Assembly: GCF_014042015.1 (NCBI RefSeq)
Contig: NZ_CP059493.1
Coordinates: 2,790,001 to 2,854,000 of the forward strand
Source: Actinotalea sp. JY-7876
GTDB lineage: Bacteria; Actinomycetota; Actinomycetes; Actinomycetales; Cellulomonadaceae
Direction of reading: 5' to 3'
Length of the DNA: 64,000 nt
Of the stretch, positions 1 to 64,000 are shown in pieces. Both the position numbers and the translations under genes were made by a program. The notes beneath the pieces are model-generated. The model did no database searches. It worked only from the letters and a program-made list of their open reading frames with translations, and had not been told where the DNA came from. Positions within the stretch are counted from its first letter, which is position 1; each line of letters begins with the position of its first letter.

Positions 1-1196
1 GCGGCACCGTCGCGGCGCCGGAGGCGACCTCCCGCGTCGAGGTCTTCACGTGGTGGGCGAGCGGCTCCGAGAAGCGCGGCCTCGACGCCGTCGTGGGGGT
101 CTTCGCCGCCCAGCACCCCGACGTGCGGCTCGTGGACGGCGCCGTGGCCGGAGGGGCGGGAACGGCGGCCAAGGACCTGCTGCGCTCGCGGCTCGCGGCC
201 CAGGACCCGCCGGACACCTTCCAGGCGCACGCCGGCGCGGAGCTCGCCGACTACGCCGAGGGCGGGCGGCTCGAGGACCTCTCCGACCTCTACGACGAGC
301 TCGGCCTGCGCGACGTGCTGCCGCCCGAGCTCGTGGCGACGCTCACGGTCGACGGCGACATCTACGCGGTGCCCTCGAACATCCACCGCGCGAACGTCGT
401 GTGGGCGAACCCCGACGTGCTCGCCGCGGCGGGCCTCGACCCCGACGCGACGTACGCGTCGATCGACGAGTGGGTGGCGGCTCTCGAGACCGTCGGGCGC
501 TCGGGCGTCACGCCGCTGGCCGTGGGCACGACGTGGACCCAGGTGCACCTGCTGGAGACCGTGCTCCTGGCGGGCCTGGGGGCCGAGGCCTACACCGGCC
601 TGTGGGACGGCACGACCGACTGGCGCGGCCCCGAGGTCACGGCCGCCCTGGAGGACTTCCGCACCCTGCTGAGCCTCACGAACCCCGACCGGGACCAGCT
701 CGACTGGCCCGACGCCACGCAGCGGGTGATCGACGGCCAGGCCGCCTTCACGGTCATGGGCGACTGGGCGCTGCCGGCGTTCGAGGGCGCGGGCCGGGAG
801 GTCGGGACCGGCGTCGTCCACTTCCCCGTACCGGGGACCGACGGCGTCTTCGACTTCCTCGCCGACTCCTTCACCCTGCCCGTCGGGGCGCGGAACCCCG
901 ACGGCGCCCGGGCCTGGCTCGAGACCGTGGCGTCGCGCGAGGGGCAGACGGCCTTCAGCCGCGCGAAGGGCTCGATCCCGGCGCGCACGGACGCCGACCC
1001 GGCGGACTTCGGCCCCTACCAGCGCTCGGCGATGGCCTCGTTCCGGGAGAGCACCGTCGTCGGCTCGCTGACCCACGGCGCCGTCGCGCTCGCGACGTTC
1101 GACGCGGTCGCGGCCGCCGTGCGGTCCTTCACGACCGGCGCGACGGACGTCGCGGGACTCCAGGCGGCCCTCGCCGCCGCGGCGTCCACGCGCTGA
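1..1196 (+). CDS. Sugar ABC transporter substrate-binding protein (5' end missing)
   Basis: The reading frame is open from the window edge, so the signal peptide and true start lie upstream. The visible part, about 398 residues, begins with a strand rich in V/F/W (VEVFTWWASGSEKRGLDAV) followed by a helix and then a typical family-1 extracellular solute-binding fold, including a late DWALPAF stretch and an RTDADPADFG-type C-terminal region. This resembles glucose/mannose-type binding proteins that deliver a monosaccharide to a membrane permease. No permease genes follow, so in this organism the permeases must lie upstream or elsewhere. A bidirectional terminator hairpin follows the stop. Sugar specificity cannot be read from the sequence. 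Confidence 0.82.
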   Translation, partial: GTVAAPEATSRVEVFTWWASGSEKRGLDAVVGVFAAQHPDVRLVDGAVAGGAGTAAKDLLRSRLAAQDPPDTFQAHAGAELADYAEGGRLEDLSDLYDELGLRDVLPPELVATLTVDGDIYAVPSNIHRANVVWANPDVLAAAGLDPDATYASIDEWVAALETVGRSGVTPLAVGTTWTQVHLLETVLLAGLGAEAYTGLWDGTTDWRGPEVTAALEDFRTLLSLTNPDRDQLDWPDATQRVIDGQAAFTVMGDWALPAFEGAGREVGTGVVHFPVPGTDGVFDFLADSFTLPVGARNPDGARAWLETVASREGQTAFSRAKGSIPARTDADPADFGPYQRSAMASFRESTVVGSLTHGAVALATFDAVAAAVRSFTTGATDVAGLQAALAAAASTR

Positions 1197-1202
1197 CGGG
1201 GG

Positions 1203-1226
1203 CGGGGACGGCTCAGACCGTCCCCG
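1203..1226. terminator. Bidirectional terminator hairpin between convergent genes
   Basis: A 9-bp stem CGGGGACGG/CCGTCCCCG with a 6-nt loop (CTCAGA) begins seven bases after the stop of the sugar-binding protein and ends just before the stop of the convergent gene. There is no U-run, as is usual for GC-rich actinobacterial terminators. Confidence 0.6.
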
Positions 1227-1229
1227 GCG

Positions 1230-1682
1230 TCACGCGACCCCGCGGGGCACGAACGTCACGGTGCCGTCCGGGCCGATGACCGTCTCCGCCCATCCGGGGG
1301 CTCCCGGGGCCGGCAGCGGCACCGCGTCGTCGGTGGCCCGGTGGTACAGCGCCCAGTCCGACTCGGCCACGGCGCGCGTCGAGGTGAACGTCCGCTCGGC
1401 CCCGGCCGGCTCGGCCTGGACCCGGCGCACCGGCACCGCCGCGCGCGCGTCGTCCGGCTCGTCCGGGACCAGCGCCGGGACGTGCATGCCGGGCGGTGGA
1501 GCCGTCGGCCCGGGCTCCCTCCGGACGGGCGCCGCCGGCACCGGGCCGTCGGCGAGGTCGTCGACCCACCAGACGTGGTCGGCGGGCGGCGCGGGCCAGG
1601 CCGGGTCCGGCCGCCAGCCGGAGGGCGGCGACCAGCCGGTCGGCGGGGTGGGCCATCCGGGAGGGGCGTGGAAGCGGTGCAC
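1230..1682 (-). CDS. Small Trp/Pro-rich protein with PPGW-type repeats
   Basis: This 150-residue protein was not recognised at family level. The first 35 residues carry repeated PPGW/PPTGW/PPSGW/DPAWPAPP motifs of the type found at the N-termini of many actinobacterial membrane or DUF2510-like proteins, followed by WWVDDLADG. The C-terminal half reads like a small domain ending in WAETVIGPDGTVTFVPRG. No transmembrane segment or signal peptide is evident. The start is GTG at 1682; a TAGGTT hexamer ends 6 nt upstream and no Shine-Dalgarno sequence is present, suggesting a leaderless mRNA. It is convergent with the sugar-binding protein. Function is unknown. Confidence 0.6.
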   Translation of the reverse strand: MHRFHAPPGWPTPPTGWSPPSGWRPDPAWPAPPADHVWWVDDLADGPVPAAPVRREPGPTAPPPGMHVPALVPDEPDDARAAVPVRRVQAEPAGAERTFTSTRAVAESDWALYHRATDDAVPLPAPGAPGWAETVIGPDGTVTFVPRGVA

Positions 1683-1688
1683 ACAGCG

Positions 1689-1694
1689 AACCTA
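1689..1694 (-). promoter_or_regulatory. -10 element of a probable leaderless promoter
   Basis: TAGGTT on the minus strand ends 6 nt before the GTG of the Trp/Pro-rich gene, placing the transcription start at or next to the start codon. Confidence 0.45.
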
Positions 1695-1853
1695 GCGACG
1701 CGGCCCGGCCGGGAACGAGCCGCGCCGTGGCACCTCACCCCCTCTTTCACCCGCGCCCGGCCGGCGGCTCGGCCGTCCGGGTGAGCCGGCACGAAACAGG
1801 ACCGTGACACGTGGCAACGCCCCGTTCACCCCGCGGCGGCGCTCCCGAAACAC

Positions 1854-1871
1854 GGATCCAGAACTGTATCC
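1854..1871. promoter_or_regulatory. Putative operator of the GntR regulator
   Basis: GGATCCAGAACTGTATCC is an imperfect 18-bp palindrome with half-site GGATMCAG. It lies 5-22 bp upstream of the regulator's ATG. A third GGATAC half-site occurs at 1890-1895, so that GTATCCA (1866-1872) and TGGATAC (1889-1895) form a second, wider inverted repeat straddling the start codon. Self-repression by the GntR protein is the simplest reading, but this is inference. Confidence 0.45.
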
Positions 1872-1875
1872 AGGC

Positions 1876-2598
1876 ATGAGCACACGCGTGGATACGGGCC
1901 CCCAGGCCCGTCGCTCGCGCCGCGAGCAGGTGTACGAGTCGCTGCGGGACGAGCTCGTCAGCGGACGCTTCTCGCCCTGGGAGCGCCTGGGCGAGGAGCG
2001 GCTCGCCGACCTGTTCGGGGTGTCGCGGACGCCGGTCCGCGAGGCGCTGACCCGGCTCCTCGCCGACGGCCTCCTCGAGAAGCGCGGCGGCGGGCTGTAC
2101 GTCTACATGCCGACGTTCGCCGACCTCGCCGCGCTCTACGAGCTGCGGATCACCCTCGAGCTGCAGGGCATCCGCCGCGCGGTGCAGGACCCCACGGTCC
2201 GGCACGACCGCGCCCGCCTGGAGGCCGAGCTCGCCCGCTGGCACGAGATGCGCGACACGCCCCCGGCGCCCACCGCCGGCTTCGTGGCGGTCGACGAGCG
2301 CTTCCACGCCGTGCTGCTGGACAGCTCCGGCAACCACGCCCTGACCGCGGCGCTCGCCCAGGTCAACCAGAAGATCAGGGGAGTACGGATGTACGACTAC
2401 CTCACCACCGACCGCATGCGGGCGACCGTCGACGAGCACGTCGAGATCGCCGAGCACGTCCTGGCCGGGCGGCTGACCACGGCGCTCGACGCCCTGCACG
2501 CGCACGTCGGCTCCTCGCGCGACGTCGTCGTGGAGCGGGCGGCGCACGCGCTCGCCATGGCACGGATGGGCCACCTCGACGGACGGGACGCCCGGTGA
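1876..2598 (+). CDS. GntR-family (FCD subfamily) transcriptional regulator
   Basis: The protein has 240 residues from ATG 1876. An upstream TTG/GTG extension is open but would cover the palindromic operator, so the ATG was chosen. An N-terminal winged helix (EQVYESLRDELVSGRF...LADLFGVSRTPVREALTRLLADGLLEKR) is followed by an all-helical FCD ligand domain with the expected Asp/His metal or acid-binding positions (ELRITLELQGIRRAV, DERFHAVLL, DEHVEIAEHVLAGR). FadR/VanR-type proteins are usually repressors released by a carboxylate ligand. The gene ends in a GTGA overlap with allophanate hydrolase, so it most likely controls the nitrogen operon that follows. Confidence 0.88.
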   Translation: MSTRVDTGPQARRSRREQVYESLRDELVSGRFSPWERLGEERLADLFGVSRTPVREALTRLLADGLLEKRGGGLYVYMPTFADLAALYELRITLELQGIRRAVQDPTVRHDRARLEAELARWHEMRDTPPAPTAGFVAVDERFHAVLLDSSGNHALTAALAQVNQKIRGVRMYDYLTTDRMRATVDEHVEIAEHVLAGRLTTALDALHAHVGSSRDVVVERAAHALAMARMGHLDGRDAR

Positions 2599-4349
2599 GC
2601 ACCCTGACCCCCGCACCCGCGACCGCGCCGGACGACGTGCGGCCCTCCCCCACGCAGCGCGTGCTCGACGCCTATGCGCGCCTCGCCGCCGTCGACCGCC
2701 CGGAGGTCTGGATCACCCTGCGACCCGAGGCGGACGCCCTGGCCGACGCCGCCGCGGTCGAGGCCCGGCTCGCCGCCGGGGAGCACCTGCCGCTGGCCGG
2801 CACGGTCCTCGCCGTCAAGGACAACATCGACGTGGCCGGGCTGCCCACGACGGCCGGCCACCCCGACTTCGAGCGGATCGCGGAGCGCACCGCCACCGCC
2901 GTCGAGCGGCTCCTCGACGCCGGGACCGTGCTGCTCGGCAAGACGAACCTCGACCAGTTCGCCACCGGCCTCACCGGCTCGCGCAGCCCCTACGGCGCCG
3001 TCCGCAGCGCCCTGGTGCCCGACCGCGTCTCCGGCGGCTCGAGCGCCGGGTCCGGCGCCGCGGTGGGGCTCGGGGTCGTCGACATCGGTGTCGCCACGGA
3101 CACCGCGGGCTCCGGCCGGGTGCCGGCCGCCTTCAACGGCGTGGTGGGGATCAAGCCGACCTTCGGTCTCGTCCCCAAGGACGGCGTCGTGCCGGCGTGC
3201 GCGTCGTACGACTGCGTGAGCATCCTGGCGCCGACGCTGGCCCTGGCCACCGCGGCGATCCGGGTCATGACGGGCCCCGCCTCCGCCGACCCTGCCTCCA
3301 GCACCTGGCCCGCGGACGTCCGGCTCGCCGCACCCGCGGCACCCCGCGTGGCCGTGCCCCGTGCCGCCGACCTGGCAGGCCTCTCGCCCGAGGCGCTGGC
3401 CCGGTTCGCCGCGGCCCGGGGCCGGCTCGAGGCCTCCGGCGCCGGCGTCGGCGAGATCGACCTCACGCCGCTGCTCGCCGCGGCGCGACTGCTCTACGAC
3501 GGCGCGCTCGTCGCGGAGCGCTACGCCGCCTTCGGCGACTTCCTGGCCGCGCACCCCGAGCACGCCGACCCGTCGGTCGCCACGATCGCCCGCGGCGCCG
3601 GGACCGTCATCGGCGCCGACGTCGTCCGCGACCAGCAGCGCCTGCGCGCGCTGCGGGCGCAGTCCCTGGCGGCGCTCGCGGGGTACGACGCCCTGCTGGT
3701 CCCGACCGCGCCCGAGCACCCCACGCTCGCCGCGGTCGCGGCCGACCCGCTCGGGGTCAACGCGCGGCTCGGCACGTACACGAACTTCGTGAACCTCTTC
3801 GGCATGGCCGCGGTCGCGGTGCCCGGCGGCACGGCCGACGGCGGGCTGTTCGGCGTCACCGTGGTGACCCGCGGGTTCGAGGACCAGGTCGGGCTCGACC
3901 TCGCCGCCGTGCTCGCCGGGGAGGCCGGGCTCCCGCCCGAGCCCTACCCCAGCGGCGGCGTCCCGGTGGTCGTCTTCGGCGCCCACCTGCGCGGGGAGCC
4001 GCGCAACCCCCAGCTCGAGGAGCTCGGCGCGCGCTTCGTCGGCGACGTCACGACGGCGCCGGACTACGCCATGCACCTGGCCGCGGACGGCCTGCGCCCG
4101 GTGGTGGTCCGGACCGCCGCCGGCGCGGGTGCGGCGCTGCCCGGCGAGGAGTGGCTGCTCTCCCCCGCGGCGCTCGGCACCCTGCTCACCACCGTCGACG
4201 CGCCGCTCGCGCTCGGCCGCGTCCGGCTGGCCGACGGCCGGGCCGTCGTCGGCTTCACGGGCGCGCTGACCGGCGAGGAGCCCGACATCACGGCCGCCGG
4301 CGGCTGGCGCGCGCACCGCCGGCGTCGCGACCGTCCCGGCACCACCTGA
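2595..4349 (+). CDS. atzF: Allophanate hydrolase (AtzF-type)
   Basis: This 584-residue protein hydrolyses allophanate (urea-1-carboxylate) to ammonia and CO2. The amidase-signature domain (about residues 20-430) has the Lys-Ser-Ser triad: Lys75 in AVKDNIDVAG, the Ser149/Ser150 pair in SGGSSAGSG, and Ser173 in TDTAGSGRVPA. The C-terminal region (about 455-575, FGAHLRGEPRNPQLEELGARF) matches the AtzF/DUR1,2 C-terminal domain that acts on the N-carboxycarbamate intermediate, and this separates it from ordinary amidases. It starts at GTG 2595, overlapping the regulator stop by 4 bp. No urea carboxylase, biuret hydrolase or guanidine carboxylase is nearby to supply the substrate. Confidence 0.88.
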   Translation: MSTLTPAPATAPDDVRPSPTQRVLDAYARLAAVDRPEVWITLRPEADALADAAAVEARLAAGEHLPLAGTVLAVKDNIDVAGLPTTAGHPDFERIAERTATAVERLLDAGTVLLGKTNLDQFATGLTGSRSPYGAVRSALVPDRVSGGSSAGSGAAVGLGVVDIGVATDTAGSGRVPAAFNGVVGIKPTFGLVPKDGVVPACASYDCVSILAPTLALATAAIRVMTGPASADPASSTWPADVRLAAPAAPRVAVPRAADLAGLSPEALARFAAARGRLEASGAGVGEIDLTPLLAAARLLYDGALVAERYAAFGDFLAAHPEHADPSVATIARGAGTVIGADVVRDQQRLRALRAQSLAALAGYDALLVPTAPEHPTLAAVAADPLGVNARLGTYTNFVNLFGMAAVAVPGGTADGGLFGVTVVTRGFEDQVGLDLAAVLAGEAGLPPEPYPSGGVPVVVFGAHLRGEPRNPQLEELGARFVGDVTTAPDYAMHLAADGLRPVVVRTAAGAGAALPGEEWLLSPAALGTLLTTVDAPLALGRVRLADGRAVVGFTGALTGEEPDITAAGGWRAHRRRRDRPGTT

Positions 4350-4371
4350 CCGGCACCACCTGACCGGCACC
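4336..4371 (+). repeat. 14-bp tandem repeat across a stop codon
   Basis: Two perfect copies of CCGGCACCACCTGA and an 8-bp partial third copy span the end of the allophanate hydrolase gene; the first copy supplies its TGA and the second repeats it in frame. It looks like a slippage duplication and has no evident function. Confidence 0.7.
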
Positions 4372-4419
4372 GCCCGGCGCCCGGACCTGCTCCCACCCCT
4401 CACCCGACCGGAGATCATC

Positions 4420-5400
4420 ATGACCGCACGACCGACCGCACGACTGCGGCCCACCACCGCCCTCCTGGCCGTCGCCGCACTGGCCGGCCTCGGCGGCTGC
4501 GCGGCCGCCGGGGCCGACGAGCCCGACGGCGCCACGGGCACCGTCACCGTCGGGACCCTCAAGGGCCAGCCGCACCTGTTCGCCCCGTTCCTGTACGAGG
4601 ACTTCCTCCCGGACGGCATGGAGGTGGAGGTCGTCCAGTTCGACACCTCCCCCGACATCAAGAACGCCGTGGTCAGCGGCAACGTCGACTTCGGGGTCAC
4701 GGGTGTGCCGTCCGCGCTCTCCGGTGTCGCGGCGGGCCAGGACGTCGTGGTCGTCGCGGCGGCCGCCGACGGCGGGTCCAACATCGTGGGCACGACGGAC
4801 ATCACCTCGGTCGCCGACCTCGTCGGACGCACCGTGGGCTACCCGCAGGGCGCGTCGCAGGAGATCCTGCTGCGGCTCACGCTCGAGGAGCACGGCGTCG
4901 ACATCGAGGAGCTCGATCTCGTCAACCTGCCGTTCTCCGACATGGCGAACGCGCTCGCGAGCGGGCAGATCGACGCCTTCGCCAGCGCCGAGCTCGGCCC
5001 CTCCATCGCCATGCTCGACGGCGCCCACCAGATCGTCTCCCCCTACGACACGCCCGTCGGCAAGGTGAACATCGGCCTGGTCACCACGCAGCGCCTCATC
5101 GACTCGGACCCCGAGCTCGTGCAGGCGGTGGTGGACACGCACATCGAGGCCACCGAGGCGATGCTCGCCGACCCCGAGGCGTGGTCGAGCGGCGTCGTCG
5201 AGCAGTTCGGCCTCGACGCCGCCGTGGTCGACACGGCGATCGGCAACATCTGGCCGCGCTGGTCCCTGGACGCCGAGTACCGCGCCCAGGTCGAGGCGCT
5301 CGCCGAGCAGATGCACGGGCTCGGCTACCTCGACGCCTCGCCCACCGCCGACGAGGTCATCGACCCGACCTTCGTCGAGTCCTCCACCGCCGGCTCCTGA
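4420..5400 (+). CDS. NitT/TauT-family ABC transporter substrate-binding lipoprotein
   Basis: This 326-residue protein has a lipoprotein signal peptide with lipobox LGGC (Cys27), so it should be anchored outside the membrane. The mature part is an NMT1/SsuA-like fold: VTVGTLKGQPHLF, then an FGVTGVPSALSGVAAGQDV region and VGRTVGYPQGASQEILL, as in binding proteins for nitrate, taurine, aliphatic sulfonates or pyrimidine precursors. It follows allophanate hydrolase by 70 bp and precedes its permease, so the cargo is probably a nitrogen compound degraded through allophanate, such as urea, biuret or guanidine. That substrate is inference from context. Confidence 0.85.
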   Translation: MTARPTARLRPTTALLAVAALAGLGGCAAAGADEPDGATGTVTVGTLKGQPHLFAPFLYEDFLPDGMEVEVVQFDTSPDIKNAVVSGNVDFGVTGVPSALSGVAAGQDVVVVAAAADGGSNIVGTTDITSVADLVGRTVGYPQGASQEILLRLTLEEHGVDIEELDLVNLPFSDMANALASGQIDAFASAELGPSIAMLDGAHQIVSPYDTPVGKVNIGLVTTQRLIDSDPELVQAVVDTHIEATEAMLADPEAWSSGVVEQFGLDAAVVDTAIGNIWPRWSLDAEYRAQVEALAEQMHGLGYLDASPTADEVIDPTFVESSTAGS

Positions 5401-5428
5401 GCCCGGCCCCGACGTGAAGGAACCCGCC

Positions 5429-6343
5429 ATGACCGCGACCGCTCCGTCCGAGGCACCGCTCGCCGTCCCCGCCGCCGCGACCACGGGCTCGCCCGCGGCG
5501 CGGGCGGGGCGGCCGCGCCGGCCCCGCCCCGCCCGCGACCCCCGGGCCACGGCGGCGGCCGTCGCCCTGGCCGTGCCCGTCCCCGTGCTCGCCCTCGTGC
5601 TGTGGAAGCTCGGCGTCCAGAACGCCTGGACCCTGCCCTTCGGCATCAAGATGGCCTTCGTCCCGGCCCCCGAGGACGTGCTGCGCCGCATCGTCGACAT
5701 CACCGTCGGCGGCGTCTTCGACGACGCGTTCAGCGGCTCGCTGTGGGAGCACCTCGCGGCGAGCACGGGACGGGTCCTGTCCGGGTTCGGGCTCGCGGCG
5801 CTCTGCGCGATCCCCCTCGGGGTCCTCATGGGGCGCTTCCGTGCCGTGTTCCGCATGCTCGACCCGCTGCTCAACGTCGTCCGACCGATCCCGGTGACGG
5901 CGTGGGCGCCCCTCGCGCTGCTCATCATCGGCTTCGGGGACCGCTCGACGATCTTCCTGGTCTTCCTCGCCGCGTTCTTCCCGATCCTGCTCAACACGAT
6001 CGCGGGCGTGCGCCGAGTCCCGGAGCGGCTGCTCGAGGCCGCGGCGATGCTCGGCACGCGTCCGGCGCAGGTCCTGACCAACGTCGTCCTGCCCGGCGCG
6101 ATGCACAGCATCGTCGGCGGCCTGCGGATCGCCCTGGGGCTGTCCTGGGTCATCCTCGTCGTCGGGGAGACCGTCGGCATCAGCACCGGCCTGGGGTCGA
6201 TGATCACCCAGGCGCGGGACATGTCCAAGACCGATCTCATCGTCGCCGGGATGGTCGTCATCGGCCTCGCGGGCTTCCTCGCCGACCGGCTCCTCGCCGG
6301 CCTGGTCACGCTCGTCACCCGCGGCCGCCCGACCCTCTCCTAG
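5429..6343 (+). CDS. NitT/TauT-family ABC transporter permease
   Basis: A permease of 304 residues. The ATG at 5429 is preceded by AAGGA at 7-nt spacing and is preferred to the in-frame GTG at 5414, which lies within that ribosome-binding region. After a Pro/Arg/Ala-rich cytoplasmic N-terminus there are about six hydrophobic segments and the coupling-helix EAA motif (EAAAMLGTRPAQVLTNVVLPGAMHSIVGG). Composition and order match SsuC/TauC-like permeases. The stop codon TAG forms part of the ribosome-binding site of the ATPase gene that follows, so the three transporter genes form one operon. Confidence 0.87.
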   Translation: MTATAPSEAPLAVPAAATTGSPAARAGRPRRPRPARDPRATAAAVALAVPVPVLALVLWKLGVQNAWTLPFGIKMAFVPAPEDVLRRIVDITVGGVFDDAFSGSLWEHLAASTGRVLSGFGLAALCAIPLGVLMGRFRAVFRMLDPLLNVVRPIPVTAWAPLALLIIGFGDRSTIFLVFLAAFFPILLNTIAGVRRVPERLLEAAAMLGTRPAQVLTNVVLPGAMHSIVGGLRIALGLSWVILVVGETVGISTGLGSMITQARDMSKTDLIVAGMVVIGLAGFLADRLLAGLVTLVTRGRPTLS

Positions 6344-6351
6344 GAGCCACC

Positions 6352-7164
6352 ATGCCTCGCATCGGAACCGACCGGCCCCAGCTGCCCGGGGACATCCGCA
6401 CCGTCGCCCTCGAGAAGCGCTACCGCCCCACCGACACCGTCCCCGCGATGGCCGGCGTCGACCTCGACGTCCGGGCGGGCGAGCTCGTCACCGTCGTCGG
6501 CGCGAGCGGCTGCGGCAAGAGCACCCTCCTGCGCATCATCGCCGGGTTCGAGACCGCGACCGGCGGCTCGGTCACCGTCGCGGGCGAGCCGGTCACCGGC
6601 CCGGGGCCGGACCGGGGCGTCGTCTTCCAGGACTACGGCCTCTTCCCGTGGCTGACGGTCCAGGAGAACGTCGCGTACGGCCCCAAGCAGAAGCGGTACA
6701 GCCGCGACGTCGTCGCCGAGCGTGCCGAGCGCTTCCTGGCGACGGTGGGCCTGACCCGGTTCGCCAGGTCCTACCCCGGCGAGCTCAGCGGCGGCATGCA
6801 GCAGCGCGTCGCGATCGCCCGCGTGCTGGCGAACGACCCGGCCGTGATGCTCATGGACGAGCCGTTCGGCGCGCTCGACGCCCTGACGCGCAGCACCATG
6901 CAGGTGGAGCTGAGCCGCATCCACCGCGAGACCGGGACGACGGTGCTGCTGGTCACCCACAGCATCGAGGAGGCGGTGGTGCTCGCGGACCGCGTCGTGG
7001 TCATGGCGGGCGGCGCCTCGCACGGCGTGCCGGGTCACGTCCGCGAGGTCGTCCCCGTCGGCCTCGGCGAGGACCGGGACGTCACCGGGCCCGCGTTCAA
7101 CGAGATCAAGCGGCACATCGCGGCCCTGGTCCACGAGGGCACGCAGGCTGTGCCGGCGGCGTGA
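6352..7164 (+). CDS. NitT/TauT-family ABC transporter ATP-binding protein
   Basis: A 270-residue ATPase with all expected motifs: Walker A GASGCGKST, Q-loop FQDYGLFPW, signature LSGGMQQR, Walker B VMLMDEP and H-loop THS. This pattern is typical of SsuB/TauB-type subunits that energise import. The ATG at 6352 follows AGGAG at 5-nt spacing. It is the last gene of the operon; 10 bp separate its stop from that of the convergent amylase-pullulanase gene, and no hairpin terminator is obvious there. Confidence 0.88.
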   Translation: MPRIGTDRPQLPGDIRTVALEKRYRPTDTVPAMAGVDLDVRAGELVTVVGASGCGKSTLLRIIAGFETATGGSVTVAGEPVTGPGPDRGVVFQDYGLFPWLTVQENVAYGPKQKRYSRDVVAERAERFLATVGLTRFARSYPGELSGGMQQRVAIARVLANDPAVMLMDEPFGALDALTRSTMQVELSRIHRETGTTVLLVTHSIEEAVVLADRVVVMAGGASHGVPGHVREVVPVGLGEDRDVTGPAFNEIKRHIAALVHEGTQAVPAA

Positions 7165-7174
7165 CGCCCGGACG

Positions 7175-10100
7175 TCACCAGGGCCACCACGACGGCGGCC
7201 ACCAGCCGCCGATCCAGCCCCAGAACCACTGCCACCAGCCGCCGCCCGGGGTGCCCGGACCGTCGCCGTCCTCGCCGTCGACGAGGACGGCGACGGTCCG
7301 GGCCGGCACGGTGACGGTGCCGCTGGCCTCGTCCCACGTGGTCTGACGCACGACGTCGTCGCTGCCCTCGGCGAGCACCGGCGACAGCTCGTAGTCCGCG
7401 CCCGCGAGGTCCGCGAGCGCGATCACGGCGGGCTCGTCGGACGCGTTGAACACCGTCAGCAGGCCGTCCAGCTCGGGGTCGACGTCCCGGCCGACCGTGT
7501 CGTCCACGTGCATCGCGATGACGCCGGGAGCGGCGTCGGGGCCGCTGCCGGGGAAGGTCACCTTCTCCCGGATGAGCTCCGCGTCGCCGAGCCGGAACAG
7601 CTCGGTCGAGAACCGCAGCCGCAGGAGGTCCTGCGCCTGGTCCCCCGCCGCCTCGATGTCCGCGGGCGTGGGCGCGAGCGCCGGGTCCGCCAGCAGCGGC
7701 GCCTGGTAGGGCCACTTCGCCTCGTTGTCCGCCGCGGGCGGCAGGCCGCGCCCGAAGGTCGTCCCCTGCCCGGACCAGTCGATCTCGTTGAACCAGTCGC
7801 CCGAGTCGTAGCTGTTGCGGTCCAGGGACTTGCTGCGCAGCAGGTCCGTGCCGGCGTGCCAGAACGACGGCGTCTGCGACAGGGCGGTCGTCGCGAGGGA
7901 CAGCGTGTTCATGCGCACGCGGTCCGCCATCGGCGTGTCCTGGGGCAGCTTGAGCGTCAGCGAGTCGAAGAGCGTCTCGTTGTCGTGCGCGTCGACGTAG
8001 GTGACGACCTCCTCGGGTGACGTCGCGTAGCCCGCGGGCTGCCCGTTGTAGTCGAGCTCGGCGCCGGTGCGCACGGTGCCGTCGCTCGCGAGGAACGCGA
8101 AGTCCTCGAGGTTGCCCGCGAGGCCGAGCCGGACGAGGTCGGCCTGGTGCTGCAGGCGCGCGCGCTGCTCGTCCTGCGAGCCGTTGACCGGGGCGCCGTT
8201 CGGGTCGGTGAACGCCCCGCTGCCGAAGCCCTGGACGCGCGGGTCCTCGTCGAACGGTCCCCCGCCGCGCACGGCGTCGCGCAGCCGGTCGCTGAAGGTC
8301 CCGATGCCCGTGCCGTCGAGCTGGCCCTGCGTCGCCTGGGTGAACAGACGGTTGTCGGCGACCTCGCCGAAGTTCCAGCCCTCGCCGTAGAGGTAGACGG
8401 CCGAGCCGTCGACGCCGTCGCGGCGCGGCGTGAGCGCGTCGAGCGCCTCGCGCACGGCCTGCATGGTCTGGACGCTGTGGTGCCCCATGAGGTCGAAGCG
8501 GAAGCCGTCCACCTTGTAGTCGCGGGCCCACGTCACCACGGAGTCGACCATGAGCTTCTCGGTCATGGCGTGCTCGGTGGCCAGGTTCTGGCAGCACGTC
8601 GACGTCTCCACCTGCCCGGTCGCGTCCAGCCGGTGGTAGTAGCCGGGCACCACGCGGTCCAGCACGGACTTCGGGTCCTGGCCGCTGGCGGCGGTGTGGT
8701 TGAACACCTGGTCCAGGACGACCTGGAGGCCGTCGTCGTGCAGGGCGCCGACCATGGTCCGGAACTCGGCGACCCGGGCACCGCCGTGGGCGTCGCGCGC
8801 GTAGGACCCCTCCGGGGCGCTGAAGTGCAGCGGGTCGTAGCCCCAGTTGTAGCCGTCGCCGGCGCGGATCTGCTCGATGCAGGCCTGCTGCTCGGGCGAG
8901 TCCGGCGGGAAGGACGCGAGGTCGCACGGCGGCGTCGCCTGGGCGCCGCGGTCCTCCTCGATCGTCGCGATGTCGAACGTCGGCAGCAGGTGGACCGTCG
9001 TCAGCCCCGCGTCGGCCAGCTCCCGCAGGTGCTGCCGGCCCGCCGTGCCCTCCTGCGCGAAGGCCCCGTAGGTGCCCCGGAGCTCCGCGGGGACGGTCTC
9101 GTCGCTGATCGAGAAGTCGCGCACGTGCAGCTCGTAGATCGTCTGGTCGACGGGCTCGACCTCGGGCTGGTCGGCCGTGCGCCACAGCCGCGGCTGGTGG
9201 TCGCGGTCGTCCAGGTCCACCAGCACCGAGTGCGTCGAGTTGAGCGTCAGCGCGACCGAGTACGGGTCCGTGACGCGGTTGACCTCGACCGCGTCCGTGC
9301 TCGGGGCGTAGACGGTCACCTCGTAGAGGTAGGCCGCGTCGGCCCAGGCCTTCTGGCCGCGCACCGTCCACGTGCCGTCGGCCCCGCGGTCCATCGCGAC
9401 CCGCTGCGGCTCGGCGTCGAGGTCGAGCCGGCCGCGGCGGTCCGGGGTCCACAGCAGGAGGTCCACGTCCTGTGCCGTCGGTGCCCACAGGGCCAGGTCG
9501 GGCCGGCCGGACCGCCACGTCGCGCCCAGGGCGCGGTCGGCCGCGTCCTGCGCGAAGAGGTCGTCCACCACGCCCGGGACCTGGACGCCCGTGATCGCCG
9601 TCGCCGCGCCGGCGGCGTCGTACTGGCCGACGAGCAGCTCACCGCGCAGCAGCGCCTCGACCTCCGCCCGCGGGGCGTCCACGCTCAGCGCGAGGAAGCC
9701 CTCGAGGTGCGGGAACGCGGCGAGCTGCTCGGCCGTGAGGCCGCCCTCGTCGAGCGCGAGCTCGATCGCCTCGCCGCCCTGGACGGCGTCGTCGACCACC
9801 TCGAGCGACGCGTCGGGCGCGTGGTGCAGGCGCCACGTCTGCGCCGACGCGTCCGTCCCCGGCAGGAGCGCCGCGGGCCACGCGATGGTGCCGGCGTCGA
9901 GCCAGTGCGCCTGCGCGGTGCCGACGCCGGCCAGCGGCGGGTCGACGACGCCGACCGTCAGGACGTGCGTGGCGAGGTCGTACGTGAAGGTCACGCGCTC
10001 GTCGGCGGACGCCGTGAAGGCGATGTTCGCGCCGCCCGGCGCGCCGCCGGCCCCGTAGTTCTCGTCCCACGTCAGGCCGTGCGCGACCTTGACCTCGTAC

Positions 10101-13051
10101 GTGCCCGCGGGCAGCGGACGCGAGGTCCAGGTGAAGGTGCCGTCGCCGTCCGGGTCCTGCAGGGAGGTCACGACGCAGTCCGGCGACCAGTCCGCCGGGC
10201 AGCCCGCCTCGCTCTGGAAGGAGCCGGGCAGCGTCAGCAGCGGGCCCTGGGCGCTCGACGTGAACCACTTCGTGGCGTCGTCGTAGACGAACGTGACCTG
10301 CTGCGTCGCGGGCACCGAGATCGGCACGTTGTCGCCGCCCCGCACGCCGCCCGCGCCGTAGTTCTCGTCCCAGGTGCCGTTGATCGCGATCTTGTACTGG
10401 AAGTCGCCCGCGGGGACCTCGAACGTGCCGGAGTACACGCCCGCGCCGCGGTGCGTCAGGGCGACGGCGGTGCAGTCGGGCTGCCAGTCGGCCGAGCAGC
10501 CGAGCTCGCTGTCCAGGTCGCCCGCGACCGTGACGAGCAGGTCCTCGCGACCCTCGGCGGGCTGCTCGTCCGGCACGGCGCCGTCGACGGCGACGCCCAC
10601 GGACGCGAAGGACGAGGCCGCCACGCGGTCGCCCGCGGCGTCGACGCTCACGGCGCGGTACTCGACGAGCGTCCCGCGCGCCAGGCCGGCGGTGTCGTGG
10701 AACACGCGCGGCGTGGTGTCCTCCGCCGTGCCGAGCGGGGTCCAGTCCTCGTCGCCGACCACGCGGTACGCGAAGGAGGTCTCCGCCCAGACGTCGGCGA
10801 CCTCGGCCGCGACGGGGGCCACCCCGGTGACGGCCGCGCCCGGGGAGGGGACGGCGACCGTCAGGTCGTCCGCCCCCGCAGCGACCGGGCCGTCGGCCAC
10901 CAGGACCACGGCGCCGAACGCCGGGACCGTGAGCTCGACGGTGCCGTCGTCGGCCGCGGTGACGGCCGCGTGGTCGTCCGGCGATCCGGCGAGGGCGGCG
11001 AAGCCGGCGCCCGGCGTCAGCGTGTCGACCGTGACGGTCGCGGGCACCGCGGCGTTGTTCACGGCGACCAGGTGCTCGACCCTCTCCTCGCGGTCGACGC
11101 GCGAGAACGCGTAGACGGAGCCCTCGCCCGGACCCGTGACGGGCCGCTCGAGCTGCGCGCCGGTCGCGAGCGCCGGCGTCGCGCTGCGGGCCGACGCCAG
11201 GCCCGCGATGTGCTCGTAGAGCGGGGCGCCCGTGTCGTAGCGGTCGACGGAACCCAGGGCCTGCCCCGTCAGCAGCTCCTGGTCGGTGTACTCGGGCGTC
11301 TGCGACGCGAAGAGGGTCTGCCGCGCGCTCTTGTCCCCGCCGAGGCCGGCGAAGCCCTGCTCGTCGCCGTAGTAGACGACGGGCTGGCCGCGCGTCAGGT
11401 ACATGAGGCTGTGCGCGAGCTCGGAGCGCGCCAGGCCGTCGCCCTGCGGGGCGACGAAGTAGCCGATGCGGCCCATGTCGTGGTTGCCGAGGAACGTGGG
11501 CAGGGCGGTGGAGCTCGTCGTCGGCGTCGTGTACATGTCGTCGGAGGCGAACAGCTGCCGCAGGGTCTGCGGACCCGTGCCGCGGGCATACGTCGACGCG
11601 GCGGCCTGGAAGGTGAAGTCCAGCACCGAGCTCATGTCGGTGGTGCGGACGTACGGCGAGAGCTTGGCCGCGTCGGCGTCGTACACCTCGCCGAACATGA
11701 AGAAGTCCGGCTTGCCCTGGGCGTGGGCGTAGTCGAGGACCTGCGTGGTCCACTGCTCCCAGAACTCGGGGTTCACGTGCTTGACCGTGTCGATCCGGAA
11801 GCCGTCGATGCCGAGGTCCACCCAGTCCTGGTAGACCTCGACGAAGCCCTCGACGACCGTCGGGTGCTCGGTCATGAGGTCGTCCAGGCCGTCGAAGTCG
11901 CCGTACGTGACGGACTCCCCCGCCCAGGTCGAGTTGCCGCGGTTGTGGTAGAGCGTCGGGTCGTTGAGCCACGCGGGGACCTTGAGGTCGGCGTCGGCCG
12001 GGTCCACGACGGGCGTGTAGGGGAACGACGTGGCCGGGTCGAGCTCGGGGAACGACCCCGTGCCGGCGTGGTCGGCGGGGTCGAACGGCGTGCCGGCGGC
12101 GTCGGTGTACGGCCGCGTCGCCTGGTCCACGTAGGAGTACTGCCCCTCGGCGTAGTCGACGACGTCGGCCGTGTGGTTCGTGATGATGTCGAAGTAGACC
12201 TTGATGCCCCGCGCGTGGGCGTCGGCGATGAGGGCCTCGAGCTCCGCGTTCGTCCCGAGGTGCGGGTCGATCTGCGTGAAGTCCGTGATCCAGTACCCGT
12301 GGTAGCCGGCCGAGGCGTCGGCGCCGGTGCCCTGGACCGGCCGGTTGAGGAAGGACGGCGTGAGCCAGATCGCCGTCGTGCCGAGCCCCTCGATGTAGTC
12401 GAGCTGCGCGCGCAGGCCGGCGAGGTCACCACCCTGGTAGAAGCCCTTGTCGGTCGGGTCGAACCCCGTGGCGAGGCGGTCGCCGGTGAGCCCTCCCGTG
12501 TCGTTGCCCGGGTCCCCGTTGGCGAACCGGTCCGTCATGACGAAGTAGAACTGCTCGGCCGAGCCCGGCTGGCGCACCGGGTCGGCGACGAGCGCGGCGT
12601 CGGCGTCCGAGGCCGCGCCTCCCAGGTCCAGCGGGACCAGGCCGGTGCGGTGCGTGGCGTCGTCGTACGTCACGCGCAGCCGCGTCGGTCCGGCGACGAC
12701 GAGCGGGGTGTTGTCGCCGCCGCCGTCGGCGCCGTACGCCTCGTCCCAGGCGTCGTCGAGCGCGACCTTGTACTGCCAGGCTCCCGCCGGGACCTCGAAC
12801 TCCGCGGCGTAGCGGCCCGGTTCGCCCGTGGGCGCGAGCTCCGTCGCGGCGCAGTCCGGCGCCCAGTCGGCCGCGCAGCCGAGCTCGCTCTGCAGGTCGC
12901 CGACCAGGGCGACCGAGCGGTCCGCGGCGGTCGCGGGCGCCGAGCCCGGACCGGGCGGCACGACGGTCGCCGTGAGGGCGAGCGCGAGGACGGAGCCGAT
13001 CCGCGCCGCCGAGCGCGCGCGGGTCGACGAGGCCGTGAGGGCCGAGGTCAT
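7175..13051 (-). CDS. Secreted two-domain amylase-pullulanase with three X25 modules
   Basis: The protein has 1958 residues from ATG 13051 (AAGGGAG upstream). After a signal peptide (about 1-43) the order is: X25-type starch-binding-like module (47-140); GH13 alpha-amylase catalytic domain with Asp421 (GFRIDTVKH), Glu455 (MFGEV) and His524-Asp525 (NHD); a beta-sandwich region; two more X25 modules (842-935 and 942-1035); then a pullulanase-type GH13 domain with YNWGYDP (1401-1407), Asp1520 (VDGFRFD), Glu1557 (YGEGW) and His1689-Asp1690. Both catalytic sets look complete, so one secreted polypeptide should cut alpha-1,4 and alpha-1,6 bonds of starch or pullulan. The last 20 residues contain 10 tryptophans. 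A perfect 16-bp palindrome lies 25 bp upstream of the start. Confidence 0.9.
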   Translation of the reverse strand: MTSALTASSTRARSAARIGSVLALALTATVVPPGPGSAPATAADRSVALVGDLQSELGCAADWAPDCAATELAPTGEPGRYAAEFEVPAGAWQYKVALDDAWDEAYGADGGGDNTPLVVAGPTRLRVTYDDATHRTGLVPLDLGGAASDADAALVADPVRQPGSAEQFYFVMTDRFANGDPGNDTGGLTGDRLATGFDPTDKGFYQGGDLAGLRAQLDYIEGLGTTAIWLTPSFLNRPVQGTGADASAGYHGYWITDFTQIDPHLGTNAELEALIADAHARGIKVYFDIITNHTADVVDYAEGQYSYVDQATRPYTDAAGTPFDPADHAGTGSFPELDPATSFPYTPVVDPADADLKVPAWLNDPTLYHNRGNSTWAGESVTYGDFDGLDDLMTEHPTVVEGFVEVYQDWVDLGIDGFRIDTVKHVNPEFWEQWTTQVLDYAHAQGKPDFFMFGEVYDADAAKLSPYVRTTDMSSVLDFTFQAAASTYARGTGPQTLRQLFASDDMYTTPTTSSTALPTFLGNHDMGRIGYFVAPQGDGLARSELAHSLMYLTRGQPVVYYGDEQGFAGLGGDKSARQTLFASQTPEYTDQELLTGQALGSVDRYDTGAPLYEHIAGLASARSATPALATGAQLERPVTGPGEGSVYAFSRVDREERVEHLVAVNNAAVPATVTVDTLTPGAGFAALAGSPDDHAAVTAADDGTVELTVPAFGAVVLVADGPVAAGADDLTVAVPSPGAAVTGVAPVAAEVADVWAETSFAYRVVGDEDWTPLGTAEDTTPRVFHDTAGLARGTLVEYRAVSVDAAGDRVAASSFASVGVAVDGAVPDEQPAEGREDLLVTVAGDLDSELGCSADWQPDCTAVALTHRGAGVYSGTFEVPAGDFQYKIAINGTWDENYGAGGVRGGDNVPISVPATQQVTFVYDDATKWFTSSAQGPLLTLPGSFQSEAGCPADWSPDCVVTSLQDPDGDGTFTWTSRPLPAGTYEVKVAHGLTWDENYGAGGAPGGANIAFTASADERVTFTYDLATHVLTVGVVDPPLAGVGTAQAHWLDAGTIAWPAALLPGTDASAQTWRLHHAPDASLEVVDDAVQGGEAIELALDEGGLTAEQLAAFPHLEGFLALSVDAPRAEVEALLRGELLVGQYDAAGAATAITGVQVPGVVDDLFAQDAADRALGATWRSGRPDLALWAPTAQDVDLLLWTPDRRGRLDLDAEPQRVAMDRGADGTWTVRGQKAWADAAYLYEVTVYAPSTDAVEVNRVTDPYSVALTLNSTHSVLVDLDDRDHQPRLWRTADQPEVEPVDQTIYELHVRDFSISDETVPAELRGTYGAFAQEGTAGRQHLRELADAGLTTVHLLPTFDIATIEEDRGAQATPPCDLASFPPDSPEQQACIEQIRAGDGYNWGYDPLHFSAPEGSYARDAHGGARVAEFRTMVGALHDDGLQVVLDQVFNHTAASGQDPKSVLDRVVPGYYHRLDATGQVETSTCCQNLATEHAMTEKLMVDSVVTWARDYKVDGFRFDLMGHHSVQTMQAVREALDALTPRRDGVDGSAVYLYGEGWNFGEVADNRLFTQATQGQLDGTGIGTFSDRLRDAVRGGGPFDEDPRVQGFGSGAFTDPNGAPVNGSQDEQRARLQHQADLVRLGLAGNLEDFAFLASDGTVRTGAELDYNGQPAGYATSPEEVVTYVDAHDNETLFDSLTLKLPQDTPMADRVRMNTLSLATTALSQTPSFWHAGTDLLRSKSLDRNSYDSGDWFNEIDWSGQGTTFGRGLPPAADNEAKWPYQAPLLADPALAPTPADIEAAGDQAQDLLRLRFSTELFRLGDAELIREKVTFPGSGPDAAPGVIAMHVDDTVGRDVDPELDGLLTVFNASDEPAVIALADLAGADYELSPVLAEGSDDVVRQTTWDEASGTVTVPARTVAVLVDGEDGDGPGTPGGGWWQWFWGWIGGWWPPSWWPW
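7178..7237 (-). other. Trp-rich C-terminal tail of the amylase-pullulanase
   Basis: The 20 codons before the stop encode ten Trp plus Gly, Pro, Phe, Ile, Ser and Gln, following an acidic/Gly/Pro linker (GEDGDGPGTPGGG). TGG codons are spread evenly, so this is not a simple nucleotide repeat. It could be an aromatic surface for glucan or envelope binding; this is speculation. Confidence 0.7.
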
Positions 13052-13075
13052 GGGGACTCCCTTGTCACCACCGAT

Positions 13076-13091
13076 GTTCACCCGGGTGAAC
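13076..13091. promoter_or_regulatory. Perfect 16-bp palindrome, probable operator of the amylase-pullulanase gene
   Basis: GTTCACCCGGGTGAAC is a perfect inverted repeat in the 5' untranslated region. It would lie about 10-25 nt downstream of the start site of the promoter at 13109-13137, a position suited to repression by roadblock. No regulator gene is adjacent. Confidence 0.55.
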
Positions 13092-13108
13092 TCCGCCGGG
13101 TGGCGCGA

Positions 13109-13137
13109 CGGTAACGCCGGGCCGCAAGGCCGGGCAA
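13109..13137 (-). promoter_or_regulatory. Candidate promoter of the amylase-pullulanase gene
   Basis: On the minus strand TTGCCC (13132-13137) and TTACCG (13109-13114) are separated by 17 bp and lie upstream of the palindrome and the start codon. Both hexamers are only moderate matches to the sigma-70-type consensus. Confidence 0.35.
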
Positions 13138-13153
13138 CGCGTGGCGGCGCGCC

Positions 13154-13217
13154 CTTGCAGTGGACGCGCGACCACCCCGGAGGGCCGTGCGTGCGATCCG
13201 TCAGGCGGTTGCAGTGG
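13154..13217. promoter_or_regulatory. MalR-like heptamer repeats upstream of the amylase-pullulanase
   Basis: TTGCAGTGG occurs at 13155-13163 and again at 13209-13217; the first copy is part of CTTGCAG. Direct CTTGCAG repeats are reported as maltose-regulator (MalR/Reg1) sites in Streptomyces, so control by a LacI-type regulator of maltodextrin use is plausible but unproven. Confidence 0.35.
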
Positions 13218-13274
13218 CGCCCGCAGCTCGTCCGCAGTGCGGACAGCGGGCGTCCACGGCCGCCACCCGGAGCG

Positions 13275-13790
13275 CTAGCCGCCGTAGCTCGCCGTGAGGG
13301 CGACGAGGAACGCGACGCAGGCGCCCGCGGCGACGATGGCCAGGATCGCCGCCCCCGCCAGCACGCCGATCGCGTACCAGCGCGTCCGTTCCACCACGAC
13401 CCCGGCGATCACCGCACCGACCGCCACCATCCCGACGATCGTCGAGACGATCTGCTCGATCCCGCCGCTGTGCGTGACCCCGCGGAGCAGGCCCCCGAGT
13501 CCACCGGCCACCACGAAGCAGGCCACGAGCGCGGGGATCGCGAGGGCCGCGCCGATCCAGAACTTGCGCTTGTTGGACGACGGCGTGCGCACCGGCGCGT
13601 AGGGGTCGGCGGCGCCCTGACCGTAAGGCTGCTGACCGTAGGGCTGCTGACCGTAGGGCTGCTGACCGTAGGGCTGCTGACCGTAGGGCTGTGGCTGGCC
13701 GTACGGCGGCTGCTGACCGTACGGCGGCTGGCCGTCCGGCTGCGCGCCCGGCTGCTGCGGGTCGTCCTGCGGGGGCGGCTGCTGCGACAC
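13275..13790 (-). CDS. Membrane protein with Gln/Pro/Tyr/Gly repeats
   Basis: This 171-residue protein has a disordered N-terminal half dominated by PYGQQ repeats (about residues 22-60), followed by a basic stretch (SSNKRKFW) and three hydrophobic segments (about 77-100, 112-134 and 142-166). Such Pro/Gln/Tyr-rich tails on small membrane proteins are common in actinobacteria; the function is unknown. The start is GTG 13790 with GAGGAG upstream. The repeat DNA (15-bp units at 13621-13690) is nearly identical between copies, unlike the rest of the gene, and could vary in number between strains. Confidence 0.7.
13621..13694 (-). repeat. 15-bp tandem repeat coding for QQPYG
   Basis: Four full copies of CCGTAGGGCTGCTGA (the first with one mismatch) start at 13621, 13636, 13651 and 13666, followed by a partial fifth. 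They are in frame with the membrane protein and encode its PYGQQ repeats. Confidence 0.85.
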
Positions 13791-13815
13791 GGTGGCTCCT
13801 CGGTGGGGACGCTGG

Positions 13816-14112
13816 TCAGGTCAGGGACAGGACGATCGCCGTGGCGGCAGCCCCGGCGAGGAGGGTGAGGTAGAGCAGGACGAGGCGCGTGTCGCCGAGC
13901 TTGCAGCGCGAGCGGAGCAGGCCGGCGCGCCGGGCCCGGGCGTACCCGACGATCGCCAGCACCGCGAAGCCGAGCAGCGCCCACGGCCCGAGCACCCAGC
14001 CCAGCAGCGCCACCGTCGCGAAGACGCACAGCCGCAGCGGGTCCGGCGGCGCCGCGGTGCCGGAGCCCGCGACCGCCTCGTGCGGCGGCCGGACCTGCCG
14101 GGGGTCGCTCAC
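13816..14112 (-). CDS. Small membrane protein of the Lgt-like/radical SAM cassette
   Basis: This 98-residue protein starts at GTG 14112 and overlaps the radical SAM stop codon by 4 bp (GTGA), so it is translationally coupled to it. The sequence has a polar N-terminus, then hydrophobic segments at about residues 29-52 and 76-97 separated by a basic Cys-containing loop ([19 protein letters not shown]). The family was not recognised. Its position as third gene of a coupled cassette with a membrane-embedded Lgt-like enzyme and a radical SAM enzyme suggests an accessory or anchoring role, which is inference. Confidence 0.65.
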
Positions 14113-15770
14113 CGGGGCACCATCGGGAGCGAGACCCGGGACGGGCGCTCGGGCGGTGTACCGCGCGTCGCACGGCCCGACCCAGCCGCCGTCGCGGCGG
14201 CGAGGGGCACGCCCGCGGCGCTCGAGATCCGGCTCCGCGACAGCGGCGCCCACGCCTGGACCGCGCAGAACGGCGCGCACTGGTGCGCCCGCGACTCCTC
14301 CTCGACGGTCGCGACGTGGACGCAGCACTGCGTGAGCCGCTCCTCGATCATCGTGTTCATGTCCATGAACGGCTTGATCGTCACGCGCAGGACGCGCTCC
14401 CCGAGGAGGCGCCGCATCCGGTCCTGCTGACCCGGCAGGCGTGAGGCGGCGAGGGTCGCGAGGGTGCTGATGCCGAGGTCGCACGCGGTGCAGATGTCGC
14501 GCCAGATGGTCGCCATCGACGGGTGGGAGAGCGACGACTGCTCCGAGAGGAGGTCGAGCAGGGACCCCTTGACGGCCGCACGCAGCTGGGCCGGGATGGC
14601 GTCGTCGGCGATGCGGTTCGCCAGCACGTCCGGCTCGAGGTCGAGCCACTCCTTGAGCCGCTGCGGACCGATGAGCGCGACGAGCGAGCGCCACGTGCCC
14701 GCGTCGTCCCGGAGCAGGTAGCCGACCGAGCAGCAGTGCGGGTGCGAGCACGGCAGGGCCGTCATGTCGCGCCACGTCACCACGCCGTCGGTCTGCGGCC
14801 CCAACCGCGCGAGCACCCCCGTGTGCGTGAGGCGGTCCATCGGGTCCAGGCCCGCGCTGCGACCGGAGCCGAAGACGGGCTGGATCGTCACGCCGCCGAC
14901 GAAGGGCGTCGCCATGCCGCGCCGGACGACGTCGCCGATCTCGTCGTCGTTGACGCCCAGCGCGGCGGTCATCGTCAGCGTGGTGAACACCCCGGCCTCG
15001 GACAGCCGCTCGAGCGCCCGGTCCTTGAACCGGCGGATGTCGGCGCCGCGGTGGTGCGTCGAGGCCTGCGCCGTGACGCCGTCGAACTGCAGGTACACCT
15101 CCACGCGCTCGCGGTGCCGGCGCAGCGTGGCGAGCAGGGCGTCGTCACGCGCGATGAGGAGCCCGTTCGTGTTGAGCAGCACGCGCACCACGGGCCGCGT
15201 CGCGACCGCGTCGAGCAGCTCGGTGAGCCACGGGTAGAGGGTGGGTTCGCCACCGCTGAGCATGAGGACGTCGATGCGGCCGTTCTCGCGCGCCAGGCGC
15301 GTGTCGATCGACGCCAGCACCTCCTCGAGCGGCGCGACCGACGCCAGCGCGGGCGCCGACGCGGCGAAGCAGGTCGGGCACTTGAGGTTGCAGTGGTCGA
15401 GCAGGTCCTCGAGCAGGATGCAGGTGTGCTGCGTCTGCATCTCGGGCAGCCCGTGTGCGTAGGCGGCGGGCACGGGCGCGAAGTTGCCGACGACGTCGGG
15501 CGTGTGCGCCTTGGTCGGCGCCGTCCACTGCTCGAGGTAGCTGAGGATCTCGGGCGACTCGTCGTAGAGGGTCCTGACCAGGCCGTGCGTCGCGCAGCCG
15601 CGCTCGAGCCAGATGCGCTCGTCGCGCTCGACCAGCCACCCGGACAGCCGCGGGACCTCGGCGAGCGGGCGGTCCGGTCGCTCCTCGTGGCACAGCGGGC
15701 AGAACGCGTTGACGTAGCGGTGGATGCGCCCCCCGCGCAGTGGCATGCCGGGTCCGGTGCGTGGGCTCAC
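14109..15770 (-). CDS. Multi-cluster radical SAM enzyme, MJ0619/Tes-like
   Basis: This protein has 553 residues from GTG 15770, which overlaps the Lgt-like stop (GTGA). The N-terminus has a rubredoxin-like Cys set (FCPLC at 24-27, GCATHG at 59). The SAM cluster motif is CNLKCPTC (Cys127, Cys131, Cys134), followed by LSGGEPTLYP and LLNTNG. Further conserved-looking Cys groups are CSHPHCC (341-347), CTAC (427-430), and a C-terminal KPFMDMNTMIEERLTQCC...PFC (466-502). This arrangement of a zinc/rubredoxin-like head, radical SAM core and extra clusters resembles MJ0619, the methanogen enzyme studied as a tetraether lipid synthase and previously annotated as a pterin methyltransferase. A role in lipid C-C bond formation or methylation here is inference supported by the membrane-enzyme neighbour. 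Confidence 0.82.
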   Translation of the reverse strand: MSPRTGPGMPLRGGRIHRYVNAFCPLCHEERPDRPLAEVPRLSGWLVERDERIWLERGCATHGLVRTLYDESPEILSYLEQWTAPTKAHTPDVVGNFAPVPAAYAHGLPEMQTQHTCILLEDLLDHCNLKCPTCFAASAPALASVAPLEEVLASIDTRLARENGRIDVLMLSGGEPTLYPWLTELLDAVATRPVVRVLLNTNGLLIARDDALLATLRRHRERVEVYLQFDGVTAQASTHHRGADIRRFKDRALERLSEAGVFTTLTMTAALGVNDDEIGDVVRRGMATPFVGGVTIQPVFGSGRSAGLDPMDRLTHTGVLARLGPQTDGVVTWRDMTALPCSHPHCCSVGYLLRDDAGTWRSLVALIGPQRLKEWLDLEPDVLANRIADDAIPAQLRAAVKGSLLDLLSEQSSLSHPSMATIWRDICTACDLGISTLATLAASRLPGQQDRMRRLLGERVLRVTIKPFMDMNTMIEERLTQCCVHVATVEEESRAHQCAPFCAVQAWAPLSRSRISSAAGVPLAAATAAGSGRATRGTPPERPSRVSLPMVPR

Positions 15771-16543
15771 GCGGTGGCCTCCTCGAGCTCTGGCCGGCGC
15801 GCGCCGGACTCCGTGCGGGCGTGGACGACGATGCGGGCGAGGACGAGCGGCACGGTCACCGCGAGGAAGAGCTGTCCGCGCGACAGGCCCGCCCACACCT
15901 CCTCGTTGCCCCGGACGAACTCGACGAGGAAGCGGAAGATCCCGTAGGCGGCGACGTACCAGACGAAGGTCTCCCCCGGCGGCAGCGGCTTGTGCCGCAG
16001 CCAGAACCACAGGACGGCGAAGGCCGCCGCGTGGAACGCGATCTCGTAGGCGAAGGACGGGTGCAGCGGGACGCCGGCCGGGGCGCCCAGGCGCGCCGCT
16101 GCCTCGCGGTCGAGCACCACGCCCCAGGCGCCGCGGGTCGGCTCCCCGGGCAGCTCGGTGAGCAGGCAGCCGACGCGACCGACGGCCATGCCCCCGGCCA
16201 CCGCCGGCGCGAAGAGATCACCCGTCCGGACGCGGTAACCGCTGAGCCGCTTGGCGACGTGCACACCGAGCCACGCGCCGACGAGGCCACCGAGCACGCT
16301 CCGGTTGCCGTGCACCCACTGCTCGACCAGGGACGCGTTCTCGCGCAGGTCCACGTGCTGGAGCCAGGTGCCCAGCCGCATGAGCAGCGCCCCACCGACG
16401 AGGCCGCCCGTGACCACCACCAGCAGGCGGTCGTCCGTGTGCCCGCGCCGTCGCGCCTCCACCACGAGGATCAGCAGCGCGACACCGACGCCCAGCGCGA
16501 CGAACAGCTCGTGCGTGGGCACGGGCCCGATCATCGTCAGCAT
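15767..16543 (-). CDS. Lgt-like (prolipoprotein diacylglyceryl transferase family) membrane protein
   Basis: This 258-residue protein has about seven hydrophobic segments and several Lgt hallmarks: GNRSVLGGLVGAW (79-91), GRVGC (122-126), HPSFAYE (161-167) and RFLVEFVRG (204-212). However, the family signature G-R-x-G-N-F-x-N-x-E is replaced by GRVGCLLTELPGE, with Cys in place of the conserved Asn, so it is probably not the canonical lipoprotein enzyme. It is the first gene of a coupled cassette with the MJ0619-like radical SAM enzyme. It may transfer or bind a phospholipid glycerol unit; the true substrate is unknown. The start is ATG 16543, with ATG 16534 as an alternative. Confidence 0.78.
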   Translation of the reverse strand: MLTMIGPVPTHELFVALGVGVALLILVVEARRRGHTDDRLLVVVTGGLVGGALLMRLGTWLQHVDLRENASLVEQWVHGNRSVLGGLVGAWLGVHVAKRLSGYRVRTGDLFAPAVAGGMAVGRVGCLLTELPGEPTRGAWGVVLDREAAARLGAPAGVPLHPSFAYEIAFHAAAFAVLWFWLRHKPLPPGETFVWYVAAYGIFRFLVEFVRGNEEVWAGLSRGQLFLAVTVPLVLARIVVHARTESGARRPELEEATA

Positions 16544-16627
16544 CCGCGCATGCTGTCACGCCGCCCGCCCCGCGCTGAACGGCGACGTCGGCAGGACCCG
16601 TCACCGAGCTCGCTGGTTCGCCGCGCC

Positions 16628-16921
16628 TCAGGGTTCCAGGAGCGCCCCGAGGCGGGCGGCGACCGCCTCCGGGGACGCCTCGATCGCGACGACCTTGTCG
16701 CGGCTGGTCGCGCCGCTGACGAGCTCGACCTGCCGACGGCGCACCCCGAACGCCTGGGCGACGGCTTCGAGCGCCGCCTCGGTCGCGGCGCCGTCGACGG
16801 CGCGAGGCGTCACCGCCACGACGAGCCGGCCCGCGTACGAGCCGCCGACGTGACTGCGCGACGCGCCCGGACGCACGCGCAGCGCCACCCGGACGGGCGG
16901 CGCCGCACCTCCCGCGGGCAC
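16628..16921 (-). CDS. DUF167 (YggU) family protein
   Basis: This 97-residue protein from GTG 16921 shows the DUF167/UPF0235 pattern: VRVALRVRPGASRSHVGG, LVVAVTPRAVDGAATEAALEAVAQAFGVRRRQVELVSGATSRDKVVAI. The KxxxPgA-like opening and the GxtsRxK near the end are hallmarks. The family is small, cytosolic and widespread, without an agreed biochemical role. The GTG lies 2 bp beyond the upstream lipoprotein stop, so the two genes are co-translated. Confidence 0.82.
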   Translation of the reverse strand: MPAGGAAPPVRVALRVRPGASRSHVGGSYAGRLVVAVTPRAVDGAATEAALEAVAQAFGVRRRQVELVSGATSRDKVVAIEASPEAVAARLGALLEP

Positions 16922-16923
16922 CG

Positions 16924-18452
<1,529 letters not shown>

Positions 18453-19670
18453 TCAGGCCAGCCGCGCGGCGAGGTTCTCGTCGAGGGCGGCGAGGAACTC
18501 CTCGGTGGTGAGCCACTCCTGGTCCGGCCCGATGAGGAGCGCGAGGTCCTTGGTCATCTTGCCGCTCTCGACCGTCGAGATGACGACGTCCTCGAGCGTC
18601 TGCGCGAACTGCGTCACCTCGGGCGTGCCGTCCAGCTTGCCGCGGTGCATGAGGCCGCGCGTCCAGGCGAAGATCGACGCGATCGGGTTGGTCGACGTCG
18701 GCTTGCCCTGCTGGTGCTGGCGGTAGTGGCGCGTGACGGTGCCGTGCGCCGCCTCGGCCTCGACGGTCTTGCCGTCGGGGGTCATGAGCACCGACGTCAT
18801 GAGGCCGAGCGAGCCGAAGCCCTGGGCGACCGTGTCGGACTGGACGTCGCCGTCGTAGTTCTTGCAGGCCCAGACGTAGCCGCCCTCCCACTTCATGGCC
18901 GCGGCGACCATGTCGTCGATGAGGCGGTGCTCGTACGTCAGCCCGGCCGCGTCGAAGTCGGCCTTGAACTCGGCCTCGAAGACCTCGGCGAAGATGTCCT
19001 TGAACTGGCCGTCGTAGGCCTTGAGGATCGTGTTCTTGGTCGACAGGTAGACCGGGTAGCCGCGCTGCAGGCCGTAGGCGAACGAGGCGCGCGCGAAGTC
19101 GCGGATCGACTCGTTGAAGTTGTACATGCCCATCGCGACGCCGCCCGCCTCGGGCATCGTCACGACCTCGAACTGCTGCGGCTCGGAGCCGTCGGCCGGC
19201 TCGAAGGTCATCGTGATCCGGCCGGCGCCGGGAACCTTGAAGTTCGTCGACTTGTACTGGTCGCCGTGGGCGTGGCGACCGATGATGATCGGCTTGTTCC
19301 AGCCGGGCACCAGGCGCGGGATGTTGCTGATGATGATCGGCTCGCGGAAGACGACGCCGCCGAGGATGTTGCGGATCGTGCCGTTGGGCGAGACCCACAT
19401 CTTCTTGAGGCCGAACTCCTCGACGCGCGCCTCGTCGGGCGTGATCGTCGCGCACTTGACGCCGACGCCGTGCTCCTTGATCGCGTTCGCCGCGTCGACC
19501 GTGACCTGGTCGTCGGTCGCGTCGCGGTTCTCGATCGACAGGTCGTAGTAGCGCAGGTCGATGTCGAGGTAGGGGTGGATCAGGCGGTCCTTGATGAACT
19601 GCCAGATGATGCGGGTCATCTCGTCGCCGTCGAGCTCGACGACCGGACCCACGACCTTGATCTTGCCCAT
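18453..19670 (-). CDS. icd: NADP-dependent isocitrate dehydrogenase
   Basis: This 405-residue enzyme converts isocitrate to 2-oxoglutarate with production of NADPH. The length, [23 protein letters not shown] start, [12 protein letters not shown] and [27 protein letters not shown] place it in the homodimeric subfamily II (eukaryotic-type) rather than the monomeric type of many other actinobacteria. The ATG at 19670 has GGGAG at suitable spacing; the GTG further upstream lacks one. About 124 bp upstream lies a palindromic motif shared with the sucCD leader. Confidence 0.96.
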
Positions 19671-19780
19671 GCGAAAACTCCCGTTGCTCAGGTGGTCGGC
19701 GCGCACGAGGACACGGGCCACCTGCGGAGGCAGGACCTGGCGACCGTGCCGGGCGCCCGGCGGCGTGTGCTGTGCTTCGC

Positions 19781-19810
19781 GGTCAGGTTACTCGACATCG
19801 AGAGACCTGA
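19781..19810. promoter_or_regulatory. 30-bp interrupted palindrome upstream of icd
   Basis: GTCAGGT (19781-19787) and ACCTGAC (19804-19810) flank a core TCGACATCGA. The core contains ACATCGAGAGA (19794-19804), an 11-mer found identically upstream of sucC at nearly the same distance from the start codon. It is probably a regulatory site for TCA-cycle genes; the regulator is unknown. Confidence 0.5.
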
Positions 19811-19831
19811 CCCCGCCGGAGCGCGGGCCCG

Positions 19832-20107
19832 TCAGACGCCCGGGGTGAGCATGAAGGTGGCGATGCCCGCGGCGAGGGCCAGCAGGATCGTCGCGTCGAC
19901 CCACGCGGTGCGCACCGCGAGGCCCTCGGGGCGGCGCCCGCGGCCGATCAGGCGCGCGATGGCCGCGACGACCAGCGTGCTGACGAGCACGGCCGCACCG
20001 TCGAACGCCCCGCGCGCCACGGTGACGAGCACCGTGACCACCAGCGCCGCGACGACGAGCCACAGGGCCGGCGCCCGGTGGCGCTCGACCTCGGGCTGGG
20101 GGTTCAC
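19832..20107 (-). CDS. DUF3017 family membrane protein
   Basis: A 91-residue protein with three hydrophobic segments (about 15-34, 38-54 and 69-88) and a basic loop (ARLIGRGRRPEGLAVRTAWVD), matching DUF3017, a family typically located next to mdh/icd or folD/purH in actinobacteria. The function is unknown. The GTG start at 20107 is preceded by TAGTCT ending 7 nt upstream, consistent with a leaderless mRNA; this -10 box overlaps that of the divergent flavoprotein gene. Confidence 0.78.
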   Translation of the reverse strand: MNPQPEVERHRAPALWLVVAALVVTVLVTVARGAFDGAAVLVSTLVVAAIARLIGRGRRPEGLAVRTAWVDATILLALAAGIATFMLTPGV

Positions 20108-20114
20108 GCCCGGG

Positions 20115-20124
20115 AGACTACCGT
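20115..20124. promoter_or_regulatory. Overlapping divergent -10 elements for two leaderless genes
   Basis: TAGTCT on the minus strand (20115-20120) ends 7 nt before the DUF3017 GTG. TACCGT on the plus strand (20119-20124) ends 6 nt before the flavoprotein GTG. The two genes are only 23 bp apart, so the promoters overlap and may exclude each other. Confidence 0.5.
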
Positions 20125-20130
20125 GGGCGC

Positions 20131-21348
20131 GTGCGCGTCTCCTCGGTCCTGGTCGTCGGCGCGGGCCTCGCGGGTGCCATGGCTGTCACGGCCCTGCGCG
20201 ACCAGGGCTTCGCCGGGGACGTCACCCTGCTCGGCGCCGAGGGGCTCGAGCCCTACGACCGCCCGCCGCTGTCCAAGGAGCTGCTCACCCGCACCGCGCC
20301 CGCCTGGCTGCGGGACGAGGTGGGCGCCGACCTCGCGGGCGCCGACATCGCGCTCGCCGAGCCGGCCACGGGGCTCGCGGTGCACGACGACGGCGTCACG
20401 CTCACCACGGCCGCGCGCGAGCTGCGCGCCGACGCCGCGGTCCTCGCCACCGGCGCGCAGGCCGTCAGCCGTCCCGGCTGGGAGGGCGCGCTGACGCTGC
20501 ACACGGCTGTCGACGCCGAGGCCCTGCGCGCCGCGGTGCGCCCGGGCGCACGCCTCGTCGTCGTCGGCGCGGGCTGGATCGGCGCCGAGGTGGCGGGCGT
20601 CGCGGCCGGGGCCGGTGCGCACGTCACGGTCGTCGAGGCGGCCGACGCGCCGCTCGAGGCCGCCCTGGGCGAGGTGGGCGCCCTGACGACCGCCTGGTAC
20701 GCGGCGGCCGGGGTCCGGCTGCTGCTGGGGACGCGCGTCGACGAGGTGCGGGCGGACGCCGTCGTGCTCGAGGACGGGCGCACCGTGCCGGCCGACGTCG
20801 TGCTCGTCGCCGTGGGCGCCAGGCCGCGCACGGGCTGGCTCGGGGACGCGCTGCCCGTGGCGCCCGACGGCGCGCTCGTGGTGGACGAGCGGTACCGCGT
20901 CGTGCGCGCCGACGGCCCGCTGCACCACGTCGTCGCGGTCGGCGACGTCGCCCGGCGCCGCTCGCCCCGCCACGGCTGGGTGTCCGGTGGTCACTGGGAC
21001 GGCGCCCTGCGGGGCCCGGCCGCGGCGGTGCGCACGCTGCTCGGGGTGCCCGCGGGGCCCGTCGACGACCCGGCGCCGTACGTCTTCTCGACCCAGCTCG
21101 GTCACGAGCTGGCCCTCTACGGGCACCCGCTGCCCACGGACGACGTCGTCCTGCGACGCGGCGACGACGGCTTCACCGCGCTCTGGTTCCGCCCCGGCTC
21201 GTCCGAGCTCGGCGCCGTGCTCGCCGTGGACCGCCCGCGGGACGTCGCGACGGCCCGCCGCCTCTTCACCGGGCCCGCGCTCCCCCGGCTCGACCGCGAC
21301 GCTGCCGCCGACGACGCGCGACCCCTCAAGGCGGCGGCGCTCGCCTGA
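20131..21348 (+). CDS. FAD/NAD(P)-dependent oxidoreductase (ferredoxin reductase-like)
   Basis: A 405-residue flavoprotein with an N-terminal FAD-binding GAGLAG motif, YDRPPLSKELL typical of the rhodocoxin/putidaredoxin reductase family, a central NAD(P)-binding VVGAGWIGAEVAG, a second FAD contact VAVGDVAR, and a C-terminal reductase domain ending DRPRDVATARRLF. Family members pass electrons from NAD(P)H to a [2Fe-2S] ferredoxin serving a P450 or dioxygenase. No ferredoxin or oxygenase is nearby, so its partner cannot be named. It starts at GTG 20131. Its stop codon lies in the loop of a strong terminator hairpin. Confidence 0.85.
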   Translation: MRVSSVLVVGAGLAGAMAVTALRDQGFAGDVTLLGAEGLEPYDRPPLSKELLTRTAPAWLRDEVGADLAGADIALAEPATGLAVHDDGVTLTTAARELRADAAVLATGAQAVSRPGWEGALTLHTAVDAEALRAAVRPGARLVVVGAGWIGAEVAGVAAGAGAHVTVVEAADAPLEAALGEVGALTTAWYAAAGVRLLLGTRVDEVRADAVVLEDGRTVPADVVLVAVGARPRTGWLGDALPVAPDGALVVDERYRVVRADGPLHHVVAVGDVARRRSPRHGWVSGGHWDGALRGPAAAVRTLLGVPAGPVDDPAPYVFSTQLGHELALYGHPLPTDDVVLRRGDDGFTALWFRPGSSELGAVLAVDRPRDVATARRLFTGPALPRLDRDAAADDARPLKAAALA

Positions 21349-21364
21349 GGCGAGAGCCGCCGCC
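21330..21364. terminator. Terminator hairpin enclosing the flavoprotein stop codon
   Basis: GGCGGCGGC-G-CTCGCC pairs with GGCGAG-A-GCCGCCGCC around the loop TGA, which is the stop codon itself. There are 15 base pairs with one mismatch. It sits between convergent genes and can serve both directions. Confidence 0.6.
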
Positions 21365-21389
21365 GTCGCGCAGTGCGGTCAGCGCAGGC

Positions 21390-23027
<1,638 letters not shown>

Positions 23028-23057
23028 GCGCGGTTCTCCCGGGTCGGTGCGGTGCGG

Positions 23058-23071
23058 CACCCCAGGGGGTG
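23058..23071 (-). promoter_or_regulatory. Short hairpin between ZTP aptamer and purH start
   Basis: CACCCC/GGGGTG inverted repeat lies between the aptamer and the ribosome-binding site. It may be part of the expression platform, but is short and there is no U-run. Confidence 0.3.
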
Positions 23072-23084
23072 ACGCTCATCGGAC

Positions 23085-23168
23085 CCAGGCACCCAGGCGG
23101 GCGGTGCGCTGCAGGGGACTTCGGCCGCTCCCCGGTGGTGCTCCACCTGGTCGCCAGTCACGGCCGGG
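23085..23168 (-). promoter_or_regulatory. ZTP (pfl) riboswitch upstream of purH
   Basis: On the minus strand the RNA reads CCGTGACTGGCGACC, then AGGTGGAGCACCACC, then GGGGAGCGGCC closing the first stem, a linker, and CCGCCCGCCTGGGTGCC. These match the conserved pfl/ZTP motif (GUGACUGG...GGGGAGC...CCGCCUGGGC with its pseudoknot). It lies about 60 nt before purH, the classical target. A -10-like TAGCAT at 23173-23178 would start transcription right at its 5' end. ZTP/AICAR binding is expected to turn purH expression on. Confidence 0.93.
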
Positions 23169-23195
23169 GCCGATGCTACCGCGCGGACGGGCCGG

Positions 23196-23828
23196 TCAGC
23201 CGAGGCGGACCCGGCGCCCCTCCACCGCGAGGCCGGAGCGCGCGGCGCGCCCGACGACGTCGACCAGCAGGGCGCGCTCGACCGCCTTGATGCGCTCGTG
23301 CAGCGAGGCCTCGTCGTCGTCCTCGGCGACCTCGACGGCGCGCTGGGCGATGATCGGGCCGGTGTCGACGCCGGCGTCCACCAGGTGCACCGTGCACCCC
23401 GTGACCCGGACCCCGTGCGCGAGCGCGTCCCGCACGCCGTGCGCGCCGGGGAACGCGGGGAGCAGCGCCGGGTGCGTGTTGATGACCCGGCCCCCGAAGC
23501 GGTCGAGGAAGGGCGCCCCGAGGATGCGCATGAACCCGGCGCTGACCACCCACGCGGGCTCGAAGACGCCGACGGCGTGCGCCATCCCGCGGTCCCAGGA
23601 CTCGCGGTCGGGGAAGTCCCGCGGCGCCACGACGGCCGTCGCGACGCCCGCGGCCCGCGCGATCTCGAGCCCGCCGATCCCGTCGCGGTCGCTCACCACG
23701 CCCACCACCCGTCCCCCGAAGCCGGGGTCGCGGTGCGCCTCGAGCAGCGCCGCGAGGTTGCTGCCGCCCCCGGAGACGAGGACGACGATGCGGGAACCGG
23801 GCGGGACGACGTCGGGAGTGGCGCGCAC
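23196..23828 (-). CDS. purN: Phosphoribosylglycinamide formyltransferase
   Basis: This 210-residue enzyme transfers a formyl group from 10-formyl-THF to GAR in purine synthesis. Motifs include VVLVSGGGSNLAALLEA (GAR phosphate loop), VVSDRDGIGGLEIARAAGV, the HPALLPAFPGAHGVRDAL active-site region with N-x-H (INTHPALLP), and VDAGVDTGPIIAQRAV with the catalytic Asp. The GTG start at 23828 is preceded by TAGGGT ending 6 nt upstream, so the mRNA is probably leaderless. purH follows after 168 bp that hold its own -10 and riboswitch. Confidence 0.95.
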   Translation of the reverse strand: MRATPDVVPPGSRIVVLVSGGGSNLAALLEAHRDPGFGGRVVGVVSDRDGIGGLEIARAAGVATAVVAPRDFPDRESWDRGMAHAVGVFEPAWVVSAGFMRILGAPFLDRFGGRVINTHPALLPAFPGAHGVRDALAHGVRVTGCTVHLVDAGVDTGPIIAQRAVEVAEDDDEASLHERIKAVERALLVDVVGRAARSGLAVEGRRVRLG

Positions 23829-23834
23829 GGCGCG

Positions 23835-23840
23835 ACCCTA
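23835..23840 (-). promoter_or_regulatory. -10 element of probable leaderless purN promoter
   Basis: TAGGGT on the minus strand ends 6 nt before the purN GTG, and no Shine-Dalgarno sequence is present. Confidence 0.45.
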
Positions 23841-23942
23841 GCGGTGGTCGGCCGCCCGGAGCAGGGGCGGCCGGTGGGAGACTGGCGCCAGCCGCTCCCG
23901 CGGCCGCCCCGCGACACCGGTGAGAGGACGAGGAGCCGCACG

Positions 23943-24443
23943 ATGACGTCCCCACCCGACGCCCGCGTCAGGCCACCGGAGCGCCCCGCCGCGCCCGAGC
24001 AGCCGAGGCAGCCCGCGGGCGCCCCTCCCCCCGGCCGCGTGCCGCCGCGGCCGCCGGACCCCGAGGCAGCCCGCGCGGCCAGCCGCCGGGTGACGCACTT
24101 CGGCCTGCTGCTGCTGGCGACCCTGGTCGTCACCTCGCTGCCGCTGCCCTGGCAGGCCGCGGCCGTCGGGTTCGCCGTCGCGGCGGTCGTGGTCGGGATC
24201 CGCGCCCTCATGGCCGTCTGGCGGGCGGGGCTGCGCGGCGCGGTCGTGCCGCTGCTCGGGCTCGGCATCGGCTTCTCCGCGGTGATGGTGCTCTCGCTCG
24301 GGACGATGCTCGCGCTGTGGCCGCTGCAGGTCGAGCTCGAGCAGTGCCGCCGCGACGCCCTGACGATCTCGGCGCAGGACCGGTGCCAGGCCGAGTACGA
24401 GCAGTCCCTGCGCGACGTGCTGGAGCGCGCGGCCACGCCCTGA
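23943..24443 (+). CDS. Small membrane protein, unknown function
   Basis: A 166-residue protein with a disordered Pro/Arg-rich N-terminus (about 1-50), three hydrophobic segments (about 55-73, 77-98 and 104-131), and a charged C-terminal tail (ELEQCRRDALTISAQDRCQAEYEQSLRDVLERA) with two Cys. The family was not recognised. It is divergent from purN and convergent with the DUF6350 gene (18 bp between stops). The ATG follows a GAGGAG-like sequence at 23930-23936. Confidence 0.62.
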   Translation: MTSPPDARVRPPERPAAPEQPRQPAGAPPPGRVPPRPPDPEAARAASRRVTHFGLLLLATLVVTSLPLPWQAAAVGFAVAAVVVGIRALMAVWRAGLRGAVVPLLGLGIGFSAVMVLSLGTMLALWPLQVELEQCRRDALTISAQDRCQAEYEQSLRDVLERAATP

Positions 24444-24461
24444 GCCGCGTCGGCGGCCCGC

Positions 24462-25943
24462 TCAGCGCTCCGCGGGACCGCCCGCCGGTGCGGCGTCGTC
24501 GGTGCCCGCTCCCGCGCCGGCGCCTCCCGCCGTGAGGTCCACGTCGGCGCGACCCCGCAGGCGCGCCCACCCCTGCCCGCACGCCCGGCGAGCGGCGGCG
24601 CGGACGGTGGGGTCCGTCGGTACCGCGACGACGAACGCCCCGAGGAGCGCACCGCCCAGGACCCATGCCGCCACGGCACCCGGTGCGGCACCCACGACCG
24701 CGAGCCGGCCGGGCCCGATGGCGCCGCCCCCGAGGGCGCTCAGCGCGGCGCACGCGAGCGACGTCGTCAGGCCCGCGGCCAGGACGGCGACGAAGGGGTC
24801 CCGCGCGCGGACGACCACGAGGCGACGGCGCACGAGCAGCCCGGCCACGGCACCGGCCACCACCAGCACCAGCGGCGCCCAGGCCAGGGGCCCGCCGCTC
24901 TCGACCGGCAGCGCCCCCAGGACGGGCAGGGCGGGCAGCGGGCCGGCGACCACCGTGCTCGGCGCGTAGAGCGTGCCGGCGCCCACCGCGAAGCCCGGGC
25001 CGGCCAGCCAGCCGAGGGCCCAGACGGCCAGGTTCGGCGCGACGGCCGTCTGCGCCACGGCGAGCAGCAGGCCGCCGAACGTGTCGACCCCGAGCCCCGC
25101 CACGACGTCTCCCGCGGCCGCACGCCCGGAGAGGACCCAGAACGCCGCCAGCAGCGCGGCGGCGCCCAGGAGCAGCGCGGCGCCGGCCGTGCCCGCGACG
25201 ACACCGCTGCGCACGGGATGGGGCACGCGCGACCACCAGCGCTGGGTCGCCGCGCGCACCCGGCGGGGACGGGCGGTGCCCGCGCCGAGCCCGAGGGCCG
25301 CGACGGCGGCCGTGCCCACCGCCAGCCGCAGGACGGCGCCGAGGCCTGCACCGAGCGGACCGCTGGGGCCCGCGAGCAGGAGGACGACGAGCACGACCGC
25401 CGCGTAGCCGCCGATCCCGGCGAGCCACGCGGACACCGTGCGGTGGCTCGAGCGGCGCGCCGACGCGTAGCCGCAGAACAGGGCCAGGGCGGTGATGCCC
25501 AGGGGCACGAGCGTCACCGGCGTGCCCCCGGCGACGACCACCCCACCGTGGCCCATGAGCCAGAACGCGGCACCGACGGCCGCCGAGCGGGTCCAGGCGA
25601 TGCCGTCGACGGCCGGGTCGGCGGACGTCGCGACGTAGGCCGCGAGGGCCGGCATCACGACCGCGAGCAGGGACAGCAGCGCCCCCTGGACACCGGCGAG
25701 GAACCCGGAGACCCAGCGCGGCGCGCCCTGGCCCTGGGCCCGTGCGCCGGAGGTCAGCCTCCGGACGCCGGCCGCGGCCCGCGCGGTGGCCGTGCTCCGC
25801 GCGGGGGTCGGCCGCGCGGGTGCCGTGGTCGCCGCCGACGCAGCCGGCGAGGCTCCGCCCTGCGGGACGTGCGAGCCACGCGCGGCCGGTGCCCCCGGGC
25901 GCGCACCTGCGGTGCGCGGGCGCGGGGCGGGAGGACGGCTCAC
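24462..25943 (-). CDS. DUF6350 multi-pass membrane protein
   Basis: A 493-residue protein. The first 75 residues are Ala/Pro/Arg-rich and disordered. The rest has about ten hydrophobic helices (from LAGVQGALLSLLAVVMPALAAYV to VAAWVLGGALLGAFVVAV), a short basic loop (RWWSRVPHPVRSGVVAG) and a Gly/Ala-rich tail. The sequence and position between sucD and purN match DUF6350, sometimes labelled cell-division or PerM-like protein, without experimental function known to me. It starts at GTG 25943, downstream of the sucCD terminator. Confidence 0.75.
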   Translation of the reverse strand: MSRPPAPRPRTAGARPGAPAARGSHVPQGGASPAASAATTAPARPTPARSTATARAAAGVRRLTSGARAQGQGAPRWVSGFLAGVQGALLSLLAVVMPALAAYVATSADPAVDGIAWTRSAAVGAAFWLMGHGGVVVAGGTPVTLVPLGITALALFCGYASARRSSHRTVSAWLAGIGGYAAVVLVVLLLAGPSGPLGAGLGAVLRLAVGTAAVAALGLGAGTARPRRVRAATQRWWSRVPHPVRSGVVAGTAGAALLLGAAALLAAFWVLSGRAAAGDVVAGLGVDTFGGLLLAVAQTAVAPNLAVWALGWLAGPGFAVGAGTLYAPSTVVAGPLPALPVLGALPVESGGPLAWAPLVLVVAGAVAGLLVRRRLVVVRARDPFVAVLAAGLTTSLACAALSALGGGAIGPGRLAVVGAAPGAVAAWVLGGALLGAFVVAVPTDPTVRAAARRACGQGWARLRGRADVDLTAGGAGAGAGTDDAAPAGGPAER

Positions 25944-25963
25944 TGCTCCATGGTCGCTGACGC

Positions 25964-25993
25964 ACGCCCGCCCCCGGGGACGGGGGCGGGCGT
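25964..25993 (-). terminator. Strong terminator after sucCD
   Basis: ACGCCCGCCCCCG and CGGGGGCGGGCGT form a perfect 13-bp stem with loop GGGA, beginning 20 bp beyond the sucD stop. It separates sucCD from the DUF6350 gene on the same strand. Confidence 0.75.
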
Positions 25994-26013
25994 GTCGGGC
26001 GGGGTCCGCGTGG

Positions 26014-26904
<891 letters not shown>

Positions 26905-26946
26905 GAATCTCTCTCGTCTCTTCGCTGGTTCGGCTTCGGGGGGCGC

Positions 26947-28119
26947 TCAGGCGGCGGCGTGGGCGAGCTCGGCCGCCTTGTCGGCGCCGCCGTCCATCGT
27001 CTCGGCGAGCGTGACCAGGGGGTGCGCGGCCTCGGCGAGGATGCGCCGGCCCTCGACGACGTTGTTGCCGTCGAGGCGCACGACGAGCGGCTTGGTGGCC
27101 GCGTCGCCGAGGATCTCGAGCGCGGACACGATGCCGTTGGCCACGGCGTCGCACGCCGTGATGCCGCCGAACACGTTGACGAACACCGACTTGACCTGCG
27201 GGTCCGACAGGATGATGTCGAGGCCGGCGGCCATGACCTCGGCCGACGCGCCGCCGCCGATGTCCAGGAAGTTGGCGGGCTTGACGCCGCCGTGGCCCTC
27301 GCCGGCGTAGGCGACGACGTCCAGGGTGCTCATGACGAGCCCGGCACCGTTGCCGATGATCCCGACCTCGCCGTCGAGCTTGACGTAGTTGAGGTCCGAC
27401 TCCTTGGCGCGCGCCTCGAGCGGGTCAGCGGCGGCCGCGTCCTCGAGCTCGGCGTGCTCCGGGTGGCGGAACGCGGCGTTGCCGTCGAGCGTCACCTTGC
27501 CGTCGAGCGCGACGATCGCGCCGTCCTTCGTGCGGACCAGCGGGTTGACCTCGACGAGCGTCGCGTCCTCCTCCGCGTACACGGTCCACAGCTTCTGGAT
27601 GACCTCGGCGACCTGCGGCGCGACGTCGGCCGCGAAGCCGGCAGCGGCGACGATCTCGGCCGCCTTGGCCTCGTCGATGCCGACGATCGGGTCGACCGCG
27701 ACGCGCGCCAGCGCCTCGGGGCGCTCGACGGCGAGCTGCTCGATCTCCATGCCGCCCTCGACGCTGGCCATGGCGAGGTAGCGGCGCTCGGCCCGGTCCA
27801 GCAGCACGGAGAAGTAGTACTCCTCCGCGATCTGCGCGCCCTGCGCGACCATGAGCGTGCGCACGACGTGGCCCTTGATGTCGAGGCCGAGGATCTCCTC
27901 GGCGCGCTGCGCCGCCTCGTCGGGCGAGTGCGCGAGCTTGACGCCCCCCGCCTTGCCGCGCCCGCCGGTCTTGACCTGCGCCTTGACGACCACGGTTCCG
28001 CCGCCGAGCTGCTCCGCGGCGGCGCGGGCCTCCTCGGGGGTCCGGGCGACGACGCCGCCCAGCACGGGGACGCCGTGCTTCTCGAAGACATCGCGTGCCT
28101 GGTACTCGAACAGGTCCAC
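26947..28119 (-). CDS. sucC: Succinyl-CoA ligase subunit beta
   Basis: This 390-residue ATP-grasp subunit starts at GTG 28119 with GGTGGAG upstream; this gives the standard N-terminus ([19 protein letters not shown]), whereas upstream codons would add an Arg-rich extension. Other landmarks are [24 protein letters not shown] and [37 protein letters not shown]. Together with sucD it forms a two-gene operon ended by a strong hairpin. The leader contains the 11-mer ACATCGAGAGA shared with icd. Confidence 0.97.
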
Positions 28120-28234
28120 CCTGCTCCACCTTCCGTCGTCGTGTGCGCGGGCCCTCAGGGTGCGCGTCCGGCGGCCCGGCCGCGCCCACGCGTGGCCGCC
28201 CGGCCGATCGTAGTCGCGCCGGAGAGGTCTCTTC

Positions 28235-28245
28235 ACATCGAGAGA
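28235..28245. promoter_or_regulatory. TCA-gene motif upstream of sucC
   Basis: ACATCGAGAGA is identical to the 11-mer at 19794-19804 upstream of icd. It lies 116 bp from the sucC GTG, against 124 bp for icd. A minus-strand TACGAT (28207-28212) is a candidate -10 element next to it. Confidence 0.45.
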
Positions 28246-28290
28246 TCGTCGCTACCCTCGGTGCCACGGGCACGAGCGACGAGGGGACGC

Positions 28291-28686
28291 ATGTCACAGA
28301 GCACCAGGCCGCCGCTGGGCGGCCGACCCGCCACCGGCCGCGACGTCGCCCTCGCGGTCGCGGGCATCGGCGGCTCGGCCGTCGTCGTCTTCTTCCTCGC
28401 CCTCTTCGTCACGCGCGGCGACGCCCGCGTCGCCGTGGGCTGCGCGGCACTCCTCCTGGTCGTCGGGGGCGGCAGCTACGCCTGGGGCGCCGTCGACCGG
28501 GCCCGGCGTCGGCGCCGGGCGCTGGCCGAGTACGGGTCGTTCGAGGGCGCGCTCGCCCGGCTCGACGTGGCGCAGGTCCGCGCGGTCCGCGAGCGCGACG
28601 GGGAGGTGGCCGCCGTGCGGGACGTGCGCCGGCAGCTGCCCCACCTCAGCCTGCCCGAGGCCGTGGAGATCGCCCGCGACGCGTGA
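28291..28686 (+). CDS. Small membrane protein with an L7/L12-like C-terminal helix pair
   Basis: A 131-residue protein with two hydrophobic segments (about 21-42 and 49-67), a basic loop (DRARRRRRALAEYGS), and a soluble C-terminal part. Its last 25 residues (RDVRRQLPHLSLPEAVEIARDA) resemble the helix-turn-helix of ribosomal protein L7/L12-like domains seen in small actinobacterial proteins; this is only a weak similarity by eye. ATG 28291 has GAGGGG upstream. It is divergent from sucC. Confidence 0.55.
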   Translation: MSQSTRPPLGGRPATGRDVALAVAGIGGSAVVVFFLALFVTRGDARVAVGCAALLLVVGGGSYAWGAVDRARRRRRALAEYGSFEGALARLDVAQVRAVRERDGEVAAVRDVRRQLPHLSLPEAVEIARDA

Positions 28687-28756
28687 GCCGGTCCTCGGGT
28701 GGCGCACGTCACAGGGTCGGCTACGCTCGCGCGCACCCCCGACCCTTGGAGCCTGC

Positions 28757-29395
28757 ATGCGTCTGCGACCCGCCCACGCCCTGACCGTCCTGACCGCCCT
28801 CGCCCTCGCGGGGTGCACGGCGGGCGGTGGTGACGACGCGGAGAAGGCACCGGAGACCGAGGAGACGGCCTCGCCGCAGGAGACGGTCGAGGAGCTCGAG
28901 TCCGCGGCCGGCGAGGAGGAGCCCGTCGCCATCGAGCCGCTGTCCGTGATCGCCACTCGCGCCACGTCCGACGGGGACGTCTCGGCCGAGGTCGATCTCA
29001 ACGCGGTGACGGTGAGCGGCGACGTCATGACGGTGCTGTTCACCGTCCGCAACCTCTCCGACGGGAAGTGGCAGCTCTCGCACTTCTTCGACGACGGCTC
29101 GGCCCACGCACCCCTCGCCGACGGCGACACGGAGACCGGGTCGGCCGACCCGGACCTCGGCTTCACGACCGACGGCGTCACGGTCGTGGACACGGCGAAC
29201 GGCCTCCTGCACCGCGCCGCCTACGACGACACGGGGACCTGCGCCTGCAGCAGCGGCCTGTCGAGCAAGTTCGTCGGCGGCGGTGAGCAGATGGTCCTCA
29301 CCACGGCCTTCACGGCGCCGCCGGAGGACGTCACGCACGTCACCGTGCAGATCCCCGGCGTCGGCTCGTTCGACGACGTCGAGCTCACGCGGTGA
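28757..29395 (+). CDS. Putative lipoprotein of unknown function
   Basis: A 212-residue protein with a short signal peptide and lipobox LAGC (Cys20), then an acidic Glu/Thr-rich linker (about 25-60) and a beta-rich domain (VDLNAVTVSGDVMTVLFTVRNLSDGKWQLSHFFDDG...) that resembles DUF4352-like immunoglobulin folds. A CACSSG motif near residue 157 could form a disulphide. The ATG has GGAG 6 nt upstream. The gene ends in a GTGA overlap with an OmpA-domain gene, so the two envelope proteins are co-produced. Confidence 0.72.
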   Translation: MRLRPAHALTVLTALALAGCTAGGGDDAEKAPETEETASPQETVEELESAAGEEEPVAIEPLSVIATRATSDGDVSAEVDLNAVTVSGDVMTVLFTVRNLSDGKWQLSHFFDDGSAHAPLADGDTETGSADPDLGFTTDGVTVVDTANGLLHRAAYDDTGTCACSSGLSSKFVGGGEQMVLTTAFTAPPEDVTHVTVQIPGVGSFDDVELTR

Positions 29396-30018
29396 GCGGT
29401 CCGCTCCGCGTCCGGCGCGCTCCGCTGGTCGGCGTCGGCCTGGCCGTCGTCCTCGTCTCCGGCGCCACGCCGTCGCCCCCGGAGGGCGGCCCGGGCCTGG
29501 TGGCCCTGCCGCCCGGCACGGCCACGGTCGACGTCGGGCCCGTCTCGCCGCTCACGGAAGGCGTGGCCCCCCTGCAGGGCAGCGTGAGCCCGCTCATCAC
29601 CCGCACCGCGAGCGTGGACGGCGCGCTGGGCCGCGACCAGGCGCTCGAGACGGAGCGGTGGACCCTCGCGTCGGACGTCTACTTCGACGTCGACTCCGCG
29701 GTGCTGACCCCGCGCGCGCAGGAGGACCTCGCCCAGGTGGCGGCGGCGCTCGCCGACGCGCAGGTGGTGTCCGTCACGATCGTGGGCCACACCGACTCGG
29801 TCGCCTCCGACGCGTACAACGAGGGGCTCTCGCGCGACCGGGCCGCGTCCGTGCAGCAGGTGCTCGCCGGCATCCTTCCCGGCGTGGAGCTCGCCGTCGA
29901 GGGCCGGGGCGAGCGCGAGCCCGTCGCGGAGGAGACCGGCACGCCGGAGCAGGTGGCGCAGGCGCGGGCGCTCAACCGCCGCGTCGAGATCGACGTCGTC
30001 CTGGCGGACCAGGGCTGA
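29392..30018 (+). CDS. OmpA-domain envelope protein
   Basis: A 208-residue protein with an N-terminal signal or anchor segment (about 8-25) and a C-terminal OmpA-like peptidoglycan-binding domain (about 95-205): DVYFDVDSAVLTPRAQEDLAQVAAAL, VGHTDSVASDAYNEGLSRDRAASVQQVL and ALNRRVEIDVV. The Asp and Arg positions that hold diaminopimelate in OmpA domains (TD...LSRDRA...NRRVE) are present. It is translationally coupled to the preceding lipoprotein. It probably binds the cell wall; a specific role is unknown. Confidence 0.82.
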   Translation: MSGPLRVRRAPLVGVGLAVVLVSGATPSPPEGGPGLVALPPGTATVDVGPVSPLTEGVAPLQGSVSPLITRTASVDGALGRDQALETERWTLASDVYFDVDSAVLTPRAQEDLAQVAAALADAQVVSVTIVGHTDSVASDAYNEGLSRDRAASVQQVLAGILPGVELAVEGRGEREPVAEETGTPEQVAQARALNRRVEIDVVLADQG

Positions 30019-30061
30019 CCCCAGGCCGCCCACGCCGCGTCGGCGGAGTCGACGTCGGCGT

Positions 30062-30177
30062 GGGCACCCGGGGCGCCTGCCGCCCTCACCCCGCCCCGAG
30101 CACGTCCGTTCCCACCGAGCACGTCCGCCGCAGAGGACGTGCTCGGTCGGAACGGACGTAGTCAGCCGAGACGGACG
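30062..30177. repeat. 116-bp direct repeat, copy 1, with a 24-bp hairpin
   Basis: Copy 1 differs from copy 2 at three of 116 positions. It contains an inverted repeat: an inner stem of 13 bp (30114-30126 with 30135-30147) around an 8-nt loop, one C-C mismatch, then an outer stem of 11 bp (30102-30112 with 30149-30159). The arms are built from GAGCACGTCC and ACGTCCGTTCC. A shared CGGAGTC-ACGTCGGCG block lies shortly upstream of each copy. Confidence 0.85.
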
Positions 30178-30265
30178 CCCGCAGGGCCGCCGCTGGGCGG
30201 AGGCGCGGCCGGCGGCCGACGGCGGCCTGCGTCTGCGGAGTCAACGTCGGCGGGGTGACCTCGAC

Positions 30266-30381
30266 GGGCACCTGGGGCGCCTGCCGCCCTCACCCCGCCC
30301 CGAGCACGTCCGTTCCCACCGAGCACGTCCGCCGCAGAGGACGTGCTCAGTCGGAACGGACGTAGTGAGCCGAGACGGACG
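30266..30381. repeat. 116-bp direct repeat, copy 2, with a 24-bp hairpin
   Basis: Copy 2 starts 204 bp after copy 1 starts. Its hairpin (30306-30363) has one extra mismatch (A for G) in the inner stem. A further partial arm, GACGGACGTGCTCGGTCGG, follows at 30373-30391. Confidence 0.85.
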
Positions 30382-30413
30382 TGCTCGGTCGGGATCGGCG
30401 GCGCCGGGCTGCG

Positions 30414-32933
30414 TCAGAGCTTGGTCACCGGGGAGTAGCGCAGGAGCAGGCGCTTGACGCCGCTGCCACCGAAGTCGATCTTGGCGACCGCGTTCGGCCC
30501 CGACCCCTCGACGGTGACGACCGTCCCGAGGCCGTAGGAGTCGTGCGTGACCTTGTCCCCCACCACGAGGCTCGGCGCCTCGCCCCGCGGCGCGCCCTTG
30601 CCGAAGCTCGGGGACGACGGCGGCGAGGGCGGGACCCGCCGGGTCGAGACCCTGCCGCTGCCGATGACGGCGCCGCCGTCGTCGTCGGACCGGCGACCGC
30701 GCCCGCCCCACGCCGACGCGCCGCTCCCCCAGCCGCTGCCCCCCGCCCGCAGGGCCGCCATGCTCGACTCCTTGCGGCGCCAGTCGACCAGGTCCTCCGG
30801 GACGTCGTCGAGGAACCGGCTCGCGGGGAACTCGTTGGGCACGCCCCAGGCGGTGCGGACGGCGGCGCGCGAGACGTAGAGCCGCTGCCGGGCCCGGGTG
30901 AGCCCGACGTACGCGAGCCGGCGCTCCTCCTCGAGCTGGTCCGGGTCCGCCAGCGAGCGCATGTGCGGGAAGGTGCCGTCCTCCCAGCCGGTGACGAACA
31001 CGACGGGGAACTCCAGGCCCTTCGCGGTGTGCAGGGTCATGAGCGTGACCACGCCCTGCCCGGGCCCGCCGTCGCCGTCGCCGTCGTCGGCCGGGATCTG
31101 GTCCGAGTCCGCGACGAGCGAGACGCGCTCGAGGAAGTCGGCGAGGTCGCCCTCCGGCTCGGCCTGCTCGAACTCGGTCGCGACGGCGTGCAGCTCGGCG
31201 AGGTTCTCGACCCGCGACTGGTCCTGCGGGTCCTCGCTCGCCCGCAGCTCCGCGAGGTAGCCCGTGCGGTCGAGCACCGCGCCCAGCACCTCCGCCGGCC
31301 CGGCGGTCGCGGCCAGCGCGCGCAGGTCGGCCATCATCTCGGCGAACGCCCGCAGGCCGGTGACCGCGCGGGTGCCCAGGCCCGGCGCCTCGTCGGCACG
31401 CTCCAGCGCCGCCCCGAACGAGATGCGCTCCCGCTCGGCGAAGGCCGCGAGCATGGCCTCGGAGCGGTCGCCCAGGCCGCGCTTGGGGACGTTGAGGACG
31501 CGACGCACGTTGACGTCGTCGTCCGGGTTGGCCAGCGCCCGCAGGTAGGCGACGGCGTCCTTGATCTCGCGGCGCTCGTAGAACCGGGTGCCGCCGACGA
31601 CCTTGTAGGGCAGGCCGACGCGGATCAGCACCTCCTCGAGGGCGCGCGACTGCGCGTTGGTCCGGTAGAAGACCGCCACGTCGCCCGGGCGCACGCCGTC
31701 GGAGTCGCCGAGCCGGTCGATCTCCTCGGCGACGAACCGCGCCTCCTCGTGCTCGTTGTCCGCGACGTAGCCCACGATCTGAGGCCCCGCGCCCGAGTCC
31801 GTCCACAGCCGCTTGGGCTTGCGGCCAGGATTGCGCGAGATCACCGCGTTCGCGGCCGAGAGGATCGTCTGGGTGGAGCGGTAGTTCTGCTCGAGCAGGA
31901 TCGTGCGCGCGTCCGGGTAGTCCGCCTCGAACTCGAGGATGTTGCGGATCGTCGCGCCGCGGAAGGCGTAGATGGACTGGTCGGCGTCGCCCACGACCGT
32001 CAGCTCGCCCGGCCCGAGGCCGGCCGACGGCCGGCTGAGCTCGCGGACCAGCACGTACTGCGCGTGGTTCGTGTCCTGGTACTCGTCGACGAGGATCTGC
32101 CGGAACCGCCGCCGGTAGTGCTCCGCGATCTCCGGGTGGCCCTGCAGCAGCTGCACGGTGCGCATGATGAGGTCGTCGAAGTCGAGCGCGTGCGCCTGGC
32201 GCAGCCGCTCCTGGTAGCGCGAGTAGACCGCCGCGAGCGCCTCGTCGAACTGGTTGGCCTCGCCCGACGCCGCGCCGGACGACGCGGCGTACGTCGCCGG
32301 GTCGACCAGCTCGTCCTTGAGGTTGGAGATCTTGCCCGCGAGCGCCTTGGCCGGGTGCTTCTTGGGGTCCAGGTCGAGCTCGCGCGCGACCATCGTGATG
32401 AGCCGCTGCGAGTCCGCCGAGTCGTAGATCGAGAAGGACGAGCGCAGCCCCAGCGCCGCGTGCTCCTTGCGCAGGATCCGCACGCACGCGGAGTGGAAGG
32501 TCGAGACCCACATCGAGCGCGCCGCGGGGCCCACCAGCTGCTCGACGCGCTCGCGCATCTCGGCCGCGGCCTTGTTGGTGAACGTGATCGCGAGGATCTC
32601 CGAGGGCCGCGCGCGCCGGGTCGCGAGCTGGTGCGCGATGCGGTGCGTGAGCACGCGCGTCTTGCCCGAGCCGGCGCCGGCCACGATCAGCAGGGGCGTC
32701 CCGGTGTGCAGCACCGCCTCCCGCTGCTCGGGGTTCATCCCCACGAGCAGCGCGTCCGCACGCTCCTGGTCCACCCCGCGGTCGTGGGGTCGGCCACCGT
32801 CGCCCGAGGGGCGGGCGCCGTCGTCGGACGCCGACGGCGCGGCGTCGTCCTCGCGCGGGGGGACGACGCGCGGCAGCGCGGTCTCGGAGCGGTGCAGGCC
32901 GGGCAGCGGCAGGTCGGAGAAGAGGGTGTTCAT
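30414..32933 (-). CDS. pcrA: UvrD/PcrA-type DNA helicase
   Basis: An 839-residue superfamily 1A helicase. It shows the Q motif (MNPEQREAVLHTGTPLLIVAGAGSGKTRVL, Walker A at 85-92), ITFTNKAAAEM, STFHSACVRILR, DEYQDTNHAQY (motif II), VVGDADQSIYAFRGA, EQNYRSTQ, and late motifs VTLMTLHTAKGLEFPVVFVTGWEDG and RRLAYVGLTRAR. The Gly/Ser/Arg-rich linker and a C-terminal KVTHDSYGLGTVV segment are typical of PcrA, which also contacts RNA polymerase. The ATG at 32933 follows GGAGGGG; it is preferred to an upstream start that adds ten residues. Confidence 0.95.
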   Translation of the reverse strand: MNTLFSDLPLPGLHRSETALPRVVPPREDDAAPSASDDGARPSGDGGRPHDRGVDQERADALLVGMNPEQREAVLHTGTPLLIVAGAGSGKTRVLTHRIAHQLATRRARPSEILAITFTNKAAAEMRERVEQLVGPAARSMWVSTFHSACVRILRKEHAALGLRSSFSIYDSADSQRLITMVARELDLDPKKHPAKALAGKISNLKDELVDPATYAASSGAASGEANQFDEALAAVYSRYQERLRQAHALDFDDLIMRTVQLLQGHPEIAEHYRRRFRQILVDEYQDTNHAQYVLVRELSRPSAGLGPGELTVVGDADQSIYAFRGATIRNILEFEADYPDARTILLEQNYRSTQTILSAANAVISRNPGRKPKRLWTDSGAGPQIVGYVADNEHEEARFVAEEIDRLGDSDGVRPGDVAVFYRTNAQSRALEEVLIRVGLPYKVVGGTRFYERREIKDAVAYLRALANPDDDVNVRRVLNVPKRGLGDRSEAMLAAFAERERISFGAALERADEAPGLGTRAVTGLRAFAEMMADLRALAATAGPAEVLGAVLDRTGYLAELRASEDPQDQSRVENLAELHAVATEFEQAEPEGDLADFLERVSLVADSDQIPADDGDGDGGPGQGVVTLMTLHTAKGLEFPVVFVTGWEDGTFPHMRSLADPDQLEEERRLAYVGLTRARQRLYVSRAAVRTAWGVPNEFPASRFLDDVPEDLVDWRRKESSMAALRAGGSGWGSGASAWGGRGRRSDDDGGAVIGSGRVSTRRVPPSPPSSPSFGKGAPRGEAPSLVVGDKVTHDSYGLGTVVTVEGSGPNAVAKIDFGGSGVKRLLLRYSPVTKL

Positions 32934-32988
32934 CGCCCCTCCAGCGTAGGCGCGACCACCCACAGCCCGGGCACCGTCCGGCGGGTCG

Positions 32989-34560
32989 TCAGACGGTGAC
33001 GTGCTCGCGCAGGCGGCGTGAGGTCGCGGCGAGGTCGCGCGCGGCGTCGCGGATCGCGTCGAGCTCGCTCGACGTGCGCCGGGACGACGCGTCGACCGCG
33101 TCGAGCTCGTCGGCGATGCCGCGGCCGCCGTCGGCCGCCTGCGCGACGCCGGCCGCCATGGCCGCCGTGGTCGCCGTCTGCTCCTCGACGGCGCCGGCGA
33201 TGGTCGTCTGGAACTCGCTGATCCGCGCGATGATCACGCCGATCCGCGTGATCTCGTCCGCGGCACGGGTGACAGCACCCTGGATCGAGTCGACCTGCGA
33301 GGAGATGTCGCCGGTGGCCCGCGCCGTCTCGCGCGCGAGCTCCTTGACCTCACCCGCGACCACGGCGAAACCCTTGCCGGCGTCGCCGGCGCGCGCCGCC
33401 TCGATCGTCGCGTTGAGCGCGAGGAGGTTCGTCTGCTCCGCGATCGCCGTGATGACCTTCACGACGGAGCCGATCTGCGTGGACGACGCGCCGAGCGCCT
33501 CGACCGTGCCCTTCGTCGCGTCCGCCGCCTGGACCGCCTCCTCCGCGATCCTGGCGACCGCGTGCGCGTTGCGCGCGATCTCCCCGATCGACGCGCCCAT
33601 CTGGTGGGTCCCGGCGGCGACGGCGTCGATCCCCGTGCTGACCTCCTGCGCGGTGCGGCTCACCGAGGCGGTGCGCCGCGTCGTGCGCTCGGCCTCCACC
33701 GCCAGGCCGTCGCTCGTCGCGACGAGCTGGGCGGCCGCCTCGTCCAGGCGGCCGACGGCCTCGCCCACCCCGTCGGCCACGGCGGCGGAGCGGTCCAGCG
33801 CGCCGTTGAGCGCGGTCGCGAGCTGCTCGAGCTCGGTGCGACCGCGGCCCACCGGCAGCCGGGTGGTGACGTCCCCGCTGCTCAGCAGCTCGGTCGCCTG
33901 CCGGATCGGGCGCACGACGGAGCGCCCGATGACCAGCGCGATGCCGCCGGCGACGAGCACGACGAGCGCGCCGCTGAGCAGGAGCCGCCCCGCCTCCTGG
34001 AGCGCCACCGCCCGGACGTCGTCGACGTACACGCCCGAGCCGATGACCCAGCCCCAGGGCTCGTACCCGACGACGTAGGACACCTTCGGCTGCGGGTCCT
34101 CGGCGCCCGGCTTGGGCCACTGGTAGTGGACGAAGCCCGAGCCCTCGGCCTGGACGACCTCGACCATCTCGACGAACAGGTGCTTGCCGTCCGGGTCCGC
34201 GTTCTCGGTGAGGTCCGTGCCGTCGAGCTCGGGCTTCATCGGGTGCATGACCATGGTCGGGTGCATGTCGTTGATCCAGAAGTACTCCTCGCCGGAGTAC
34301 CGCAGCGTGCTGACCGCGCGCACGGCGGCGTCCTGCGCCTCCTCCGTGGACAGGTCACCCGCCTCCGCGAGGGCGCCGTGGTGCGCGAGGACCCCGAGGG
34401 CGGTCTCCACGACCGTGCGCGTCGCGGCCTGCCGCTCCGCCATGATCCGACGTTCCACCTGGGCCGAGGCCACCGCGACCAGCACGCCCAGGCCCAGGGC
34501 CAGCACGAGGACCATGACGGCGAGCCGCGCGGTCACGGACAGGGAGGACAGACGCTTCAC
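32989..34560 (-). CDS. Methyl-accepting chemotaxis protein with an extracytoplasmic Cache domain
   Basis: This receptor has 523 residues from GTG 34560 (GGAG 7 nt upstream; an upstream TTG overlaps that site). Transmembrane helix 1 is at about 8-30, followed by a single-Cache (sCache_2) ligand domain ([30 protein letters not shown]...[18 protein letters not shown]), helix 2 at about 186-206, a HAMP linker, and the signalling hairpin with the tip [35 protein letters not shown]. sCache_2 receptors of this kind often sense short organic acids. No che genes are in the window. Confidence 0.92.
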
Positions 34561-34651
34561 GGCGGACTCCAACGCTCGGGTGCGGTCCCATCGGCGCCGC
34601 GAGCCCGCGGATGAGGCCTACGTCACACCCGGTGCGTGACCACCGGCCGTC

Positions 34652-35329
34652 TCAGAGCAGGCGACGCGCGGCGGCCCACCGCGTGAGCTCGTGCCGGGAC
34701 GAGAGCTGGAGCTTGCGCAGCACCGCGGAGACGTGGCTCTCGACGGTCTTGATCGAGATGAACAGCTCCGAGGCGACCTCGCGGTAGCTGTAGCCCCGCG
34801 CGATGAGGCGCATCACCTCCCGCTCGCGGGCACTGAGCCGGTCGAGCTCGTCGTCCCCGGTGGCGACGTCGCCCGCCGCCGCGCCGAAGGCGTCCAGGAC
34901 GAACCCCGCGAGCCGCGGCGAGAAGACGGCGTCGCCCCCCGCGACGCGCCGCACGGCGTCGCACAGGTCCGGCCCCGAGATCGCCTTGGTGACGTAGCCG
35001 CGCGCGCCGGCGCGGATCACGGCCACGACGTCCTCCGCCGCGTCGGAGACCGACAGGGCGAGGAACCGCGTCGTGGGCAGCAGGTCCGCGCACGCCGTGA
35101 TGACCTCGGCCCCGCCGCCGCCCATGCCTCCCGGCAGGTGCACGTCGAGGACGACGACGGGCGGGCGCAGCGCACGGACCGTGGCCACCGCGCCGTCGAC
35201 GTCGTCCGCCTCACCGACCACGCGGATCGACCCGTCGAGGGACGCCTTGACCCCCGCCCGGAACATCAGGTGGTCGTCGACCAGGACGACGTCGAGCGGG
35301 GTCGCGCCCGTGGTTGCGGCGCTGGTCAT
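34652..35329 (-). CDS. LuxR/NarL-type response regulator
   Basis: A 225-residue regulator. The receiver domain (VVLVDDHLMFRAGVKASL, phosphoacceptor Asp in VVVLDVHLPGG, RAGARGYVTKAIS) is followed by a C-terminal LuxR helix-turn-helix (LSAREREVMRLIARGYSYREVASELFISIKTVESHVSAVLRKL). The ATG at 35329 has GGAGAA upstream and overlaps the kinase stop (ATGA). It pairs with the PspC-fused kinase and probably binds the repeated TCAGGG heptamers upstream of that kinase. Confidence 0.93.
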   Translation of the reverse strand: MTSAATTGATPLDVVLVDDHLMFRAGVKASLDGSIRVVGEADDVDGAVATVRALRPPVVVLDVHLPGGMGGGGAEVITACADLLPTTRFLALSVSDAAEDVVAVIRAGARGYVTKAISGPDLCDAVRRVAGGDAVFSPRLAGFVLDAFGAAAGDVATGDDELDRLSAREREVMRLIARGYSYREVASELFISIKTVESHVSAVLRKLQLSSRHELTRWAAARRLL

Positions 35330-36609
35330 GGCTTCTCCTCCTCCGTCGGCAGGCACAGGTGCACCTCGGTGCCCCGTCCCGGCCGGCTCTGCACGGTGGC
35401 GGTGCCGCCCCTGCGGTGCACCCGCCCGATGATCGACTCCCGCACGCCGAAGCGGTCGGCCGGCACCTCCGCCAGCTCGAAGCCGTCCCCGTGGTCGCGC
35501 ACGAACACCTCGACCGTGCCTCCGCCCACCTCGAGGTACAGCGACACCGGTGGACGGCCGTGCACGACGGCGTTGACGAGCGCCTCGCGCGTCGCCTGCA
35601 GCAGGGCGTCCGTGGCGTCGTCGGGCACCACGTCGCCGACGACGACGGTCTCGATGGTCGCGCCCCGGCCGTCCTCGATCTCGCCGACGAGCTGCTTGAG
35701 GTCCGCGGCCAGCGAGGTGCCCGGCACGCGGCGGTCGTCGTAGAGCCACGCGCGCAGCTCGCGCTCCTGCGCACGGGCCAGACGGGCGACGTCGTCGGGC
35801 TGGTCGGCGCGAGCCCGGATCAGCGCGAGCGTCTGCAGGACGGAGTCGTGGAGGTGGGCCGCGATGTCGGCGCGCTCGGACTCGCGCGCGCGGGCGGCGC
35901 GCTCGTCGCCCAGCTCGCGCACGAGGCGCAGGCCCCAGGGGGCCAGCACGACGGCGGCGCCGGTGAGCACCGCGAGCGCCGCGACGGCCGAGCGCACGAG
36001 CGCGTCCATCGGCTCGTCCTGCCCGACGAGCAGGAAGACGCCGGCGCCCGCGAGCACCGTGCCGCCGAGGAGCCGGACCACGCTCACGCGCCCCCGCCCG
36101 CCCGTGCGGGACAGGGCACGGTCGCGCTGCAGCGCGTCGAGCTGGCTCCAGGCGAGGGCGGTGCCGCCCAGCAGGATCAGCGTCGGGAGCACCCACGTCT
36201 GGTCCACGGCCGCGCCGGACCGCATCGCGATGAGGAGGCCGGCCGCGCCGAGCAGCAGCACGCCGACGCCGATGTCCGTGAGCGGGACGCGCCGGCCCGG
36301 CGCGCTCAGCCGTGGCGCGAGCCGCGACATCACCGCGGGGCGCTCCTCGGCGGCCGCGATGGCGGGGTCCCCGCCCGGGACGGTCACCCAGAACCACACG
36401 TAGAGCAGGGCACCCGCCCCCGCGAACGGGACCAGCAGCACCATGACGGCGCGCACCGCCGCGACCGGCACCTCCAGGTGGGCCGCCAGGCCGGCGCACA
36501 CGCCGCCCACGACGCGCCCGCGCGGCGGGCGGCGCAGCGGGAGCCGCGTGCGCGCCGGCGTGCCGGCGGCCACCGGCCCCCGCGGTCCCGGGAACGTGCT
36601 CGTGGTCAC
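35326..36609 (-). CDS. PspC-fused NarL-type sensor histidine kinase
   Basis: A 427-residue membrane kinase. Residues 20-80 form a PspC domain (GRVVGGVCAGLAAHLEVPVAAVRAVMVLLVPFAGAGALLYVWFW), followed by about five transmembrane segments, a HisKA_3 dimerisation region with the phosphoacceptor His in DIAAHLHDSVLQTLALI, and an HATPase domain (TREALVNAVVHG, VRDHGDGFEL). PspC domains sense or respond to envelope stress. The start is taken as GTG 36609; there is no strong ribosome-binding site. The partner regulator overlaps its end and the divergent gene encodes another PspC protein. Confidence 0.9.
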   Translation of the reverse strand: MTTSTFPGPRGPVAAGTPARTRLPLRRPPRGRVVGGVCAGLAAHLEVPVAAVRAVMVLLVPFAGAGALLYVWFWVTVPGGDPAIAAAEERPAVMSRLAPRLSAPGRRVPLTDIGVGVLLLGAAGLLIAMRSGAAVDQTWVLPTLILLGGTALAWSQLDALQRDRALSRTGGRGRVSVVRLLGGTVLAGAGVFLLVGQDEPMDALVRSAVAALAVLTGAAVVLAPWGLRLVRELGDERAARARESERADIAAHLHDSVLQTLALIRARADQPDDVARLARAQERELRAWLYDDRRVPGTSLAADLKQLVGEIEDGRGATIETVVVGDVVPDDATDALLQATREALVNAVVHGRPPVSLYLEVGGGTVEVFVRDHGDGFELAEVPADRFGVRESIIGRVHRRGGTATVQSRPGRGTEVHLCLPTEEEKP

Positions 36610-36676
36610 GGGAGCATCGTCACACGTCCGACGCCGCCACCGGGACGGCTGACGGCGCCGCACCGAGGTCCCCGGG

Positions 36677-36744
36677 TCAGGTTCCGGGTCCGCGCACCCG
36701 CCCGCTCAGGGTCGGGCCGTCAGGGTTCAGGGTCCGGTCAGGGC
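36677..36744. promoter_or_regulatory. Cluster of TCAGGG direct repeats in the PspC divergent promoter
   Basis: TCAGGGT occurs at 36706-36712, 36720-36726 and 36727-36733, with TCAGGTT at 36677 and TCAGGGC at 36738. All are in the same orientation in the 171-bp gap between the kinase gene and the divergent PspC gene. Direct repeats of this density suggest cooperative binding by the adjacent LuxR-type regulator. Confidence 0.5.
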
Positions 36745-36780
36745 TGGCCCCGATACCCGCGGGCCGCGCGACGGACGAGC

Positions 36781-38325
36781 ATGGCTGCCATGGACGAGAA
36801 GCACGATCCCACCGCACGACCTCCGGGCGCCGAGAGCTCGCCGCCGCCGCCGCCCCCGCCCACCGGTGCGCCGCCCAGCACCGGGCTGGACTCGTTCTTC
36901 GACAGCGTCCGGCGCCTCGGCGTGGTCCGCACGCAGGACCGGTGGATCGGTGGCGTCGCCGGGGGCCTCGCCGCCCGGTTCGGCATCGACCCGCTGGTCA
37001 CGCGCGGCCTGCTCGCCGTGGGCGTGCTGCTGGGCGGCCTCGGGCTCGTCGTGTACGCGATCGGCTGGCTGCTCCTGCCGGAGCAGTCGGACGGCCGGAT
37101 CCACCTCCAGCAGCTCTTCCGCGGTGACGTGGACGCCGCCGTGGTCGGCGGGATCGCGATGCTCGTCGCCGGCCTGTCCGCGAGCGACGGCTGGGGTGCC
37201 GGCCCGTGGTGGGGCTTCGACCTCGGCTGGTGGCACCCGCTGCTGTGGGTGAGCGCCGTCGCGATCGTCGTGGTCCTCGTGGTCACGGGCGCGAACCGTG
37301 CCGGTCCCCGCCCCACCCCACCCGCGGGGCCTGCCGGCACCCGCCGTACCGAAGGACCGGTGACGACCTTGTACCCGAACGCGCCCTCCCCGACGTCGCC
37401 GCCGTACCCGACCGGGTCGTACCCGACCGCGCCGTACCCGACGGAGCCGTACCCGACCGCGCCGTACGCGACGACGTCGACCACCGAGCGCCCGATCACC
37501 GACGACGCGACGGCCGCGTACCCGGCATGCGGGCCCTCGACCACGGCGTACCCGACGGCCGGGCCCTCGACCACGGCGTACCCGACCGCCGCGAGCCCTG
37601 CGTCCTCCCCGGCCGCCGTGCCGTACGCCGCGCCCGTGGCGACCCGGCGGCGCCCGCAGGGGCCGGGTCCCGCCACGCTCGCCCTGGTGGCCGCGCTCGC
37701 CCTCCTCGTCTTCGCAGGCCTGCTCTACGCGAGCCGGGTGGGCACCTTCACCGGTCCGGTCCTCCTGACGTCCGGCGCCGTCGCCGTGACCCTCCTGGGG
37801 GTCGCGATCATCGTGGCCGGGCTCCGCGGCCGGCGCGCCGGTGGCCTCGGCGGGCTCGCCGTCCTCCTGACGATCGTGCTGCTGCCGGCCGGGACCTTCG
37901 CGAGCTCGAGGGACGACGGCGGGACCGACTGGAGCTGGGAGGGCCGCGACGGCACCGCGGTCGGCAGTGTGGACCGGACGCCGACGTCGGTGGCCGAGGC
38001 CGAGGCCGGCTACTCCGTCGGCGCGGGCGACGTGAGGCTCGACCTCACCGAGCTGCCGCTCGAGGAGGGCGAGACCGTCGTCGTACCGATCGAGGTCGCC
38101 GCCGGGGACGTGAGGGTGGTGGTGCCGCAGGGCGCGACCGTCGAGGCCGAGGTCCTGGTCCTCGCCGGCCAGGTCTACTGGTTCGGGGACAAGGTCTACG
38201 ACGGCATGGGGGCCGCCAGCGAGCGCACGTACCGGTCCGACGAGGTCACGGCCGGCACCGAGCCCGTCCTGCGCCTCGAGATCGACCTGGCCGCCGGCCG
38301 CGTCGAGGTCGGTGACGGCCGATGA
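36781..38325 (+). CDS. PspC-domain membrane protein with a C-terminal toastrack-like domain
   Basis: A 514-residue protein. After a Pro-rich N-terminus there is a PspC domain (RLGVVRTQDRWIGGVAGGLAARFGIDPLVTRGLLAVGVLLGGLGLVVYAIGWLLLPEQ), more membrane segments, a low-complexity YPT-repeat linker (about 200-285), two further helices, and a C-terminal beta domain (about 410-512, GDVRLDLTELPLEEGETVVVPIEVAAGDVRVVVP...) similar to the LiaF/DUF4097-type toastrack fold. This parallels the LiaF partner of LiaSR envelope-stress systems, and the kinase and regulator are divergent neighbours. The start is ATG 36781 with GGACGAG upstream; ATG 36790 is also possible. Confidence 0.85.
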   Translation: MAAMDEKHDPTARPPGAESSPPPPPPPTGAPPSTGLDSFFDSVRRLGVVRTQDRWIGGVAGGLAARFGIDPLVTRGLLAVGVLLGGLGLVVYAIGWLLLPEQSDGRIHLQQLFRGDVDAAVVGGIAMLVAGLSASDGWGAGPWWGFDLGWWHPLLWVSAVAIVVVLVVTGANRAGPRPTPPAGPAGTRRTEGPVTTLYPNAPSPTSPPYPTGSYPTAPYPTEPYPTAPYATTSTTERPITDDATAAYPACGPSTTAYPTAGPSTTAYPTAASPASSPAAVPYAAPVATRRRPQGPGPATLALVAALALLVFAGLLYASRVGTFTGPVLLTSGAVAVTLLGVAIIVAGLRGRRAGGLGGLAVLLTIVLLPAGTFASSRDDGGTDWSWEGRDGTAVGSVDRTPTSVAEAEAGYSVGAGDVRLDLTELPLEEGETVVVPIEVAAGDVRVVVPQGATVEAEVLVLAGQVYWFGDKVYDGMGAASERTYRSDEVTAGTEPVLRLEIDLAAGRVEVGDGR

Positions 38326-38807
38326 GCGCCGAGGACCAGCACCCCGCCGACCCGCCGCACGAGGCGGGCGAGCCGCAGCCGACCACGCAGACCCCGGAGG
38401 ACACCGTGGACGAGACCACCGAGCACCCCACCGCGAGCACGAACCCCACCGACGCCACCGGCCGCGCGAGCGACGAGTCGCACGTCGACGAGCCGGCCGC
38501 CCAGGAGCGGGTCGCGCACGAGCCGGCCGCGACGCCGTGGCTGCCCGGGGAGGAGGTCGCGCGCGAGCCCGTCGCCACGCCGCCGGCCGAGACGACGCTG
38601 GTCGGGGCGCCGGTGGTCGAGGCGGACGGGATCCGCGTCGGGACAGTCGTGTGGGGCCTGGTCGTCGCGGCCGTGGGGCTCGGCCTCGTCGCGTTCGCCT
38701 CCGGGGTCTGGTTCGACCTGGAGCTGGCGCTGATCATCCTGGTCGCCGCCGCCGGCGTGGCCCTGCTCGTCGGGTCGCTCCTGACGGGGCGCCGCCGCCG
38801 AGGCTGA
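38322..38807 (+). CDS. Acidic membrane protein coupled to the PspC gene
   Basis: A 161-residue protein whose ATG overlaps the upstream PspC stop (ATGA). The first 105 residues are disordered and rich in Glu, Pro, Thr and Ala; two hydrophobic helices (about 106-126 and 131-153) and an Arg-rich end (GRRRRG) follow. No family was recognised. Operon position implies a role in the same envelope-stress module. A very strong hairpin terminator lies 25 bp beyond the stop. Confidence 0.7.
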   Translation: MSAEDQHPADPPHEAGEPQPTTQTPEDTVDETTEHPTASTNPTDATGRASDESHVDEPAAQERVAHEPAATPWLPGEEVAREPVATPPAETTLVGAPVVEADGIRVGTVVWGLVVAAVGLGLVAFASGVWFDLELALIILVAAAGVALLVGSLLTGRRRRG

Positions 38808-38832
38808 CCGTCGGGCTGACCCTCGGGCCGAC

Positions 38833-38872
38833 ATGGCGAAGGCCGCACCGGGTCCGGTGCGGCCTTCGCCAT
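38833..38872. terminator. Strong bidirectional terminator
   Basis: A perfect 19-bp inverted repeat (38833-38851 with 38854-38872) surrounds a 2-nt centre, so the real loop is probably 4-6 nt. It lies between convergent genes. Confidence 0.8.
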
Positions 38873-38882
38873 GCGGACTCTG

Positions 38883-39332
38883 TCAGGCGGCAGGACCCGT
38901 CGGCCGCACGATCTGCGCACCGGCCGGAGCCAGGGCACGCAGGGCGTAGCCGATGAGCAGGAAGAGCAGGCCCATGCCCGCCGCGAAGGCCGCCACGCCG
39001 AAGGCGATGACGGAGGTGAAGAGCGAGCTGCGCAGGAACGACGCGTTCATCATCGTGACGCGCACCGGGTCGTCCTGCTCGAGCTCGGCGTAGGTCTTGC
39101 CGTCGGACGCGGCAAGCGCGTGGGTGTTGATGATGTCGGCCTGGTAGTAGGCGTCCAGGGGGCCGTCGACGAGCTCGCCCCCGAACATCTGGGCGTCGTC
39201 GGCGACGGTGATGTTCTCGTCGACGAGCTGGGTGCGGACCATCACCCACGTGGCCGCTCCGGCGACGATGAGGACGACGCCCGCGATCATGGAGAGAAGG
39301 CCGACGACACGGACCGGCTTGGTGCTGGACAT
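38883..39332 (-). CDS. Two-helix membrane protein (often mis-named LigA)
   Basis: A 149-residue protein with helices at about 7-30 and 105-135 and an extracytoplasmic loop between them (LVDENITVADDAQMFGGELVDGPLDAYYQADIINTHALAASDGKTYAELEQDDPVR). This conserved loop is characteristic of an actinobacterial family commonly annotated as aromatic ring-opening dioxygenase LigA, but it has no dioxygenase fold or metal ligands. The function is unknown. ATG 39332 follows GAGAGG. Confidence 0.78.
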   Translation of the reverse strand: MSSTKPVRVVGLLSMIAGVVLIVAGAATWVMVRTQLVDENITVADDAQMFGGELVDGPLDAYYQADIINTHALAASDGKTYAELEQDDPVRVTMMNASFLRSSLFTSVIAFGVAAFAAGMGLLFLLIGYALRALAPAGAQIVRPTGPAA

Positions 39333-39403
39333 GGTGACACCTCTCGGGAGCAGTGCCGCACCGGCGGACCGGCACGCGGGGCCGTTCGCCGCGGCTCCGC
39401 TCC

Positions 39404-40570
39404 CTACTGTGCCAAAGGACCGGGCGCCCGACCGGGGGACACGGCCCCCGCGAGGACGCGGGCGCGGGCGTACTCGGCCTCCGCGGCCGCGAGCGTCGTC
39501 GGCCAGTCGAACCGGGGACGCCGTCGCACCGCGTTCTCGCGCAACCTGCCGAGGAGGCCACGGTCCCGGGCCAGCGACACGAGAGCGCGGGCCATGGCGG
39601 CGTCGTCGTCCACGAGCAGGCCGTCCTCGCCGTCGGTGACGAACTCGGCGATGCCCGTCCCGCGCCGGGCGAGCACGACGAGGCCGGCGGTCCGGGCCTC
39701 GAGCGCCGCGATGCCGAACGCCTCGAGCGCGGCGGGGGCCAGGAAGACGTCGGCGTCCGCGTAGGCGGCACGCACCTCCTCGCGCGGCACCCGGCCGCGC
39801 AGCGTCACGACGTCGGCCAGGTCGCGCCGCTCGATGCTGCGCTGCATCGCCGCGCGGCGCGGGCCGTCGCCCAGGACGTCGACCCGCAGCGCGCCGGCCG
39901 GCAGCTGCATCGTGGCGTCCTCCACGACGCCGATCAGGGCTCCCCCGCGCTTGCGCGGGGCGAGGCGCATCGTGGCGACGCACCGCACGGGGCCCCCGAC
40001 CGGGCCGCCCCCGGCGGCGGCCGCCGGCGCCCAGCGCTCGAGGTCCATCCCGTTGGGGACGACGGCGACCGGCGCGCCGAAGGCGTCGCGGACCCGCTCG
40101 GCGGCGGCCGAGCTCACGGCCGAGAGCGCCACGGGTGCCTGCGCCCACCGGCTGCGCCGCACGGCCGCGCCCAGCAGCGGCACGGCGCCGTCGAGCATGC
40201 AGTGCCAGGTGATCGCGAGCGGGCTGCCGTGGGCCAGGGCCACGCGCGCCCCGTCGAACGCGAAGGGCGACACGACGCCCGCGTGCACGTGGACGACGTC
40301 GGGCCGGTGGTCGTCGAGGAGCGCGCGCACGCGCGGCGGCGCCGCCGGGTTCACGGGCAGGTCGAAGGGCATCCGGGCCCCGAGGCGGTGGACCACCACG
40401 CCGTCGTCGTCGTGGGCGACCCCGCCCCGCTCCCCGGCGGGCCCGGGCGTCGCGGTCAGGACGTGCACCTCGTGCCCGGCCGCGACCTGGGCGCGCGCGA
40501 GGTCGCGGACCTGCGACTCGATCCCGCCGGTGCGGGGCGCGTAGCAGTCGGACACGTGGAAGATGCGCAC
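39404..40570 (-). CDS. Family 4 glycosyltransferase
   Basis: A 388-residue GT-B enzyme. The N-terminal domain begins VRIFHVSDCYAPRTGGIESQVRDLARAQVAAGHEVHVLTA; the C-terminal nucleotide-sugar domain has the EX7E motif (EAFGIAALEA) and GTGIAEFVTDGEDGLLV. The layout resembles the PimB/PimC-like mannosyltransferases of actinobacteria, but donor and acceptor cannot be read from sequence. The GTG start at 40570 is preceded by TAGCCT ending 7 nt upstream, so the mRNA is probably leaderless. It is divergent from the diguanylate cyclase. Confidence 0.86.
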   Translation of the reverse strand: MRIFHVSDCYAPRTGGIESQVRDLARAQVAAGHEVHVLTATPGPAGERGGVAHDDDGVVVHRLGARMPFDLPVNPAAPPRVRALLDDHRPDVVHVHAGVVSPFAFDGARVALAHGSPLAITWHCMLDGAVPLLGAAVRRSRWAQAPVALSAVSSAAAERVRDAFGAPVAVVPNGMDLERWAPAAAAGGGPVGGPVRCVATMRLAPRKRGGALIGVVEDATMQLPAGALRVDVLGDGPRRAAMQRSIERRDLADVVTLRGRVPREEVRAAYADADVFLAPAALEAFGIAALEARTAGLVVLARRGTGIAEFVTDGEDGLLVDDDAAMARALVSLARDRGLLGRLRENAVRRRPRFDWPTTLAAAEAEYARARVLAGAVSPGRAPGPLAQ

Positions 40571-40577
40571 AATGGGC

Positions 40578-40583
40578 AGGCTA
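40578..40583 (-). promoter_or_regulatory. -10 element of the probable leaderless glycosyltransferase promoter
   Basis: TAGCCT on the minus strand ends 7 nt before the GTG at 40570. Confidence 0.45.
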
Positions 40584-40663
40584 GCCCCGGCCGGTGTCGC
40601 GAGGGGCCGCGCGACGTCCACCCGGTTCCCTCCCGTCCCGCCCGCACCTGCCGATAGGACGAC

Positions 40664-42118
40664 ATGGGTACCCGGCCGATCCACGTGCACGCGGGGTTCG
40701 CCGGGCTCACCGGCCTGCTGTCCGTGGTCGCGCTCGTCTCGGGCCCCGCGGTCGGGCTCACGGCCGTGGTCCTGTCCGGGCTCGTCCCCGCCGCGCTCTT
40801 GGCGTGGCTGCTCGTGCGGCGCCGGGTCCAGGACCCGACGATGTGGTGGTTCGCCCTCGCGGCCCTGGTGCTCCTCGCGCTGCACAACGTCGAGTCCCTG
40901 CGCCAGGTGGGCCTGGCCGGTCGGCCCGCCGCCACCGGCCTGCTCTCGCTCGCGACGCTCCCGCTCGGGTACGCCGCACTGCTCGTCGCCGCCCTGCTCA
41001 TCACGTCCCGCTACGCCCGCACCGACGTCGGCGGCATCGTCGACGCCGTCCTCATCGCGCTCTCCGGCGCGAGCCTGGTGTGGGTCACGGCGCTGAGCCC
41101 GGCGCTGACCAGGCTCGACGCGACCGCGGGGACGAGGACCTACAACGTCGTCGTGGTCCTCATCGTGTCCGGTATCGCGGGCGCGGTCGTCCGGGCGGTC
41201 ATGACCTCGCGTCAGGCCCGGCCGACGCTGTCCTACCTGCTCGTCGCCGTCCTGGCGACCCTGGTCGGCAACGCCGCGCTCCTCCTGACGACGGACCCCG
41301 TCACGGGCGCCACGGCGCGGTGGGTCGAGGTGCTCTGGATCATCGGCTACGTCGCGGTGGCGGCGGGCGCGGCCCACCCGGCGCACGCCCACCTGGTGGC
41401 CCCGAGCACGCCCCGGGACGGCCGGCTCACGACGGCCCGGCTCGTGCTGCTCGGCGCCGTGCTGGCCCTCAACCCCGTCCTGGCGGGCATCACGGCCCTG
41501 CAGGGGCGGGCGGACGTGCTGCTGCTGGTCGCGGCGTCGCTGCTCGTCGTCCCCCTCGCGATGCTGCGCGTCGGGCAGCTCGCCCGGCTCCACGCGGCGG
41601 CCGAGGCGCGGCTCGCACGCCTCGCGACGCACGACGACCTCACGGACCTGCCCAACCGGCGCGCCATCGACGACCACCTGGAGGCGGTGCTGGGGCGCGT
41701 CGCCGACCGCCGTGCCGCGGGCGCCGTCGTGCTCTTCGTCGACCTGGACGACTTCAAGCTCGTCAACGACCGGCACGGCCACCGCCTCGGCGACGCGCTG
41801 CTGGTGACCGTGGCGCAGCGCCTGCGCGCCGCCGTCCGGGCGGGCGACCTGGTCGGGCGCTTCGGCGGCGACGAGTTCGTCGTCGTGCTCGAGGGCGAGC
41901 CGGACCTCGTGCGGCCCGAGGCCGAGGCCAGGATCGACGCCGCGCTCGACGCCCCCGTGCACCTCGGCGACGTCGTGACCTCCGCGGGCGCGAGCCTGGG
42001 CGCTGCCGAGGTGAGGCCGGGCGACCGGGTCACGGCCGAGCAGCTGCTCTCCGTCGCGGACGCCCGGATGTACGCGCGCAAGCGCGGGCGTCAGGCCGCG
42101 GAGGCGCCGCGGGGGTAG
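40664..42118 (+). CDS. Membrane-bound GGDEF diguanylate cyclase
   Basis: A 484-residue protein with about nine hydrophobic segments in residues 8-310 and a C-terminal GGDEF domain (about 320-480). The catalytic RFGGDEF motif is intact, with DDLTDLPNRRAIDDHL and VDLDDFKLVNDRHGHRLGD as expected for an active cyclase that makes c-di-GMP from GTP. No inhibitory RxxD motif was found five residues upstream of GGDEF. No EAL domain is present. The ATG has AGGACG upstream. The stop is 1 bp from that of the convergent guaA. Confidence 0.92.
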   Translation: MGTRPIHVHAGFAGLTGLLSVVALVSGPAVGLTAVVLSGLVPAALLAWLLVRRRVQDPTMWWFALAALVLLALHNVESLRQVGLAGRPAATGLLSLATLPLGYAALLVAALLITSRYARTDVGGIVDAVLIALSGASLVWVTALSPALTRLDATAGTRTYNVVVVLIVSGIAGAVVRAVMTSRQARPTLSYLLVAVLATLVGNAALLLTTDPVTGATARWVEVLWIIGYVAVAAGAAHPAHAHLVAPSTPRDGRLTTARLVLLGAVLALNPVLAGITALQGRADVLLLVAASLLVVPLAMLRVGQLARLHAAAEARLARLATHDDLTDLPNRRAIDDHLEAVLGRVADRRAAGAVVLFVDLDDFKLVNDRHGHRLGDALLVTVAQRLRAAVRAGDLVGRFGGDEFVVVLEGEPDLVRPEAEARIDAALDAPVHLGDVVTSAGASLGAAEVRPGDRVTAEQLLSVADARMYARKRGRQAAEAPRG

Positions 42119-42119
42119 G

Positions 42120-43727
42120 TCACTCCCACTCGATCGTGCCCGGCGGCTTGCTCGTGACGTCGAGGGTCACACGGTTGATCTCGCGGACCTCGTTGGTGAT
42201 CCGCGTCGAGATCGTCGCCAGCACGTCGTAGGGCACCCGCGCCCAGTCGGCCGTCATGGCGTCCTCGGACGTCACCGGCCGCAGCACCACCGGGTGGCCG
42301 TAGGTGCGGCCGTCCCCCTGGACGCCCACCGAGCGGACGTCGCCGAGGAGCACGACCGGGCACTGCCAGATCTGACGGTCCAGGCCCGCGCGCGTCAGCT
42401 CCTCGCGCGCGATGGCGTCGGCCTCGCGCAGCACGTCGAGGCGCTCGGCCGTGACCTCGCCGATGATCCGGATGCCGAGGCCGGGCCCGGGGAAGGGCTG
42501 GCGCCACACGATCGCGTCCGGCAGGCCGAGCTCGACCCCGACCGCGCGGACCTCGTCCTTGAACAGCGACCGCAGCGGCTCGACGAGCTCGAACTGCAGG
42601 TCGTCCGGCAGGCCACCGACGTTGTGGTGCGACTTGATGTTGGCCGCGCCCTCGCCGCCGCCGGACTCGACGACGTCCGGGTACAGCGTGCCCTGCACGA
42701 GGAAGCGCACCTCCTCGCCGTGCGCGCCGCTCTCCTGCACGACCTCGCGCGCGGCGGCCTCGAACACGCGGATGAACTCGCGGCCGATGATCTTGCGCTT
42801 GGTCTCGGGGTCCGTGACCCCCGCGAGCGCGCCGAGGAAGCGCTCGCGCGCGTCCACGACCTTGAGCTGGACGCCGGTGGCGGCCACGAAGTCCGTCTCC
42901 ACCTGCTCGGCCTCGCCCTTGCGCAGCAGGCCGTGGTCGACGAAGACGCAGGTGAGCTGGTCACCGACGGCCTTCTGGACCAGCGCGGCGGCGACGGCGG
43001 AGTCGACGCCGCCGGAGAGCCCGCAGATCACGCGGGCGTCGCCGACCTGGGCGCGGATCCGCTCGACCTGCTCGGCGATGACGTTGCCCGCCGTCCAGTC
43101 CGGGCTCAGGCCCGCGCCGCGGTACAGGAAGTTCTCCAGGGCGTGCTGGCCGAGCGGCGAGTGCCTGACCTCGGGGTGCCACTGCAGGCCGAAGAGCCGG
43201 CGCTCGCGGTCCTCGAACGCCGCCACCGGCGAGCCCGACGACGTCGCCAGGACGCTGAAGCCCTCGGGCGCGGCGTGCACGGCGTCGCCGTGGCTCATCC
43301 ACACCGACTGCTCCGTGGGTGAGCCCGTGAGCAGCACGCCCGTCTGCGGCACGCTGACGTGGGTGCCGCCGTACTCGCGCGAACCGGTCTGCGCGACGTC
43401 GCCGCCGAGCGCCTGCGCCATCGCCTGGAAGCCGTAGCAGATGCCGAGCACGGGCACGCCGGTCTCGAACAGGGCCGGGTCCACGGCCGGCGCACCCTCG
43501 GCGTAGACGCTCGCCGGACCGCCGGACAGGATCACCGCGGAGGGCTTCTTGGCGAGGATCTGCTCGACCGACGCCGTGTGCGGAACGATCTCGGAGTAGA
43601 CCTTGGCCTCGCGCACGCGGCGCGCGATGAGCTGCGCGTACTGGGCGCCGAAGTCGACGACGAGGACGGGTCCCGCCTCGTCGGGCGTCGGGGTGGTCGG
43701 GGAAGCCGGCTGCGCGGAGTCGCTCAC
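42120..43727 (-). CDS. guaA: GMP synthase (glutamine-hydrolysing)
   Basis: This 535-residue enzyme converts XMP to GMP. The N-terminal class I amidotransferase has nucleophile Cys97 ([11 protein letters not shown]), LQWHPEV with catalytic His and Glu. The synthetase domain has the PP-loop [15 protein letters not shown], and the C-terminal dimerisation domain ends [17 protein letters not shown]. The only suitable start is GTG 43727; GGGAGG abuts it too closely to serve as a ribosome-binding site, and TAGACT ends 7 nt upstream, so the gene may be leaderless. Its first five codons and promoter are duplicated about 0.95 kb away. Confidence 0.96.
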
Positions 43728-43817
43728 CCTCCCGAGTCTAGTGAGGCGCCGTCGTGCCCATGACGGGCGTCCGCCCCGCGGCGGACCGCTGCAGGACCGC
43801 GCCGACGCCGAGCGCGA
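43712..43817. repeat. 106-bp direct repeat, copy A
   Basis: It matches 44668-44773 at 102 of 106 positions. It covers the last codons of the membrane protein gene, the guaA promoter and the first five guaA codons. Confidence 0.85.
43735..43740 (-). promoter_or_regulatory. -10 element of a probable leaderless guaA promoter
   Basis: TAGACT on the minus strand ends 7 nt before the guaA GTG and includes the TAG stop of the upstream membrane gene. A degraded copy (TAGACG) exists in the duplicated segment at 44691-44696. Confidence 0.4.
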
Positions 43818-44223
43818 GGCCGGTCCCGAGCACCAGCTCGACCGCGAGCACTGCCACGCGCTCGACGTCCAGGTAGACGTGGCCCGTGGAGGCCAAGGTC
43901 ACCAGCACGTCGACGACGGTCCCCACCACCAGCACCGGGACGCCGGCGACAACCCAGTGCCACAGCGGCCGGCCGGCGGCCCGCCCCGGCGGCAGGCTGA
44001 AGCTCAGGACGGCCATGAGGACGCCGACCAGCCCGGCGACGACGCCGGCGACCGTCAGCGCCGCGTACAGGCCGAACCCCGGCACCGTCCCCTGGAACAG
44101 GATGGCGACCATCCCCGCGCCCGTGGCGATCACGCGGGCGACCAGCACGCCGACCAACCACGCGAGCGCGACCCGCCGGGCGCCCAGCGCGGGTACCGCG
44201 CGCTGGGGCAGGGGTGCGGTCAC
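43738..44223 (-). CDS. Membrane protein, paralogue A
   Basis: A 161-residue protein with four hydrophobic segments and the loop [17 protein letters not shown]. It starts at GTG 44223, overlapping the DUF3817 stop by 4 bp, and ends 10 bp before guaA. It is homologous along its length to the protein at 44694-45254 (GRxxGRPxWHWxxAGVP, then [22 protein letters not shown]), and the C-terminal 22 residues are identical. The function is unknown. Confidence 0.72.
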
Positions 44224-44600
44224 CGGCGTGCGCCGGCGGTGGTGCGGGCGACGGGGCGCCCGGTGGCGACCTGCGCCTCGCCGTCGGTGTGGACCCGGCG
44301 CTCGACCACGAACGACATCACGGGGACGACGCCCCCGAGCACCATCGCGACCAGGCGGCCGAAGCGCCAGCGCATCGTCGACCACAGGTCCATCACCGTC
44401 ACGAGGTAGACGACGTAGACCCAGCCGTGGGCGAAGGGGATCCACTCGATCCAGCGCAGGACGTCGTCGCCGGGCTGGATCGCGTACTTGATCGTCATCT
44501 CGACGACGAGGATCAGGAGCATCACGCCCGTGACCCACGCCATCACGCGGTAGCGCGTGAGCGCTCCGGTCGCCTTGGTCACCCAGTCCTTGCCCGCCAC
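44220..44600 (-). CDS. DUF3817 membrane protein
   Basis: A 126-residue protein from GTG 44600 (GGAGGGG upstream). It contains the DUF3817 core: ALTRYRVMAWVTGVMLLILVVEMTIKY, then WIEWIPFAHGWVYVVYLVTVMDLWSTMRW, and a third helix. This family usually sits beside guaA in actinobacteria; some longer members are fused to YdzA-like regions. The role is unknown. A decayed piece of a second copy occurs at 45252-45310. Confidence 0.82.
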   Translation of the reverse strand: MAGKDWVTKATGALTRYRVMAWVTGVMLLILVVEMTIKYAIQPGDDVLRWIEWIPFAHGWVYVVYLVTVMDLWSTMRWRFGRLVAMVLGGVVPVMSFVVERRVHTDGEAQVATGRPVARTTAGARR

Positions 44601-44667
44601 GCGAACCCCTCCGTCCGGCCGATCGCTGCGCCCATCCTGCCGCACCGGCCGACCCGCCCGGGGCCAC

Positions 44668-44773
44668 GCGCGGCGTCGCTCACCCTCCCGCGTCTAGTGA
44701 GGCGCCGTCGTGCCCATGACGGGCGTCCGCCCGGCGGCGGACCGCTGCAGGACCGCGCCGACGCCGACCGCGA
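44668..44773. repeat. 106-bp direct repeat, copy B, with a guaA start remnant
   Basis: It is the second copy of the segment at 43712-43817 (four mismatches). At its left end it carries a copy of the first five guaA codons (GTGAGCGACGCCGCG) that leads into no gene. Confidence 0.85.
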
Positions 44774-45254
44774 CGCCCGCGGCGAGCAGCACCCCGAGCG
44801 CGTCGAGGGCGAGCGCGACGACGTCGGGAGAGATCACGTGGAGCAGCAGCGACGCGTCGACCGGGTACCCCCACGTCAGCAGCCAGACGACCACGCCGAG
44901 CACCTGCACCACCAGCACCGGCGGCACACCGGCCAGGAGCCAGTGCCACCAGGGCCGCCCCCCGGCGCGGCCGCCGGCGGCGAGCACGAGGACCGCGACG
45001 ACCGCACCGAGGGCCGCGAGCACCGGGCCGGTGGCGTAGCCCGCCACGATGGCGAGGTCGATGTCCACCAGGCTGAAGAGCAGCACGTTCTGCGCCATGC
45101 CGAGCAGCTCGATCGTCACGACGCCGGCGAGCCACGCGAGCAGCAGGCGGCCGGCACCCAACGAACGCTGCGGAGGCCGCGGGCGTCCCGGCTGATCCGG
45201 GCGTCCGGTCGGACGGTGCCCCGGTCCGGGCGGGGGCGGCGCGCCATCGATCAT
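44694..45254 (-). CDS. Membrane protein, paralogue B
   Basis: A 186-residue protein taken from ATG 45254 (GTG 45260 is also possible). A Pro-rich N-terminus of about 35 residues precedes four hydrophobic segments and the loop GRAGGRPWWHWLLAGVPP. It is a diverged paralogue of the protein at 43738-44223, except for an identical 22-residue C-terminus lying in the 106-bp repeat. Unlike copy A it is not preceded by an intact DUF3817 gene. The function is unknown. Confidence 0.68.
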   Translation of the reverse strand: MIDGAPPPPGPGHRPTGRPDQPGRPRPPQRSLGAGRLLLAWLAGVVTIELLGMAQNVLLFSLVDIDLAIVAGYATGPVLAALGAVVAVLVLAAGGRAGGRPWWHWLLAGVPPVLVVQVLGVVVWLLTWGYPVDASLLLHVISPDVVALALDALGVLLAAGVAVGVGAVLQRSAAGRTPVMGTTAPH

Positions 45255-45310
45255 GCTCACAAGGTAGAGGAGAACCAGCCGCGCGCGAAGGGGATCCACT
45301 CGAGCCGGCG
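45252..45310 (-). pseudogene. Remnant of a second DUF3817 gene
   Basis: The minus strand encodes RLEWIPFARGWF and, after a frameshift, LLYLVSMID, matching WIEWIPFAHGW and VVYLVTVMD of the intact DUF3817. The 19-bp GCGAAGGGGATCCACTCGA is identical at 45285-45303 and 44431-44449. Only this central piece survives, directly upstream of paralogue B. Confidence 0.75.
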
Positions 45311-45376
45311 CCGCTCGCGGCGTGCCGTGCTGCGGTACATAAAGCGGTCAGGTGATGTCGCAGGTGGGACGTACCG

Positions 45377-47215
45377 TTGCTGACCGTGCGCCAGCTTCCC
45401 TACGCCGATCCCGGCACCCCTCCCCTGACGTCCGCAGCCGCCTACCTCTGGTGGGTGGCGCGACGCCAGGGCGGGCTCATGGTCGCCGCCGCCGTGATGG
45501 CCATCGGCTCGTCGGTCTCCCTCGCGGCGCTGCCGTACATGCTGGGCCGCGTCGTCGACGGCGGCCTCGACGACGGCCTCTCGCGCGAGCTGCTGCTCGG
45601 CACCCTGGCCCTGCTCGGCGTCGGCCTCGTGCTCGTCGTCTGCAACGTCGTGGGGCACCGGCTCGAGGTCGAGAACTGGCTCCGGGGCGCGTTCCGGACC
45701 TCGCAGCTGGTCGGGCACCACGTCAGCCGCACGGGCGACGCCGTGACCGCCGAGCTGCCGACCGGCGAGGTGGTCTCCACCGTCGCCTCCGACTCGCTGC
45801 GCGTCGGCGAGGTGTACTACACGACGTCGCGCTTCGTCGGCGGCGTCGTGGCGTACGTCGTCGTCGCCTTCCTGCTGCTGAACAGCTCCGTGACGCTCGG
45901 CGTCGCCGTCCTGGTCGGGCTGCCCGCGGTCGCCGGCGTGCTGGCCCTGCTCGTGCGGCCGCTGCAGAAGCGCCAGGCGGCCCAGCGCGAGGCCGCGGGC
46001 CGGCTCACCACGCTGGGTGCCGACACCGTCTCGGGCCTGCGCGTGCTGCGCGGCATCGGGGGCGAGGAGGTCTTCGCCGGGCGGTACCGCGCGCAGTCCC
46101 AGCGCGTGCGCGAGGCGGGTGTGCGCGTCGCGCAGACGCAGTCGCTCCTCGACGCGATGCAGGCCCTGCTGCCGGGGCTGTTCCTCGCCGCGGTCGTGTG
46201 GTTCGGCGCCCGCCTGGCGCTGTCCGGCGAGATCACGCCCGGGCAGCTCGTCGCCTTCTACGGCTACGCCGCGTTCCTCACGGAGCCCCTCCAGGCCGCG
46301 ACGCAGTTCCTGCACACCATGACCCGCGCCGTCGTCGGCGTGCGCAAGATCCTCACGGTGCTGCGCGTCCCGGTGACCGGCGCCGAGGCGGAGCAGGCCG
46401 GGCCGGCGACGGCCGGCCGACCCACCGCCATGCCCGCCACCAACGACCTGGTCGACGAGGACACCGGCCTGGTGGTGCCCGCGGGACGCGTCGTGGCCCT
46501 GGTCAGCGCCGACCCGGACGAGACCGCGGCCGTGGCCACCCGGCTCGGGCTGCTGGGCACCGAGAACGCCGACGCGGGTGCCCGGGTGCGCCTCGGCGGC
46601 GTCCCCCTCGCCGAGCTGGGGCTGGCCGAGGTCCACCGCCGCATCGTGGTCGCCGAGTCCACGCCGCACCTGTTCACCGGCACGCTGCGCGACGAGCTGG
46701 CCGTCCGGGACGGGGCCGGTGACGACGGCGACGAGCGCCTGCTCGCGGCGCTCGAGGCCGCCGACGCGCACGACGTGCTCGACGCGCTCCCCGGGCGTCT
46801 CGACGGCGAAGTCGCCGAGAAGGGCCGCTCGCTGTCGGGTGGCCAGCGCCAGCGCGTGGCGCTGGCCCGGTCGCTGCTGACCGAGCCCGAGGTGCTCGTG
46901 CTCGTGGAGCCGACGTCGGCCGTCGACGCGCACACCGAGGCGCGCATCGCGGAGCGGCTGGCCGCCTACCGGGCAGGGCGCACGACCGTCGTCGTGACGT
47001 CGAGCCCGCTCGTGCTCGACCGCGTGGACGAGGTCGTCCTGCTCGCGGGCGGCGTGGTCCGCGCCCGGGGCACGCACCGCGAGCTCCTGGCGCCCGGCGC
47101 CGGGGCCCAGGGGCGCGCGTACCGCGCCGTCGTCAGCCGGGCCTCGGCCGACGCCGAGACCCAGACCGATCAGGGGACCACCGAGGAGGTGCGCCGTGAA
47201 GCTGCCCGTCGCTGA
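45377..47215 (+). CDS. ABC exporter half-transporter with a degenerate ATPase domain
   Basis: A 612-residue protein with six transmembrane helices (about 30-320) and a nucleotide-binding domain (about 355-600). Its signature motif LSGGQRQR (486-493) is intact. Walker A is unrecognisable (ALVSADPDETAAVA at 374-387, no GKS/T), the Walker B Asp is Val (VLVLVEPTS), and the H-loop His is Ser (VVTSSP). It therefore should not bind ATP normally but can supply the signature motif to its partner, whose gene overlaps by 20 bp. TTG 45377 was chosen because AGGTGGG lies 8 nt upstream. Confidence 0.88.
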   Translation: MLTVRQLPYADPGTPPLTSAAAYLWWVARRQGGLMVAAAVMAIGSSVSLAALPYMLGRVVDGGLDDGLSRELLLGTLALLGVGLVLVVCNVVGHRLEVENWLRGAFRTSQLVGHHVSRTGDAVTAELPTGEVVSTVASDSLRVGEVYYTTSRFVGGVVAYVVVAFLLLNSSVTLGVAVLVGLPAVAGVLALLVRPLQKRQAAQREAAGRLTTLGADTVSGLRVLRGIGGEEVFAGRYRAQSQRVREAGVRVAQTQSLLDAMQALLPGLFLAAVVWFGARLALSGEITPGQLVAFYGYAAFLTEPLQAATQFLHTMTRAVVGVRKILTVLRVPVTGAEAEQAGPATAGRPTAMPATNDLVDEDTGLVVPAGRVVALVSADPDETAAVATRLGLLGTENADAGARVRLGGVPLAELGLAEVHRRIVVAESTPHLFTGTLRDELAVRDGAGDDGDERLLAALEAADAHDVLDALPGRLDGEVAEKGRSLSGGQRQRVALARSLLTEPEVLVLVEPTSAVDAHTEARIAERLAAYRAGRTTVVVTSSPLVLDRVDEVVLLAGGVVRARGTHRELLAPGAGAQGRAYRAVVSRASADAETQTDQGTTEEVRREAARR

Positions 47216-48929
47216 CAGCGCCGCGCTGCGCGCGCACACCGGGGTGCTGCTGCGGCGGCACCGGGCCGCGCTGGCCCGCGTCCTGCTGCTCCACACCCTG
47301 GCGGCGACCGCGGGTCTGGCGGGCCCCTGGCTCCTCGGGCGCATGGTGGACGCGGTGACGCACGGCACCAGCGCGTCGTTCGTCGACCAGGCCGTGGCGT
47401 TCCTCGTGCTCGCGGTCCTCGCCCAGACCGTGCTGATCCGCTACGCCCAGCGCGGCGCCATGGTGCTGGGCGAGACCGTGTTCGCCGAGCTCCGCGAGGA
47501 GTTCGTGGGCACGGTGACGCGGCTGCCGCTGTCGACCGTCGAGCGCGCCGGCACCGGTGACCTCGTGGCCCGCACGACCAACGACATCGACCGCGTCCAG
47601 CACACGATCCGCTTCGGCGTGCCGCGCGTCCTGGTCTCGGCGGCGACCATCACGCTCACGCTCGCGGCCGCCGTCGCCGTGAGCTGGCAGGTGGCCGCGG
47701 CGCTGGTCGTCGGCGCCCCGAGCGTGGTCCTGACCACGCGCTGGTACCTGCGGCGTGCGGCGCCCGCCTACCTGCGCGAGTCGGCCGCCTACGCCACGCT
47801 CAACGGCACGATCACGGAGTCGGTCGAGGGTGCGCGGACCGTGGATGCGCTGGGGCTGGGCCGTCGCCGGCGCGAGCGCGTCGACGCCGACCTGCGCGAG
47901 GCGTTCGCCGCCGAGAGCCACACGCTCTGGCTGCGCAGCATCCTGTTCCCCGGCATCGACCTGTCGTTCGTCCTGCCGGTCGTCGCCACCGTGCTGTGGG
48001 GCGCCTGGCTGGTGTCGACCGGCTCGGTGAGCGTCGGCGCGGTCACCACCATCGCCGTGTACGCGCTGCAGGTGATGCACCCGATCGGCGAGCTCATCTA
48101 CTGGCTCGACGAGATCCAGGTCGGCGCCACCTCCCTCGCCCGGATCATCGGCGTGCAGCAGGTGGCACCGGACCGCACCGCCAGGCCGGACGCCGTGCCG
48201 GCCGACGAGCACGTCGTCGCCTCGGGCGTGCGCTATGCGTACCGGCCGGGCCACGACGTCCTGCACGGCGTCGATCTCGACCTGGGGCTGGGCGAGCGCC
48301 TGGCCGTCGTGGGGCCGTCGGGCGCGGGCAAGTCGACCCTCGGGCGGATGCTCGCGGGCATCCACCCGCCCACGCGAGGGACGGTGACGGTGGGGGGCGT
48401 CCCGCTGGTCGACCTGCCCCTGGACGACCTGCGCGGGCACGTCGCGCTCGTGACGCAGGAGCACCACGTCTTCGTCGGCACGATCGAGGAGAACCTGCGG
48501 CTGGCCCGTCCCGAGGCGGACGACGACGAGCTGCGCCGTGCGCTCGCCGCCGTCGACGCCACCTGGGTCGACGCGCTGCCCGACGGGCTCGCCACCGAGG
48601 TGGGCTCGGGCGGGCTGACGCTGACGCCCGCGCAGGCGCAGCAGGTCGCCCTGGCGCGGCTCGTCCTCCTCGACCCGCACACCCTCGTGCTGGACGAGGC
48701 GACCTCGCTGCTCGACCCGCGCGCCGCGCGGCACCTCGAGCGGTCGCTCTCGGCCGTGCTGACCGGCCGCACGGTCGTCGCCATCGCGCACCGCCTCCAC
48801 ACGGCGCACGACGCCGACCGGGTCGCGGTGGTCGACGCCGGCCGGATCACGGAGATCGGCTCGCACGACGAGCTCGTCGCCGCGGGCGGGGAGTACGCCG
48901 CGCTGTGGCGGTCCTGGCAGCAGGACTGA
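47196..48929 (+). CDS. ABC exporter half-transporter with a degenerate signature motif
   Basis: A 577-residue partner. Six transmembrane helices (about 22-300) are followed by an ATPase domain with intact Walker A (GPSGAGKST, 373-381), Q-loop (VTQE), Walker B plus catalytic Glu (TLVLDE, 496-501) and H-loop (IAHRL). The signature LSGGQ is replaced by LTPAQ (476-480). In a heterodimer with the preceding protein one ATP site is complete and the other is dead. The GTG start has GGAGG upstream and overlaps the previous gene. The cargo is unknown; lipids, peptides or drugs are typical. Confidence 0.92.
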   Translation: MKLPVADSAALRAHTGVLLRRHRAALARVLLLHTLAATAGLAGPWLLGRMVDAVTHGTSASFVDQAVAFLVLAVLAQTVLIRYAQRGAMVLGETVFAELREEFVGTVTRLPLSTVERAGTGDLVARTTNDIDRVQHTIRFGVPRVLVSAATITLTLAAAVAVSWQVAAALVVGAPSVVLTTRWYLRRAAPAYLRESAAYATLNGTITESVEGARTVDALGLGRRRRERVDADLREAFAAESHTLWLRSILFPGIDLSFVLPVVATVLWGAWLVSTGSVSVGAVTTIAVYALQVMHPIGELIYWLDEIQVGATSLARIIGVQQVAPDRTARPDAVPADEHVVASGVRYAYRPGHDVLHGVDLDLGLGERLAVVGPSGAGKSTLGRMLAGIHPPTRGTVTVGGVPLVDLPLDDLRGHVALVTQEHHVFVGTIEENLRLARPEADDDELRRALAAVDATWVDALPDGLATEVGSGGLTLTPAQAQQVALARLVLLDPHTLVLDEATSLLDPRAARHLERSLSAVLTGRTVVAIAHRLHTAHDADRVAVVDAGRITEIGSHDELVAAGGEYAALWRSWQQD

Positions 48930-48998
48930 CGCGCCAGGCCCTCGGCCTCACGTGCGCGTCCGGATCCCGGGCGATGCCTGGTGCGTGTCGGTGGCCGT

Positions 48999-49014
48999 TA
49001 GTACACTAGTTCGA
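48999..49014. promoter_or_regulatory. Candidate SOS (LexA) box upstream of the DUF222-HNH gene
   Basis: TAGTACACTAGTTCGA fits the mycobacterial LexA pattern TCGAAC-N4-GTTCGA: the right half is perfect and the left half matches at four of six positions. A -10-like TACACT (49002-49007) lies within it, so LexA binding would block transcription. Confidence 0.45.
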
Positions 49015-49044
49015 TCGGCGGCGAACCGGTGCACAGGGGGCGAG

Positions 49045-50439
49045 ATGGTCCAGGCGGGTGGCGAGGTCGAAGGCCTCGACGCGCTGGTCGCCCGGCTGCG
49101 CGCCGACGCCGCCGCGCTGGCGGCGATGCCGTTGAGCGGCCTGGAGGGGCCTCGGGCCTCGGCGGTGCGCCAGGAGCTGCGGGTGGTCGGAGACCAGATC
49201 CACCTCGCATCCTCCGTGCTCCTCGCCGCAGTCGAGGCCGACGGGCGCTGGGCCCTGGGCGGCGCGGACCGCACGCTCGCGGGTCACGTGGCCCGCCGGG
49301 AGGGCATCGCCTACGGCGACGCGAACCGCCAGGCCCAGCTCGGGCGGGTCATGGGTGAGCTGCCCGTCGCCCGCGACGCGGTCGCGACAGGGGAGATCAC
49401 GCGCGGCCACGCCGAGGCGCTCAGCCGCCTGGTGTCCTCCCCCGCCCGGCGCGCCGCCCTGGCCAGCGACCTGCCCGACCGCAACGAAGCGTTCTTCGTC
49501 GACCAGGCCAAACGCCTGGGGGTCGACGAGTTCCGGCGGCTGGCCAGTCGCATGGCCGCGAAGCTCGACGACCAGGCCGCCGAGCGCGAGCACCGCCAGG
49601 CCGTCGCGCTACAGCGCCTCACCTTGACCCCGCGCGGCGACGGCGTCACGGTCGCGGGGTTCCTCACGCACGAGAACGGTCAGCTCCTGGCCACCGCCGT
49701 CCGATCCATCGCCGGCGTGCCGGCCAAGGACGACCAGCGGCCCGTCGAGCAGCGCCAGGCCGAAGCGCTGGTCGACCTCGCCCGCCTGGTCCTGGACAAG
49801 GGCCTGACCGGTGTCGGCGCACAGGTCCGCCCGCACCTGAACGTCCACGTCTCCTGGGACACCTTCCAGCGCCTGGCCACCGACGCGGCCGCCCGCGACG
49901 GCGACGGCGCACCCGCCCAGCGCACCGGGCTCGAAGCCGATCTCCTCGACCCCGCCGAGCTCGACTCCGGCGACCCGGTCCCACCCTCGGTCCTGGCGCG
50001 CATCGCCTGCGACTCCGAGGTCACCCGCATCGTGTTCGGACCCGAGAGCCAGATCCTCGACGTCGGCCAGGACGAGCGCACCTACACCAAGGAGCTGCGC
50101 CGCGCGGTCATCGCCCGCGACCGGCACTGCCAGTACCCCGGATGCACCGCACCACCCACCCTCGGCGAGATCCACCACATCCGGTGGTGGTCACGCGGCG
50201 GCGACACCTCCACCGACAACGGCGTCCTTCTCTGCTGGCACCACCACGACCACGTCCACACCCACGACCTACGCATCACCCGAGTCCCCCACGGGTTCGA
50301 GTTCCGACACCCCGACGGCAGACCCGCCGTTCTGCCCGAACCGGCCGAGGCCGGACCACCGGGACGCGCCGTCCCCGCGGCGGTGGAGCGTAGAACCGGC
50401 GCACCACCGGGCGACGACGCGTTGGCGCTCGCATGCTGA
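49045..50439 (+). CDS. DUF222/HNH endonuclease (13E12-like)
   Basis: A 464-residue protein from ATG 49045 with AGGGGGCGAG upstream. The N-terminal two thirds is a helical DUF222 domain (VARREGIAYGDANRQAQLGRVMGELPVARDAVATGEITRGHAEALSRLV). The C-terminal HNH nuclease has CQYPGC, EIHHIRWWSRGGDTSTDNGVLLCWHHHDHVH with the zinc-type Cys and catalytic His pairs. These multi-copy actinobacterial genes, the 13E12 family of mycobacteria, may derive from mobile elements and are sometimes DNA-damage inducible. Third-position base use shifts to C/A-rich codons near the 3' end. Confidence 0.9.
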   Translation: MVQAGGEVEGLDALVARLRADAAALAAMPLSGLEGPRASAVRQELRVVGDQIHLASSVLLAAVEADGRWALGGADRTLAGHVARREGIAYGDANRQAQLGRVMGELPVARDAVATGEITRGHAEALSRLVSSPARRAALASDLPDRNEAFFVDQAKRLGVDEFRRLASRMAAKLDDQAAEREHRQAVALQRLTLTPRGDGVTVAGFLTHENGQLLATAVRSIAGVPAKDDQRPVEQRQAEALVDLARLVLDKGLTGVGAQVRPHLNVHVSWDTFQRLATDAAARDGDGAPAQRTGLEADLLDPAELDSGDPVPPSVLARIACDSEVTRIVFGPESQILDVGQDERTYTKELRRAVIARDRHCQYPGCTAPPTLGEIHHIRWWSRGGDTSTDNGVLLCWHHHDHVHTHDLRITRVPHGFEFRHPDGRPAVLPEPAEAGPPGRAVPAAVERRTGAPPGDDALALAC

Positions 50440-50498
50440 CCCCTCCCGGGACGCAGCGCGCGGCCCCGGCAGGTGCGGCGTGCAGCCCTCCCCGCCCG

Positions 50499-51071
50499 TC
50501 AGGCGGTGCCCTGCGCGGGCACGCCGGTCCTCCGGCCCAGGCGGGCGAGCACGGTGGTGGCGCGGTCGGCACCCGCGGCCGGCTCGACGCCCGGCCTGCA
50601 GATGCCCTCCATGTACAGGGCGTCACCGAAGCCGGCGGCACCGGCCTCCATGCGGTCGACCTCGGCCTCCGTGAGCCCGGGGTCGGCACCCACGGCCGTC
50701 GCGACGTCCCAGCGGTGCACGACCATGTCCCACACGTAGAACTGCACCAGCGCCGCCCCGAGCGTCGTCGGGCCGAAGAACCCGTCGAAGCCCTTCGTGG
50801 CCACCTCCTCGTCCGCGAGCGCGGCGCGCACGCGCGCGGCGTGCGCGTGCCAGGCGGCGGCGGGGTCGGCGACGACGTCGGGCGCGGCACCCAGGTCGAT
50901 GCCGCGCTCCGCGAAGAACGAGCGCTGGGTCTCGACCATGTGCGCGACCACGTCGCGCGCGGCCCAGCCCTCGCACGGCGAGGGCCGGTCCCACGCGTCC
51001 GGAGGCGTCGCGTCGATCAGGGCGGTCAGCGGGCGGTCGGCGGTCTCGTACTGCTCCAACGTGGTGTCCAT
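50499..51071 (-). CDS. TIGR03086-type DinB-like protein
   Basis: A 190-residue protein from ATG 51071. It has the mycothiol maleylpyruvate isomerase N-terminal/DinB fold pattern: DRPSPCEGWAARDVVAHMVETQRSFF with a metal-binding His, and later FYVWDMVVHRWDVATAVG with a second His. Members of TIGR03086 are presumed metal-dependent transferases using mycothiol or a similar thiol; the substrate is unknown. TAGCGT ends 7 nt before the ATG and no ribosome-binding site is visible, indicating a leaderless mRNA. It is divergent from the AraC-type gene with only 38 bp between starts. Confidence 0.82.
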   Translation of the reverse strand: MDTTLEQYETADRPLTALIDATPPDAWDRPSPCEGWAARDVVAHMVETQRSFFAERGIDLGAAPDVVADPAAAWHAHAARVRAALADEEVATKGFDGFFGPTTLGAALVQFYVWDMVVHRWDVATAVGADPGLTEAEVDRMEAGAAGFGDALYMEGICRPGVEPAAGADRATTVLARLGRRTGVPAQGTA

Positions 51072-51078
51072 GCCCGGG

Positions 51079-51084
51079 ACGCTA
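51079..51084 (-). promoter_or_regulatory. -10 element of a probable leaderless promoter
   Basis: TAGCGT on the minus strand ends 7 nt before the ATG of the TIGR03086-type gene. An inverted repeat CATCA/TGATG (51097-51113) lies next to it, at the start of the divergent regulator gene. Confidence 0.4.
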
Positions 51085-51109
51085 GGCCGCGCCACCATCA
51101 TGGCTCTTG

Positions 51110-51982
51110 ATGAAACCCGACACGGTGACGCCGCCGGGCCGCGCTGACGCGGCGTACGCGGTCGAGCGCGCCCACCTCAAGCGCCCCGACGACGCCTCCC
51201 ACGAGATGTTCCGGTACCCGGTGAGCCCCGACCTCGCCGACCTCGCACTGCGGTTCTGGATCCCCGTGTGGTCCGTCCCACCGGGCGAGGAGGCACCCCA
51301 GCGCGTCCTGCAGTACCCCGTCTGCCTGCTCGTCGTCAGCGCGGACTACGCCCGCTTCTACGGCCCCGTCTCCGGGCTGTCCACGACGGTCCTCACGGGC
51401 GACGGCTGGGCCGTCGGCGTGATGTGCCGGCCCGCGGCCGGGTACCTGCTCACCGGCGGACCGGTCGCGGACCACACCGACCGTCACGTGGACGTCGAGC
51501 AGGTGATCGGCGCCGAACCCGCATCCCGGCTCGTCGGGCGCGTGCGCGCGGCGATGGCGGGCGACCCGCGCTCCCCGGACGCGCACCGCGCCGCCATGGC
51601 CGCGTGCGAGGAGGTCCTGCGGCGCCACCTGCCCGTCGACGACGAGGGCCGCCTCGTGAACCGCATCGTGGACCTCGTGGAGCACCGGGACGACCTCACC
51701 CGCGTGACGCAGCTGTGCGCGGAGGTCGGCCTGAGCGAGCGGTCCCTGCAGCGGCTCGCGCACCGGCGGCTCGGGCTCACCCCCCGCTGGCTGATCCAGC
51801 GTCGCCGGCTGCACCAGGCCACCGAGCACCTGCGCGCCGGGACGGCGACCCTCAGCGAGGTCGCGGCCCGCCTCGGCTACGCGGACCAGCCGCACTTCCA
51901 CCACGACCTCGTCCGGGCCACGGGCACCACGCCCGGGGAGTTCGTGGCCCAGCACCGCCGCGGTATTACCGAGGCGCCCTAG
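51110..51982 (+). CDS. AraC-family transcriptional regulator
   Basis: A 290-residue regulator. The N-terminal half is a DUF6597-like beta domain (FRYPVSPDLADLALRFWIPVWSVPPG...VGVMCRPAAGYLLTG). The C-terminal AraC domain has both helix-turn-helix units: RVTQLCAEVGLSERSLQRLAHRRLGLTPRWLIQRRRLHQA and LSEVAARLGYADQPHFHHDLVRATGTTPGEFVAQHR. It probably regulates the divergent DinB-like gene across the 38-bp gap, and perhaps the DUF664 gene downstream. ATG 51110 is chosen over the adjacent TTG. Confidence 0.9.
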   Translation: MKPDTVTPPGRADAAYAVERAHLKRPDDASHEMFRYPVSPDLADLALRFWIPVWSVPPGEEAPQRVLQYPVCLLVVSADYARFYGPVSGLSTTVLTGDGWAVGVMCRPAAGYLLTGGPVADHTDRHVDVEQVIGAEPASRLVGRVRAAMAGDPRSPDAHRAAMAACEEVLRRHLPVDDEGRLVNRIVDLVEHRDDLTRVTQLCAEVGLSERSLQRLAHRRLGLTPRWLIQRRRLHQATEHLRAGTATLSEVAARLGYADQPHFHHDLVRATGTTPGEFVAQHRRGITEAP

Positions 51983-52008
51983 CCCCCGCAGGCGGCAGGA
52001 TGCCGGCC

Positions 52009-52548
52009 ATGACGATCATCGACGAACAGGGGCGGCCCGAGCCGCCGGTCGCGGCCGACGAGACGAGCACGCTGCTCGGCTACCTCGAGTACCACCGGGC
52101 GACGCTCGAGTGGAAGTGCGCGGGCCTCGACGCCGCGGGGCTCAGCACGACGGTCGGCGCGTCCACCATGACGCTCGGCGGCCTCCTCAAGCACCTCACC
52201 TTCGTCGAGGACCACTGGTCCTCCTGGTTCCTGCACGGCCGGGAGCGGCACGCGCCCTGGGACACCGTCGACTGGGCCGCCGACGAGGACTGGGACTGGC
52301 ACTCGGCCGCCGAGGACTCGCCCGAGGCGCTGCGCGGGATGTGGCACGAGGCCGTCGAGCGCTCGCGCCGCGACGTCGCCGACGCCCTCGACGAGGGCGG
52401 GCTCGACCAGCTCACCGTGCGCAGCTGGCGCGACGGTCGCACGCCCAACCTCCGGTGGGTCCTGGTCCACCTCGTCGAGGAGTACGCGCGCCACAACGGC
52501 CACGCCGACCTGCTGCGGGAGGCCGTCGACGGCGCCACGGGTGACTGA
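52009..52548 (+). CDS. DUF664 (DinB-like) family protein
   Basis: A 179-residue protein matching DUF664, the Streptomyces mini-circle protein-like branch of the DinB superfamily: LLGYLEYHRATLEWKCAGLD, MTLGGLLKHLTFVEDHWSSWFLHG with a metal His, and LRWVLVHLVEEYARHNGHADLLREAVDG with the second and third His. It is likely a metal-dependent thiol-transferase-like enzyme of unknown substrate. AGGA lies 8 nt before ATG 52009; ATG 52000 is an alternative start. Confidence 0.84.
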   Translation: MTIIDEQGRPEPPVAADETSTLLGYLEYHRATLEWKCAGLDAAGLSTTVGASTMTLGGLLKHLTFVEDHWSSWFLHGRERHAPWDTVDWAADEDWDWHSAAEDSPEALRGMWHEAVERSRRDVADALDEGGLDQLTVRSWRDGRTPNLRWVLVHLVEEYARHNGHADLLREAVDGATGD

Positions 52549-52578
52549 GCCCCGCGCGGCGGGGTGCAGGCTGGTGCC

Positions 52579-53013
52579 GTGGACCTGAACCTGCCCCGCC
52601 TCGGCCTCGTGGTCGTCGACGACGACGAGCTGCGATGGCGGTTCTCACGGTCCAGCGGGCCCGGCGGCCAGGGCGTCAACACCACCGACTCGCGCGTCGA
52701 GCTGTCGTGGGACCTCGCGCGCACGCCGTCCCTGCCGGCCGAGGTGCGGGACCGCGCCGTCGCGGCGCTCGCACCGCGCCTGGTCGACGGCGTGCTGACG
52801 GTCGCCGCGTCCGAGCACCGCTCCCAGCTCCGCAACCGCCAGGCCGCCACCGAGCGCCTCGCCCGGCTGGTCGCCGAGTCGCTGCACGAGCAGACGCCGC
52901 GCCGCGCCGCGCGGCCCAGCCGCGCCTCGCGCACCCGCCGCGCCGCCGCGGAGCGCCGGCGCCGGGACGTCAAGGCGTTGCGCCGGCCCCCACGCGGGTC
53001 CGCGCCGGACTGA
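52579..53013 (+). CDS. arfB: Ribosome rescue peptidyl-tRNA hydrolase ArfB
   Basis: This 144-residue protein releases nascent peptides from stalled ribosomes. It has the release-factor GGQ motif (SRSSGPGGQGVNTTDSRVEL) without codon-recognition domains, and a basic C-terminal tail (RPSRASRTRRAAAERRRRDVKALRR) that enters the empty mRNA channel in the YaeJ/ArfB family. GTG 52579 is preferred to GTG 52564 on the basis of CAGG spacing. Its 3' end overlaps the convergent SURF1 gene by 44 bp. Confidence 0.9.
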   Translation: MDLNLPRLGLVVVDDDELRWRFSRSSGPGGQGVNTTDSRVELSWDLARTPSLPAEVRDRAVAALAPRLVDGVLTVAASEHRSQLRNRQAATERLARLVAESLHEQTPRRAARPSRASRTRRAAAERRRRDVKALRRPPRGSAPD

Positions 53014-53884
53014 CGGCGGCGCCCTCCGGGACGTCCTCCTCGTCGCGTCCCGCGACCGGTCCCGTGCCCGGACCGTCGCCCGCGCCGCCTCCGCCCGGCC
53101 CGCCGGGTCCGTCGTCGTCGGGCCCGCCCTCGATCTCCTCGCGGGCCAGCCGCGTCTCGTCGCGCACCATGCGGGCCCACAGCAGCACGGCGAAGCCACC
53201 GAAGATCCACCACTGGAGCGCGTACGCCAGGTTCTGGATGTTGAGCCCGCCGCCGGCGAGCGTCGGCGGGGGCAGCGTCTGGACGCCGTCCGGCGCGGAG
53301 GCCTCGACCAGGTAGCCCGAGTAGATGGGGCCACCCCAGCGGTTGACGAGCTCGGCAGGGCTCACGGCGTCGACCTGCCCGGCGGGCAGGTCCGTGGCGA
53401 TCCCCGCCCCCTCGCCCACCTGGAGGAAGCCGACGACCTCGACCGCGTCGGTGGGCGGTTCCGGCGCCTCGGGTTCGGCGACCCACCCGCGGACGACGGC
53501 CAGCACCGCGTCGTCGACGCGCAGCGGCGCGACGACCAGGTAGCCGGTCCGACCGTCGAGCGCGCGCCCCGGCACGAGGACCTGGTCGGGCTCGAACGCG
53601 CCGGAGGCCACGACCTTCTCCCCCACGAGCTCGCCGCGGAAGGAGGACTGCGGCTCCAGGACGTCCTGCAGGGGCAGCGGGTCGGCCTCGGCGATCGCGG
53701 CGCGCCGCTCCTGCTGCTCGGCGTCACCGCGCAGCTCCGCGCGGTCCAGCTGCCACACGCCCAGGCGCGCGCACACCGCGGCGGCACCCAGCAGCAGCAC
53801 CAGCAGGACCAGCATCCGCGGCGAGAGCGCCGTGCGCACGTACGAGGGCGGCACCGGCGAGCCTCCGGCCCTGACGTCGCTCAT
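52970..53884 (-). CDS. SURF1 family cytochrome oxidase assembly protein
   Basis: A 304-residue protein from ATG 53884. Two transmembrane helices (about 24-45 and 227-248) flank an extracytoplasmic domain, with the family motifs GVWQLDRAELRGD, GYLVVAPLRVDDAVLAVVRGWV and NIQNLAYALQWWIFGGFAVLLW. SURF1 aids heme a insertion during assembly of aa3-type cytochrome c oxidase, which implies an aerobic respiratory chain. The Gly/Asp-rich tail after residue 260 is disordered. Its last 44 bp are antisense to the arfB 3' end. Confidence 0.9.
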   Translation of the reverse strand: MSDVRAGGSPVPPSYVRTALSPRMLVLLVLLLGAAAVCARLGVWQLDRAELRGDAEQQERRAAIAEADPLPLQDVLEPQSSFRGELVGEKVVASGAFEPDQVLVPGRALDGRTGYLVVAPLRVDDAVLAVVRGWVAEPEAPEPPTDAVEVVGFLQVGEGAGIATDLPAGQVDAVSPAELVNRWGGPIYSGYLVEASAPDGVQTLPPPTLAGGGLNIQNLAYALQWWIFGGFAVLLWARMVRDETRLAREEIEGGPDDDGPGGPGGGGAGDGPGTGPVAGRDEEDVPEGAAVSPARTRVGAGATP

Positions 53885-54087
53885 CGATCCACCCGTCCGC
53901 CCGCGCTCGCGGGCCACTCCCACGGTACCCGCGGATGGGTGCGGCCCCGGCCGCGATGTGGTGGCATGGGGACAGCGCACGGCACCGAGGCCCTGTCAGG
54001 ACAATCGTCCCATGAATCACGGGCGAGGCGCGGCACGCTGATCACGCCCGCCGGACACCCCGGCGGCCCCGTCGAGGAGGAGCGCAC

Positions 54088-56574
54088 ATGACCTCGGTCC
54101 TGGATCGTCCGACGAGCTGGCCCCGACGGGACGTCGAACCCCTCTCCGCGCAGACGCTGGCGCGCGTGGACGCGTGGTGGCGCGCGGCGAACTACCTCTC
54201 CGTCGGCCAGATCTACCTTCTCGACAACCCGCTCCTCGCCGAGACCCTCCACCGCGACCACGTCAAGCCGCGGCTGCTGGGCCACTGGGGCACCACGCCC
54301 GGGCTCAACTTCATCTACGCGCACCTCAACCGCGTGATCCAGGAGCGCTCGCAGCAGACGCTCTACATCACCGGCCCGGGCCACGGCGGCCCGGGGCTGG
54401 TGGCCAACACCTACCTCGAGGGCACGTACTCCGAGGTCTACACGGACGTCACGCAGGACTCCGAGGGCATGCGGCGGCTCTTCCGCCAGTTCTCGTTCCC
54501 CGGCGGCATCCCCAGCCACGTCGCACCGGAGACGCCGGGGTCGATCCACGAGGGCGGCGAGCTCGGCTACGCCCTCTCGCACGCCTACGGCGCGGCCTTC
54601 GACAACCCCGACCTCCTGGTCGCCGCCGTCGTCGGTGACGGCGAGGCCGAGACCGGCCCGCTCGCCACGAGCTGGCACTCGAACAAGTTCGTCGACCCGC
54701 TGACCGACGGCGTCGTCCTGCCGATCCTGCACCTCAACGGCTACAAGATCGCCAACCCGACCGTGCTCGCCCGCATCCCCGAGGAGGAGCTCCTCGACCT
54801 CATGCGCGGGTACGGGCACACGCCGTACGTCGTCGCGGGCGGCTTCGACGGCGAGGACCCCGCGCTCGTGCACCAGCGCATGGCGCACGTGCTCGACGAG
54901 TGCCTCAACCAGATCGCCGAGATCAAGCAGGCGGCCCGCGAGGGCACGCTGGCCGAGCGGCCCCGCTGGCCCATGATCATCATGCGCACGCCGAAGGGCT
55001 GGACGTGCCCGCCCGTCATCGACGGCAAGCAGGTCGAGGACTCGTGGCGCTCCCACCAGGTCCCGCTCGCGAGCGCGCGCGACACCGACGAGCACCTCCA
55101 CGTCCTCGAGGGCTGGCTGAAGAGCTACCGCCCCGAGGAGCTCTTCGACGCCACCGGACGGCTCGTCGATGACGTCGCCGCCCTCGCCCCCGAGGGCGCG
55201 CTGCGGATGAGCGCGACGCCGTTCGCCAACGGCGGCCTGCTGCTGCGCGACCTGCGCCTGCCGGACTTCCGCGACTTCGCCGTCGAGGTCTCCTCCCCCG
55301 GCGGCACCATCGCCGAGGCGACGCGCGTGCTCGGCCGGTGGCTCGCCGCCGTCGTGGAGGCGAACCCCGAGACGTTCCGGATCTTCGGCCCGGACGAGAC
55401 GGCGTCGAACCGCCTGCAGGCCGTCTTCGAGGTGACGGACAAGCAGTGGGACGCGCAGATCCTGCCCCAGGACGACAACCTGGCCCGCGCCGGCCGGGTC
55501 GTCGAGATGCTCTCGGAGCACCAGTGCCAGGGCTGGCTGGAGGGCTACCTCCTCACCGGCCGCCACGGCATGTTCAGCTGCTACGAGGCCTTCATCCACA
55601 TCGTCGACTCGATGGTCAACCAGCACGCGAAGTGGCTCAAGGTCACCCGCGACATCCCGTGGCGCCGCCCGATCGCCTCGCTCAACTACCTGCTGACGTC
55701 GCACGTCTGGCGCCAGGACCACAACGGGTTCTCGCACCAGGACCCGGGCTTCATCGACCACGTGATGAACAAGAAGGCGGAGATCGTCCGCATCTACCTG
55801 CCGCCGGACGCCAACACCCTGCTCTCGACCTACGACCACTGCCTGCGCAGCCGCAACTACATCAACGTGGTGGTGGCCGGGAAGCAGCCGGCGCCGACGT
55901 TCCTGACGATGGACGAGGCGATCGCGCACTGCGCGCGCGGCCTCGGCATCTGGGAGTGGGCCGGCACGGAGGCGCGCGGCGAGGACCCGGACGTCGTGCT
56001 GGCGTGCGCGGGCGACGTGCCGACGCTCGAGGTGCTGGCCGCCGCCGACCTGCTGCGCCGGCACCTGCCCGACCTCAACGTGCGCGTGGTCAACGTCGTC
56101 GACCTCATGCGCCTGCAGGACGAGCGGGAGCACCCGCACGGCCTCGCGGACCGCGAGTTCGACACGATCTTCACGCCCGACAAGCCGGTGATCTTCGCCT
56201 ACCACGGCTACCCGTGGCTCATCCACCGCCTCACCTACCGCCGCACCGGGCACGGCAACATCCACGTGCGCGGCTACAAGGAGGAGGGCACCACGACGAC
56301 GCCCTTCGACATGGTGATGCTCAACGACCTGGACCGGTACCACCTGGTCATCGACGTCATCGACCGGGTCCCCGGCCTGGGGACCCGCGCGGCCGAGCTG
56401 CGCCAGGAGATGGTCGACGCCCGCCTGGCGGCGCGGCAGTACACCCGGGAGCACGGCGAGGACATCCCGGAGGTCAGGGACTGGGTCTGGCCCGACGCGG
56501 GCGAGACCGGCACCGAGGTCGGCGGGCCGCAGGGGCTCGGCGGCGCGGCGGTCACCGGCGGTGACAACGAGTAG
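54088..56574 (+). CDS. xfp: Phosphoketolase (xylulose-5-P/fructose-6-P)
   Basis: This 828-residue thiamine-diphosphate enzyme cleaves xylulose 5-phosphate or fructose 6-phosphate with phosphate to yield acetyl phosphate. It shows [16 protein letters not shown], the GPGHGGPG loop (96-103), the TPP motif GDGEAETGP...SWHSNKF (183-201), [11 protein letters not shown], and the late [13 protein letters not shown] segment of the family. Length is normal. ATG 54088 is preceded by GAGGAGGAG. pta and ackA follow on the same strand, so acetyl phosphate can go to acetyl-CoA or to acetate plus ATP. Confidence 0.97.
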
Positions 56575-56672
56575 GCCCGCCCGTACCCGGGCATGATCAG
56601 ATCGGCACGACCGCCGGGCCCCCACCCCGGGCCGGCGGGCACCAACCGCGCGACAACAGGTTAGGAACACCC

Positions 56673-58777
56673 GTGGCACGCAGCATCTACATCACCAGCG
56701 CCGAGGGCGAGACCGGCAAGTCCACCGTCGCCCTGGGCGTGGTGGACCTCCTCACCCGCAGCGTGCAGAAGGTCGGGGTCTTCCGCCCCGTCGCGCGCGA
56801 GACGCGCCAGCGCGACTACGTGCTCGACCTCCTCCTCGCGCACGACGGCGTCGACCTGTCGTACGACGAGTGCGTGGGCGTCACGTACGAGGAGGTGCAC
56901 GCGGACCCCGAGGCGGCGCTCGCCCGCATCGTCTCGCGGTACCACGAGGTCGAGCGGCAGTGCGACGTCGTCGTCATCGTCGGCACCGACTACACGGACG
57001 TCGCAGGCCCGACGGAGCTCGCGTACAACGCGCGCATCGCCGTCAACCTGGGCGCTCCGGTGCTGCTGGTGGTCCGCGGCCTGGGCCGTCGCCCGGACGA
57101 GATCCGCAGCATGGTCGACGTCTGCTTCGCGGAGCTGAGCGCGCAGCACGCCGAGGTCATCGGCGTGATCGCGAACCGCTGCGCGCCGCAGGAGCTCGTC
57201 ACGGTGCGCGCGGCCCTGAACACCGCCGTCCCGGCGTGGGTGCTGCCCGAGAACCAGCTCCTCAACGCGCCCACGGTGCGCGCCCTCATGGAGTCGGTCG
57301 GCGGGCGCCTGGCCGCCGGTGACGAGGAGCTGCTCTCCCGCGAGGCGCTCGACCTGCTGGTCGGGGCGATGTCCATCGAGCACCTGCTCGACAAGCTCAC
57401 CGACGGCGCCGTCGTCATCACCCCCGGGGACCGCTCGGACATCCTGCTCGGGCTGCTCATGGCGAACGCCGCCGAGGGCTTCCCGTCGCTCGCCGGGATC
57501 ATCCTCAACGGCGGCTTCTACCCGCCGTCGCCGGTCGCCCGCCTGGTCAACGGCCTGGGTCAGCGCCTGCCGATCATCCAGACGGACATGGGCACGTTCC
57601 GCACGGCCAGTGCCGCCGCCGGCACCCGCGGGCGCCTGTCCTCGGAGTCGCAGCGCAAGATCGACACGGCGCTCGCGATCTTCGACAAGCACGTGGACGG
57701 CACCACGCTGCTCGAGCGACTCGACGTCTCGCGCCCGAGCGTCGTGACGCCGCTGATGTTCGAGTACGAGCTCCTCGACCGGGCACGCTCGGACCGCAAG
57801 CACATCGTGCTGCCCGAGGGCGGCGACGACCGGATCCTGCGCGCCGCGAGCACGCTGCTGCAGCGCGGGGTCGCCGACCTCACGATCCTCGGCAGCGAGC
57901 CCGCGATCCGCGCCCGGGCCACCGAGCTCGGCCTCGACATCACCGCGGCGACGATCATCGACCCGCGCGACGGCGAGCTGCACGAGCGGTTCGCGCACGA
58001 GTACGCCGAGATGCGCAAGCACAAGGGCATGACGGTCGAGCGGGCCCGGGAGATCGTGGGCTCGGTCTCCTACTTCGGCACCATGATGGTCCAGCTCGGC
58101 ATCGCGGACGGCATGGTCTCGGGCGCGATGCACACGACGGCGCACACCATCAAGCCGTCCTTCGAGATCATCAAGACCGTCCCGGGCGTGAGCATCGTCT
58201 CGAGCGTCTTCCTCATGTGCCTCGACGACCGCGTGCTGGTCTACGGCGACTGCGCCGTGAACCCCGACCCGACGGCCGCGCAGCTCGCCGACATCGCGAT
58301 CTCCTCCGCCGCGACGGCCGTGCAGTTCGGCATCGAGCCGCGGATCGCGATGCTGTCCTACTCGACGGGCGAGTCCGGGACGGGCGCCGACGTCGACAAG
58401 GTGCGCGCCGCGACCGCGCTCGTGCGCGAGCGCCGCCCCGACCTGTCCGTCGAGGGCCCCATCCAGTACGACGCCGCCGTCGACGCCTCGGTCGCCAAGA
58501 CCAAGATGCCCGACTCGAGCGTGGCCGGGCGGGCGACCGTCCTGATCTTCCCGGACCTCAACACGGGCAACAACACCTACAAGGCCGTGCAGCGCACGGC
58601 CGGCGCGGTCGCCATCGGCCCCGTGCTCCAGGGCCTCCGCAAGCCGGTCAACGACCTGTCGCGCGGCGCCCTCGTCCAGGACATCGTCAACACGGTCGCG
58701 ATCACCGCGATCCAGGCCCAGCAGGAGGACGTGGCCGCCCAGGCGGCGGTCCCCACGTCGCCCGAGGAGGCACGCGC

Positions 58778-58781
<4 letters not shown>
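56673..58781 (+). CDS. pta: Phosphate acetyltransferase, long form
   Basis: This 702-residue enzyme interconverts acetyl phosphate and acetyl-CoA. The N-terminal P-loop/BioD-like domain starts SIYITSAEGETGKSTVALGVVDLL; a central DRTGG domain follows (about 210-320), and the C-terminal PTA_PTB catalytic domain (about 370-690) contains KHIVLPEGGDDRILRAA, SYSTGESGTGADVDKVRAA, FPDLNTGNNTYKAVQR and GPVLQGLRKPVNDLSRG. The GTG at 56673 has AGGA upstream, 98 bp after xfp. Its stop overlaps the ackA start (ATGA). Confidence 0.97.
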
Positions 58782-60028
<1,247 letters not shown>

Positions 60029-60034
60029 CGCCGG

Positions 60035-60068
60035 CGACGGGCGCCCACCCCGCGGTGGGCGCCCGTCG
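60035..60068. terminator. Terminator after ackA, shared with the convergent gene
   Basis: A perfect 15-bp stem (60035-60049 with 60054-60068, CGACGGGCGCCCACC) with a 4-nt loop CCGC lies 6 bp beyond the ackA stop and 14 bp beyond the stop of the aldehyde dehydrogenase gene. Confidence 0.75.
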
Positions 60069-60082
60069 TCGTCCGGCCGGCC

Positions 60083-61678
60083 CTACGGCAGCCGCAGCGT
60101 CTTCGCCGCGCGCAGCACGCCCGTGAACAGGCGCGTCCACCGCTCGCCCGGCAGCGCGTAGAGGCGCCCGAGCCCGAGCCCGTGGTGCGTGCCCCGCTGC
60201 ACCACGACGGCCTGCGTCCGCGTCACGGCGTGGACGCCCTCGACCCCGTGCCGCCGCCCGAGGCCGGACGCCTTGACGCCGCCCATGGGCGCGGCCGTGC
60301 TCCCCCACGCGGCGGCGTACCCGTCGTTGACGCCCACCGCGCCGACCTCCAGGCGCGCCGCGATGCGCCGCGCGCGCGCGACGTCGCGGCACCACACGCT
60401 CGCGGCCAGCCCCATGTCGCTGCCGTTCACCAGCTCGACCGCGTGGTCGTCGTCGCGCACGCGCTGCACGGAGACGACCGGCCCGAAGGTCTCCTCGCCC
60501 GCGACGACGGCGTCCGGGGGCACGCGGTCGAGCACCGTCGGCTCGAAGACGTACGGCCCGACGTCACGGCGGTGCACGCCGCCGGCGAGCACGACGGCGC
60601 CCCGGGCGACGGCGTCCTCGACGTGGTGGTGCACGCGCTCGAGCTGGGCCGCTGACGTGAGCGAGCCGACGTCGGCCGTGTAGTCCAGGGCGGCGCCGAG
60701 GCGCAGCGCCCGCACGCGCGGGACGAGCTCGGCGAGGAACGCGTCGGCCACCGCCTCGTGGACGAGCAGGCGCTCGGTCGAGACGCACAGCTGCCCGCTG
60801 TTCGAGAAGCAGGCCCGGACCACGCCCTCCGCCGTGACGGCGAGGTCCACGTCCTGGGTCACGTAGAGCGCGTTCTTGCCCCCGAGCTCGAGCGTCGCAC
60901 CGACCAGCGCCTCGCCGGCCTGCGCGGCGACCCGGCGCCCCGTCGCGGTCGAGCCGGTGAAGACGACGTGGTCGACCGCGCCGACGAGCGCGCCGCCCAC
61001 CTCCCCGCCGCCGGCGACCACCTGGAGCAGCCCGGGCGGCAGGCCGGCCTCCTGGGCCAGCGCGGCGCCCCAGAGCGCGACGAGGGTGGTCTGCGGGTCC
61101 GGCTTGACCACCACCGCGTTGCCCGCGACGAGCGCGGGCAGCGCGTCGCCCAGGGACAGGTTCAGCGGGTAGTTGAACGGCGCCACCACGCCGACCACGC
61201 CGACCGGGTGGCGCAGCACGCGCGCGGCGGTGAGCCCGGGCACGAGGCCGGGCACGGACCGCGGCGCCAGGTACGCCGCCGCGCGGCGCCCGTAGTGCCG
61301 GGCCAGCAGCGCGACGTCGGCCACCTCCTCGTACGCGCTGCTGCGCGCCTTGCCGTTCTCGAGCTGCAGGAGGTCCAGGGCCTCGGACTGCCGGTCGAGC
61401 ACCAGGTCGTGCAGGCGCAGGAGCACCGCGGCGCGCCGCGCGACGGGCACCGCGGCCCACGCCCGCTGCGCCCGTCGCGCCGCGGCGACGGCGCGCGCGA
61501 CGTCGCCGGTCGTGGACTGCGGCACCTCGGCGAGCGGCGCACCGTCGAGCGGGCTGTGCACCAGGACGGGGGGTCCGCTCGCGACGAGCCGCCGCGTCAG
61601 GGCGGCGACGTCGTCGGGCTCCAGCGCCCACGTCGCCGCCGGGTCGGTCTCGGGGTCCACGAGGTCGGCGTCGGCCAT
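60083..61678 (-). CDS. Aldehyde dehydrogenase, succinate-semialdehyde type
   Basis: A 531-residue NAD(P)-dependent dehydrogenase: GVVGVVAPFNYPLNLSLGDALPALVAGNAVVVKPDPQT (cofactor), FTGSTATGRRVA, general base Glu in LELGGKNALYV, catalytic Cys in FSNSGQLCVSTERL, and EETFGPVV. The overall pattern is closest to actinobacterial succinic semialdehyde dehydrogenase GabD2, which would link 2-oxoglutarate or GABA to succinate; substrate is inferred. It lies 9 bp after ptsI on the same strand and probably shares its transcript. Confidence 0.88.
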   Translation of the reverse strand: MADADLVDPETDPAATWALEPDDVAALTRRLVASGPPVLVHSPLDGAPLAEVPQSTTGDVARAVAAARRAQRAWAAVPVARRAAVLLRLHDLVLDRQSEALDLLQLENGKARSSAYEEVADVALLARHYGRRAAAYLAPRSVPGLVPGLTAARVLRHPVGVVGVVAPFNYPLNLSLGDALPALVAGNAVVVKPDPQTTLVALWGAALAQEAGLPPGLLQVVAGGGEVGGALVGAVDHVVFTGSTATGRRVAAQAGEALVGATLELGGKNALYVTQDVDLAVTAEGVVRACFSNSGQLCVSTERLLVHEAVADAFLAELVPRVRALRLGAALDYTADVGSLTSAAQLERVHHHVEDAVARGAVVLAGGVHRRDVGPYVFEPTVLDRVPPDAVVAGEETFGPVVSVQRVRDDDHAVELVNGSDMGLAASVWCRDVARARRIAARLEVGAVGVNDGYAAAWGSTAAPMGGVKASGLGRRHGVEGVHAVTRTQAVVVQRGTHHGLGLGRLYALPGERWTRLFTGVLRAAKTLRLP

Positions 61679-61687
61679 CCGCCCAGG

Positions 61688-63379
61688 CTAGGCGAGGGCG
61701 AGGACCTCGCGGACCTCGGGATCCACGAGCGCGAGCGCCGCCGCGCGCGCGTCGACGGCGGTGCGCGCCGCCCGCGCCGCCGCCGCGACCTCACGGCACC
61801 GCTCCAGGTCGTGCCGCGACAGCGCGAACCGGACGCCTGGCACCGCGGCGGGCGACATGGACAACGAGGTCACGCCCATGCCGACCAGGGCGAGGGCCAT
61901 CGCCGGGTCCGACGCGGACTCGCCGCACACGCCCACGGGCTTGCCCGCCTCGACGCCGGCCGTCGCCACGGACGCGACGAGGTCCAGGACCGCCGGCTGC
62001 CAGGGGTCGAGCAGGTCCCCGAGCTCGCCGAGCAGGCGGTCGGTGGCCATCGTGTACTGCGCCAGGTCGTTGGTGCCGAGCGAGACGAAGTCGACCTCGG
62101 CGAGCAGGTCGCGCGCGCGCAGGGCGGCCGAGGGGACCTCGACCATGACGCCGACCGTCGCGACACCCTCCTCGCGCGCGATCGCCGCGAACTGCGCCGC
62201 CTCCTCCACCGTGGCGACCATGGGCGCCATGACCCACGGCTCACCGCCCGTCTCCGCGGCCGCGCGGGCGATCGCCCGCAGCTGCGTCCGCAGCAGGTCC
62301 TCGGCGGTCCGCACGAGGCGGTAGCCGCGCACGCCGAGGGCCGGGTTCTCCTCGCCCGGCCGGGTGACGAACGCCAGCGGCTTGTCCGCCCCCGCGTCGA
62401 GCGTGCGGACGACGACCTTGCGCCCGCCGAGCGCCGTCAGCGCGCGGGCGTACGTCGCGGCCTGCTCGTCCTCGGTGGGCGCGCTGGTCCGCCCGAGGAA
62501 CAGGACCTCGGTCCGGAACAGGCCGACGCCCTCGACGCCCTCGCCCACCCGCTCGGCGTCCTCGGCGGTGCCGATGTTCGCGAGCAGCCCGACGGCGTGC
62601 CCGTCGCGCGTCGCGCCCGGGCCGGTCGCCTCCGCGAGCGCCGCGAGTGCCCGCCCGCGCACGCGGGCACGCTCGACGACGTCCTCGTCCGGGTCGGGCG
62701 TCACGGTCCCCGCCGCCGCGTCGACGGCGACGACGCGCCCCGCCTCGAGCGCCGACGCGCCGGTGACCTGCACGACGCACGGGATGCCCAGCTGGCCCGC
62801 GATGATCGCGGTGTGCCCCGTCGGGCCGCCCTGCTCGATGACGATGCCGAGCACCTTGTCGAGGTCCAGGGCGGCGGTGTCCGCGGGCGAGAGGTCCAGC
62901 GCGACGACGACGGACGGCTCGTCCAGGGGCGGGACGCCCGGCTCCGGCCGGCCCTGGAGGCGCGCGACGACGCGGTCACGGACGCTCACGAGGTCGGTGA
63001 CGCGCTCCGCGAAGTAGCCGCCGAGCGCGCTGAAGGTGGTGACGAACTCCCCGACCGCGCGGTCGACGGCGACGTCGGGCGCGCTGCCCTCCTCGACGCG
63101 CCGGCGCGCGCCGGCCCGCAGCTCCGGGTCGTTCGCCATCATCGCCGTCGCACCGAGCACCTCGGCGATCGTGCCCCCGGCGGCGTCGGCGCGCTCCTGC
63201 AGCGCCGCGGCGACGGCCGTGAACGCCTCGTCGACCGCCGCCAGCGCCGCGGGCACGTCGGAGGGCGGCGGCGCGTCCGTGTCGACGCCGGGCGCGGGGT
63301 GCGCGCGCGCGACGGGGCCGACGACGGCGCCGCGTCCGACGCCGAAGCCGTGCAGGACGCCGGTCGTGGAGGAGCTCAT
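61688..63379 (-). CDS. ptsI: PTS enzyme I (phosphoenolpyruvate-protein phosphotransferase)
   Basis: This 563-residue enzyme takes phosphate from PEP to HPr. The phosphorylated His is in GGPTGHTAIIAGQLGIPCVV. The PEP-binding barrel has GLFRTEVLFL, VRTLDAGADKPL, ENPALGVRGYRL, GVMVEVPSAAL, VSLGTNDLAQYTMATDR and the Cys in VGVCGESASDP. ATG 63379 has GAGGA at 8-nt spacing; ATG 63388 is a weaker alternative. A 1-phosphofructokinase gene lies 47 bp upstream, so this looks like the right part of a fructose PTS locus continuing beyond the window. Confidence 0.95.
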   Translation of the reverse strand: MSSSTTGVLHGFGVGRGAVVGPVARAHPAPGVDTDAPPPSDVPAALAAVDEAFTAVAAALQERADAAGGTIAEVLGATAMMANDPELRAGARRRVEEGSAPDVAVDRAVGEFVTTFSALGGYFAERVTDLVSVRDRVVARLQGRPEPGVPPLDEPSVVVALDLSPADTAALDLDKVLGIVIEQGGPTGHTAIIAGQLGIPCVVQVTGASALEAGRVVAVDAAAGTVTPDPDEDVVERARVRGRALAALAEATGPGATRDGHAVGLLANIGTAEDAERVGEGVEGVGLFRTEVLFLGRTSAPTEDEQAATYARALTALGGRKVVVRTLDAGADKPLAFVTRPGEENPALGVRGYRLVRTAEDLLRTQLRAIARAAAETGGEPWVMAPMVATVEEAAQFAAIAREEGVATVGVMVEVPSAALRARDLLAEVDFVSLGTNDLAQYTMATDRLLGELGDLLDPWQPAVLDLVASVATAGVEAGKPVGVCGESASDPAMALALVGMGVTSLSMSPAAVPGVRFALSRHDLERCREVAAAARAARTAVDARAAALALVDPEVREVLALA

Positions 63380-63426
63380 GGCACCCATCCTCGCACCGGC
63401 TCCGCCACCCTCGGGCGCCACCGGCG

Positions 63427-64000
63427 TCACAGCTCCTTGAGCGCGAGGTCGGGGTCCGGCTCCTCGACGACGCGCACGTCCGCGAGGCGGATGTCCGCGG
63501 GGTCGGGCACCGCGGTGCCCGGCAGGAGGACGGCGGCCCGGCCCCACGCCACGGCGGTCGCCAGCCGCCGCGCCGGTGCGGCACCGGCGGCCGCGAGGAA
63601 GCCCGCCAGCGTGACGTCACCCGCGCCGACGGTCGAGGCCGGGACGAGCGCCGGACCGCCGGCCCAGGCGACCCGCTCCGCGTCGACGAGCAGCGCCCCG
63701 TGGGGGCCCAGGCTCACCAGGACCTGGCGCGTGCCGCGCGCCACGAGCTCGCGCGCCGCGTCGACCACGTCGCCGACGACGACGAGGTCGCGCCCCACGA
63801 GCTCGCCCAGCTCCTCGTCGTTGGGCTTGACGACGTCCAGGCCCCCCGCCGCGACCGCGGCCGCGAGCGGGGCGCCGGACGAGTCGAGCGCGCAGGGCAC
63901 GCCGTGCCGGCCCGCGAGCGCGGCGAGCCGGACGAAGAAGTCGTCTGCGGCGCCCGCCGGCAGGCTCCCGGCACCGACGACGCCGCCCGCCCCGGCCGCG
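63427..64000 (-). CDS. fruK: 1-phosphofructokinase (PfkB family), 5' end beyond window
   Basis: The frame is open to the window edge; about 190 C-terminal residues are seen. Landmarks are GAGSLPAGAADDFFVRLAALA, VKPNDEELGELVG, and STVGAGDVTLAGFLAA holding the catalytic Asp of the PfkB GAGD motif, where the usual Ser after Asp is Val. The GSLP and KPNxEEL features favour 1-phosphofructokinase over ribokinase, and the ptsI neighbour supports fructose uptake by the PTS; tagatose-6-phosphate kinase is an alternative reading. Confidence 0.82.
   Translation of the reverse strand, partial: AAGAGGVVGAGSLPAGAADDFFVRLAALAGRHGVPCALDSSGAPLAAAVAAGGLDVVKPNDEELGELVGRDLVVVGDVVDAARELVARGTRQVLVSLGPHGALLVDAERVAWAGGPALVPASTVGAGDVTLAGFLAAAGAAPARRLATAVAWGRAAVLLPGTAVPDPADIRLADVRVVEEPDPDLALKEL

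Follow-up and report, generated by a model that had tools for sequence, protein, structure and literature searches.

We identified a cassette of four genes on the minus strand of the window (the whole stretch of 64 000 nucleotides analysed here, from a one-contig genome of 3.55 Mb), which we read, with a probability of roughly 45 %, as a putative membrane-bound module for the radical modification of lipid acyl chains. The genes encode, in order, an Lgt-like membrane protein (15767..16543; 258 aa), a radical SAM protein of the Tes/TrsS group (rSAM; 14109..15770; 553 aa, GTG start), a small membrane protein with DPLRLC and SxCxLxDTR motifs and two invariant Cys (SMP; 13816..14112; 98 aa), and a protein with a Pro/Gln-rich N-terminus, membrane segments and a C-terminal G-A-C (TMA; 13275..13790; 171 aa). 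The names SMP and TMA were coined in the present analysis for the third and fourth genes. The initial annotation had described the first three genes as joined by two GTGA overlaps, and both were confirmed, between the Lgt-like stop and the rSAM start (15767..15770) and between the rSAM stop and the SMP start (14109..14112). These overlaps suggest translational coupling, while the stoichiometric production that had been deduced from them goes beyond what they show. The trio is thus present, but TMA, which begins 25 bp after the third gene, had been overlooked. Of 88 scored loci, 66 allow a 4-base overlap of rSAM with SMP; for the Lgt-like gene and rSAM, a 4-base overlap is possible in 25 of the 49 loci having the Lgt-like gene first. 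Adjoining the cassette is a gene for a 1968-aa protein (7175-13081), by eye of the alpha-amylase/pullulanase type with two such regions, and two genes upstream of the Lgt-like gene lies one for a small protein starting with MLSGCGG (16924-17364), by eye a lipoprotein. No account of this cassette was found in the published literature searched.

The cassette is real, as seen from its conservation. The co-occurrence check on the Lgt-like gene and rSAM, proposed in the initial annotation, gave a clear answer: the identical 17 of 296 sampled genomes of the class carry both. The rSAM query matched 27 of these genomes, 17 closely (66–100 % identity) and 10 at 32–34 % identity, and the Lgt-like query at E 1e-25 returned the same 17 genomes as the close rSAM and no others. 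The chance of identical sets for independent draws is about 10^-27, a figure made too strong by shared descent. In all 16 close loci, the Lgt-like gene was adjacent to rSAM or one small gene away. Relatives of rSAM were encoded at 460 loci of one genome collection, which argues against chance; among the best 80 of these 460, which were examined, the Lgt-like gene accompanied rSAM in 79, the 80th being cut by a contig end, and SMP was present in 78. The Lgt-like gene was also found in 11 of 13 additional loci, which came from 12 genomes and extended to other classes of the phylum; the remaining two were contig ends. Gene order was reshuffled across loci, with the Lgt-like gene before rSAM in 49 scored loci and after SMP in 46, and linkage stayed intact. 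Pairwise distances of rSAM and the Lgt-like protein co-varied (r 0.91, 94 rows). The identical occurrence, the correlated distances and the linkage despite reshuffling support the reading of the cassette as one module.

The Lgt-like protein had been assigned to the prolipoprotein diacylglyceryl transferase family, which holds for the PF01790 family score and for the fold, but not for the lipoprotein enzyme itself: scores stayed below the NCBIfam equivalog cut-offs (best, 78.4 against 334; TIGR00544, 66.4 against 118.9), and N146 is missing. Counterparts of E. coli Lgt R143, E202, Y235, R239, E243 and R246 are retained, so that of the essential residues compared (R143, N146, Y235, R239, E243 and R246) all but N146 are kept. 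The N146 position, reported as needed in E. coli Lgt in the available part of PMC8689077, is occupied by Cys in 96 of 96 rows (Cys126 in the window). Since a second Lgt gene elsewhere in the same genome scores higher (221.5 against 108.1 bits), the cassette gene is a paralogue. The H103 position of Lgt is Leu in 94 of the 96 Lgt-like rows; this was discarded as an indication that the Lgt is dead or new, given that the canonical Lgt of the same genome has Trp at that position. Cys126 was likewise rejected as a cassette marker, because six Lgt relatives in actinobacterial loci (L169-L174) also have GRxGC, with Cys at the N146 position as in the cassette protein, and gave no rSAM match in the 5–9 kb fetched. 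These six, which mostly carry a GCCYG motif, are, judged by sequence, another Lgt branch without N146.

In rSAM, all the cysteine patterns noted at the outset were present: the CxxxCxxC core (C127, C131, C134), the rubredoxin-type C24xxC27...C59xxH62 and KPFMDMNTMIEERLTQCC...PFC. The proposed resemblance to MJ0619/Tes was upheld for the overall fold, which matches GDGT-MAS over the full length and far better than it does any other solved fold, but the Tes score fell below the curated cut-off and several ligands are replaced. Against Tes/GDGT-MAS (NCBIfam NF045702), rSAM scored 150.2 bits (cut-off, 450) and five other cassette rSAMs 139–157 bits; against TrsS (NCBIfam NF045646), the best-scoring named family, the values were 187.7 bits (cut-off, 490) and 185–206 bits. 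Over 108 rows, the cysteines of the radical SAM, rubredoxin and C-terminal clusters were invariant, and each of the rubredoxin ligands (C9, C12, C33, H36) was kept in all 108; together with the full-length fold match, this supports the module reading. In contrast to MJ0619, the ligands of the N-terminal cluster are lost, with no Cys at the positions of C73, C77 and C80 in any of the 108 rows and Gln (107 rows) or His (one row) at the His position (83), and extra cysteines are found (C341, C427, C430, C498). Met439 and Tyr459, both conserved in the archaeal enzymes, are replaced by Lys in all 108 rows (Lys466 in the window) and by Val (107) or Ala (one), respectively, which weighs against the module reading. 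A bacterial origin and linkage to an Lgt-like gene further set the cassette rSAM apart from MJ0619. Unlike the cassette rSAM, the TrsS/Tes-like rSAMs found in 10 of the 296 genomes of the class retain the N-terminal cluster and carry Gln at 439; all four of their loci that were inspected had a methyltransferase-like gene nearby instead of Lgt. Such rSAMs (L054-L057 and L028-L037; three tested) scored 306–327 bits for TrsS and 288–319 bits for Tes, below both cut-offs. An anti-phage role was rejected, the viperin matches being weak, partial and confined to the rSAM core.

A true bacterial tetraether or diabolic-acid synthase, which would build a membrane-spanning lipid by linking two iso-branched fatty acids tail to tail, would accord with the fold match to GDGT-MAS and with the proposal that bacterial Tes homologues make branched GDGTs (PMC8941075, in the part available). 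We nevertheless consider this improbable, given the score below the Tes cut-off and the replacement of Met439, Tyr459 and the N-terminal cluster; it would also leave the need for an Lgt relative unexplained, and the accessible part of PMC11868695 states that no bacterial Tes homologue has been experimentally confirmed to give membrane-spanning lipids. With its auxiliary ligands changed, the cassette rSAM is unlikely to carry out the archaeal reaction itself. A role outside lipids, with rSAM acting in the maturation of a small molecule such as a cofactor or quinone and the Lgt-like protein serving only as a membrane scaffold, would fit a nearest named family, TrsS, whose function is not known, and the presence of Cys126 in place of a residue needed in E. 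coli Lgt (PMC8689077, available part). This also seems rather unlikely, since the Lgt head-group residues are invariant and the fold match to the lipid enzyme is far better than that to any listed cofactor maturase.

We then turn to the two small proteins, for neither of which was a Pfam assignment obtained (no family matched for the window SMP, none reaching the cut-off for TMA). SMP was found in 89 of 96 loci, with both Cys in all 89 rows found (30 aligned). Its absence from the other seven weakened the idea of SMP as obligatory substrate; a genome-wide search in seven genomes found no SMP, while two control genomes gave matches. All SMP-less loci inspected kept TMA (L044, L045, L047, L049, L050, L075, L137, L148 and L150). 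By motif scan, TMA was detected in 87 of 109 loci with the looser filter (72 of 109 in a first census with the strict filter) and in none of 109 on the opposite strand; several of the 22 misses visibly have one. The TMA families were too diverse for one alignment, and homology among all TMA genes would rest on motif and position.

These proteins raise the possibility of a lipidated peptide, in which the Lgt-like protein puts diacylglyceryl on the C-terminal Cys of TMA and rSAM changes the peptide or its lipid. Of the small membrane proteins next to the cassette, 69 of 74 carry G-x-C near the C-terminus, compared with 10 of 121 others in the same loci; a basic residue and one membrane span lie before the Cys, lipobox-like by eye; TMA persists where SMP is lost; and a G-x-C small protein follows the Bacteroidota rSAM as well. 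However, Pro (28 of 69) or some other non-lipobox residue often precedes the Cys, further residues remain after it (median, 9), TMA is poorly conserved outside the motif and is missed in 22 of 109 loci (some of these falsely), and rSAM is without a reported precursor-recognition domain. We thus regard this explanation as unlikely; a lipid–peptide product stays conceivable in view of the small cysteine-tipped protein.

The cassette looks horizontally transferred. At E 1e-100, rSAM gave no match in the 20 other genomes listed for the window's family and was found in 16 of 297 genomes of the order (the window's own included) and in 10 of 396 genomes of the phylum; its nearest relative was from Marmoricola (86 % identical). 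Named hosts include Nocardioides, Knoellia, Microbacterium, Leucobacter and Ornithinimicrobium, and are mostly aerobic. Copies also occur on plasmid records: an Lgt-like match was found in 4 of 10 such records with an rSAM of this kind (Persicobacter, two Mycobacterium and Nonomuraea), the Nonomuraea record (NZ_LT559118.1, L155; 11.85 Mb) being labelled a plasmid and probably a chromosome. On the Mycobacterium branderi plasmid, the Lgt-like gene is accompanied by two consecutive genes for G-x-C small membrane proteins (L154, 5158-6016), rSAM and a downstream IS200/IS605 element, with two DUF3558 genes upstream. Transfer is suggested by this patchy occurrence in family, order and phylum, by the variable gene order, by the plasmid copies and by the IS200/IS605 element. 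Lipoprotein genes, considered as partners on account of DUF3558, were not enriched (6 of 330 near and 7 of 650 far genes). Neither the Bacteroidota rSAM nor the Lgt-like alignment gave a match when viral_contigs was scanned.

On the plasmid of Persicobacter psychrovividus (Bacteroidota), there is an overlap between an Lgt-like gene (35.5 % identity, E 9e-28) and a gene for a Tes-like rSAM (26.7 % identity, E 4e-53), which supports the module reading. The latter overlaps by ATGA a gene for a 59-aa membrane protein ending in GTGICGSLLS. TMA queries gave no tblastn match in this locus, and the small gene may be called TMA-like from its position, overlap and motif. The Persicobacter rSAM (L156, 4394-6571) is the reverse of the actinobacterial family, in that the N-terminal cluster and Met439 are retained whereas three C-terminal cysteines are gone, C346, C482 and C502 being replaced by Ala, Ser and Glu, respectively. 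The chain parking site therefore cannot be the same in Actinomycetota and Bacteroidota, which counts against the module reading. As the cassette shows, the Tes fold has no fixed set of auxiliary iron-sulfur clusters.

What the analysis establishes is the fold, the metal ligands kept and lost, the genomic linkage and the spread of the cassette; the lipid substrate, the order of events and the product are inferred. In the parts available, PMC9433317 describes the MJ0619 fold as accommodating two phospholipids whose chains lie in a hydrophobic tunnel, and as forming a carbon–sulfur intermediate on the C-terminal cluster; this phospholipid-binding fold, combined with an Lgt fold whose head-group site is retained, points to a lipid acyl chain as the most likely target. 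The Lgt-like protein, which keeps the phosphatidylglycerol head-group residues of E. coli Lgt, would select and position such a phospholipid. The cytosolic rSAM would lie against the membrane, aided by the small membrane proteins, and take one acyl chain into its tunnel, where the 5'-deoxyadenosyl radical would abstract hydrogen from it. The chain would then be parked on the C-terminal iron-sulfur cluster, as in MJ0619, before a new bond to carbon or sulfur is formed. Three further points stand against the module reading: none of the searches brought up a lipid product for these bacteria, the cap region of rSAM (380-440) is of low confidence in the structure model, and Lgt is active on the outer face while rSAM is necessarily cytosolic, a distance that the model has to bridge.

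More tentatively, and as something possible rather than probable, the cassette could be a putative cross-phylum lipid-radical machine, in which an Lgt-type protein, a Tes-fold rSAM and a cysteine-tipped membrane protein would yield a new covalently modified membrane lipid or lipid–peptide (for example, carbon–sulfur linked), spread horizontally as a unit, its auxiliary clusters having been rewired one way in Actinomycetota and another in Bacteroidota. Relatives of tetraether synthase are reported from hundreds of bacterial genomes, none with a confirmed product in the available parts of PMC8941075 and PMC11868695. The cassette gives one branch of these bacterial Tes relatives fixed partners in cultivable, genetically ordinary actinobacteria, and so makes the question of its substrate directly testable. 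It may be a modifier of membrane lipids in soil bacteria.
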